From contig JANXDB010000005.1 of NCBI GenBank assembly GCA_025060015.1, forward strand, positions 1 to 44,014: DNA of 44,014 nucleotides. Reading direction: 5' to 3'. Within the stretch, counting starts at the first letter, position 1; each line of letters opens with the position of its first letter. This document shows positions 1 through 44,014 of this stretch, piece by piece. The notes under the pieces are model-generated. The model was not told the origin of the DNA. It did no database searches and saw only the letters and a program-made list of their open reading frames with translations. Position numbers and translations under genes: made by a program. This DNA comes from Caldimicrobium sp. (GTDB lineage Bacteria > Desulfobacterota > Thermodesulfobacteria > Thermodesulfobacteriales > Thermodesulfobacteriaceae).

Positions 1-760
1 CTCTCTGAATAGGTCTTCAACTCAAACTCCACTCTCTCACCCCCTACTTCTCTTAATTTAATCAACACCTCCTCCTCGTCAAGACCCTTCTCCTTTGACA
101 CTATCAACAAAAACAACTCCACATACCACCTCTCCCTCTCCCCTAACTTCCTCACCACCTCCACAAACCTCACTATCCCCCTCAATAACTCCTCAAGCGA
201 TCTATCAAGATTCCTAAGCAAATAAAGATATGCATACACCACACTATAAAGCTCAATCCCCTTCAAAAGCTCCTCTCGGTTAAGGCTCACCAAGTCAAGA
301 AGTAACACCCTGTAGTTTAGAAAGTAGGACCTAATCTCAGGAGGTATTTCAAAGAGTTCCACAAACTCAACGGGATATAGCCAAGGCCTTTCTCCGTGAT
401 AAAAAATGAAGGGAAGCACTGGAATAGGTTTTGAGCCTTCTTTGAGGGCCTTTTCAAAGAGAGCGGAGATGTAGTTTAAGATTTGAGCGTAAGTTGAGAG
501 ATCTTGATAGGATTTGTGTTCAAGGAGGATGTAGAGGTGAAGAGGTTTTCCGAGGAGGGGGACTTGGGCGATGATGTCAGGAAGGAGGCGTTTTTCTTTG
601 GGAAGGGAGATTTGTTCTTCAGGGACCAGAGAGAGAGCTGAGAGAGATCTAAGTGGAGAAGGAGGTCCTTTGGAAGAAACTCTTGAAGGAAGGCCTTGAG
701 ATTTTCAGGGTCTTTGAGGATTGCCTTGGCATAGAGATCATAGGTCTTAAGCTCAGCCAT
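1..760 (-). pseudogene. Rpn/transposase_31 (PD-(D/E)XK) family nuclease gene, frameshifted, 3' end outside window
   Basis: The ATG lies at 760-758. The first ~40 codons read as a typical Rpn N-terminus (AELKTYDLYAKAILKDPEN..., then FLPKDLL). At the AG/CT tract 628-637 the frame is lost, and the original frame stops after 94 codons at 476. Reading on in the shifted frame from about 627 gives an uninterrupted family-like sequence to position 1, including LLPDIIAQVPLLGKPLHLYI, LLEHKSYQDLSTYAQILNYI and PFIFYHGERPWLYPVEF. These carry the D...(E)xK nuclease core and the FYHG segment of the family. Family members are DNA endonucleases linked to recombination and, in E. coli, to phage defence. One extra CT unit explains the break, so it may be a pseudogene, a phase-variable gene or an assembly error. 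A good promoter lies directly upstream and no Shine-Dalgarno is visible. Confidence 0.85.
628..637. repeat. (AG/CT)5 dinucleotide tract at the Rpn frameshift
   Basis: Five AG units on the plus strand (five CT on the coding strand) sit exactly where the Rpn reading frame changes. Removing one CT unit restores a continuous family-like frame (Q-L-S-L-V-P-E-E-Q). The tract is short for slipped-strand phase variation but has the right period. Confidence 0.7.
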
Positions 761-766
761 AGAGGA

Positions 767-795
767 AGTATAAGGGAAATCTCTTGTAAAGGCAA
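767..795 (-). promoter_or_regulatory. Probable sigma-70 promoter of the Rpn gene
   Basis: On the minus strand TTGCCT (795-790) is followed after 17 nt by TATACT (772-767). The -10 box ends 6 nt before the ATG at 760, so transcription would start at or next to the start codon, giving a leaderless mRNA. No Shine-Dalgarno sequence is present, which fits. Confidence 0.55.
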
Positions 796-798
796 GAG
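781..798. promoter_or_regulatory. Inverted repeat over the -35 region of the Rpn promoter
   Basis: CTCTTG-TAAAGG-CAAGAG is a perfect 6-bp inverted repeat with a 6-nt centre. It covers the -35 hexamer and part of the spacer of the predicted Rpn promoter, so an operator is plausible. There is no T-run to suggest a terminator. Confidence 0.35.
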
Positions 799-919
799 TT
801 AATGTAGGAAAGCTTTGGAATTAAGTGTCTGCGTTTAGATTTTTACCATTCAAAGGGAAATAGGACATTGACATTTAAATCTAATGGATTAACTTTGGAG
901 AAAATTTAAGGGCGTGCCT

Positions 920-2050
920 ATGAATCCTGGAGATATCACCATTGGAATTTTGGGTGGTGGCCAACTGGCTAAAATGTCTGCCCAAGCTGGAAGGAAAATG
1001 GGTTTTAATATAAAAGTGCTCGATCCCACACCAAATTGTCCAGCAAGTACCGTTGCGGAACATATAATAGGATCATACCGAGATAGTGAATCCATTATCT
1101 CTTTTGCCTCCCACTGTGACATAATAACTTTCGACATAGAACATGCAGAAATTGCCCCTTTAAAGACACTTGAGAATAAAAAGAAGGTAATTCCCTCTCC
1201 TAGGGTTCTAGAAATAATTCAAAACAAACTTTTGCAGAGAAAAACACTTAAAAATGTCCAATTACCTGTTCCAGAATTTAGAGAAATTACCCATAAAGAG
1301 GAGCTAAGAGAGCTTATACCAGTGGTCCAAAAGAGTATAAAGGGTGGATATGATGGAAGAGGAACAGTTATCATTAGAAATCTTGAGGACCTTAGTAAAG
1401 CCTTAGATGAACCTTCATTTGTGGAGGAATTCCTTGATCTTGAAAAGGAATTAGGAGTAATTGTAGCGCGAAATGAGAAGGGAGATATAGCGGTTTACGA
1501 AGTAGTTGAGATGGTCTTTCATCCAGAGGGTAATCTTCTTGATTATTTATTTTGTCCAGCCTCAATTTCTGAAGATGTTAGAAAAGAGGCTAAGGAGCTT
1601 GCAATAGAAGCTGTTAGAGCCTTAGACGGCGTAGGGTTATTTGGAGTAGAATTATTTTTGGATAAAAAAGGAAAACTATACATTAACGAAATAGCTCCTC
1701 GCCCTCATAATTCAGGGCACCACACTATTGAAGCCTGCTATACCAGTCAATTTGAACAACATATCAGGGTAGTCACTGGGCTTCCATTAGGTGCTACCAC
1801 CTTAATGAAACCCTGTGCTATGTTCAATCTTCTTGGGGAAGAAGGTTACACCGGAAAACCCATTTATGAAGGTTTAGAGAAGGTTTTAGCCATCCCTGGT
1901 GTCTCTCTTCATGTCTATGGCAAAGCTAAGACCTATCCTCTAAGAAAAATGGGACATGTCACTATTGTTGGAGACACCTTGAATGAGGTGTTAGCTAAAA
2001 TGAGGAAAGCTAAAGCTTGGCTAAAAGTGAAAGGTGAGGAGAGAATATGA
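920..2050 (+). CDS. purK: N5-carboxyaminoimidazole ribonucleotide synthase (PurK)
   Basis: This ATP-grasp enzyme carboxylates AIR to N5-CAIR with ATP and bicarbonate in de novo purine synthesis. The glycine-rich N-terminus ([11 protein letters not shown]), the ATP-grasp loop [12 protein letters not shown] and the C-terminal metal/ATP segment [16 protein letters not shown] are all visible. Its 376 residues are normal for PurK. I prefer the ATG at 920, which has AAGGG 7 nt upstream, over the in-frame GTG at 914, whose only nearby AAGGG is 1 nt away. The stop overlaps the purE start as ATGA, so the two are translationally coupled and together convert AIR to CAIR. A TTGACA at 868-873 lies upstream, but I see no convincing -10. 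Confidence 0.97.
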
Positions 2051-2565
2051 AAGTAGGTATTATCATGGGAAGTGATTCTGATTTGCCTGTAATGAAAGAG
2101 GCAGCAGAGGTTTTAGAGGAATTTGAAGTTCCCTATGAGATAACCATAGTTTCTGCCCACAGAACTCCTCAGAGGATGTATGAATATGCTAAGTCTGCGG
2201 AAGAAAGAGGAATTGAGGTCATAATTGCGGGAGCAGGTGGATCAGCCCATCTGCCAGGCATGACCGCCTCGATAACCACAGTCCCTGTAATAGGGGTACC
2301 TATCTTGTCCAAGGCTTTGAGGGGGGTTGATTCCCTTCTCTCCATAGTTCAGATGCCTGCTGGTATTCCCGTGGCAACGGTAGCCGTTAACAACGCAAAA
2401 AACGCAGGACTCCTTGCCCTTCATATTCTATCTATAAAATACCCTGAGATCCGTGAAAAGTTAAAAAAGTATCGGGAAAAGATGAAATATCAAGTGGAGA
2501 CTAAAGCTAAAAGATTAGAGGAAATGGGATTTAGAGGGTATCTTTCCCAAGATACATCCACCTAA
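2047..2565 (+). CDS. purE: N5-carboxyaminoimidazole ribonucleotide mutase (PurE)
   Basis: Class I PurE rearranges N5-CAIR, the PurK product, to 4-carboxy-AIR. GSDSDLPVM at the N-terminus, the SAHRTP loop and [15 protein letters not shown] form the substrate-binding site. At 172 residues it is of normal length. AGGAG lies just before the ATG and the start overlaps the purK stop. Having purK beside purE supports the two-step mutase route rather than the one-step class II carboxylase. The 3' end overlaps the convergent purD end by 4 bp, with no room for an intergenic terminator. Confidence 0.97.
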
Positions 2566-3842
2566 ACCAGATATTTTAAAGCCTTTTTGGCTATATCTCG
2601 ACGATACTGAGCACCGTCGAAATTGATAAGAGACACTACTTGATAGGCCTTTTCTATTGCCAAGGGGATTGTATCGCCAAGGGCTGTTACTCCTAAGACC
2701 CTTCCACCTGATGTGAAATACCTGTTATCGACCCTTTGAGTCCCTGCATGAAATACAATGACATCTTCAAAGGCCTTGACCCTCTCTAAACCAAATATCT
2801 CTACACCTTTTTTATACTCTCCGGGATAGCCCTCACTTGCCATGACAACACAAAGTGAGGCTTGTTTTTTCTCTTTAATATCAAATTTATATAAATCTCC
2901 GTTAAGGGTATTTTTTATCAAATCTAAAAAATCATTTTCTATTCGAGGCAAAATCACTTGGGCCTCTGGATCACCAAGTCTACAGTTAAACTCCAAGACG
3001 TATGGTTCGCCTTGAACGATCATTAGCCCGGCATAGAGAAAACCAAGATAAGGATGCCCCTCTTCTTTAAGAACTCTCAGAACCGGTGCTATGATATTTT
3101 TTTCGATTTTTTCTCTGATTTCAGGGGTAACGAGAGGAGCAGGGGAATAGGCCCCCATTCCTCCAGTATTTGGTCCCTGGTCATGGTCAAGCAGCCTTTT
3201 GTGGTCTTGAGAGGTAGGTAAAGCTCTAAAGCATTCTCCGTCAGTAATTACTATGTAAGAAGCCTCTTCACCCTCAAGTTTTTCTTCAATTACAACCTGA
3301 TTACCTGCATCACCAAAGATTTTCTTTACAAAGATGTCATGCAAAGCCTTTAGAGCCTCTTCTAAGGTATCACAGACAAAAACACCTTTACCTGCACAAA
3401 GCCCATCAGCCTTGATAACAAGGGGTGTACCCCTTTTTTCAATGTATACCTTTGCTTCTGAATAGTTATCAAAAACCATAAAGTCTGCCGTTAGAACACC
3501 TGCTTTTTTCATGATCTCTTTGGCAAAGGCTTTGCTTCCTTCCAGCTGAGAAGCCCATCTATCAGGGCCAAATACCACAACCCCTTTAGAGAAGAGAAAA
3601 TCCCTTATGCCGTTGACTAGAGGCTCTTCAGGACCTGGTATAACAAGATCAATTTTCTCCCTAATGCAAAAATCTGCTATTTTTTCAAAGTCTCTCAATG
3701 AGATACCCTGAGGTATATGGGCAATTTCAGAAATACCTCCATTTCCAGGGATACAATATAAAGCTTGGAGATCTTTACTTTTAGAAAGCATGTAGCAAAG
3801 GGCATGCTCTCTACCCCCTCCACCCAGAACCAATACCTTCAT
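2562..3842 (-). CDS. purD: Phosphoribosylamine-glycine ligase (GARS, PurD)
   Basis: This enzyme makes glycinamide ribonucleotide from phosphoribosylamine, glycine and ATP, the second step of purine synthesis. [13 protein letters not shown] at the N-terminus, the ATP-grasp segment [14 protein letters not shown] and the metal-binding [13 protein letters not shown] are diagnostic. The 426 residues match the family. It starts 3 nt after the bioY stop, with AGAGG inside the end of bioY as ribosome binding site, so it is very likely co-transcribed with bioY. It converges on purE with a 4-bp overlap. Confidence 0.97.
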
Positions 3843-3845
3843 GAA

Positions 3846-4421
3846 TTAACCTCTTGCCTTTTTCTGGGATAAGATGAATACACCAAATATGGCAGATTTT
3901 AAAAGATCAACGGGTAAAAAGGGAATTACCGTAAGCATCAGGATATTTTTAGTAGCTGCAAAAAAGGCTTGATCATTGAATCCTGCTAAAAACCAGGTGA
4001 CTCCAAAGAGGTAAATGACAAAATGCGCCATTAAACCAAGGGATAATCCATAGAACCAGTTGCTAAGCCACCCCATTTCTTTTGCTTTACCAATTAAATA
4101 TGCCCCTGCTAAAAATCCCAAAAGATATCCTCCTGTAGGACCGCTTAGGATGAAAACTCCTCCCTTTAAACCGGAAAAGAAAGGCAATCCCATGGCACCA
4201 AGGGTCAAATAGATGAGAACACTGGCAACGCCTGCCCTTGCTCCGAGATAGTAACCTATGAATAGAATCCCCAGGGTTTGAAGAGTGAGGGGAACGGGAG
4301 TAAAGGGAAGAGGGATTCGTATCTGTGCAAGAATTGCTAGAAGGAGTGTAAAGGCTAAAATATAGATGGCTTTTGCCAATAGGCTTTTCTTTGAATCAAG
4401 GACTTCACCTTTGATTAGCAT
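3846..4421 (-). CDS. bioY: BioY biotin transporter, ECF S component
   Basis: BioY is the membrane-embedded biotin-binding subunit of an energy-coupling-factor importer. The 191-residue product has about six hydrophobic segments and the family signature (RIPLPFTPVPLTLQTLG, then GPTGGYLLGFL). I use the ATG at 4421 rather than the longer frame from 4553. It has AGGAGG about 10 nt upstream and a near-consensus promoter at 4456-4483, which the longer frame would have to read through. No bioM/bioN or biotin biosynthesis genes are nearby, so it must use a shared ECF module encoded elsewhere or act alone. It leads a two-gene unit with purD. Confidence 0.95.
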   Translation of the reverse strand: MLIKGEVLDSKKSLLAKAIYILAFTLLLAILAQIRIPLPFTPVPLTLQTLGILFIGYYLGARAGVASVLIYLTLGAMGLPFFSGLKGGVFILSGPTGGYLLGFLAGAYLIGKAKEMGWLSNWFYGLSLGLMAHFVIYLFGVTWFLAGFNDQAFFAATKNILMLTVIPFLPVDLLKSAIFGVFILSQKKARG

Positions 4422-4445
4422 AAGGCTTTGACCTCCTCTTCTGAT

Positions 4446-4457
4446 ATTTTGCAAAAT
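4446..4457. promoter_or_regulatory. 12-bp perfect palindrome at the bioY transcription start
   Basis: ATTTTGCAAAAT is its own reverse complement. It overlaps the end of the -10 box and the predicted start of bioY transcription, which is a classic repressor position. It does not match the BirA operator pattern I know (TTGTAAAC and GTTTACAA half-sites 14-16 nt apart), so the regulator is unknown. Confidence 0.4.
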
Positions 4458-4483
4458 TATATAGAAAAATACCTCCTTGTCAA
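4456..4483 (-). promoter_or_regulatory. Strong sigma-70-type promoter of bioY-purD
   Basis: On the minus strand TTGACA (4483-4478), 16 nt, TATAAT (4461-4456): both hexamers are consensus. The predicted start near 4449 gives a leader of about 28 nt carrying AGGAGG before the bioY ATG at 4421. Confidence 0.8.
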
Positions 4484-4522
4484 GAAAAATTCTACCTCTT
4501 AAATTCATCACTTTATAGTTGA

Positions 4523-4738
4523 AATATTCTATTTTACAGGTCAAGAAATACACTTTTTTCGCGCAGGACTACCGCTCTTCGACCTTTATACGGAGAAATC
4601 GGATATCTTCACAAAGATACTTTGAATTCTGATGACTTGCTCATTGCCCTAAAGTCTCTCTATAATCCTGTGGGGACACCTTGGCAAATGAAAGATAAAG
4701 ATTCAATCTTGAAAAAATTTTTATACTATTTATTATAA
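4523..4738 (+). pseudogene. Coding-like remnant, family not recognised
   Basis: A stop-free plus-strand frame ends at TAA 4736-4738. Its last ~59 codons look like real protein (RRTTALRPLYGEIGYLHKDT, then NPVGTPWQMKDKDSILKKFL), with ordinary codon use. It has no plausible start: its upstream part overlaps the bioY promoter region on the other strand, and the promoter predicted for phoH overlaps its end. I read it as the 3' end of a lost gene. I cannot name the family. Chance openness is the alternative. Confidence 0.35.
4709..4736 (+). promoter_or_regulatory. Possible promoter of the phoH operon
   Basis: TTGAAA (4709-4714), 16 nt, TATTAT (4731-4736) fits a sigma-70 promoter with one or two mismatches per box. 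The region is very AT-rich, so chance matches are likely. AAGGG then precedes the phoH ATG by about 12 nt. Confidence 0.4.
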
Positions 4739-4769
4739 AAACTAAATAAAAATAAGGGTATGATGAAAA

Positions 4770-5741
4770 ATGATTAAAGTAGAAGAATTACAAACAAAAG
4801 AGCTTATCTTTGAAGACTATCCCATGGTTAGAGCCCTCTATGGCGAGCGGGGGTCACATTTCAAGATCTTAGAAGAGGCCTTTAATGTAAAGCTGATTCT
4901 AAAGGGTAATCATATCTTGATCTCAGGAGAGCCTGAGGATTTGGAATTGACCGAGAGAACTCTAGAGGAGCTATATAGTCTTATAAAATCAGGTTATAAC
5001 GTATATCCCTCTGACGTAGAATATGCCTCCAGAGTTCTTTTAGAGAATCCCCGGGCAAACCTTAAGGATATCTTTCTTGATACTATTCTCATTACCTCAG
5101 GCAGAAAGATGATTTCCCCCAAAGGTATAACCCAAAAAAGATACGTAGAAGCCATTCGAAAATCTGATATCGTTTTTGGCATAGGACCTGCAGGCACGGG
5201 TAAGACCTATTTAGCTGTGGCCATGGCAGTGTCTTTCCTGATGAAGGGAGAAGTTAATCGAATAGTTTTAGTGAGGCCAGCTGTAGAGGCTGGAGAAAAA
5301 TTAGGATTTCTGCCCGGTGATCTTGTTGAGAAAGTTAATCCATATCTCAGGCCTCTCTATGATGCCCTTTATGACATGCTTTCCTTTGATAAGGTGGTTA
5401 AGCTCTTCCAAAAGGGAGTCATAGAGGTAGCTCCGCTTGCCTTCATGAGAGGAAGGACTTTAAATGAGGCCTTTATCATCCTTGATGAAGCTCAGAATAC
5501 CACCACGGAACAGATGAAGATGTTTCTAACCAGGATTGGTCATGGTTCAAGAGCAGTTATCACTGGGGATGTAACTCAAATTGATCTTCCAGATCCAAAG
5601 AAATCAGGTCTACTTGAGGCCATGGAGATTTTGGAAGGGATTGAAGGAATTGTTTTTGTCTATTTTACCAAAGGGGATGTAGTAAGACATTCTATAGTTC
5701 AGAAAATCATCGATGCTTACGAAAAGAGAGATAGAACCTAA
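4770..5741 (+). CDS. phoH: PhoH family ATPase
   Basis: PhoH proteins are P-loop ATPases related to superfamily 1 helicase cores and linked to RNA metabolism. The Walker A motif GPAGTGKT is at residues 139-146, followed by LVRPAVEAGEKLGFLPGD. The Walker B LDEAQN is at about 238-243, and ITGDVTQIDLP follows. The N-terminal ~110 residues resemble the RNA-binding KH-like extension of the long PhoH form. Its 323 residues are typical. It opens a plus-strand run of seven closely spaced genes that includes an rRNA methyltransferase, a beta-CASP nuclease-like protein and a pseudouridine synthase, which agrees with an RNA role. Confidence 0.95.
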   Translation: MIKVEELQTKELIFEDYPMVRALYGERGSHFKILEEAFNVKLILKGNHILISGEPEDLELTERTLEELYSLIKSGYNVYPSDVEYASRVLLENPRANLKDIFLDTILITSGRKMISPKGITQKRYVEAIRKSDIVFGIGPAGTGKTYLAVAMAVSFLMKGEVNRIVLVRPAVEAGEKLGFLPGDLVEKVNPYLRPLYDALYDMLSFDKVVKLFQKGVIEVAPLAFMRGRTLNEAFIILDEAQNTTTEQMKMFLTRIGHGSRAVITGDVTQIDLPDPKKSGLLEAMEILEGIEGIVFVYFTKGDVVRHSIVQKIIDAYEKRDRT

Positions 5742-5744
5742 TAG

Positions 5745-6020
5745 ATGATTGGATCAGCCTTGATACGAGCACTTTTCCAAGTCTTAGATCTATTTCTTAC
5801 CATATATCTTTGGTTAGTCATAGCCCGTGCCATCATCTCCTGGGTAAATCCTTCCCCCTATCATCCTGTGGTGAGATTTTTAGACAAAGTCACTGAACCG
5901 CTTTTAAGGCCCTTAAGAAGAATTATACCCCCAGTCTATGGGTTAGATTTAACCCCTATTATCGTCATTTTTCTAATTTATCTAATAAAAGAGATCCTTC
6001 GTGAATTACTTTTTCTATGA
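5745..6020 (+). CDS. YggT family membrane protein
   Basis: This 91-residue protein has two hydrophobic stretches. The segment WLVIARAIISWVNPSPYHPV followed by PLLRPLRRIIPP is the YggT signature. YggT proteins are small inner-membrane proteins, sometimes linked to osmotic stress or cell division; their biochemical role is not established. The start lies 3 nt after the phoH stop, so it depends on upstream translation or shares the transcript. Confidence 0.9.
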   Translation: MIGSALIRALFQVLDLFLTIYLWLVIARAIISWVNPSPYHPVVRFLDKVTEPLLRPLRRIIPPVYGLDLTPIIVIFLIYLIKEILRELLFL

Positions 6021-6047
6021 TTTGTAATTCCCAAGGGGTTGCATAAA

Positions 6048-6704
6048 ATGAGGGAATTTATATTTTTTGATTTAGACGGTGTAATATTAGATTCCATGGC
6101 TTATCATGCACAAGCCTGGATCTTATCCTTTCGAGAATTCGGGCTACATTTTACACCAGAGGAGATATATCTTCACGAAGGGGCTATAGAATTAGAAAGT
6201 GCCTTAAGCCTTTTTACTTCTAAAGGTTTTAACCCCACGCCCGAATTCTTTCACAGTGCCTTTAAACTTCAAAAGAGAATATTTAATGAAAAATTTGCCT
6301 CCCTCGTAAGACCCTTTCCAGAGGTTCCAGATATGCTTGATGAACTGGGACGGGAGGGAAAGACTTTGGCTCTGGTAACCTCCTCTAGTGAGGAGATCTT
6401 ACAGCAGGTCTTGCCTCAAAATATAAGAAAACACTTTCAAGTCATAATCACAGGGGATAAGGTTTCAAAGAGAAAACCTCACCCTGAACCATATCTTAAA
6501 GCCCAGGAATACCTGAAGGCTTCAAAGGACGATATCTTAGTTGTAGAAAACGCTCCAGCTGGTATCCTATCTGCTAAAAGGGCTCAACTCTTTTGTATAG
6601 GTATCACCACCACTTTAAGGGCAGAACATCTTCATAAGGCCGATCTGATAGTTACTAATCATCTGGAATTAAAGAATCAACTTCTTAATGGCAAAGGTGC
6701 CTAA
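6048..6704 (+). CDS. HAD superfamily phosphatase/phosphoglucomutase-like hydrolase
   Basis: Subfamily I HAD hydrolase, 218 residues. Motif I FFDLDGVILDS supplies the nucleophile and acid Asp pair, motif II is LVTSSS, motif III is KRKPHPEPYLKA, and motif IV is VVENAPAGILSA. The small helical cap lies between motifs I and II. This layout matches beta-phosphoglucomutase and phosphoglycolate phosphatase-type enzymes, and the substrate cannot be told from sequence alone. AAGGGG lies 9 nt before the ATG at 6048, so I reject the in-frame TTG at 6039. The 3' end overlaps the next gene by 17 bp. Confidence 0.9.
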   Translation: MREFIFFDLDGVILDSMAYHAQAWILSFREFGLHFTPEEIYLHEGAIELESALSLFTSKGFNPTPEFFHSAFKLQKRIFNEKFASLVRPFPEVPDMLDELGREGKTLALVTSSSEEILQQVLPQNIRKHFQVIITGDKVSKRKPHPEPYLKAQEYLKASKDDILVVENAPAGILSAKRAQLFCIGITTTLRAEHLHKADLIVTNHLELKNQLLNGKGA

Positions 6705-7635
6705 AGTCTTCAATTACTATGATTACTTTTCAAGATACAGGGAGATCATACCCGAATTTGATAAATTTTTGGAATATTTAAAGGTTCCCCACCAACAGTA
6801 CTTCAGAATAAATACTCTTAAAGTAGATCAAGCCAGAGAAGAATTACTTCTTGATATTTTGAAGAGTAAGGGTGTAAGATTGGAAAAGGTCGTTGAGATT
6901 CCACATTTTTACAAAGTCATAAACAATGAAGATATATCACTGGGTAACTTAGAGGAGTACAGCCTGGGTCTTTTGCACTCCATGACTCTGTCCAGTGCAC
7001 TACCTGTAATTGCCCTGAACCCTGAGCCAGGAGATCTTGTTCTTGATTTATGTGCGGCACCTGGTGGGAAAAGTGCACTCATCGCTATGACCACGGAAGA
7101 TAGAGCTATAACAGTTGCCAATGATAAGAGAATTGACAGACTTACGGCTCTATCTGCCAACATGAAAAGACTTGGGGTCACCTCGGTTATAATAACTCAC
7201 TATCGTGGGGAGCTTTTTCCACTGGGAATAAGCTTTGATAAGGTCTTAGTGGATGCGCCCTGTTCAGGAGAAGGAAGATATAAGGTAGGATTGGAAGGTG
7301 ACATACTCTACCAGAGAGGAACGGGCAAAAGTAACCTACCCTCTATTCAAAAGGGTCTACTCGTAAGAGCCTATGACATGCTAAAACCCGGAGGGTTTTT
7401 GGTTTACAGCACCTGCACTATAAATCCTGAAGAGAATGAGGAGGTAGTGGATTACCTTCTGAGAAAGAGGCGAGCGGAAATATTAGACTGGAGTTGTCCA
7501 TTGCCCTACTATCCAGGGTTGACGGAATGGCAAGGCAAAACCTTTCATCCCCATATCGCCAAGACAAAGAGATTTTATAGCCATCAGATAAGAGCTGTGA
7601 GTTTTTACATAGCACTTATTGGAAAATTATATTAA
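6688..7635 (+). CDS. RsmB/NOP family RNA (cytosine-C5)-methyltransferase
   Basis: An m5C RNA methyltransferase using S-adenosylmethionine. Motif I DLCAAPGGKS is at residues 120-129. Motif IV VDAPCSGEG supplies one catalytic cysteine (C192) and motif VI STCT the second (C243), so both cysteines of the mechanism are present. At 315 residues it has the core domain with a short N-terminal region and no PUA-type extension, so the specific target (16S rRNA or tRNA) cannot be assigned. The start is inside the HAD gene. Confidence 0.93.
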   Translation: MAKVPKVFNYYDYFSRYREIIPEFDKFLEYLKVPHQQYFRINTLKVDQAREELLLDILKSKGVRLEKVVEIPHFYKVINNEDISLGNLEEYSLGLLHSMTLSSALPVIALNPEPGDLVLDLCAAPGGKSALIAMTTEDRAITVANDKRIDRLTALSANMKRLGVTSVIITHYRGELFPLGISFDKVLVDAPCSGEGRYKVGLEGDILYQRGTGKSNLPSIQKGLLVRAYDMLKPGGFLVYSTCTINPEENEEVVDYLLRKRRAEILDWSCPLPYYPGLTEWQGKTFHPHIAKTKRFYSHQIRAVSFYIALIGKLY

Positions 7636-7642
7636 TTAGTTT

Positions 7643-9670
7643 ATGATCCAACCTATGGAGAAAATAAAAACTTTCTTAAACTTTGTCAAAAGTAATCCTC
7701 AAGCTCTTGAGGAAATCAAGGTTTTTTTAGATGCTTTAAATAGAGAAGTTCCTGGTTCTATCCTATCATATCACCTAATAGAACTCTCTCAAGATAAAAA
7801 TTTACCACCCGCTACCAAGAAGCTGTTATTGGAGTTTTCTGCCGAAAAGGCTTACAGAGACTTACGTTTTCAAGAGGCAATCAAAATTTACAGCCTCCTT
7901 TTGAAACTCTTTCCCTCTCAAAATTATCTTGACACTATTGAAAAATTAAAATTTTTTAAAGGGCTAGAGAGGTTTAGAAGTCTGGTTGAGAAGAAGAACA
8001 TAGATTTTGATACACTACAGGAGTTGTATTTCAGCAGTATAGAAAAAGAAACTAGTATAGAAGCTATGTTGATGGAAAGAAGCAAGATACCCAAAGAGGA
8101 AATCCTTGATTCACAGGGACAGCACTATGGTATACCTGCCTTGGATTTAAAATTCCTTATAAATAAAAGAAAATTAAGAAAAATTCCCAAGGTCAAAAAC
8201 ATAAAAAGGAGTTTCTTTGAAGAAAACCTCTGTATTCCCTTTGAATTTGAGGGAAACACCTATCTTATCTGTTACAATCCCGAAGACACAGAAAAAATAG
8301 AAAAAGTCAAGAGAATCCTTCAGCTTTCTGATATAAAGTTAGCTTACGCTCTAAAAGAAGACATACTCTTTGCCATTCAAAAATACTATGATGTAATCTT
8401 TGAAGATGGAGAACTTCATATTGTAGCAGAAGAAGCCGAAGAGGAAATTGTTGAAGAAACGGAACTTGTTGATTCCACTATTGTGAATCTTGTTAATTTT
8501 ATCATTGAAGAAGCCTATAAAAGGAGAGCTTCTGATATTCATTGGGAAAGCCTTATTGGAAAGAAAGGTCTTTTAGTAAGATTTCGAGTGGATGGAGAGT
8601 GTTTTGAATATGCTACTCTGCCGGAAAGTCAAAAAAGAGGGTGTATCTCTCGTATAAAAATCATGGCTAATCTTGATATTGCTGAAAAGAGACTCCCTCA
8701 AGATGGAAAAATCAAGTTCCGAACTAAAGATGGTAAAACCTTTGAAATAAGAGTGGCAACTCTTCCCACAATTGAGAGCAATGAAGATGTAGTTATGAGA
8801 ATCTTAGGTGGTATTGAGTTTAAAAATTTAGAAGAATTAGATTTATTACCAGAAAATTACGAGGTTATGAAAAGAATTTTAGAATTACCCTATGGATTAA
8901 TACTTTGTGTTGGCCCTACTGGATCAGGTAAAACAACTACTTTACATGCCTGTTTGAAGCATTTAAATAAACCTAACAAGAAGATTTGGACAGCAGAGGA
9001 CCCTGTGGAGATAATTCAAAAAGGGTTAAGACAGGTTCAGGTGAATCCCAAAATAGGCCTAACCTTTGCAAGGGTTTTAAGATCCTTTCTGAGAGCAGAC
9101 CCCGATATAATAATGATTGGAGAGACAAGAGATCAAGAGACAGCTCATACACTAATAGAAGCCTCCCTAACCGGACATTTAGTATTTAGCACCCTTCACA
9201 CTAATTCAGCTCCAGAGACAGTTACCAGGCTACTTGGTATGGGTATTGACCCCTTTAATTTTGCTGATTCTCTACTTGGTATCATTGCTCAGAGATTAGC
9301 CAAACGCCTCTGTCCTAAATGTAAAAAACCACATACCCCAACAGAGGAAGAGATTAGGCATTTAAAGTTCGAATATGGAGAACATCCCACCAAGCCTCTA
9401 ACTGATGAGCTAATTAACAAAGCTACATTTTATGAACCAGTGGGATGTGAAGATTGTAATTACTCAGGATTTAAGGGACGAATTGCTATTCACGAGATAC
9501 TTGTTCCAGATGATAAAATCAAAGATCTGATAATTCACAATGCCCCAGCCCAGGAAATCAGAAAGGTCGCCATTTCCAGGGGGTTTCAGACTTTGAAACA
9601 GGATGGTATACTAAAAGTACTCAGAGGAGATACCACTTTAAAACAGGTCCTTGCTGTCACACTTAGATAA
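7643..9670 (+). CDS. GspE/PilB family secretion or pilus-assembly ATPase with extra N-terminal domain
   Basis: This is the hexameric motor ATPase of type II secretion or type IV pili. Walker A GPTGSGKTT is at residues 424-432, the Asp box is around AEDPVE, Walker B is RADPDIIMIGETRD near 485-497, and the His box is STLHTNSA. A zinc site is formed by C557, C560, C602 and C605. An MshEN/GspE-N-like domain occupies about 135-250. Residues 1-105 are an additional all-helical region with a TPR-like look (RDLRFQEAIKIYSLLLKLFP). No pilC, pilT, gsp or pilin gene is nearby, so this is an orphan whose machine is encoded elsewhere. Its stop touches the next ATG. Confidence 0.93.
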   Translation: MIQPMEKIKTFLNFVKSNPQALEEIKVFLDALNREVPGSILSYHLIELSQDKNLPPATKKLLLEFSAEKAYRDLRFQEAIKIYSLLLKLFPSQNYLDTIEKLKFFKGLERFRSLVEKKNIDFDTLQELYFSSIEKETSIEAMLMERSKIPKEEILDSQGQHYGIPALDLKFLINKRKLRKIPKVKNIKRSFFEENLCIPFEFEGNTYLICYNPEDTEKIEKVKRILQLSDIKLAYALKEDILFAIQKYYDVIFEDGELHIVAEEAEEEIVEETELVDSTIVNLVNFIIEEAYKRRASDIHWESLIGKKGLLVRFRVDGECFEYATLPESQKRGCISRIKIMANLDIAEKRLPQDGKIKFRTKDGKTFEIRVATLPTIESNEDVVMRILGGIEFKNLEELDLLPENYEVMKRILELPYGLILCVGPTGSGKTTTLHACLKHLNKPNKKIWTAEDPVEIIQKGLRQVQVNPKIGLTFARVLRSFLRADPDIIMIGETRDQETAHTLIEASLTGHLVFSTLHTNSAPETVTRLLGMGIDPFNFADSLLGIIAQRLAKRLCPKCKKPHTPTEEEIRHLKFEYGEHPTKPLTDELINKATFYEPVGCEDCNYSGFKGRIAIHEILVPDDKIKDLIIHNAPAQEIRKVAISRGFQTLKQDGILKVLRGDTTLKQVLAVTLR

Positions 9671-11065
9671 ATGGAGACCAAAGTTGCCTTCTATGGAGCA
9701 GCTAAAGGAGTTACTGGAAGCTCATTCCTTCTATCCATAAGAGATAACAAGATTTTAATTGATTGTGGACTTTTTCAAGGTCAAGAGTTTGATAACAATC
9801 ACCAACCATATCCCTGCAAGCTCAAAGATATCTCGTATCTTATCTTTACACATGCTCACATAGACCATTGCGGACGTTTCCCATGCCTTGTAAATGAAGG
9901 TTTTCGTGGAAAAGTGATTGCAACCAAACCCACTTTTCAGATTGCAAAGATTATGCTACTTGATGCGGCTAAGGTGATGAGAGAGCATTACAAGACACTG
10001 TACAAAAAGTCCATTAGAAAAGGCACAGCACCACCTCTTCCTCCACTCTACGATGAATTAGATGTCACCGAGAGCTATAAGTATTTTCAGATTGAGCTCC
10101 CCTACAACACACCTTATCTCATAAACAAAGAACTTAAAATCACCTTGAGAGATGCTGGCCACATTCTGGGTTCAGCCTTTGTTGAGATTGAAGATCTTAA
10201 GAGATCTAAGAAGTTCATCTTTTCAGGGGATTTAGGCAACAGGAACAAACCTATTGTGAGGGATTTTGATACACCACCCCAGGATGCAGATTATGTATTC
10301 ATTGAGACTACCTATGGTGATAGAAATCACAAGAGTTTTGAGGAATCAAAATTGGAATTCCTACAGGTGATACAGGAAACTGTCAAAAGAGGAGGCAACG
10401 TCCTTATTCCTACTTTTGCCCTTGAAAGAGCTCAAGAGATACTATTTGTCCTAAGAGAATTTTATGAGAGGAATCTTTTGTCACCATGTTATGTTTTCCT
10501 TGACAGTCCACTGGCTATAAAAGCCACTAAAATATTCAAAGATAATCCATCTTTCTATGACGAGGAGGCCTGGAAGCTCTTTCAAGAAAAAGATCCCTTC
10601 CATTTTCCCTATCTCTATCTTACAGAGGACAAGGAAGACTCCAAAGCTATAAATCAAATAAAATCCTCTGCCATCATTATCGCTGGAAATGGAACCTTAA
10701 CAGGGGGTAGGATCTTACACCATCTCAAGAACAACATATGGCGAGAGGAATGTAGTCTTGTGTTTGTAGGATTTCAGCCGCAGGGCACCTTAGGTAGAAA
10801 GATCGTAGATGGATTAGACAGAATTTCCCTCTTCGGAGAAGATCTTCCAGTGAGGGCAAGGGTATATACCATTAATGGATTTTCCTCTCACGGAGGCCAA
10901 CAGGAATTGTTAGAATGGCTCTTTTCTGTTAAAAATCCTGAAAAGATATTTCTAATTCATGGAGAGTTTGAGAAAATGAGAGTATTCATGGAAAAAATAG
11001 CACCGAGGTACGGAGCAGATAAAATCCACATCCCCAACCTCATGGAAGAGATTCCTTTGTATTAG
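9671..11065 (+). CDS. Metallo-beta-lactamase/beta-CASP family RNA-processing hydrolase
   Basis: A two-metal beta-CASP nuclease-type protein of 464 residues. The HxHxDH motif is THAHIDHCGR (H61, H63, D65, H66). Further ligands are DAGHILGSAF and FSGDLGN. The beta-CASP part carries GNGTLTGGRILHH, and the C-terminal NGFSSHGGQQELLEW plus LIHGE form the RMMBL segment. Relatives cleave RNA (archaeal CPSF-like and bacterial YsdC/RNase-like proteins). The ATG immediately follows the TAA of the ATPase gene, and an RNA pseudouridine synthase follows 4 nt after its stop. Confidence 0.94.
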   Translation: METKVAFYGAAKGVTGSSFLLSIRDNKILIDCGLFQGQEFDNNHQPYPCKLKDISYLIFTHAHIDHCGRFPCLVNEGFRGKVIATKPTFQIAKIMLLDAAKVMREHYKTLYKKSIRKGTAPPLPPLYDELDVTESYKYFQIELPYNTPYLINKELKITLRDAGHILGSAFVEIEDLKRSKKFIFSGDLGNRNKPIVRDFDTPPQDADYVFIETTYGDRNHKSFEESKLEFLQVIQETVKRGGNVLIPTFALERAQEILFVLREFYERNLLSPCYVFLDSPLAIKATKIFKDNPSFYDEEAWKLFQEKDPFHFPYLYLTEDKEDSKAINQIKSSAIIIAGNGTLTGGRILHHLKNNIWREECSLVFVGFQPQGTLGRKIVDGLDRISLFGEDLPVRARVYTINGFSSHGGQQELLEWLFSVKNPEKIFLIHGEFEKMRVFMEKIAPRYGADKIHIPNLMEEIPLY

Positions 11066-11069
11066 ATTT

Positions 11070-11831
11070 ATGCGTATAACTAAATATCTCGCACTGTGTG
11101 GATTAGGTTCAAGGAGAAAAACCAAAGAGTTGGTTTTACAAGGGAGAGTAACCGTCAACGGTTGCTCAATCAGAGATCTCTCTTATCAGGTAGATCCTAA
11201 AAGAGATATCGTCTGTTTAGATAACAGAGAACTAAGAGTTCCACCAAAGGTTTATTACCTATTCTATAAGCCTCGTGGTTATCTGACCTCTCTTTATGAT
11301 CCTCATCATAGAACAACCCTGGAGGCATTTTTGAAAAAAATACCCTGCAGGGTCTTTCCAGTAGGTAGGCTTGATAAAGAGAGCGAGGGATTGATTTTAC
11401 TTACCAATGATGGTGATCTGGCAAATCTATTACTTCATCCCCGTTATGAAATTAAAAGGACCTATCATGTTTGGGTTGAACCGAAACTAAAGGAAGATAA
11501 AATACAAGAACTTTTAACCAAAGGTATGAACCTAGAGGGTAAAATTGTCAAGCCGCTGAAATTTGATTTGATTAAGAGCTTTCAGGGTCAATATGTCTAT
11601 GAGGTGGTGGTAAAAGAGGGAGTCAAAAGAGAAGTTCGAAAGATGGTAAGTTATTTAGGTGGCAAGGTCTTGAAATTAATAAGGGTTGCCTTTGGTCCAC
11701 TTAAAATAAAGGGTCTTAAACCAGGTCAGATAAGATCTCTAACTCCCTTTGAGATCAAAACTCTAAAGACCTTTGTTCAGCAAAGAAGCTCAAAGATTTT
11801 AGCCAAAGCCTCCTTAGTTGTCTCAACATAA
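11070..11831 (+). CDS. RsuA/RluB/RluE/RluF family pseudouridine synthase
   Basis: It isomerises uridine in rRNA. An S4 RNA-binding domain occupies about residues 1-50 (RITKYLALCGLGSRRKTKEL), followed by the catalytic domain with VGRLDKESEGLILLTNDGD. The nucleophile is D102. Length (253) and order fit RluB/RsuA, and I cannot decide between them. It ends the phoH run and overlaps the convergent gene at 11777-12238 by 55 bp, an unusually long tail-to-tail overlap. Confidence 0.93.
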   Translation: MRITKYLALCGLGSRRKTKELVLQGRVTVNGCSIRDLSYQVDPKRDIVCLDNRELRVPPKVYYLFYKPRGYLTSLYDPHHRTTLEAFLKKIPCRVFPVGRLDKESEGLILLTNDGDLANLLLHPRYEIKRTYHVWVEPKLKEDKIQELLTKGMNLEGKIVKPLKFDLIKSFQGQYVYEVVVKEGVKREVRKMVSYLGGKVLKLIRVAFGPLKIKGLKPGQIRSLTPFEIKTLKTFVQQRSSKILAKASLVVST

Positions 11832-12238
11832 TTTACTCCAGGTATATTCGGCCAGGTCTTTAATCCAATCACAGGCTTCCACATCTTGAGAGCTAAAGCT
11901 ATTTCAGATAGAGTTCCATAACTGCCTCCAATAGAGACCACAAGTTCTGCAGAACGTACCAAGATGACATTACGGGCCTGTCCCATATCAGTAACGATTG
12001 GTATCATAATGTAGGGATTTGCCTCTTCAGCTTTGTTACCTGGTAAAATTCCCACTGTGATAGCTCCCGCTTCTTTAGCACCCTTTGCGGCTCCTTCCAT
12101 GACACCACCAAGACCACCGGTTATGATTATAGCTCCCTCTTTACCTAACATGTAACCCATCTCATAGGAAAGATCATAGATAGTGCTCTCAGCAATGCCA
12201 GCACCGATTATGGCAATCCTCTTATTCTTTAAATCCAT
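11777..12238 (-). CDS. SLOG-fold protein, TIGR00725/LOG-like family
   Basis: A 153-residue Rossmann-like protein of the SLOG (lysine decarboxylase-like) superfamily. It shows [11 protein letters not shown] at the N-terminus, [15 protein letters not shown] as nucleotide-binding loop, and [20 protein letters not shown] in place of the PGGxGT motif of cytokinin-activating LOG enzymes. The motif differences mean phosphoribohydrolase activity should not be assumed. It starts inside pcm (17-bp overlap) and is therefore in the same transcript. Confidence 0.85.
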
Positions 12239-12881
12239 AGGTTCCCACTAATTTGACGAATCTCACTGGTTCAAGATTCTTAGTATGCAGGACACCACCT
12301 TTTTTTATTCCCTTAACAAGCATTTGAGAAAATTCGTCTCCTACCGGTATGACAATCCTTCCACTTTCATTTAGCTGCTCTATCAAAGGAGGCGGGATCT
12401 GAGGAGAAGCAGCTGTCACTATGATGGCATCAAAAGGGGAGGCTTCCTGCCATCCCAAGGTGCCGTCTCCGATTTTAAAGGAGATATTCTTGTATCCGAG
12501 ATCAAATAATGTCTTTTTGGCTTTTTCCTGAAGAGAGGGATACTTTTCGATGGTGTATACCCAAAGAGCAGTTTCTGCTAAAATAGCTGTTTGATAACCT
12601 GATCCGGTACCTATTTCTAAAACTCTCTCTGTTCCCTTTAATTCCAAAGCCTCGGTCATTAATGCCACAATATAAGGTTGCGATATAGTCTGTTTTTCAC
12701 CTATGGGAAGAGGGAAATCTCCATAGGACTGATCTCTGAGGGCCTCCTCTACAAATAAATGTCTTGGCACCTTCAACATGGCTTGAATGACCCTCTCATC
12801 CTTGATGCCCCTTGCTTTTATTTGAGATTCAACCATTCTCTCTCGGGCTATCCTATACACATCCTGATTATTAATAGCCAT
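12222..12881 (-). CDS. pcm: Protein-L-isoaspartate O-methyltransferase
   Basis: It repairs isomerised aspartate and asparagine residues with S-adenosylmethionine. [10 protein letters not shown] and [19 protein letters not shown] are PCMT signatures, and the SAM loop [10 protein letters not shown] is at residues 87-96. The length of 219 is typical. It starts 2 nt after the lipoprotein stop and overlaps the SLOG gene, so the three genes form one minus-strand unit. Damage repair of this kind is common in organisms growing at high temperature. Confidence 0.96.
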
Positions 12882-12883
12882 GG

Positions 12884-13231
12884 CTATTTGCTCTTTTTCA
12901 AAGGATTTTCAACTGTATAGTAAAAAACATCCTGAAGGACTTCTCCATGGAAGATAAGTTTGAGGACCTCTGTGTAGTCTTCACCCTTATAACCTCTTAC
13001 CACTGGAAAATTCTCCCAAAAATTCATCACTCGATAATAGTAATACCATTCCTCTTTACCATCAGGCATTAAAAAGGCTTGGACCGGAGGTCCAAGTAGT
13101 CCCAAAACTTCATTTTTTGTAGTAAGTCCTTTATGAACTAGTGATGCTTTGGAAGCAAGATTTGGCCCTGGTTTAGCTGCACAGGCAGTCACGAGGAAAA
13201 CTGATAAGAATATTACTATGAAAACCTTCAT
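12884..13231 (-). CDS. BamE/SmpA-OmlA-like lipoprotein
   Basis: A 115-residue precursor with a short signal peptide and lipobox ending in VTAC, so Cys17 would be lipidated. The mature part has the SmpA/OmlA pattern [16 protein letters not shown] followed by [11 protein letters not shown]. In proteobacteria BamE assists the BAM complex in outer-membrane beta-barrel insertion; similar small lipoproteins exist with unknown roles, so the call is at family level. No Shine-Dalgarno is visible, and a promoter-like pair lies directly before the ATG. Confidence 0.8.
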
Positions 13232-13237
13232 AGAATA

Positions 13238-13265
13238 TAATTAAAACACATATTTTAAAATTGTC
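13238..13265 (-). promoter_or_regulatory. Possible promoter of the lipoprotein-pcm unit, near-leaderless
   Basis: The minus strand shows ATGACA, about 16 nt, TTTAAT, each with one mismatch to consensus. The -10 box ends about 8 nt before the ATG at 13231, so the mRNA would have almost no leader, in line with the missing ribosome-binding site. The region is AT-rich, and coordinates are approximate. Confidence 0.35.
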
Positions 13266-13396
13266 ATCAAAGATAATTGAACTATCCTCACCATGATGCC
13301 TGAAATTGAGTAGTTGGGATTGATAACTTACAATCTTACTTGATTTTTTCTAATAACGTGTTTAATTTGATAAAAAATAATAAAGGGTGAGTAAAG

Positions 13397-14638
13397 ATGA
13401 ACTATAAAAAAAAGCTTTTTTTAGGCCTTTTCTTAGGATTTACCCTATTTTTTCTCTTTTCTCAAGCACTCTCCTTAGAAAAAAAAGAAGACACCTTTAG
13501 AGCACTTAAACTCTTTTCCCAAATCTTTCGTTTAGTTGAGGAAAACTACGTCACCGAAATTAATCCCAAAGATCTCATCCTTGGAGCCATCGAAGGCATG
13601 CTTACTTCTCTAGACCCTCACTCATCCCTTATGAAGCCAGAGGAATTTAAAGAACTTGAAATCGAAACCAAAGGTTCATTCACAGGAATCGGTATCGAGA
13701 TTACCATAAAGGACGATGTTATAACGGTAGTGGCTCCTATTGAGGATACACCTGCCTGGAAAGCGGGCATTAGACCAGGAGATAAAATACTTAAAATTGA
13801 TGAAAAATCAACTAAGGGAATGAAAATCACTGAAGCGGTAAAACTTCTAAGAGGTCCAAAGGGAACTAAGGTAAAGATAACCATTCTAAGAAATGACAAG
13901 GATATTTCTGAAATAACCTTAATCAGAGATGTAATACCTATAAGGAGCGTAAGAGCAAAAGTTTTGGAGACCGGTTATGCCTATGTGAGAATAAGTCAGT
14001 TTCAAGAAAAGACCCGTGAAGAGCTTGTTTCCGCCCTAAAACAGTTGGAAAAGGAAACTCCTCTCAAGGGAATCATCTTAGATTTGAGAAATAATCCAGG
14101 AGGACTTTTATCATCTGCTGTGGAGGTAAGTGACGAATTTTTAGAGAATGGAACCATTGTATCTATAAGAGGAAAAAGCAAAGCCAATCAAATGGAATTT
14201 AAGGCCCAACCCAATCCTCCAGACAGAAAACACAGATACCCTATAGTGATCCTGATTAACCATGGATCAGCCTCAGCTGCAGAGATTGTCACAGGTGCTT
14301 TAAAGGATCACAAAAGGGCTCTTGTACTTGGAGAAAAGAGCTTTGGCAAGGGATCAGTCCAAACGGTTATCCCCATCGAGGACAACTACGCAGTGAGATT
14401 AACCACAGCTCTTTATTACACACCAAACGATGTTACAATCCATAAACAGGGTATTCAACCTGATATAGAACTTCCCTCCTCCGATCTTCCAAGCAAAAGA
14501 AATGGCAAACAGGATAGAGAGGCTGTTTTTGAAAACAGGACCTCTAGATTCTTTTCTACCCCAGAAGAAGACTTTCAGGTAAAGATGGCCTTGAATATTC
14601 TGAAAAATATAAAGAACATAACTCAGCTAAAGTATTAA
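13397..14638 (+). CDS. S41 family C-terminal processing peptidase (CtpA-like)
   Basis: A periplasmic or membrane-anchored serine protease of 413 residues. Residues 1-27 form a signal peptide or anchor. A PDZ domain lies at about 90-165 (GIGIEITIKDDVITVVAPIE, then GIRPGDKILKI). The catalytic domain has GIILDLRNNPGGLL, the Ser motif NHGSASAAE (S293) and the Lys motif GEKSFGKGSVQ (K318), so the Ser-Lys dyad is intact. Ctp proteases trim precursor proteins and cell-wall enzymes. AAAGGG precedes the ATG by 9 nt. A site-2 protease follows 12 nt later. Confidence 0.95.
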   Translation: MNYKKKLFLGLFLGFTLFFLFSQALSLEKKEDTFRALKLFSQIFRLVEENYVTEINPKDLILGAIEGMLTSLDPHSSLMKPEEFKELEIETKGSFTGIGIEITIKDDVITVVAPIEDTPAWKAGIRPGDKILKIDEKSTKGMKITEAVKLLRGPKGTKVKITILRNDKDISEITLIRDVIPIRSVRAKVLETGYAYVRISQFQEKTREELVSALKQLEKETPLKGIILDLRNNPGGLLSSAVEVSDEFLENGTIVSIRGKSKANQMEFKAQPNPPDRKHRYPIVILINHGSASAAEIVTGALKDHKRALVLGEKSFGKGSVQTVIPIEDNYAVRLTTALYYTPNDVTIHKQGIQPDIELPSSDLPSKRNGKQDREAVFENRTSRFFSTPEEDFQVKMALNILKNIKNITQLKY

Positions 14639-14650
14639 ATTCATTTTAAG

Positions 14651-15292
14651 ATGTGGGATCTTCAAATATTTATACTTCTTCTTCCTGTGCTCTTGCTTTC
14701 TCTTACTATTCACGAATTTTCTCATGGTCTGATAGCCCATCTTTTGGGTGACCCTACACCCTACAAAGAGGGTAGGCTTACTCTTAATCCTATCAAGCAT
14801 TTGGATATTTTTGGTGCTTTAGCCTTAGTATTAACTCAAGCCATAGGTTGGGCTAAACCTGTCCCTATCAACCCAAATTATTTTAAAAATCCATGGCGAG
14901 ATATGGCCCTTACCTCTGCTGCAGGACCGATCTCCAATCTACTACTAGCTACCATCTTTGCCTTTTCCTATCATCTCTTTCAGGCCTTTAATCTGTCTCT
15001 CGGAAGCCTAAAAATTTCCGAACCCCTTGCTCTAATATCTTACCTGGGAGTAAGAGTAAACTTGGGTTTGGCGTTGTTTAACTTCCTGCCCATTCCACCC
15101 CTTGATGGAAGTAAAATCTTGGTAAAATTTTTACCCTTGTCTTGGAGAGCAAACTATCTCCGGCTGGAACTGATAGGCTTTTTTATTATACTGTTCCTTG
15201 CCTTGACAGGAATATTAGGGATAACACTCTACCCTATTCTGAAATTTCTTGCCAATCTCCTTCTCAACTTCACCTCTATCCTCTTCAAATGA
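14651..15292 (+). CDS. Site-2 protease family protein (M50B, no PDZ)
   Basis: A multi-pass membrane zinc metalloprotease of 213 residues. The HExxH-type motif is HEFSH at residues 21-25 inside a hydrophobic segment. The third ligand lies in LPIPPLDGSKIL (D152), and NPIKHLD and AAGPISNLLLA are family features. The lack of a PDZ domain and the short length fit the minimal M50B type rather than RseP. It follows a ctpA-type protease, so a shared proteolytic cascade is possible but not shown. The stop overlaps the next start (ATGA). Confidence 0.94.
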   Translation: MWDLQIFILLLPVLLLSLTIHEFSHGLIAHLLGDPTPYKEGRLTLNPIKHLDIFGALALVLTQAIGWAKPVPINPNYFKNPWRDMALTSAAGPISNLLLATIFAFSYHLFQAFNLSLGSLKISEPLALISYLGVRVNLGLALFNFLPIPPLDGSKILVKFLPLSWRANYLRLELIGFFIILFLALTGILGITLYPILKFLANLLLNFTSILFK

Positions 15293-16506
15293 TAGCCTTA
15301 GATCATCGTTACTTTTGGGTTTTTTATCTTTACATTTTCTCTGGTCTTCCTTTGGGATTTTTCTATACCTTCTTGCCTGTTTATTTCAGATCACATGGTG
15401 TAGATCTGATAAGCATAGGGCTTCTCTCCTCTGCAGGAGTATTCTGGAGTCTTAAACCCCTTTGGGCTCCCCTCGTTGATAAATACGGACAAAAGAGTAG
15501 CTGGATGGCACTCTCTCTACTTGGAATCTCCCTTGCCATATTCCTGATATCCCATTCAGAGGCTGAGGTCTCAAAGTTATGGATATTGCTTACACTGTTA
15601 ACTTTCTTTTCTGCAACCTTTGATACAGCTCTTGATGGTTTTATCATAGACTACATACCAAAGGAAAAGTTGGCTCAAGCAAATGGTATAAGACTTTCAG
15701 CCTACAGACTAGCCATGATCTTTTCAGGAGGCTTCTTAACAGCCCTTTCACAATACCTACAATTTAAAATTCTCTTTCAAACGCTCTCGATTTTTGCCCT
15801 TATGTCTGCCATATTTATCCTTACCAGAAAGTCTTTGCACATAGAAAACAAAGAAAAAAGAACACTTAGTCTAAAAGATCAATACTGGTTTCCTCTAAAG
15901 GAGATTTTACAGAGAAGAGGAATTTTTTGGCTTCTCCTATTTATAGCAACATACAAAATAGGAGATGCCCTTATGGGTGGCATGATCTACCCCTTTTGGG
16001 TGGATAAAGGTTTTAGCAGATTAGAAATCGGGCTAATTTCTGGAACCTTGGGTTCAGTCTTTACCATCCTAGGATCCCTCATTGGGGGATACTATACCAA
16101 TAGATTTGGTATCAGAAGTGGACTTTTATATTTAGGCCTATTACAGGCTGTTTCCAATTTAGGTTACACTTTGGTGGCTCTACCAGAAATAGACAAAAGG
16201 TGGATCTATCTTGCAAGTGTTGTGGAGAGTTTTACTGGAGGTATGGGGACTGCTGCCTTTGTTACCTTTCTTACCCTTAACTCCCACAAAGATTTTTCCT
16301 CTACCCAGTATGCCATATTTTCCACCATCTTTAGTCTAACCATGGTCTTTTCCCGTGCGATCAGTGGCTGGGGAGCAACTCACTTTGGTTATTTTTATTT
16401 TTTCGGCTTAACTTTTTTAGTAGCCATTTTCCCTATTTTTCTGATTTTTTTTCTTCTTAGAGATGGTCATGCCAAAGAGTCTTTATACTCTATCTTAAGA
16501 CATTAA
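15289..16506 (+). CDS. MFS transporter (AmpG-like)
   Basis: A 405-residue protein with about twelve hydrophobic helices. FYTFLPVYFRSHGVDLISIG and the short LVDKYGQKSSW loop after helix 2-3 are MFS features. TFDTALDGFIIDYI and the SGGFLTALS segment recall AmpG-type muropeptide permeases, but the substrate is not certain. I start at the ATG at 15289, which overlaps the upstream stop as ATGA. The longer frame from 15142 would run through most of the protease 3' end out of frame and adds non-membrane sequence. Confidence 0.88.
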   Translation: MIALDHRYFWVFYLYIFSGLPLGFFYTFLPVYFRSHGVDLISIGLLSSAGVFWSLKPLWAPLVDKYGQKSSWMALSLLGISLAIFLISHSEAEVSKLWILLTLLTFFSATFDTALDGFIIDYIPKEKLAQANGIRLSAYRLAMIFSGGFLTALSQYLQFKILFQTLSIFALMSAIFILTRKSLHIENKEKRTLSLKDQYWFPLKEILQRRGIFWLLLFIATYKIGDALMGGMIYPFWVDKGFSRLEIGLISGTLGSVFTILGSLIGGYYTNRFGIRSGLLYLGLLQAVSNLGYTLVALPEIDKRWIYLASVVESFTGGMGTAAFVTFLTLNSHKDFSSTQYAIFSTIFSLTMVFSRAISGWGATHFGYFYFFGLTFLVAIFPIFLIFFLLRDGHAKESLYSILRH

Positions 16507-16525
16507 TAACTCCTTGGGAGGGAGC

Positions 16526-17509
16526 ATGAAATCGTCTACCATTGTGGTCACTGGAGGAGCTGGTTTTATAGGTGCAAATTTAGTCGATGCCTTAAATCAA
16601 AGGGGAGAAGATAGAATTATAATCGTTGATCACCTAAGAGATGGAGTTAAATGGAAGAATTTAGTTGGACTTAAATTCGTTGACTATTTTGATCGAGACG
16701 ATTTTTTGAAACTTATTGAGGAGAATAAAATCGCTATTCCCTCAGTTATCTTTCATCTTGGGGCCTGCAGTGATACCACTGTAAAGGATTTACGATATCT
16801 CTACGAGAACAACTATCTTTACTCTGTAAAGATCTGTGAGTATGCCCTAAGGCATGAGGTTACTTTTATCTATGCCTCTTCTGCAGCAACTTACGGTGAT
16901 GGGTCTCAGGGATTTAAGGACGATGAGCTCCTTTTAGATAAGTTAAAACCTCTTAACCCCTATGGTTTCTTTAAACACCTGTTTGACCTGTGGCTCCTAA
17001 GAAGAGATCTTTTTAAAAAGGTTGTTGGCTTAAAGTATTTCAACGTCTTTGGGGATAAGGAATTTCACAAAGGTGACATGAGAAGCGTGGCTCTTAAGGC
17101 CTACGAACAGATTAAAAAAACGGGAAAAGTTAGATTGTTTAAATCCTATAACCCTAATTATGAGGATGGAGGACAGCTTAGAGATTTTATCTATGTTAAA
17201 GAGGCAGTGGAGGTTACCCTTTTCTTCATGGAACATCCCCATATTAAGGGTATTTTCAACATTGGAACGGGGAAGGCAAGATCTTTTAAAGATTTGGTAA
17301 CAGCGGTTTTTAACGCCTTGGGACTCCCTCCATCCATTGAGTACATAGAGATGCCAGAAAACCTACAAAAACAATATCAATACTTCACACAGGCCGATAT
17401 TAGCAAGTTATATCAGGTTGGATATAATAAAGGGATGAGAGAGTTAGAAGAGACTATCAAGGATTATGTTAACTTTCTTGAGAAACATTACTCATATTTT
17501 GTAGCCTGA
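16526..17509 (+). CDS. hldD: ADP-L-glycero-D-manno-heptose 6-epimerase
   Basis: It makes ADP-L-glycero-D-manno-heptose for the lipopolysaccharide inner core. The NAD(P) loop is VVTGGAGFIGANL. The active site has SSAATYGDG and the YxxxK pair Y146/K150 in NPYGFFK. FHLGACSDTT and KYFNVFGDKEFHKGDM are strongly HldD-specific. The ATG at 16526 has GGGAGGGAG directly upstream, so I reject the TTG at 16514. It indicates a heptose-containing LPS and hence a diderm cell. Confidence 0.95.
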   Translation: MKSSTIVVTGGAGFIGANLVDALNQRGEDRIIIVDHLRDGVKWKNLVGLKFVDYFDRDDFLKLIEENKIAIPSVIFHLGACSDTTVKDLRYLYENNYLYSVKICEYALRHEVTFIYASSAATYGDGSQGFKDDELLLDKLKPLNPYGFFKHLFDLWLLRRDLFKKVVGLKYFNVFGDKEFHKGDMRSVALKAYEQIKKTGKVRLFKSYNPNYEDGGQLRDFIYVKEAVEVTLFFMEHPHIKGIFNIGTGKARSFKDLVTAVFNALGLPPSIEYIEMPENLQKQYQYFTQADISKLYQVGYNKGMRELEETIKDYVNFLEKHYSYFVA

Positions 17510-17510
17510 A

Positions 17511-18248
17511 ATGGAAGGGCTTTCCCTCATCGACTATCTAAAGGGACTGCTTCTAAAAAAAGAGCCTAGCACCTGTCAGATCGAGGATAAGGAGGTTCTT
17601 TATCACCTTAAACTGCTAAAAGAATTGGAGTTAAGAGATTTTCTTATTCCAAGGATTATTCTGAAGGCTTTAGACTTTCACTATAGCTGGGAAGAAGTGA
17701 AGGAGTATATCATCAACTATCCTCATCACTACTACCCAGTTTATAAAAATACCCTTGACAATTATCTGGGTTATGTGAGACTTAGAGACCTTGTTTCTGG
17801 TAGCAAAACCGCTATCTTCAACTGGAGAGATTTTATCTTTCCGCCTCTTACTTTACCAGAAACCTTACCAGTTCTATCGGCTATTGAAAAATTTCGAAAG
17901 GAAAATGTGTTAGTGGCCTTCGTTGTAGATGAACATTCAGAGTTTATTGGAATTGTAAGATTTATAGACATCATGGAAGATATCTTTCTTGGGACTGCTA
18001 AATGCTATAAGGCTGATCCTGAGGGATGGATAACCCTTCCTGCCTCAACTAAACTGAGGATAATTGAAAGATGTTACCAAATAAAACTTCCAGAGGGAAA
18101 CTTTGAGACTATCTCTGGATTAATACTGGATCTACTCAAGCGAATTCCACGAAGTGGAGAAAGGATCTCAATACCACCCCTTCAAATTGAAATTTTAGAG
18201 GCAGATGAGAGAAAAATTGATAAGGTTAGAATTAAAATCACCTCTTAG
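17511..18248 (+). CDS. CBS-pair / CorC_HlyC domain protein without membrane domain
   Basis: A soluble 245-residue protein. Residues about 40-160 hold a CBS pair (LRDFLIPRIILKAL, YYPVYKNTLDNYLGYVRLRD, FVVDEHSEFIGIVRFIDIM). The C-terminal ~85 residues match the CorC/HlyC accessory domain (ISGLILDLLKRIPRSGERI). Relatives such as E. coli CorC/YbeX sit next to lnt, as here; they are linked to Mg2+/Co2+ efflux or ribosome maturation. The DUF21 transmembrane part is absent. It overlaps lnt by 44 bp and starts 1 nt after hldD. Confidence 0.88.
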   Translation: MEGLSLIDYLKGLLLKKEPSTCQIEDKEVLYHLKLLKELELRDFLIPRIILKALDFHYSWEEVKEYIINYPHHYYPVYKNTLDNYLGYVRLRDLVSGSKTAIFNWRDFIFPPLTLPETLPVLSAIEKFRKENVLVAFVVDEHSEFIGIVRFIDIMEDIFLGTAKCYKADPEGWITLPASTKLRIIERCYQIKLPEGNFETISGLILDLLKRIPRSGERISIPPLQIEILEADERKIDKVRIKITS

Positions 18249-19851
18249 TATTTACTCTCTGTGCATCCTCTCCTCACTCCTACTCACCCTGAGCTTTCCC
18301 AAATTCGATTTTAGTTTTCTTGTCTTTTTTGCTTTGTTACCCCTTTTCTTGGCTTTATCTTGTGGGGAATTTTCCATTCTGAAAATCCTTCAAGTGAGTT
18401 TGATCTTTGGAACAATTCATTTTTCAACCCTGCTTTACTGGATTGCCTATACTTTGAATAGATTTGGAAATATTCCTTGGCTAGGTGCTATACCAATTCT
18501 AATTTTGCTTTCACTTTACCTAAGCCTTTATCTTTTCCTCTTTGTATGGCTTTCCCTTAGAATAAAAGCCTTTTTCAAACCTACTTTTCTGAAGGGTCTC
18601 CTTGTTGGCTCCATTTTTGTCTCCTGTGAATTTCTCAGATCTACGCTGCTTACAGGCCTACCTTGGGGGTTAATAGGTTATCCCTTGGCCTCTTTTACAC
18701 TTCTATTGCAAAGTGCCGATATCTATGGTATTTGGGGACTTTCCTTTTTGGTGGTTTTCATTAATTACTACTTTTTTTTCACAATTAAACATCTCTCCGA
18801 TAGAACTTACAAAAATACCTCTTTTTTGGTATCACAGATCCTCTTTGGTATGGTGATCACAGCAGTTCTATCCTACGGAAATCATGCTCTAAGCCTGTGG
18901 AACCATGTGTTGAAGCAAGAAAAAGGTTCCCTTAGAGTCACTCTTTTACAGGGAAATATCCCACAGGAGTTGAAAGAAGCAAAGGAGAATGAAGTTTCTT
19001 TGAATACTTACGAAAAACTCTTTTGGAAAGCCTGGGAAAAAAAACCTCAAATAGTTTTTCTACCAGAAACCTCCTTTCCATTCTATTTTCCCAATGAACC
19101 TAAGCCCTCTATGGAACTCCTTAGCTTTTTTGACAGAGTGAGAAGGGATGCCCTATTAAATAACAATCAGTTTCCCGTATTTGTCTTTGGCACCTTCAGA
19201 GTAAGCTTTTCAGCCTCGCCTCCTAAAATTCATAACAGTCTGATGGTTTGGCATGACTCAAATTTGATTGATTTCTATGACAAAGAAAGATTAGTTCCTT
19301 TTGGTGAGTATGTGCCCTTAGTGAAGTATTTTCCCTTTTTGAAAAGAATCTCAGTGGTATCTGACATTTTAAAACCAGGTGAGGGAAAGACCTTAAGAGT
19401 TGATCTAAGCAATATAGTTCTTGAAATCCTTCCTCTGATCTGTTTCGAATCTGCTTTTCCACAAATTCTTGTGGATAGATTAAAAAGAGGTGGTGACCTT
19501 GTTTTTATCGCCACCAATGATGCCTGGTTTGGTAAGACCTCCGCCCCCTATCAACATTTTCAGATAGCCATAGTCAGAGCTGTTGAAAGTAGACGGTACA
19601 CCCTTCAGGCTGCAAACACAGGAATCACTGGGATAATAAACCCCCTTGGCCAAGTGGAGATAAAAAGTGATTTAGAATTAGAAGAAGTAGTTCATGGATA
19701 TGTCAAGATCTACTCTCAGCAAACCTTTTTTGTAAAATACGGTTACATATTTCCCTATGTAGCTCTGTTTGTTTCTGTTCTTACATTTATATACACCCTT
19801 CTTAAACCTGCAAGATTTGTAAGAGCATTAAGTTACATTGACAAACACTAA
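18205..19851 (+). CDS. lnt: Apolipoprotein N-acyltransferase
   Basis: This inner-membrane enzyme adds the third acyl chain to lipoproteins. About six N-terminal membrane segments (including SFPKFDFSFLVFFALLPLFL) precede a nitrilase-fold domain whose catalytic triad is visible: E288 (FLPETSFPFY), K360 (YDKERLVPFGEYVP) and C413 (PLICFESAFP). One C-terminal helix follows. At 548 residues it is slightly longer than usual. The ATG lies within the CorC-like gene. Together with the BamE-like lipoprotein it supports a Gram-negative lipoprotein pathway. Confidence 0.96.
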   Translation: MREKLIRLELKSPLSIYSLCILSSLLLTLSFPKFDFSFLVFFALLPLFLALSCGEFSILKILQVSLIFGTIHFSTLLYWIAYTLNRFGNIPWLGAIPILILLSLYLSLYLFLFVWLSLRIKAFFKPTFLKGLLVGSIFVSCEFLRSTLLTGLPWGLIGYPLASFTLLLQSADIYGIWGLSFLVVFINYYFFFTIKHLSDRTYKNTSFLVSQILFGMVITAVLSYGNHALSLWNHVLKQEKGSLRVTLLQGNIPQELKEAKENEVSLNTYEKLFWKAWEKKPQIVFLPETSFPFYFPNEPKPSMELLSFFDRVRRDALLNNNQFPVFVFGTFRVSFSASPPKIHNSLMVWHDSNLIDFYDKERLVPFGEYVPLVKYFPFLKRISVVSDILKPGEGKTLRVDLSNIVLEILPLICFESAFPQILVDRLKRGGDLVFIATNDAWFGKTSAPYQHFQIAIVRAVESRRYTLQAANTGITGIINPLGQVEIKSDLELEEVVHGYVKIYSQQTFFVKYGYIFPYVALFVSVLTFIYTLLKPARFVRALSYIDKH

Positions 19852-19870
19852 AACTTTGTGAAAATATTAG

Positions 19871-22997
<3,127 letters not shown>

Positions 22998-23018
22998 GGG
23001 TTACCTTTAAACAGAGTG

Positions 23019-23198
23019 TTATTCTTTCTTTGATCCTTCAGAGGTATTACTCTCACAAGATCCGTCACACTTCTTATCTGCCCCACCCTGGGGAAGATTA
23101 GGAACACCTCAGACTGGAACTCCACCTTTCGAGAGAAGAATTCTAGACATTACTAACAAACCCACAACTAAAACTATCAAAATTAACAGATCTGTCAT
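23019..23198 (-). CDS. Candidate small membrane selenoprotein (in-frame TGA at codon 30)
   Basis: The ATG at 23198 begins 1 nt after the gltX stop (TGAGATG), with GAGGGGG about 9 nt upstream. Codons 1-29 encode MTDLLILIVLVVGLLVMSRI then LLSKGGVPV, one transmembrane helix followed by basic residues. Codon 30 is TGA (23111-23109). The frame then continues for 29 codons, GVPNLPQGGADKKCDGSCES and SEGSKKE, to TAA at 23021-23019. The tail has a C-x3-C pair at residues 44 and 48. A strong hairpin directly follows the TGA. With selenocysteine the product is 59 residues; if TGA is a true stop it is a 29-residue membrane peptide. Layout resembles small FeoB-associated Cys-rich membrane proteins, but I do not recognise a family. 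No sel genes are in this window. Confidence 0.5.
23070..23104 (-). promoter_or_regulatory. SECIS-like hairpin immediately downstream of the in-frame TGA
   Basis: Minus-strand RNA after UGA: 4 nt, then a stem with CU/AG, an A-A mismatch, AUCU/AGAU, a U-C mismatch and CCCC/GGGG, closed by the loop AGGGU (23089-23085). Nineteen nt separate the UGA from the loop, close to E. coli fdhF. The loop has G at its second position, as bacterial SECIS models require. No U-run follows, so it is not a normal terminator. Confidence 0.5.
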
Positions 23199-23199
23199 C

Positions 23200-24597
23200 T
23201 CAGTGAACCCCCTCTAATAATTTTAGAACCTTATTGATTCTCTGGTTTACTCTATCCTTTCCAAGATGCCTCATTATTTCAAAAAGAGGCGGACTTATAG
23301 TCTTCCCAGTAAGAGCCACCCTTAGGGCTTGGGCAAGCTCTTTTAATTTTAAACCCTCTCTATCGGCAAACTCCCTAAATTGTGCCTCTAAGGACTTCTC
23401 GTCACTAAAATCATACAGATGTAAGTTCTCAATAAAACTCTTTAGAATAGGCACTTTTTTAGGTGGTATAAATTTTTTCACAAGGGCTTCGTCGTAGTTA
23501 AGATCCTCTAAAAGGTAAAAGTCCATCATTTCAGCCATTTCTTTCAAAGTCTTAACCCTTGGCTTTATACTTTCCAAAATCTCCAAAAGATAGTCCTCAG
23601 AGTAAAGATAAAGAGGGTAATCCCCTAAAAAGGGCTTCAGATGGGGTAAAATATCTTTGCTCCCAAGGGTTCTTATCCAGTAGCCATTAAAGGCAAGCAA
23701 CTTTTCGGGGTCAAAACGAGCAGGTGATAGGTTCACCCTTTTTATATCAAATTTTTCTATGAGCTCCTCCATAGTGAAATATTCCTGGTCTCCGTATCCC
23801 CAACCAAGTCTTGCTAAATAGTTTATAAGGGTCTGTGGTAGATAGCCCTCTTCCTTGTATTCCAAAATTGATTTTGCACCGTGTCTCTTGGAGAGTCTAC
23901 TACCATCTGGCCCAAGAACCATTGGTATATGGGCAAAAGATGGGGGATCAACACCCAAGGCCTGATAAATGATGAGTTGTTTTGGTGTGTTGGAAATGTG
24001 ATCATCTCCCCTAATTACGTGGGTGATTTTCATAGTTATGTCATCGATAACTACTGCAAATTGATAGGTAGGGCTGCCATCGGAGCGAAGAATTATGAAA
24101 TCATCTACCTCATCGGCGGGAAAGACTATTTTTCCCCGCAAAAGATCCTCAAAAAGGATTTCAGCAACCTCTGGAACCTTTATTCTAAGAGCCCTTCCGG
24201 ACCCCGGTGAAAGTCCCTTCTCTCTGCAGGTTCCTTCATACCGAGGTTTTAAGCCTCGCTCTTGAAGTTCTTTTTTCCGTGCCTCCAGAAGCTCCTTAGA
24301 ACACTCACAGTAATAGGCCTTACCCTCTTCATAGAGTTTTTGTGCGTAATACTGATAAATCTCAAAGCGCTTACTTTGGAAATAGGGGCCCTCGTCCCAC
24401 TCTAAACCAAGCCATTTCAAGGATGAGATTATGGACTCCACATACTCGTCCTTAGAACGTTCCTTATCAGTATCCTCAAAACGAAGGATAAACTTCCCCC
24501 CGTGATGTTTTGAAAAGAGATAATTAAAAAGAGCTGTTCTTGCACCGCCTAAATGGAGATGCCCTGTGGGACTTGGAGGAAATCTGGTTATTATCAT
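23200..24597 (-). CDS. gltX: Glutamyl-tRNA synthetase
   Basis: A class I synthetase charging tRNA-Glu, 465 residues. The HIGH-type motif is in PPSPTGHLHLGGARTALFNY. The KMSKS equivalent is GSRLSKRHGA, and IRGDDHISNTPKQLIIYQAL is a GluRS signature. The ATG at 24597 has AGGAAGG five nt upstream, so I prefer it to the GTG at 24603, which would sit on that site. It follows the memo-like gene by 15 nt, and the hidden small gene starts 1 nt after its stop. Confidence 0.97.
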   Translation of the reverse strand: MIITRFPPSPTGHLHLGGARTALFNYLFSKHHGGKFILRFEDTDKERSKDEYVESIISSLKWLGLEWDEGPYFQSKRFEIYQYYAQKLYEEGKAYYCECSKELLEARKKELQERGLKPRYEGTCREKGLSPGSGRALRIKVPEVAEILFEDLLRGKIVFPADEVDDFIILRSDGSPTYQFAVVIDDITMKITHVIRGDDHISNTPKQLIIYQALGVDPPSFAHIPMVLGPDGSRLSKRHGAKSILEYKEEGYLPQTLINYLARLGWGYGDQEYFTMEELIEKFDIKRVNLSPARFDPEKLLAFNGYWIRTLGSKDILPHLKPFLGDYPLYLYSEDYLLEILESIKPRVKTLKEMAEMMDFYLLEDLNYDEALVKKFIPPKKVPILKSFIENLHLYDFSDEKSLEAQFREFADREGLKLKELAQALRVALTGKTISPPLFEIMRHLGKDRVNQRINKVLKLLEGVH

Positions 24598-24612
24598 CGC
24601 CACCTTCCTGAT

Positions 24613-25428
24613 CTAAAAGATCACTATCCCACCGTAACCTACTACTGAGTGATAGTCTTGAGTTACCTCACCTGAGGTTTTGTAATCGATGAGCATGGCC
24701 TCTTTAGCACCCAAGTGTTTACAGGCAACCAAACATAGAGCCACAGGATAGACTCCACACATAGAGATCCTTTCCTTAAATACCCTCTCAAGGAGCCCTT
24801 TTTCCGAGAGATTGAGTATCTCTCTGATGGCCTGATTGTCTTTTTCGATGGCAACAGGCTGTGTTTCATAATGAGAAAAGTCAGAACTTGCAACGAAAAG
24901 AACCCTTTTGTTACTCATCTCTTTAAACCTCTTTACAGCCTTTGCCAATCCACTGCCGACCTTTTCTAACTCTTCATATTTTATACTCCTAATAGAAAGA
25001 GCTATGATTTCTACCTTTGGGTTAATGTATTGCAAAAATGGTAGCTGAACTTCAAGAGAGTGTTCTTTGAGATGGGCCATTTTATCCTTTGATATCCAGG
25101 GCACCTCATGCAGGATCAAAGAGAGCAATTCACTGTTTATTGGAACCTCACCTAAAGGTGATAAGAAACTCCCCTCGGGAAAGAGTGCGATCTCCTCTCC
25201 GAGACCGGTGTGATTTGGTCCCATAATTATAGCCACATCCGGAGGTAAAATCTTACCATAAACCTTACCGGCAACTTTACCTGAATACATATATCCGGCG
25301 TGAGGCACTACTATGCCAAGGGCTTCCTTTTTAGGTTCATCAAAGACAATTAACTCTCTTAAAGTAGAGAGCAAAACCTCTCTTTTGCCAGGATAAAAAT
25401 ACCCTGCAACCACAGCCTCTCTAATCAT
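24613..25428 (-). CDS. Memo-like protein (AmmeMemoRadiSam system protein B)
   Basis: A Memo family protein of 271 residues, related in fold to extradiol dioxygenases. AGYFYPGKREVL at the N-terminus, VPHAGYMYSGKVAGKVYG, MGPNHTGLGE, HSLEVQLPFLQYI and SSDFSHYE supply the conserved His/Asp site. AmmeMemoRadiSam proteins A and B and a radical SAM protein often co-occur; A and the radical SAM partner are not in this window. Function is not established, and redox or metal chemistry is inferred from the fold. It overlaps kdsB by 8 bp. Confidence 0.92.
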   Translation of the reverse strand: MIREAVVAGYFYPGKREVLLSTLRELIVFDEPKKEALGIVVPHAGYMYSGKVAGKVYGKILPPDVAIIMGPNHTGLGEEIALFPEGSFLSPLGEVPINSELLSLILHEVPWISKDKMAHLKEHSLEVQLPFLQYINPKVEIIALSIRSIKYEELEKVGSGLAKAVKRFKEMSNKRVLFVASSDFSHYETQPVAIEKDNQAIREILNLSEKGLLERVFKERISMCGVYPVALCLVACKHLGAKEAMLIDYKTSGEVTQDYHSVVGYGGIVIF

Positions 25429-26167
25429 AGCATTTTTCCAAATTCTTTATATAATCCTTTATATACTCCAGATCTTCTGGTGTATCCACCTCGGGCACAT
25501 CTTGAGGGGCAATACTTATCCCAATAGAGTAACCATGTTCCAGAGCTCTTAACTGCTCCAATTTCTCAGCTTTTTCTAAATCACCTTGTGGTAGGTTGAC
25601 AAATGCATCTAAAAAACTCTTTCTAAAGGCATAGACCCCTACATGTTTAAGATATAGAGGTTCCTTCCCCGGTGGCCTAAAAAAAGGAATTGTGCTTCGA
25701 GAGAAGTAAAGGGCCCTACCTTTTTTGTCAATAACCACTTTAACCTTGTTGGGATTCTCTAAATCGGCTTTATGCCTTATGGGGACAGCTAAGGTAGACA
25801 TGGAGATATCTGGGCTCAAAAGCAAGGGTTGAATGAGAAGAGGGAAATATTCGGCCGGAAACAAGGGCTGATCTCCTTGAAGATTTATTATCAGGTCCTC
25901 CTTGGAAAAACCCAAGATATTTACCGCCTCAGCTACTCTGTCAGTCCCAGAGGGATGTTCCCCTGTCATAACAGCCTTTCCACCGAAATTTATCACCGTA
26001 TCAAAAATTCGTTTATCATCCGTTGCCACGTAAATATCCTTTAAGTCACTTTTTAATGCACAACTATAAACCCATTGAATTAATGGCTTTCCAAAGAGAT
26101 GAACTAAAGGCTTACCTGGAAACCTTGTAGCACCATAACGTGCAGGTATGATAATTACCTTTCTCAT
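25421..26167 (-). CDS. kdsB: 3-deoxy-manno-octulosonate cytidylyltransferase (CMP-KDO synthetase)
   Basis: It activates KDO with CTP for lipid A-core assembly. IIPARYGATRFPGKPL is the nucleotide-binding loop, followed by VYVATDD-type sequence (IYVATDDKRI), GEHPSGTDRVAEA and INLQGDQPLF. The C-terminal EVDTPEDLEYI is characteristic. At 248 residues it is of normal length. It is the first gene of the minus-strand unit and has no Shine-Dalgarno; TATTAT sits 7 nt before the ATG, so a leaderless transcript is possible. It is divergent from infB across a 104-bp gap. Confidence 0.96.
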   Translation of the reverse strand: MRKVIIIPARYGATRFPGKPLVHLFGKPLIQWVYSCALKSDLKDIYVATDDKRIFDTVINFGGKAVMTGEHPSGTDRVAEAVNILGFSKEDLIINLQGDQPLFPAEYFPLLIQPLLLSPDISMSTLAVPIRHKADLENPNKVKVVIDKKGRALYFSRSTIPFFRPPGKEPLYLKHVGVYAFRKSFLDAFVNLPQGDLEKAEKLEQLRALEHGYSIGISIAPQDVPEVDTPEDLEYIKDYIKNLEKCYD

Positions 26168-26271
26168 AGGTATAATAATAATCTAATCTTCGGAAAATAA
26201 AAGGTAGCCCTTGAATTTTAGGACTTTAAGATTAAGATTAATAAAACTTTTCAGCGGGGTAGACATATTAA

Positions 26272-28821
26272 ATGGCAAAGCTAAAACTATCCGAATTAGC
26301 AGCAGAATTTAATTTTGAACCAAGGGAATTTCTAAACAAACTGAAGGAAAAGGGATTCACCTTTAAGTCCATCAACTCTTCTCTTTCTGATAGTGAAGCA
26401 GAGGAAATTCGCAAAATCTTTGCTAAAAGAGAAGTTATTGTCATAAAAAGAGAAGAGATCGTAAAAGAAGAGGTTATAGCACCTCCTTTGGAAAAGCCAC
26501 CCATTGAAGAGGCCCCTAAGAAAAGAAAGCTCATAGTCAAGAAGAAGATCGAAGGAGTAGAGGAAAGGGCTGAGGTAACCCACCCCGAGGAGATAAAGAG
26601 AGAGGAGATTCAAGTTACAAGTCCAGCCAGAGAGGAAACTCTTACCTACGAAGAGCCAAAACCAGTAGAAGAAACAAAAACCTTACAAGCTGAGGCACAA
26701 GTAGTCGTTGAGGCACAACCTGAAAAGAGGATTGTTACAGAATTTAAACCAAGGAAAGAGAGGGTTTTCAAAGCCAAGCCTACTGTAGAAGAGAAAAAGC
26801 TACCTGTCCCTGAAATACCAACTCCGGTGGAAAAAGAAGAGATAAGAAAGAAAAAATGGGAAGCAGAAAGACCAGAGGAAAAAAAGAAGCCCAAAAAGAA
26901 GGCTCCAAGTTTAAAGAGAAGTAGACGAGAGGAGCTTGAGGAGTTCTTTGAAGAAGAAGTAGGAGCACTTTTTGAGGAGATTCCAGAGGAATCAGAAGAG
27001 AAGAGGCCTCCTAAAGCCCCTGTCAAAAGGGAAACCATCTCTGAGAGGCCTCCTACTTTACCTCCCAAAGAGAAAAAAATAAAGATTTATGAATCCATAC
27101 AGGTGGGAGAGTTGGCAAAGCTCATGGGAGTCAAATCAGGGGAACTTATTAAAAAGGCTCTTACCTTAGGTATGCCCTTAACAATAAATCAATCCATTGA
27201 TCCTGACACAGCGGCAATTTTAGCGGATGAATTTGGTTATCAAGTGGAAAAGGCAACTATTGAGGAGGAAATCCTTCTTCAATACACTCCCCCCTCTCCT
27301 GAGGAACTTAGACCAAGACCACCAGTTGTCACAGTTATGGGACATGTGGACCATGGTAAAACCACTCTTCTTGATGCCATAAGGAAAACAGATGTAGTTA
27401 GCAAAGAAGCAGGGGGAATTACGCAGCACATTGGTGCCTACACCGTTACGTTAGATGATAACAGAAAAATAACCTTCATAGACACACCTGGTCACGAGGC
27501 CTTTACCTCCATGAGAGCAAGGGGTGCTCAAGTTACAGACATAGTGATCCTGGTTGTGGCAGCGGATGATGGAGTTATGGATCAAACCAAAGAAGCCATA
27601 GAACATGCAAGAGCAGCAGGAGTTCCTATAGTGGTTGCCATAAATAAAATTGATAAGCCCAACGCTAATCCAGAGAGAGTCAAATCACAATTAGCAGAAC
27701 TCGGCCTTGTTCCAGAAGACTGGGGTGGAGATACCCTTGTTGCTAATATTTCAGCTAGAAACAGGATTGGCATTGAAGATTTGCTGGAGCTAGTCTTACT
27801 CCAGGCAGAGATGTTAGATCTAAAGGCAGCCTATGATAGACAAGCCAGAGGTAGAGTTGTTGAAAGTAAGTTAGACAAAGGAAAAGGTCCTGTGGCAACA
27901 GTTTTAGTTCAGGAGGGCACTTTAAAAGAGGGAGACGTCTTTGTATGTGGAACTACCTATGGAAGAGTTCGTGCCATGTTCGATAGCTTAGGAAATAGGA
28001 TTAAGTCCTCTACCCCTTCAACTCCTGTTGAAATCTTAGGCTTTGAAGAACTGCCCTCTCCAGGTGATGATTTCTTCGTGATTGAAGATGAAGAAAAGGC
28101 AAGAAAGGTGGCAGAATACAGGCAGAGAAAGGCTAGAGAGGCAGAAAGTGCAAAGGTGGCTAAAATTAGCCTTGAGAAGATCTTTGAAAAACTCTCAGAG
28201 GGAGAACTCAAGGAACTTAAAATCGTTCTCAAAGCAGATACTCAGGGAACTCTGGAAGCGCTCGAAAGCTCACTACAAAAGTTAAGCACAGAGAAAGTAA
28301 AAGTCACTGTGATCAGAGCAGGTATTGGGGCCATAAGTGAAAGTGATGTTATGCTTGCTGCAGCCTCAGATGCCATCGTGATCGGCTTCAATGTCAAACC
28401 ATCCTCTCAGGCCAAGGATGTTGCCAAAAAAGAAGGCATAGACCTCCGCTTCTATGATGTGATTTATCATCTCCTTGAGGATATCAAAAAAGCCATGGTA
28501 GGCTTGCTTGAACCTAAGTTTGAAGAGGTAATTGGAGGAACAGCGGAAGTGAGGGCCACCTTCAAAGTGCCAAAGGTTGGCGTTGTTGCAGGATGTTATG
28601 TGAAAGAGGGTGTCATTAACAGAAACCATCGTATAAGAGTTATAAGAGATGGTGTCGTCATCTACACAGGTAAAATTGCAAGTCTTAGGAGATTTAAAGA
28701 GGATGTTAGAGAAGTTCAGGCTGGATATGAGTGTGGTATAAAGATAGAAAACTTCAACGATATCAAAGAAGGAGATACCTTAGAAACTTTTGAGATAAAA
28801 GAAGTAACCCAGGAACTGTAA
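26272..28821 (+). CDS. infB: Translation initiation factor IF-2
   Basis: The GTPase that brings initiator fMet-tRNA to the 30S subunit. An IF2_N domain (about residues 1-50) is followed by a highly charged linker rich in E, K and P (60-270) and a second IF2_N domain (275-330). The G domain has GHVDHGKTT (357-364), DTPGHEAF (404 on) and NKID (448-451). Domains II-IV complete the 849 residues. No clear Shine-Dalgarno precedes the ATG (GCGGGGT ends 11 nt away). It leads the conserved order infB, ylxP, rbfA, nrnA, truB. nusA, often upstream, is absent here. Confidence 0.98.
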   Translation: MAKLKLSELAAEFNFEPREFLNKLKEKGFTFKSINSSLSDSEAEEIRKIFAKREVIVIKREEIVKEEVIAPPLEKPPIEEAPKKRKLIVKKKIEGVEERAEVTHPEEIKREEIQVTSPAREETLTYEEPKPVEETKTLQAEAQVVVEAQPEKRIVTEFKPRKERVFKAKPTVEEKKLPVPEIPTPVEKEEIRKKKWEAERPEEKKKPKKKAPSLKRSRREELEEFFEEEVGALFEEIPEESEEKRPPKAPVKRETISERPPTLPPKEKKIKIYESIQVGELAKLMGVKSGELIKKALTLGMPLTINQSIDPDTAAILADEFGYQVEKATIEEEILLQYTPPSPEELRPRPPVVTVMGHVDHGKTTLLDAIRKTDVVSKEAGGITQHIGAYTVTLDDNRKITFIDTPGHEAFTSMRARGAQVTDIVILVVAADDGVMDQTKEAIEHARAAGVPIVVAINKIDKPNANPERVKSQLAELGLVPEDWGGDTLVANISARNRIGIEDLLELVLLQAEMLDLKAAYDRQARGRVVESKLDKGKGPVATVLVQEGTLKEGDVFVCGTTYGRVRAMFDSLGNRIKSSTPSTPVEILGFEELPSPGDDFFVIEDEEKARKVAEYRQRKAREAESAKVAKISLEKIFEKLSEGELKELKIVLKADTQGTLEALESSLQKLSTEKVKVTVIRAGIGAISESDVMLAAASDAIVIGFNVKPSSQAKDVAKKEGIDLRFYDVIYHLLEDIKKAMVGLLEPKFEEVIGGTAEVRATFKVPKVGVVAGCYVKEGVINRNHRIRVIRDGVVIYTGKIASLRRFKEDVREVQAGYECGIKIENFNDIKEGDTLETFEIKEVTQEL

Positions 28822-28822
28822 A

Positions 28823-29113
28823 ATGGTCGTAGGTGTAGCTAAGATTGTACTCTACTTTCCAGAGCCTAATTCCCTAAAATCCAAAAGGCAAATCCTCAGG
28901 GCATTGATACAGAAAATAGAAGCAAATTTCAAGAGGATATCTATAGCAGAGGTTGATGGTCATGATCTTTGGCAAAACGCAGTTATCGGCCTTAGTGTAG
29001 TCGGAAAGGATCAGGCCATGGTAGATAGTAAAGTTACCTCGGTTCTCTCTTTTATCCAAAAAAATGGATCTCTGGAAATCATAAATGCCGAAGTAGACTA
29101 TCTAAATTACTGA
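28823..29113 (+). CDS. DUF503 (YlxP-like) family protein
   Basis: A 96-residue protein with the DUF503 pattern KIVLYFPEPNSLKSKRQILR followed by VDGHDLWQNAVIGLSVVGKD. YlxP-like proteins are found between infB and rbfA in many bacteria and are thought to be linked to ribosome assembly, but the mechanism is not established. It starts 1 nt after the infB stop. Confidence 0.92.
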   Translation: MVVGVAKIVLYFPEPNSLKSKRQILRALIQKIEANFKRISIAEVDGHDLWQNAVIGLSVVGKDQAMVDSKVTSVLSFIQKNGSLEIINAEVDYLNY

Positions 29114-29123
29114 GGATCCCTCT

Positions 29124-29465
29124 GTGACCAGAAGATCGGAAAAGGTAGCAAGCTTGCTAAAAGTTGCCCTATCTGAAATCATCATGCATGAGCTAAATAA
29201 TCCCATTTTTAAGAATTTTATAAGTATCACTGATATCAAAATTGGTGGAGATCTAAAGAGAGCCACCATATTTTTTAGGGTTTTCTCTGCCGATCCCAAA
29301 GAGGTTGAAGCAGCTCTAAATCAATCCAAAGGTTATATAAAAAAACTTCTCTCAGAAAGGATAATCCTTAAGTTCATGCCTGATATCGAATTCAAGATAG
29401 ATACCTCTGAAGAAGAAGAGAAACGCCTTCTTGAGCTTTTAGACCGGGTAAGAAAAGAGAAATAA
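29124..29465 (+). CDS. rbfA: 30S ribosome-binding factor RbfA
   Basis: A KH-type 16S rRNA processing factor that acts late in 30S assembly. The N-terminal TRRSEKVASLLKVALSEIIM and the later DLKRATIFFRVF and PDIEFKIDTS match RbfA. The 113-residue length is usual. The start is GTG at 29124 with GAGGA about 8 nt upstream; no ATG fits. The stop overlaps the next ATG by one base (TAATG). Confidence 0.95.
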   Translation: MTRRSEKVASLLKVALSEIIMHELNNPIFKNFISITDIKIGGDLKRATIFFRVFSADPKEVEAALNQSKGYIKKLLSERIILKFMPDIEFKIDTSEEEEKRLLELLDRVRKEK

Positions 29466-30436
29466 TGCAAATAAAATCAATCTTAAAAGTTATTGAAGAA
29501 GCAGCCTCTATTGCTTTGCTCACACATCAGAATCCAGACATCGATGGTTTGTCCTCCATGCTTGCCTTTGCCCTTGCCTTTCCAAAAAAGGACTTCATAC
29601 CTCTGATAGAGTCAATTCCTTACCAAGCCAGGTTTTTGCATGGTTTTGAGAGTCTAATCCCTTCTGAGAAGATTGAAAACCCTGTAAAGCCAGATTTGGT
29701 TATAGTTTTTGATGCCAGTTGCGAAAAGAGAATAGATGAAAGGGTGAGGGAAAAGATCTTGCCACCAAAAAGGGTCCTTGTTTTTGACCATCATCAAGGG
29801 GAGGTATGCGATAATCTCTTTAAAGCAAAAACCAGCTGGATTGTAAATTCTAAGGAGGCTTCAACCTCCGTCTTACTCTATCGTTTTTTTAAAAGGGCTA
29901 AAATCAACATCACAGACCGGATGGCGGAAAATCTTTTAGCAGGGATTTACTACGATACCGGTGGTTTTCGTCATGAAAATGTAAAGGGCGATATCTTCAA
30001 GATTGCCCACGAGCTGGTCACACTTGGAGCTAGACCTTCTTATATTGCTCAGGCCTTATTTGACAACATCCCTTTATCTCAAGTTGAGTTTTTGAAATTG
30101 GTTCTAGAGAGGATGGAGTTCCTCAGGGAAGGCTCCATAGCCCTATCTTATCTCACCTGGGAAGATTTTAGGAGATTAGGAGGGGAAAAGGCATTAAACG
30201 ATTTGGCAGGATTCCTAAGGCAGATTGAAGGCGTAACCCTTTCTGCCTTAGTAAAAGAGGTGGAAAAAGATTTAATTAAGGTTAGTTTGAGAAGTAAAGC
30301 ACCTTTTGAAGCTATAAGTATAGCAAAGAAATACAGCGGTGGAGGCCATAGATATGCCTGTGGTTTTCAGATCCAAGGGGTCTCTCTACAGGAATTTTTA
30401 AGGAAATTCAAGGAACAATTGGAAAAATCCCTATGA
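29465..30436 (+). CDS. DHH/DHHA1 phosphoesterase, NrnA-like
   Basis: A 323-residue DHH phosphoesterase. The metal-binding motifs are NPDIDGLSSM, VFDASCEKR and VFDHHQGEV. The DHHA1 C-terminus has YSGGGHRYACGF. NrnA relatives degrade oligoribonucleotides and dephosphorylate pAp, and the position between rbfA and truB is typical. The first motif reads NPDIDG rather than the common NPDGDA-type, a minor variation. It is coupled to truB by an ATGA overlap. Confidence 0.93.
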   Translation: MQIKSILKVIEEAASIALLTHQNPDIDGLSSMLAFALAFPKKDFIPLIESIPYQARFLHGFESLIPSEKIENPVKPDLVIVFDASCEKRIDERVREKILPPKRVLVFDHHQGEVCDNLFKAKTSWIVNSKEASTSVLLYRFFKRAKINITDRMAENLLAGIYYDTGGFRHENVKGDIFKIAHELVTLGARPSYIAQALFDNIPLSQVEFLKLVLERMEFLREGSIALSYLTWEDFRRLGGEKALNDLAGFLRQIEGVTLSALVKEVEKDLIKVSLRSKAPFEAISIAKKYSGGGHRYACGFQIQGVSLQEFLRKFKEQLEKSL

Positions 30437-31383
30437 ACAAAAACATCTCTGGCATATTAGTTTTAGATAAACCGGAAGGGCTAACCTCTGCGGAGGCTTT
30501 GGAGAAGGTTAAAAGACTTTTAAAAATCAAAAAAGCAGGTCATGGAGGGACCCTCGATCCCATAGCTACAGGAGTTCTACCTATCTTTCTAAATCAGGCT
30601 ACTAAGGTGGCGCAGATTTTCATTGAGGGGGATAAGGTGTATGAAGGCTTTTTTGAGCTTGGAATAACCACTGATACCTATGATATCACCGGTGAAATAC
30701 TTGGAAAATACCAGGTAAAAGATATCACCTTAGACAGGTTAAGACAGCTAGCCAAGGGCTTTGAAGGTGAGATGGAACAGATACCTCCACCCTTTTCGGC
30801 GGCAAAATACAGAGGGCGCCCTCTATATAAGTATGCTCGAGATGGTTTGTTGATTCCTAAAGAACCAAAGAAAATAACTGTCTATAAATTCGATATCACC
30901 TCCCTCCAGGGTAATCAGGCATCCTTCTATCTCAAATGCAGTAAAGGAACCTATGTGAGAAGTCTTATCCACAAGTTAGGGGAGCTTCTAGAATGTGGTG
31001 CAGTGTTAGTAAAGCTGAAGAGAATTCAAAAGAGCATCTTTACCCTCGATCAAGCAATCACATTAGAGAAACTAATGGAGTTTTCAGAGGAAAGCCCTGA
31101 AAAGATCAGTAGTGTTCTGATTTCAGTGGAGAAGGCCCTGGAGTTTTTACCGAAGATAATCATAAGTGAGGATCTCTCCGACAAGGTAAGAGAGGGTAAA
31201 GAAATTCCAAGACAAACTTTTCTCTCCTTTGTAAAGTTTCAAAAACTCTCCTTAACACCAAGTGAAAAATGGTTGAGGTTGGTTAATTCTCATGGTAAGC
31301 TTGTAGCCATTATTAGAAATCCCCTTCAGGAAAAGGAAAGGACTTACATCACCTATTTTAGAGTATTCAAAGGTGAATCTTAA
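30433..31383 (+). CDS. truB: tRNA pseudouridine(55) synthase TruB
   Basis: It makes pseudouridine 55 in the T loop of tRNAs. GILVLDKPEGLTSAEAL begins the protein, and HGGTLDPIATGVLPI contains the catalytic Asp (D42). GTYVRSLIHKLGELL is a TruB motif. At 316 residues the C-terminal part is somewhat longer than the core and could be PUA-like. The start overlaps the upstream stop and the end overlaps the next start by 11 bp. Confidence 0.97.
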   Translation: MNKNISGILVLDKPEGLTSAEALEKVKRLLKIKKAGHGGTLDPIATGVLPIFLNQATKVAQIFIEGDKVYEGFFELGITTDTYDITGEILGKYQVKDITLDRLRQLAKGFEGEMEQIPPPFSAAKYRGRPLYKYARDGLLIPKEPKKITVYKFDITSLQGNQASFYLKCSKGTYVRSLIHKLGELLECGAVLVKLKRIQKSIFTLDQAITLEKLMEFSEESPEKISSVLISVEKALEFLPKIIISEDLSDKVREGKEIPRQTFLSFVKFQKLSLTPSEKWLRLVNSHGKLVAIIRNPLQEKERTYITYFRVFKGES

Positions 31384-32257
31384 CAAAATCAAAGGGCCTT
31401 TCTTTCTTTTTGTTAGATTTTTAATATCATTTGGAATACTTCTATATCTGTTCAGGAAAACAGATTGGGTAAAATTAAAATCACTCATAAGCGGTATCAA
31501 GTTTCAGTATTATATTCTTGCCTTAAGTTGTGTCTTAGGTTTTCAATTTTTAGTTGCTATTCGCTGGAAAATCATCTGTGAAGCCTGGGACTTCAGGGAA
31601 TCTATTAAGTATTTCTTTAGAAATTATCTGCTCGGTTTTTCCCTTAACACTGTTTTTCCGGGAATTATCGCTGGTGATACACTAAGGAGTATTTTTTTGG
31701 TGAGATCCGGGCTTGAATGGAAAAGAGCAGGCTTTAGTGTGTTGCTTGACAGAGGCCTTGGTTTAATGGGCATTTTACTTATTTTGACCATATCCCTTCC
31801 GCTAGGATCTCATTTCTTGCCTCAGCCTTTGAAGTTATTTCTTTACACCGTAACCTATGGATCAATTGCAGTCTTCTTTGTAGCCTCAATAGGGTTCAGA
31901 TTTCTAAAGAGAGACTTTTTTAAGCCTCTTGAAATGCCAAAGGTTCTCATACCTCTACTACTTGGGCTCATCATCCAAATTCTCTTTGTCATTCAATTCA
32001 TTTTTTTGGCGCACTCTCTCAATCTGTCCTTAAAGCTTGTACACTACTTTGTTATCATACCTATCATAAGTTTTCTCTCTGCCCTGCCCATCAGCATCTC
32101 TGGATTGGGTTTACGGGAGGGAACATTAACCTATTTTTTATATCTTCTAAATTATCCTGTGGAGTACGGGCTTTCTTTGGGCCTCTTAGCCTACAGCCTG
32201 ATAATACTATCCGCTCTCCCTGGAGTATTTTTATACCTAAAGGGTAGAGAAAAATAG
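31373..32257 (+). CDS. Lysylphosphatidylglycerol synthase TM-region/flippase-like (UPF0104) membrane protein
   Basis: A 294-residue integral membrane protein with about eight hydrophobic segments. LALSCVLGFQFLVAIRWKII, NTVFPGIIAGDTLRSIFLV and LPISISGLGLREGTLTYFL match the LPG_synthase_TM (YbhN/AglD) family. Members are thought to act on lipid carriers or lipids, so the substrate is open. The start is GTG at 31373, inside truB. The 194 bp after its stop hold no gene that I can see. Confidence 0.88.
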   Translation: MNLNKIKGPFFLFVRFLISFGILLYLFRKTDWVKLKSLISGIKFQYYILALSCVLGFQFLVAIRWKIICEAWDFRESIKYFFRNYLLGFSLNTVFPGIIAGDTLRSIFLVRSGLEWKRAGFSVLLDRGLGLMGILLILTISLPLGSHFLPQPLKLFLYTVTYGSIAVFFVASIGFRFLKRDFFKPLEMPKVLIPLLLGLIIQILFVIQFIFLAHSLNLSLKLVHYFVIIPIISFLSALPISISGLGLREGTLTYFLYLLNYPVEYGLSLGLLAYSLIILSALPGVFLYLKGREK

Positions 32258-32451
32258 GCCTCTATTCTTTATATGTTGCTGTAAAAATCCCAAAATTTAA
32301 TCATAACTAATTTAAATCTAAGCGTGTTATAAAAAAGATCTTCCTAAGGATCAGACCAATCAAAAGTTTAAAGTGTAGAGCATAAGAATTACTCAAATTT
32401 TTGTTAATTTGTACTTGACTTTTGAGAGAATTTAAAATAATTATATTACTA

Positions 32452-33279
32452 ATGAAAACAGTCCTGTTTGTATTGGTTTTCTTCTTTCTGGTTCTATCCG
32501 AGGCCTTAAAAGGCCAGACTTTCTCAACTCGGGATACATTAGTCTTTGGAGTCTTTCCTTATCTAAACGTAGAGGAGAGTTACCAGTACTGGAAGATGGT
32601 GTTGAGTGTAGTTAGCAAAGAAATTCAAAAAAATTTTGAAATTAAGGTGTACCATGGGTACGGAGAGTTCTTAAACGCCTTTTTAAGTGAATCCTTTGAT
32701 CTCGCAATTGTTCCACCGCCTTACGTTGTTATTGGATTCAAAAGGAAAAAGTACTCTCCATTAATTAAAAATAAGAATCTAACCAGTGCAGTTATAATTG
32801 TCCTCAAGGATTCAAACATCAATGATCTAAGAGATCTCCACAATGTAACCGTTGTCACATTATATCCTGGAACCTTTGCAGACATTTACTCTAGACTTTT
32901 TCTTATGGAGCACTATAAAATTCGTTTTCACCTTAAATACGTCAATACCCCTGAGAATGTCATTAAACACCTTTTAATTGGATCAGCAAAAGCTGGAGTA
33001 GTATCAAGAGAAAATTTTATCATTCAAGAAGACAGGGTGAAAAAGAATTTCAAAATCATACATCAATCCCCTGAAATTTCATCGAGAGCAATCGTTGCCC
33101 ATTCCACGATACCCCCGGAGATAAGAAAGGCCTTTGTCAGAAGTTTTACCTCCTTAAGCGAAAGGGAGGACCTGCGAGAGGCTCTAACCAAAATCCAGCT
33201 CCCTTATCCCGTCCCTGCTAATTATAAGGACTATAAAAAATTAGAAGCCTACAATGTAGAAAAGTATTTATCCTGGTAG
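32452..33279 (+). CDS. PhnD-like periplasmic substrate-binding protein
   Basis: A 275-residue precursor with signal peptide MKTVLFVLVFFFLVLSEAL. The mature part is a type II periplasmic binding protein of the PhnD/SsuA group (LVFGVFPYLNVEE, SFDLAIVPPPYVV, VVTLYPGTFADIYS, AGVVSRENF). No ABC permease or ATPase accompanies it. It is followed 35 bp later by a membrane hybrid histidine kinase, so it probably serves as the sensory ligand-binding partner, as AioX does for AioS. The ligand is unknown. I use the ATG at 32452, not the TTG at 32422, because it begins the signal peptide. No Shine-Dalgarno is visible; TTGACT at 32415-32420 is a possible -35. Confidence 0.85.
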   Translation: MKTVLFVLVFFFLVLSEALKGQTFSTRDTLVFGVFPYLNVEESYQYWKMVLSVVSKEIQKNFEIKVYHGYGEFLNAFLSESFDLAIVPPPYVVIGFKRKKYSPLIKNKNLTSAVIIVLKDSNINDLRDLHNVTVVTLYPGTFADIYSRLFLMEHYKIRFHLKYVNTPENVIKHLLIGSAKAGVVSRENFIIQEDRVKKNFKIIHQSPEISSRAIVAHSTIPPEIRKAFVRSFTSLSEREDLREALTKIQLPYPVPANYKDYKKLEAYNVEKYLSW

Positions 33280-33313
33280 CCTCACAATTCTAAGTCCGGA
33301 GTTTATTTTGATA

Positions 33314-35584
33314 ATGAATCTCATAAAGAAGAGATCTAAGAAAATTTCCTTACAAAGCTTTATCAATATTCTCATTTTATTTTCACTAATTTTTTTAAGC
33401 TCATTGTTTCTAATATTGTTTGATAGAATAACTAAAAGCCAAATGAAAGACATAATTAATAAGGAAATTGAGTTAGTAAAAGAAATAATCATACCTGCAA
33501 TCATGCCACACTTGATAACTGAAAGATATGATATCATAGAAAGATATCTTATTAACATAATTAAAAATCCTATGATAGATAGAGTAGAGATTACAGACAA
33601 AAGAGGTAATGTTATTTTCAGTATTTCTAGTGAAAATGACACCATTGTATCACTATATAATACAAGTAAATACAACAAAACTTTAAATGAGAGTACAATC
33701 GAATATGAAAATCAGCGTATTGAAATTGCCTTTCCCATTAAGATTGAAGATATATCAGAGGTTATTGGATGGATCAAATTAAAATTCAACAAAAGTCATC
33801 TTCTGCAGATTGAGAAGAGAACTAAAAAAACATATTTCCTTGTTACTATTTTAACTCTTATCATTTTCTTAACTATAGTGACAGTGTTATTATTCTACTT
33901 TCATAAGAACTTTAATATCGTCTTGAACTATATTCACAGTTTACCAAATCAAAAGGGATCTAAGCTTGATGTGGATTTCTGTAACAGAGAGCTTGATATG
34001 ATAAAGAAAGCAGCAGAGGAGATTTCTAGAATACTAAAAGAACAGGAAGATCTTCTAATAAAAGAGAAGATTAAGTTTGAGGAGCTTCTTGGCAATCTGA
34101 GGGATGGTATTGTATTCACTGACCCAGATTTAAAAGTTGATTACTTTAATAGTGCCTTTTACACTCTTTTAGAGACGAAGAGGATGGATGAGATTCTTGG
34201 TAGTAAACTACCTGATATATTTCCACTTCTTGACGAAAAAAAGGAGAACAACATATGGAATAACATACTTTTACTACTTGATGGCTACCATGACTTAGCT
34301 CATATTTACCCTCACGACTTAGCTTACTACGTGGTAAATGGCAAGGAGAAGATAATTAGACTCGAACTTATTCCACTCGTGGGGGATAGATTAGTGGGAT
34401 TCACATTTGTCTTCAGGGACATCACGCAGGAGAAGAGAATGGAAAGAGAATTACTTAAGATTCAGAAATTTGAAGCTATTGACAAACTTGCTGGAGGAGT
34501 GGCTCATGATCTGAAAAACATCCTAGCGGCCATATATAATTACTTTTATCTTTTAAAATCACAGACCTCATCTGAGGGGTATAATTCTGAGTTGCAGGAG
34601 AAAATAAGCAATCTTCTTGACAGGGCTTCATCCCTTTCCAATCAGCTCCTTGCCCTCTCCAGAGGTGGAGTTCCTATTAGGAAAGCCAGTGACTTGAAAA
34701 ACCTGATAAACGAGGTAGCAGACTTTTGTTTTTCGGGATTCCCTGTAAAGTTTCAACTAAACGTCAATACGCCTGTCGATAAACTTTACATTGATACTAT
34801 TCAGATCGGGCAAGTCCTTCAAAACCTCTTCATAAATGCCAGAGAAGCCATGCCAAAGGGTGGAGAGGTTACCGTCAATGTTAATCTAAGAGAGTTACAT
34901 GAAGAGGAGATACCACCCCTTCCTCAAGGAACATACATTGAAATCATGATTCGTGACACAGGAGTAGGCATTGATCCCGCTAATCTACCACGCATTTTTG
35001 ACCCCTTCTTTACGACTAAGGAGAAGGGATCTGGATTGGGTTTAACTATATCCTTTCAAATTTTAAGAAATCATGGTGGATACATCACCGTTGAATCCGA
35101 AAAAGGCAAAGGCACTACTTTTTATGTCTATCTTCCATTCATAGAGGGGATTCCAGAGAAAGTTGAGATTAAGGATAAAGTAGCTGCAAGGATAATAAAA
35201 AATCTCAAAATCCTTGTAGTGGATGATGAAGAAGATATTGCTGAAGCTTTGAAGGTAATTCTCACTGATTTTGGTCATTATGTAAATACCACCACCAAAG
35301 CATCGGAGGCTATAGCCATTTTTCAAGAGAGTTTAAATGAAGGCAAGCCATTTGATCTTATCATAACCGACTACACTATGCCCGAGTATACAGGGGATCA
35401 GCTTTTGAAAAAATTGAAGAGTATTTATCCCCACTTTAAAGCGATTTTATCCACAGGTTATGTAGAAACACCTGCCATCACAAATTACAGAGAGGTTGGT
35501 TTCGATGGAGTTTTGCCAAAGCCTTATACCGTTGCAATCCTCAATAATACTATCACCGAACTTTTTAGTCAAAGAAAATCTTGA
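33314..35584 (+). CDS. Hybrid sensor histidine kinase with C-terminal receiver
   Basis: A membrane sensor of 756 residues (numbers count from the TTG at 33308; subtract 2 for the ATG). TM1 is about 17-38, an extracytoplasmic domain 39-174, TM2 175-197, then a coiled linker, a PAS domain about 255-375, and HisKA with LAGGVAHDLKNILAA (phospho-acceptor H400). The HATPase has QNLFINAREAM, RDTGVGIDPANL and KGSGLGLT. The receiver has VVDDEEDI, phospho-acceptor D688 in LIITDYTMPE, and K738. All catalytic residues are present. No DNA-binding regulator is nearby, so the output protein lies elsewhere. The PhnD-like gene directly upstream is the likely signal partner. Confidence 0.93.
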   Translation: MNLIKKRSKKISLQSFINILILFSLIFLSSLFLILFDRITKSQMKDIINKEIELVKEIIIPAIMPHLITERYDIIERYLINIIKNPMIDRVEITDKRGNVIFSISSENDTIVSLYNTSKYNKTLNESTIEYENQRIEIAFPIKIEDISEVIGWIKLKFNKSHLLQIEKRTKKTYFLVTILTLIIFLTIVTVLLFYFHKNFNIVLNYIHSLPNQKGSKLDVDFCNRELDMIKKAAEEISRILKEQEDLLIKEKIKFEELLGNLRDGIVFTDPDLKVDYFNSAFYTLLETKRMDEILGSKLPDIFPLLDEKKENNIWNNILLLLDGYHDLAHIYPHDLAYYVVNGKEKIIRLELIPLVGDRLVGFTFVFRDITQEKRMERELLKIQKFEAIDKLAGGVAHDLKNILAAIYNYFYLLKSQTSSEGYNSELQEKISNLLDRASSLSNQLLALSRGGVPIRKASDLKNLINEVADFCFSGFPVKFQLNVNTPVDKLYIDTIQIGQVLQNLFINAREAMPKGGEVTVNVNLRELHEEEIPPLPQGTYIEIMIRDTGVGIDPANLPRIFDPFFTTKEKGSGLGLTISFQILRNHGGYITVESEKGKGTTFYVYLPFIEGIPEKVEIKDKVAARIIKNLKILVVDDEEDIAEALKVILTDFGHYVNTTTKASEAIAIFQESLNEGKPFDLIITDYTMPEYTGDQLLKKLKSIYPHFKAILSTGYVETPAITNYREVGFDGVLPKPYTVAILNNTITELFSQRKS

Positions 35585-35641
35585 GCTTTTATTATCCTGT
35601 GTTAAGATTGGAGTCAAATTTTAAGAAGGAGGAGGAGCTCT

Positions 35642-35983
35642 ATGGAGGAAAGAGCAGATCTTCCCAAGCTTGAAAAGAAATTGGAAAAAATGACCATCAA
35701 AGAGTTGAGAGATATAGCAATTCAAATACCTGAAATAAGCGGTGTTCACGGTATGAACAAGGAGGAGCTGATTTCAGCCCTAAAAAAGGCCTATGGCATA
35801 AAGGAGGAGCCCAAAAGGGTTGGAGCCTCCGTTAGAGAGATTAAGGCTAAAGTGAAGAAATTCAAAGCCCTGGCTGAGGAGGCAAAGAAGAACAATGAGA
35901 TTAAAAAATACGAAAGATATAGAAAACTTGCCAGTGCTTTTAAAAAGAGAACCAGAAGACTTTCACAACCTTCAAAAGCTTGA
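35642..35983 (+). CDS. Small Rho_N (SAP-like) domain protein
   Basis: A basic 113-residue protein. Residues 17-52 match the N-terminal domain of Rho factor (KMTIKELRDIAIQIPEISGV then KEELISALKKAYGI), a small three-helix nucleic-acid-binding fold. The remainder is a Lys/Arg-rich helical region (KAKVKKFKALAEEAKKNNEI). It lacks the Rho ATPase. It likely binds DNA or RNA; its role is not known to me. A very strong AAGGAGGAGGAG precedes the ATG. Its stop lies just before the purC ATG. Confidence 0.8.
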   Translation: MEERADLPKLEKKLEKMTIKELRDIAIQIPEISGVHGMNKEELISALKKAYGIKEEPKRVGASVREIKAKVKKFKALAEEAKKNNEIKKYERYRKLASAFKKRTRRLSQPSKA

Positions 35984-35985
35984 AG

Positions 35986-36867
35986 ATGCTCTTTGAGTCC
36001 CACATCCCTGTTATCCCCCTACTGCATCGCGGAAAAGTAAGAGACATTTATGATTTAGGAGATAAACTTCTAATTGTAGCAACCGACAGGATATCTGCCT
36101 TTGACGTAGTTCTTCCAACACCCATTCCTGAAAAGGGAAAAGTTCTCACATTAATGACCCTTTTCTGGCTTGATTTTCTAAGTGACATAGTAGAACACCA
36201 TCTCATCACTGCAAATGTGGAGGAGTATCCTGAAAAGCTAAGTCCATACAGAGAAATCCTAAAAGAAAGAAGTATGATAGTCAAAAAGGCAAAGGTTTTG
36301 CCTATCGAATGCATCGTTAGAGGTTATATTGCGGGTTCCGCCTGGAAGGAATACAAAGAAAAAGGTAAAGTATGTGGCATAACCTTGCCATCTGGGCTTA
36401 GAGAAAGTGATAAATTCTCAGAGCCTCTCTTTACTCCATCAACGAAAGCCCAAATAGGGGGTCATGATGTGAATATAACCTTTGATGAGATGGTCAAAAT
36501 TGTTGGTGAACCATTAGCAGAAGAGATGAAAAGTCTTTCTCTAAAGCTTTACCAGAAGGCTAGCCTTCATGCCGAAAGCAAAGGTATAATAATTGCTGAT
36601 ACCAAATTTGAATTTGGCATTCACGAGGGAAAACTGATTTTAGTTGATGAGGTCTTAACTCCTGACTCCTCAAGATTCTGGCCGAAGGAGGAATACGCAC
36701 CAGGGAAACCTCAGAAGAGCTTTGATAAACAGTTCATCAGAGACTGGTTAAGGGAATCAGGCTGGGTAGAGAGTGATCCTCCACTAGAGATCCCACCGGA
36801 GATAGTTAGTCGAACAAGAGAGAAATACATAGAGGCTCTCAAAAGGCTTACTGGGAAATCCATATAA
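35986..36867 (+). CDS. purC: Phosphoribosylaminoimidazole-succinocarboxamide synthase
   Basis: SAICAR synthetase joins CAIR, the PurE product, to aspartate with ATP. RGKVRDIYDLGDKLLIVATD, RISAFDVVLPTPIPEKGKVL, ECIVRGYIAGSAWKEY and DEVLTPDSSRFWP are diagnostic. The form is the longer ~290-residue type. I use the ATG at 35986, 2 nt after the upstream TGA; an alternative TTG at 35980 overlaps that stop. It stands apart from purK, purE and purD, so purine genes are scattered in this genome. Confidence 0.97.
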   Translation: MLFESHIPVIPLLHRGKVRDIYDLGDKLLIVATDRISAFDVVLPTPIPEKGKVLTLMTLFWLDFLSDIVEHHLITANVEEYPEKLSPYREILKERSMIVKKAKVLPIECIVRGYIAGSAWKEYKEKGKVCGITLPSGLRESDKFSEPLFTPSTKAQIGGHDVNITFDEMVKIVGEPLAEEMKSLSLKLYQKASLHAESKGIIIADTKFEFGIHEGKLILVDEVLTPDSSRFWPKEEYAPGKPQKSFDKQFIRDWLRESGWVESDPPLEIPPEIVSRTREKYIEALKRLTGKSI

Positions 36868-36868
36868 A

Positions 36869-37801
36869 GTGAAGAATCTCACCTTTGAGTTTACCCCACT
36901 CGATCTATCAACTATTAATCTCTCCAAAAGAGACTTTCTTTTTTCTTTTCCTGAGAGGAGTTTTACCCTTCTAAGGAGCATTGAAAAAGTAGGAATCCTT
37001 GAGCCACCTATTCTCTATCCCTCTCCCGAGGGATACCTCATCGTTTGTGGAGAAGGCAGGGTTAAAGCCTCTTTACACTTGGGCTGGGATATCATTCCTG
37101 CCCTGGTGTTAAAGCCAAAACTATCTAACAAAGACCTCTTAATGATTGCTCTTGAAAGTAATCTATGGAGGGGGCTAAACTTGGTTGAGAAGGCACATTT
37201 TATTCATAAAGCTAAGCCCCTCTTTCCGGAGGAGGAGCTCTTTGATATCCTTGAGAGATTAGGTTTTTCTAAACATCCAAAGTGGTTATTTTTTCTAGAA
37301 AAAGTCATTGGCCTTGAAGAGACCCTTTGGAAACTCATTGCCGAAGAGAAGTTAAATCCCAAGATCGTTGAAGACTTAAGCAAGCTCAGCCCTGTTGGTA
37401 GAGAGGAGTTTGTCTTTCTTCTTCAGAGGGCTTCACTTTCCTATAGTGAACAAAGAGAGGTTCTACAGATACTCACCGATAATAAAAAATGCAAGCCCTC
37501 TGATAGGCTTATATCTGAGGAATTAAAGGAAATCCTTGCCGAGGAGGATTTTAATTTGAGAAGAAAAAAATTATTTGATCATTTAGAAAAGCTGAAATTT
37601 CCCAATTTTTATCCTTACAAAGAAAAAATCAGAGATTCCATATCCTATTTCAAGAGCCATGGTGTTGCCATAAAGTTTAGTCCCTATCTTGAAAAAAGAG
37701 AGATAACCTTTAACTTTAAAGCAACCGAGGAGAGTGAATTGAAAAATATTCTTGATTTTCTCAGAAATGAAGGTAATAGAGCTTTTAGAGTTTTTGAATA
37801 G
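36869..37801 (+). CDS. ParB/RepB/Spo0J-like protein without a ParA partner
   Basis: A 310-residue protein. The ParB N-terminal nuclease/CTP-binding fold covers about residues 8-115: SIEKVGILEPPILYPSPEGY, then the box II equivalent GEGRVKASLHLGW (canonical GERRxRA, with one Arg kept) and ESNLWRGLNLVEKA. A region resembling the ParB HTH follows (FDILERLGFSKHPKWLFFL). The C-terminal third is not recognised. There is no parA or parS-like cluster nearby, so chromosome segregation is not implied. The start is GTG, 1 nt after purC. It overlaps the Fe-S gene by 35 bp. Confidence 0.8.
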   Translation: MKNLTFEFTPLDLSTINLSKRDFLFSFPERSFTLLRSIEKVGILEPPILYPSPEGYLIVCGEGRVKASLHLGWDIIPALVLKPKLSNKDLLMIALESNLWRGLNLVEKAHFIHKAKPLFPEEELFDILERLGFSKHPKWLFFLEKVIGLEETLWKLIAEEKLNPKIVEDLSKLSPVGREEFVFLLQRASLSYSEQREVLQILTDNKKCKPSDRLISEELKEILAEEDFNLRRKKLFDHLEKLKFPNFYPYKEKIRDSISYFKSHGVAIKFSPYLEKREITFNFKATEESELKNILDFLRNEGNRAFRVFE

Positions 37802-38306
37802 AGAAGAGAAAGAAATCATCTTAGAACAGGCCTTCTGTCACAAGCCAAAGGGTTGTTTTAAAGCTAAGTTGATAACACCCACAGACCTATCCCCTTTGTT
37901 TCCCTATATTAGAAGCCGAACAAAAGTTCTATTTTTCAAGCCAGAGGAGATCTTAGAGTTCAAGTGGCAAAACCAAGGCACATTTTACAGAGTTCTGTTG
38001 GATAGGAACTCCATAACCTGGGGAATTGTGAGCGGATATGAAGAAGCTATGAATGTATGGAAAAATCTATCACTCTTCTTAAAAGAGACTCTTCTCAACA
38101 TAGACCAAATTGAGCCAAATTCTCAACCTGTGAAAAGGGCTACTGCCCTTGAGATATACAAGTGGCTTCCTAAGACCAATTGTAGGGATTGTGGGGAAAA
38201 CAGTTGTCTTGCCTTTGCTGCCAAAATGTCTATTGGTGAGGCAGACCTCTCAGATTGTCCCCATCTTAAAGATCAAGATTTAAAGACTCTGGAAAAATTA
38301 GTTTAG
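37767..38306 (+). CDS. Fes-type 4Fe-4S domain protein with unrecognised N-terminal domain
   Basis: A 179-residue protein. The C-terminal ~45 residues carry the Fes (PF04060-type) motif ALEIYKWLPKTNCRDCGENS with cysteines spaced C-x2-C-x4-C-x16-C, as in RnfB and the corrinoid Fe-S protein, so a [4Fe-4S] cluster is expected. The N-terminal 130 residues have an extra Cys pair (FCHKPKGCF) and match nothing I know. No transmembrane segment is visible. The ATG at 37767 lies inside the ParB-like gene; I reject the TTG at 37752. It overlaps the convergent holA by 9 bp. Confidence 0.82.
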   Translation: MKVIELLEFLNREEKEIILEQAFCHKPKGCFKAKLITPTDLSPLFPYIRSRTKVLFFKPEEILEFKWQNQGTFYRVLLDRNSITWGIVSGYEEAMNVWKNLSLFLKETLLNIDQIEPNSQPVKRATALEIYKWLPKTNCRDCGENSCLAFAAKMSIGEADLSDCPHLKDQDLKTLEKLV

Positions 38307-39386
38307 ATTAGCTCTCTTTACAGATCTCCAGAGGTTAAAAACAAAGTTTTGAAAAACCTTGTAAGGTGATTTAAAATCCTTTTTTAGCTCAAGCTCTGCC
38401 TCATACAGAAGGTAAAAGGGAATATCCAAGTTTGATATTCTTTTCAGCAGTTCTTTAGCATTGTATAATGCATAGGGATGCATTTCAATTAAGGTTTTAG
38501 GAATTTCCTTTAAAGGGTCCTCTTTAATGGTCTGCCAAACTTTGGTAAAGGAGCTGTAGTTCACTTCTTTTGCCAATTGGGGATTCTCCTGTAAAAACTC
38601 CTGAAGAATCCTCAACCTTTTGAAGTACCGATATAGGTATGCTAAGATTTCAGAAGGATCTCTTTTATTATCAAGCAAAGCATGAAAAAATTTGAGTATT
38701 TTCTCTGGATCCTCTTTGAAGAGGAGATCTCCTAACAAATATAGAGCTCTATCTTCCCTGGGAACAGTTATTTCAAAGATTTTATTTTCTGTTATGGTCT
38801 TTTCACCCATGCAGTATAACAGTAGCTTTTCCAACTCGTTCTTAAAGTGGTGATAATCTTCTCCAACAAGGCTTAAAAAGAGGGATGCCGTCTTTTTCTC
38901 CATCGATAGATTAGCATCTTTAAGAGCCATCCAGAGTTCACTCTCAAAGAGATCCTCTCTCTTTTTCGTGGAAAAGGGAATTATCGCGCCCTTCTCTAAG
39001 GCGAACTTATAGAGAGGACTTCTTTCTTCTATCTTCTCTGTTAGTATAAACCACGTGAAGAAATTCTTCTCCTCCCTAAAGGGTTTAATAATTTCCTCAA
39101 CCTTTGAGTCAGGTATTTCTTCTCCGCCGATTATCACATATACCTTGCGCGTGCCAAAGAGTCCCTCTTGAAATCCCCGTGTCCTAAGGAAGTCTCTCTT
39201 TTGCTCCTGATCCCTAAGATCAAACAGTTCAAAGGGGGAACCTTTTTCTAAGAGGACACTGTACATCTCTTTTGCCTTATCAAGAGTAATCTCTGGAGGT
39301 CCTATGTAAAGATAAACTGGGGCAACACGATTTTGTTTTGCTAAATCAAGGAGTTTCCCCATTTGCAAGGGTGTAAAAACAGGCAT
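38298..39386 (-). CDS. holA: DNA polymerase III delta subunit
   Basis: A clamp-loader subunit that opens the beta clamp. The 362-residue protein shows the weakly conserved HolA pattern: VYLYIGPPEITLDKA at the N-terminus, LFGTRKVYVI, the segment SLFLSLVGEDYHHFKNELEK and, in domain III, RDPSEILAYLYRYFKRLRIL. The Walker A motif is degenerate, as expected for delta. It starts 8 nt after the tyrS stop and ends the minus-strand hem/tyrS unit. Confidence 0.88.
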   Translation of the reverse strand: MPVFTPLQMGKLLDLAKQNRVAPVYLYIGPPEITLDKAKEMYSVLLEKGSPFELFDLRDQEQKRDFLRTRGFQEGLFGTRKVYVIIGGEEIPDSKVEEIIKPFREEKNFFTWFILTEKIEERSPLYKFALEKGAIIPFSTKKREDLFESELWMALKDANLSMEKKTASLFLSLVGEDYHHFKNELEKLLLYCMGEKTITENKIFEITVPREDRALYLLGDLLFKEDPEKILKFFHALLDNKRDPSEILAYLYRYFKRLRILQEFLQENPQLAKEVNYSSFTKVWQTIKEDPLKEIPKTLIEMHPYALYNAKELLKRISNLDIPFYLLYEAELELKKDFKSPYKVFQNFVFNLWRSVKRANLN

Positions 39387-39394
39387 GCTAAAAT

Positions 39395-40603
39395 TTACTT
39401 CACAACTATTTTAATAAATCTCTTTTTACCTAATTTAAAGATATGTTCTCCTGGGCTTAGTTCAATCTCCTCTTTTTCTACGGTCACCTTATTTAGGTCA
39501 ATGGCTCGTTGATTGATAAGCCTCTTAACTTCAGAGCTTGACTTAAAGAGACCCAATTCTTTAAAAAGCTTTGGTAGATAAACCTTTCCAGAGGATGTCT
39601 CGTAGGTTTCTATCTCCGAGGGAAGTTCCCTTCTGCTAAAGACCCTTTCAAACTCCTCTTGAGCCCTTTTAGCCTCCTCTGGGGAGTGAAATTGTGAAAC
39701 TATTGAAAGGGCAAGTCTTTTTTTGATCTCCATGGGATGGTATCTTCCACTTATGGTGTTTTCCTGCAAATCCTCTATTTCCTCTAAAGGCAAATCAGTA
39801 AGTAGTTGATAGTATTTCCACATCAGACTATCAGGGATGCTCATCAGTTTTCCAAACATCTCCTGTGGATGATCCATTATGCCAACATAGTTGCCTAAGC
39901 TCTTGCTCATTTTTTGTATGCCATCCAGACCTTCCAGTAGAGGCGTTGTTATGATTACCTGAGGTTCCTGTCCGTATTCTCTCTGTATGTCTCTACCTAT
40001 GAGAAGATTGAAAAGCTGATCAGTTCCTCCAAGCTCCACATCAGCCTGAAGAGCAACGGAGTCATAGGCTTGAAAAAGGGGATAAATCAGTTCGTGAATA
40101 GAGATGGGTATTCCGCCCTCATACCTTTTTTTGAAGTCTTCTCTTTCTAAGATCCTTGCCAGGGTATATTTAGCACAGAGTCTAATTATGTCCTCGGCTT
40201 TCATTTGGGAAAACCAAGAGCTGTTGAATACCACCTTGGTTTTCTGAGGGTCAAGGATCTTGAATACCTGAGCTTCATAAGTCTTTGCGTTTTCTAAAAC
40301 TTGCTCTTTTGTGAGAGCCGGTCTAGTTTCAGATCTTCCAGTGGGGTCACCAATAAGGGCAGTGAAGTCTCCAATAAGAAAATAAACCTCATGCCCTAAG
40401 TCCTGAAAGTGTTTGAGTTTGCGCAAAAGGACAGTGTGTCCTAAGTGAAGATCAGGGGCTGTGGGATCAAATCCAGCCTTTATTCTCAAGGGTTTTTTTT
40501 CTCGCAGAGATCTCTCGAGTTTCTTTATTAATTCCTCCTCCTCAATTAGATCTACTATACCTCGCTTTATGACTGTAAGAGCTCTCCTAACTTCCTCTTT
40601 CAT
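39395..40603 (-). CDS. tyrS: Tyrosyl-tRNA synthetase
   Basis: A class I synthetase charging tRNA-Tyr, 402 residues. [19 protein letters not shown] is the HIGH region, and [10 protein letters not shown] the KMSKS loop. A C-terminal S4-like domain is present ([19 protein letters not shown]). The ATG at 40603 and the GTG at 40606 are both compatible with the AGGAG upstream (9 or 6 nt). The GTG would overlap the cobA-hemD stop by one base. Either way the genes are coupled. Confidence 0.97.
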
Positions 40604-40605
40604 CA

Positions 40606-42126
40606 CTACACACTCCTAAAGTAAAATTCTCGAATGGCATCAATTAAACCAGGTATAGTAAAAACCTTGGCCTCGATCTGAGGTTTGTATCCAAAGTTCA
40701 TCAATGTTTGAGAGGTGATGGGACCAATGGAGGCAAGAACTACATCCTTTGGTAAAGTTAAGCCTTCAATCTCTAAGAGTTTAAAAAAATTCTCTACAGT
40801 TGATGAGCTGGTAAAGGTGATGATATCAATTGCAGAGGAAAAGGCCTTTTTCAGCAGTTCTGAGGAAGTTTGAGGTAGAACGGTTTCATATATTGGAAGG
40901 ATTTCAACTTCTGCGCCCTTTGCCTTTAGGGCTTGAGGTAAAACCTCCCGTGCAACAAGGGCCCTAACAAGTAAAACTCTTTTATCCCTTAAATCAAAAT
41001 CTTGAAAGGCCTTTGCCAAACCCTCTTGTGTGAATTCCTCCTTAGGTATCAAATCAGGTTTTATTCCCCTTTCAAGTAACGCCTTTTCAGTGGCAGGTCC
41101 TATAACAGCAATACTGACGTTTCCAAGTGCTCTAACATCAAGGTTAAATTTGAAAAGGGCCTCAAAAAAATACTTAACTCCATTTTCAGAGGTAAAGACC
41201 AACCAGTGATATCTCTTTAGATTTTTTAAGGTAACTTCGTAGGTAGAATTCCAAAGAGGCTTAACCTCAATGGTAGGCATCTCGATGACTTTAGCCCCTA
41301 ACTCAAGTAGCCCCTCCCTTAGCTTACTTGCCTGTTCTCTCGTTCTGGTGATGAGGATAGTTTTTCCAAAGAGAGGTTTTCTCTCAAACCAGTTAAATTT
41401 ATCTCTTAAATTTACTACCTCGCCAACTATAATTATAGCTGGTGCTTTAATTCCAGCCTCTTTCACCTTACTAACTATTTCCTGTAGAGTGCCTTTGACA
41501 GTTTTTTGAAGGGGTGTTGTGCCCCATTGAATAACAGCACAGGGAGTATCAGGAGATTTTCCCTCTTTAAGAAGGTTATCCACAATAGATGGTAGATTCT
41601 TGACACCCATGAGAAAAACCAGGGTTCCAATCTTTGATAGGGCAGAAAAATTGACTCTACTCTCTTCCTTATCCTCAGCTTCATGGCCAGTAATGATAGC
41701 CAAGGTGGAGGTATAATTTCTGTGAGTCACGGGAATACCTGCATAGGCTGGCACTGCGATAGCTGACGTAATCCCTGGCACCACTTCAAAGGGGATATCT
41801 TCCTTTATCAACTCTTCGATCTCCTCTCCACCTCTGCCGAAGAGAAAGGGATCACCTCCCTTCAATCTAACCACCAATTTGCCCTCTTTTGCCTTAGAAA
41901 CCAGAAGCTTATTGATCTCTTCTTGTGGTAATGTGTGGTCTCCTCCTTTTTTTCCAACAAATATAAGCTCGCAATCAGAAGAACAAAATTTAAGAAGCTC
42001 AGGATTAGCCAAATAGTCATACACTAAAACCTGGGCCCTTTCCAAAAGGGCTTTCCCTTTCAAAGTGAAGAGCCCAGGATCCCCAGGCCCAGCTCCCACT
42101 AAATAAACTTTTCCAACTTTACTCAT
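40606..42126 (-). CDS. cobA-hemD: Fused uroporphyrinogen-III C-methyltransferase / uroporphyrinogen-III synthase (CobA-HemD)
   Basis: A bifunctional tetrapyrrole enzyme, 506 residues. Residues 1-245 are the SUMT domain ([58 protein letters not shown]), which methylates uroporphyrinogen III to precorrin-2. Residues about 250-506 are HemD ([46 protein letters not shown]), which closes the ring. The product is channelled to siroheme, cobalamin or heme via siroheme. The fusion is common in anaerobes. The start is 4 nt after the hemC stop, with AAGG 7 nt upstream of the ATG. Confidence 0.96.
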
Positions 42127-42130
42127 AGAC

Positions 42131-43045
42131 TTACCTTCCGTATAGGGAATCTAAAATGGTTTTACCACCCCGTGAGAGAAGAATGTTAGCAAGTTTTTCC
42201 CCAAGGGCCTCTGCTTCCTTAGGTTCTCCCACTAAAGTTTCTCGATAAAAGGTCTCTCCATTCAGGTCACTGATAAACCCAGTTATGGTTAATTTACTCT
42301 CACTAAGAAAGGCATGAGCCCCCAGAGGTACTTGACAACCCCCCTCCAAAACTCTGAGAAAAGCTCTTTCTGCTGCCACTGCCAAAGCAGTCTCCTCTGA
42401 ATGAAGGGCTTTAAGTAATTTTATTGTGTGGTGATCATCTTTCCTTGTCTCTATACCAAGAGCCCCCTGTCCTACTGCAGGGATCATTTCATTAAAGTCA
42501 AACCTCTTGTATGGTATCTTTATTCCTAATCTATTTAACCCAGCTTCAGCTAAAATTATACCCTCGAAAAAACCCTCTTCCCATTTTCTTAATCGGGTGT
42601 CCACATTACCCCTAAGAGGCAGTACCTCCACATCTGGCCTCAATCTCTTTATCTGTGATGACCTTCTGAGACTACTGGTTCCAACTCTAGCACCTTTGGG
42701 TAAGTCTCTTAAGCTCTTATAGTGGGATATCCAGACATCCATAGCAGACTCTCTTGGTGGAATAACTGCTATTTCCAAACCATCAGGAACTTGAGAGGGG
42801 ACATCCTTCATGCTGTGCACAGCAAAGTCTACCTCTTCTCTAAAAAGGGCTTCCTCTATTTCCTTGACGAAAAGGCCTTTACCTCCTATTTTACTTAGTG
42901 GTGAGTCTAAGATTTTATCACCAGTGGTTTTAATTATGACCTTTTCAACTTTTAAGTCAGGGTAGTGCCCCATGAGCTTTGAGATAACCCAGTCTGTTTG
43001 AGTTAAAGCAAGTTTACTTCCTCTGGTGCCAACTCGAAGAACCAA
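42131..43045 (-). CDS. hemC: Hydroxymethylbilane synthase (porphobilinogen deaminase)
   Basis: It joins four porphobilinogen units into hydroxymethylbilane, the HemD substrate. LRVGTRGSKLALTQTDWV, AVHSMKDVPSQVPDGLEIAV and VGTSSLRRSSQIKRLRPD are diagnostic. The dipyrromethane cofactor attaches at C237 in LEGGCQVPLGAHA. The length of 304 is normal. The start codon is TTG at 43045 with GGAG 7 nt upstream; no ATG is available. It lies between the FmdB gene and cobA-hemD. Confidence 0.97.
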   Translation of the reverse strand: MVLRVGTRGSKLALTQTDWVISKLMGHYPDLKVEKVIIKTTGDKILDSPLSKIGGKGLFVKEIEEALFREEVDFAVHSMKDVPSQVPDGLEIAVIPPRESAMDVWISHYKSLRDLPKGARVGTSSLRRSSQIKRLRPDVEVLPLRGNVDTRLRKWEEGFFEGIILAEAGLNRLGIKIPYKRFDFNEMIPAVGQGALGIETRKDDHHTIKLLKALHSEETALAVAAERAFLRVLEGGCQVPLGAHAFLSESKLTITGFISDLNGETFYRETLVGEPKEAEALGEKLANILLSRGGKTILDSLYGR

Positions 43046-43065
43046 AAGATATCTCCGTAGAGTGC

Positions 43066-43284
43066 TTATTTACAGCTACTGCAAGAACCACTGCTACAGG
43101 AACTACAGGCTGAACCTGAGGCACTGACGAATTTACCACCGGACTTGAAAGCTACCTGGGACATCAATTTGCTGATCTGAGAGCTTTTACATCTTTTGCA
43201 TTTAACACCTTGACAATTACTTCCTAAGACTAGTTCCTCAAAGACCTCACCACAGTCTTTACATTGAAACTCATATATGGGCAT
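43066..43284 (-). CDS. FmdB family zinc-ribbon protein
   Basis: A 72-residue FmdB/CxxC_CxxC regulatory-family protein. The zinc ribbon is MPIYEFQCKDCGEVFEELV followed by GVKCKRCKSSQI, a CxxC...CxxC pair. The C-terminus is a Ser/Cys-rich tail with five more cysteines (SACSSCSSGSCSSCK). FmdB was named from formamidase operons; in general the role of these proteins is unclear. GGAGG lies 9 nt before the ATG and a promoter is predicted upstream, so it leads the hemC-cobA/hemD-tyrS-holA unit. Confidence 0.9.
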   Translation of the reverse strand: MPIYEFQCKDCGEVFEELVLGSNCQGVKCKRCKSSQISKLMSQVAFKSGGKFVSASGSACSSCSSGSCSSCK

Positions 43285-43321
43285 CTTTTGATTACCTCCA
43301 TTTTAGTTGATTTAAAAAAGA

Positions 43322-43350
43322 AAAATACTACTTTTTAACCTTTCCGTCAA
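43322..43350 (-). promoter_or_regulatory. Probable promoter of the fmdB-hemC-cobA/hemD-tyrS-holA unit
   Basis: On the minus strand TTGACG (43350-43345), 17 nt, TATTTT (43327-43322). The predicted start near 43315 gives a ~30-nt leader with GGAGG before the ATG at 43284. Confidence 0.6.
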
Positions 43351-43449
43351 GGGCTCTTGTATGAGTCCATAGGATTTTAGACTGAGGGGAATTCTCGTTA
43401 AATTTATAACAAATCTACTCCAAAGGAGAGAGATTTCCAAGCCCAAAAC

Positions 43450-43654
43450 TTACTCCAAAAGTCCCTCCCACTCCTGCTCGATGGTAGCTTTACAGATACC
43501 AAAAGCTTCAACTGTGGCTTCTGTGCCAAAGGAGTTCTGAAATTCGATGACCTTTAGTTTAAAGGCCACTTCTTTTCTTTGGAATGCATTTTTTAATTGC
43601 TTCAAGTCTTTGTGGCATTCTTAAGTCTTTGTTAGGAGCATGAAGATTCCACAC
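43450..43654 (-). pseudogene. Decayed transposase fragment (N-terminal HTH of an IS481/IS3-like DDE element)
   Basis: A stop-to-stop frame (43620-43450) without a start codon reads KQLKNAFQRKEVAFKLKVIE then FGTEATVEAFGICKATIEQE, the usual helix-turn-helix start of integrase-core transposases (KVIEF...G...AT..AFG.S..T). The part just upstream is in another frame (VWNLHAPNKDL, from 43654), so a frameshift near 43615-43625 separates them. The DDE catalytic domain is missing. Together with the flanking 43285-43449 and 43655-43769, where I see no gene, this is scar tissue next to an Rpn gene. Confidence 0.6.
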
Positions 43655-43769
43655 CTACCTCGTTTCTCCTTTTTCTCTAAGAGTCCTGCTTAAGATTGAT
43701 TTAAGGCTTTTTATAAAGGGATGAAGAGAACCCTTTGTTTAAAGGATTAATTGGAGGATGTTTTTTTAA

Positions 43770-44014
43770 TTAGGTTTCATTGACTCTATAGCCAAATTGT
43801 TGGATTACCTCCATGGGGTTTGAGGCAAGAATAAGCTCCCTGTGAAGCCTTTTAAGTTTCTCTCGGTCAGTTTCTGCCTTGATCTGCTCTTCTAATTGCT
43901 TTGGCACTTCCCCAAGCTTCACCTCCACCACCTCAAGCACCATCTCCTGAGCCTCTTTTAAAAGTCCCTGTTGTATACCCTGTTGTATTCCCACCTGCCT
44001 CCCCTCTCTTCTCC
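43770..44014 (-). CDS. C-terminal part of a second Rpn/transposase_31 family protein (5' end outside window)
   Basis: The frame is open from the window edge to TAA at 43772-43770. It reads RREGRQVGIQQGIQQGLLKE, then EAQEMVLEVVEVKLGEVPKQ and a helical end (EKLKRLHRELILASNPMEVI). The repeated GIQQ unit followed by this helical domain is the usual C-terminus of Rpn proteins. In E. coli some rpn genes carry an internal start that makes this C-terminal domain as a separate inhibitor. Possible internal starts are the GTG at 43994 (GGGGAGG 3 nt upstream) and the ATG at 43943 (AGAGG 8 nt upstream). It is not the same gene as the one at 1-760. Confidence 0.8.
   Translation of the reverse strand, partial: RREGRQVGIQQGIQQGLLKEAQEMVLEVVEVKLGEVPKQLEEQIKAETDREKLKRLHRELILASNPMEVIQQFGYRVNET
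43968..43991 (-). repeat. Two 12-bp tandem units encoding G-I-Q-Q in the Rpn C-terminal region
   Basis: The coding strand has two imperfect copies of a GGNATACAACAG unit (GGAATACAACAG and GGTATACAACAG), giving GIQQGIQQ. Copy number could vary by slippage without a frame change, lengthening the linker before the C-terminal domain. Confidence 0.6.

Follow-up and report, generated by a model that had tools for sequence, protein, structure and literature searches.

Does the short gap between gltX and trpS on a contig of Caldimicrobium sp. (JANXDB010000005.1, assembly GCA_025060015.1) hold a small gene in which an in-frame TGA is read as selenocysteine (Sec)? An earlier note had proposed a membrane selenoprotein there, within the 44,014-nt stretch of DNA analysed here (the window). 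We found the proposed frame in the gap; its strand, which the note left unstated, is the minus strand, and the gap measured 202 nt rather than 201 bp. Translation with TGA as Sec (U) gave MTDLLILIVLVVGLLVMSRILLSKGGVPVUGVPNLPQGGADKKCDGSCESNTSEGSKKE followed by TAA, confirming 59 codons interrupted only by the TGA at codon 30. The frame runs from ATG 23198-23196 to TAA 23021-23019, that is, from 1 nt past the gltX stop to 21 nt before trpS, as described. The Shine-Dalgarno sequence and the C-x3-C pair downstream of the TGA were likewise where the note had placed them. gltX and the small gene are probably co-transcribed. The features of the locus are as follows.

23200..24603, minus strand: gltX (glutamyl-tRNA synthetase), upstream neighbour; ORF with stop at 23202-23200
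23208..23215, minus strand: Shine-Dalgarno-like AGAGGGGG, 9 nt 5' of the ATG, within the 3' end of gltX
23019..23198, minus strand: predicted selenoprotein gene, 59 codons plus TAA; translated with TGA as U (tblastn to itself, E 1.4e-33)
23127..23195, minus strand: codons 2-24, predicted single transmembrane helix (AlphaFold2; conserved hydrophobic segment)
23111-23109, minus strand: putative Sec codon TGA, residue 30 (TGA in nearly all homologues, TGT/TGC in Cys homologues)
23076..23098, minus strand: putative bacterial SECIS hairpin, apical loop GGG (fold; family-wide hairpin and covariation)
23055..23069, minus strand: C44-x3-C48 pair, possible resolving thiols (translation; alignments)
21999..22997, minus strand: trpS (tryptophanyl-tRNA synthetase), downstream neighbour; ORF with start at 22997

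To find relatives, we searched the 59 residues by tblastn within the order; at a cut-off of E<=1, 22 of the 41 genomes contained a match. A profile of alignment A1 (20 sequences including that of the window, all with TGA at the same codon) matched 168 of the 395 genomes of the source phylum, in 111 of 246 genera, as well as 93/396 genomes of the phylum of an Acidobacteria record and 26/294 genomes of the phylum of a Phycisphaerales record. A scan of genome contigs with the single window sequence gave no match. A chance ORF was ruled out by this homology, with TGA at the same codon and profile matches across several phyla. Thermodesulfatator autotrophicus and another genome of the same order (L155 and L025) carry the same gene sequence at the protein level.

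TGA stands at the same codon in nearly all homologues. Among the matches listed in the source phylum, only that of G042 contained no internal stop, and its TGA lies just beyond the matched stretch. In none of the sequences examined was codon 30 TAA or TAG; a few matches contain one of these stops, always at another place. The observation that would have refuted the selenoprotein (TAA or TAG there, with no conservation downstream) was thus not made in these sequences. We further scanned about 85,000 species genomes with a DNA pattern blind to Sec or Cys (TGA, TGC or TGT allowed). It returned at least 120 stretches, and all 120 listed had TGA, a plausible frame and a hydrophobic segment upstream. 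Their record titles were mainly those of Desulfuromonadales, Geobacter, Syntrophobacteraceae and other Deltaproteobacteria, and included MAGs of Spirochaetes, Planctomycetota, Acidobacteria, Aminicenantes, KSB1, Sumerlaeota and Verrucomicrobia.

The rough family consensus reads M-x-[DE]-[LI]-x(n)-W-x-x-[LI]-[NQ]-[KR]-x-[IVL]-L-P-[KR]-x-G-[VI]-x-T-U, directly followed by [MLA]-[SA]-x-[ST]-C and a tail that is often Lys-rich. G-rich sites like AGAGGGGG precede most homologues. The window protein departs from the consensus: its helix lacks Trp, LSK stands in place of LP[KR], and the residue before Sec is V instead of T. It has C-x3-C at 44/48, where most relatives carry only one Cys, at Sec+5. 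Other variants were seen. In four loci (L303, L123, L119 and L132) Gly takes the place of Thr ahead of Sec (GLGU, HGU, HLGU), and the loop is often shortened as well. In one sister genus (L028:1486-1653 and L029:1486-1653) the motif is PCUQIP, with Cys directly before Sec and the +5 Cys missing, a possible vicinal Cys-Sec pair.

Replacement of Sec by Cys is standard comparative evidence for selenoproteins. Four matches in the Phycisphaerales-record phylum contained no internal stop; three are Cys homologues (L270 and L271 with TGT, L272 with TGC), and the fourth, L273, has its TGA just beyond the match. Another Cys homologue, L299, comes from the Acidobacteria-record phylum. With four such homologues, a strictly Sec-only family was dismissed, and the expectation of the earlier note that relatives would keep the TGA and the sequence after it, or show TGT/TGC in its place, was met. 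A search for tRNA-Sec gave no match in the genomes of L270, L271 and L272 and a match in 12 of 14 TGA-bearing genomes. No match was found in TGA-bearing G554 and G703 (Planctomycetota search), for which only part of the candidates was scored. Genome-wide reading of TGA as Trp is unlikely: gltX ends in TGA, a tRNA-Sec(TCA) is present, and relatives exchange TGA for Cys, not Trp.

The source genome (1.6 Mb, 99% complete) has the machinery for Sec. The check for selA, selB, selC and selD suggested by the note found all four: SelA (591 bits), SelB (398 bits), a tRNA-Sec with anticodon TCA (84 bits) and SelD (333 bits). The selD gene has its own in-frame TGA (L265, G000:C44:44133-45065), and its product is likely a selenoprotein itself. 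The second-best match to the SelB profile, at 108 bits below the cut-off, was an 849-residue ORF at 26272-28821 (plus strand) of the window, probably translation initiation factor IF-2. The presence of SelB is a weak test because SelB is nearly universal in the phylum (353 of 395 genomes). Among the SelB-negative genomes listed, all seven that were positive for the family have tRNA-Sec (74-80 bits), so the absence of SelB there is probably an assembly gap. Of 14 carrier genomes labelled as other phyla, 13 have tRNA-Sec; an Armatimonadetes-labelled MAG (G425) gave no tRNA-Sec match, with only part of the candidates scored.

The note had held that the codons past the TGA look like protein. Using 37 non-overlapping pairs, we obtained dN/dS of 0.12 for the 20 codons before the TGA, 0.135 for codons +1 to +7 after it and 0.374 for codons +8 to +20. 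Judged from these comparisons, the codons past the TGA are under purifying selection. The transmembrane helix claimed upstream was supported by the conserved hydrophobic segment and by AlphaFold2, which, given the A2 alignment (33 sequences), predicted a confident helix at 2-24 (mean pLDDT 95 and 92 for the first two ten-residue blocks). The remainder was modelled with low confidence (mean pLDDT 67, pTM 0.36) and is probably disordered. Because basic residues follow the helix, the C-terminus is inferred from the positive-inside rule to be cytoplasmic.

A hairpin placed like a SECIS does follow the TGA in the window. Its folding energy is unremarkable (-13.0 kcal/mol, z -0.46; 62 of 200 shuffled sequences were equally stable or more so), so the window sequence alone is not proof of a SECIS; support came from the family. 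Of 154 non-redundant sequences, 120 have a strong hairpin past the TGA, against a mean of 18.6 and a maximum of 24 for dinucleotide-shuffled sequences. The stem mostly begins 17-20 nt past the T of the TGA and the loop is usually 3 nt, with G at the first two loop positions in 117 of the 120 hairpins. A small apical loop with G is a published feature of bacterial SECIS elements (PMC1088965). For covariation, analysed instead of the bSECISearch run that the note had proposed, we used 125 sequences picked by the protein pattern U-x4-C only. Pairing was seen at 64% of the seven stem positions, compared with 48% (maximum 52%) when shuffled and at most 47% when slid, and five stem pairs were within the eleven pairs of highest mutual information. 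Rfam gave no meaningful match.

We therefore consider it nearly certain, on comparative grounds, that 23019-23198 is a protein-coding selenoprotein gene, as the note had proposed. That reading is supported by the conservation of the TGA, the Sec machinery, the Sec/Cys pair and the covarying hairpin; Sec incorporation is without experimental proof, with neither proteomic nor 75Se data behind it. Comparative evidence likewise supports coding, the TGA as Sec, the putative hairpin and the predicted helix, whereas the topology, a selenenyl-sulfide and a role in sulfur metabolism are inferred only.

For function we turned to gene neighbourhoods. A universal operon partner was sought and not found; because the context varies between loci, the functional reading rests on a subset of them. 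Of 177 non-redundant loci, 15 have an upstream gltX-like ORF in the same orientation, and 6 have a trpS-like ORF downstream; in the order of the window the neighbour is often gltX, sometimes trpS. Since the gene often follows gltX in this order, the link to sulfur was drawn from other lineages. Over 192 loci, neighbours on the same strand were YgaP-like_TM genes (15/15), rhodanese genes (6/6), PDO-like genes (4/4) and thioredoxin genes (6/10). In the Acidobacteria set, YgaP-like_TM or rhodanese/PDO-like genes occurred in 19 of 40 loci, always on the same strand, whereas 100 control windows, taken from part of these genomes, had none (Fisher p ~1e-12, ignoring relatedness among the 40 loci). 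The Cys homologues L270 and L271 are each flanked by a metallo-beta-lactamase/rhodanese protein on one side and a sulfide:quinone oxidoreductase (SQR) on the other; the SQR beside L270 matched mitochondrial SQR in the PDB at E 7e-130.

Two further observations concern these neighbourhoods. The 19 positive Acidobacteria loci include L304 (G1016:C7:19117-19200), a weak family match (18.8 bits) that adjoins a YgaP-like gene, has neither Sec nor Cys, and is possibly decayed. In Geobacteraceae, Desulfuromonadaceae and similar records (L135, L189, L190 and L238) there are same-strand runs of C_GCAxxG_C_C, the family gene and a YgaP-like membrane protein, some also with RND, metallo-beta-lactamase-type or rhodanese genes.

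The product is most likely a membrane-anchored thiol/sulfane-sulfur redox protein. SelB would read the TGA as Sec, helped by the hairpin just downstream, to give a single-pass membrane microprotein with a short N-terminus, one helix, basic residues and a cytoplasmic C-terminus. Sec would lie at the membrane edge, and a selenenyl-sulfide could link it to a Cys of the disordered tail, usually at +5. The proposed partners are rhodanese/YgaP-like, persulfide-dioxygenase-like, SQR and thioredoxin proteins; the selenoprotein may take or reduce sulfane sulfur (persulfide) at the membrane and be re-reduced via its own Cys and thioredoxin. Taken as a whole, the identity of the gene together with the membrane sulfane-sulfur explanation appears to us well supported. 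The sulfane-sulfur role by itself, inferred from neighbourhoods in other lineages and not shown for the window gene, has close to an even chance of being correct. We advance still more tentatively the wider proposal of a widespread micro-selenoprotein family dedicated to sulfane sulfur, in which Sec at the membrane surface takes or reduces the persulfide produced by SQR, by rhodanese or by cysteine desulfurase, before a nearby Cys and thioredoxin carry it onward.

The strongest competing reading accepts a true selenoprotein and makes it a general thioredoxin-linked membrane peroxidase or thiol reductase, not a sulfane-sulfur protein. We think this doubtful, yet it has real support. A thioredoxin gene lies closely downstream on the same strand at several loci, convergent CcdA-like genes occur in Geobacteraceae, and thiol oxidoreductase activity is presumed for most bacterial selenoproteins (PMC13188914). 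In a Pirellulales-labelled MAG (L138:1145-1660, plus strand) the family gene even continues, without a break in the frame, into an entire thioredoxin domain (WCGPC, 111 bits), a candidate natural fusion that also counts for the sulfane-sulfur reading. However, thioredoxin was found in only 3 of the 40 Acidobacteria loci, fewer than the 19 with YgaP-like and rhodanese/PDO-like neighbours, and SQR adjoins two Cys homologues.

It is unlikely that Sec and Cys instead bind a metal or metalloid in connection with ArsR repressors and RND pumps. ArsR-type genes do neighbour the family in 16 of 192 loci, 13 times in the same orientation, and RND, C_GCAxxG_C_C and rhodanese genes adjoin in Geobacteraceae-type records, but the link to ArsR weakens in the Acidobacteria set (3/40), and the window gene has no such neighbour. 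ArsR proteins, moreover, can sense persulfides too.

That the family is real while the window copy is decaying or non-functional seems very improbable. Several residues of the consensus are missing from this copy, whose identity to its best relative, L010, is only 43%, yet its frame, Shine-Dalgarno sequence, TGA, hairpin and TAA are all intact; since L010, of the same genus, shares several of its departures, it looks like the form of a sub-lineage. We see almost no room for a membrane microprotein of 29 residues that stops at the TGA ahead of a conserved RNA hairpin: the first 29 codons are an ordinary ORF in the window, but the amino acids past the TGA, with conserved Cys and Ser/Ala, are under purifying selection, the codon is TGA rather than TAA/TAG, the Cys homologues read through, and the hairpin is usually followed by A-rich Lys codons, not a U-run.

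The selenoprotein family appears to be uncatalogued. Neither the window protein nor the other A1 members had a significant match in Pfam or NCBIfam (June 2026), and nine further canonical members had none in NCBIfam (June 2026). None of the 119 prokaryotic selenoprotein families of a 2026 review (PMC13188914, Table 1) fits its motif and size, and it is not listed in the parts of two readthrough surveys available to us (PMC1914089, PMC1242214). Apparently, the catalogues checked (Pfam, NCBIfam and the 2026 review, with open literature only) contain neither the protein family nor its architecture; the decoding is that of the known Sec system. Gene-finding programs end a frame at TGA and pass over very short ORFs, which is apparently why a selenoprotein in more than 40% of the sampled genomes of one phylum has stayed out of the catalogues. 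The authors of deep-Sep noted that selenoproteins lacking Cys homologues may be missed or filtered out (PMC12013277), and Cys homologues are very rare in this family. Through the family, Sec would gain a link to sulfane-sulfur metabolism at the membrane, and Geobacter-type bacteria are among the culturable relatives in which that link is open to testing.

Like selenoproteins decoded by SelB with a SECIS inside the gene (FdhA, SelD, GrdA), the family has an in-frame TGA, a G-loop hairpin, Sec machinery and a Sec/Cys pair. Unlike the listed bacterial selenoprotein families, to which it has no detectable homology, it has no thioredoxin fold and consists of about 45-75 residues with one helix; a single helix with a disordered tail was not found among listed prokaryotic selenoproteins. 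Eukaryotic SELENOK and SELENOS are small single-pass membrane proteins with Sec near the C-terminus in a disordered tail. The likeness to them is one of architecture, the only aspect compared, and here Sec lies mid-protein at the membrane edge with Cys after it. YgaP-like membrane domain proteins (PF11127) and the membrane rhodanese YgaP are also small, membrane-bound and linked to sulfur transfer, and are frequent neighbours on the same strand; YgaP-like is, however, a separate gene, and the selenoprotein family has no match to PF11127. In TsoA (NF045695), judged from its motif name LULAXC, Sec is likewise shortly followed by Cys, at +4 as opposed to +5 in most members of this family, and NCBIfam does not match the two.
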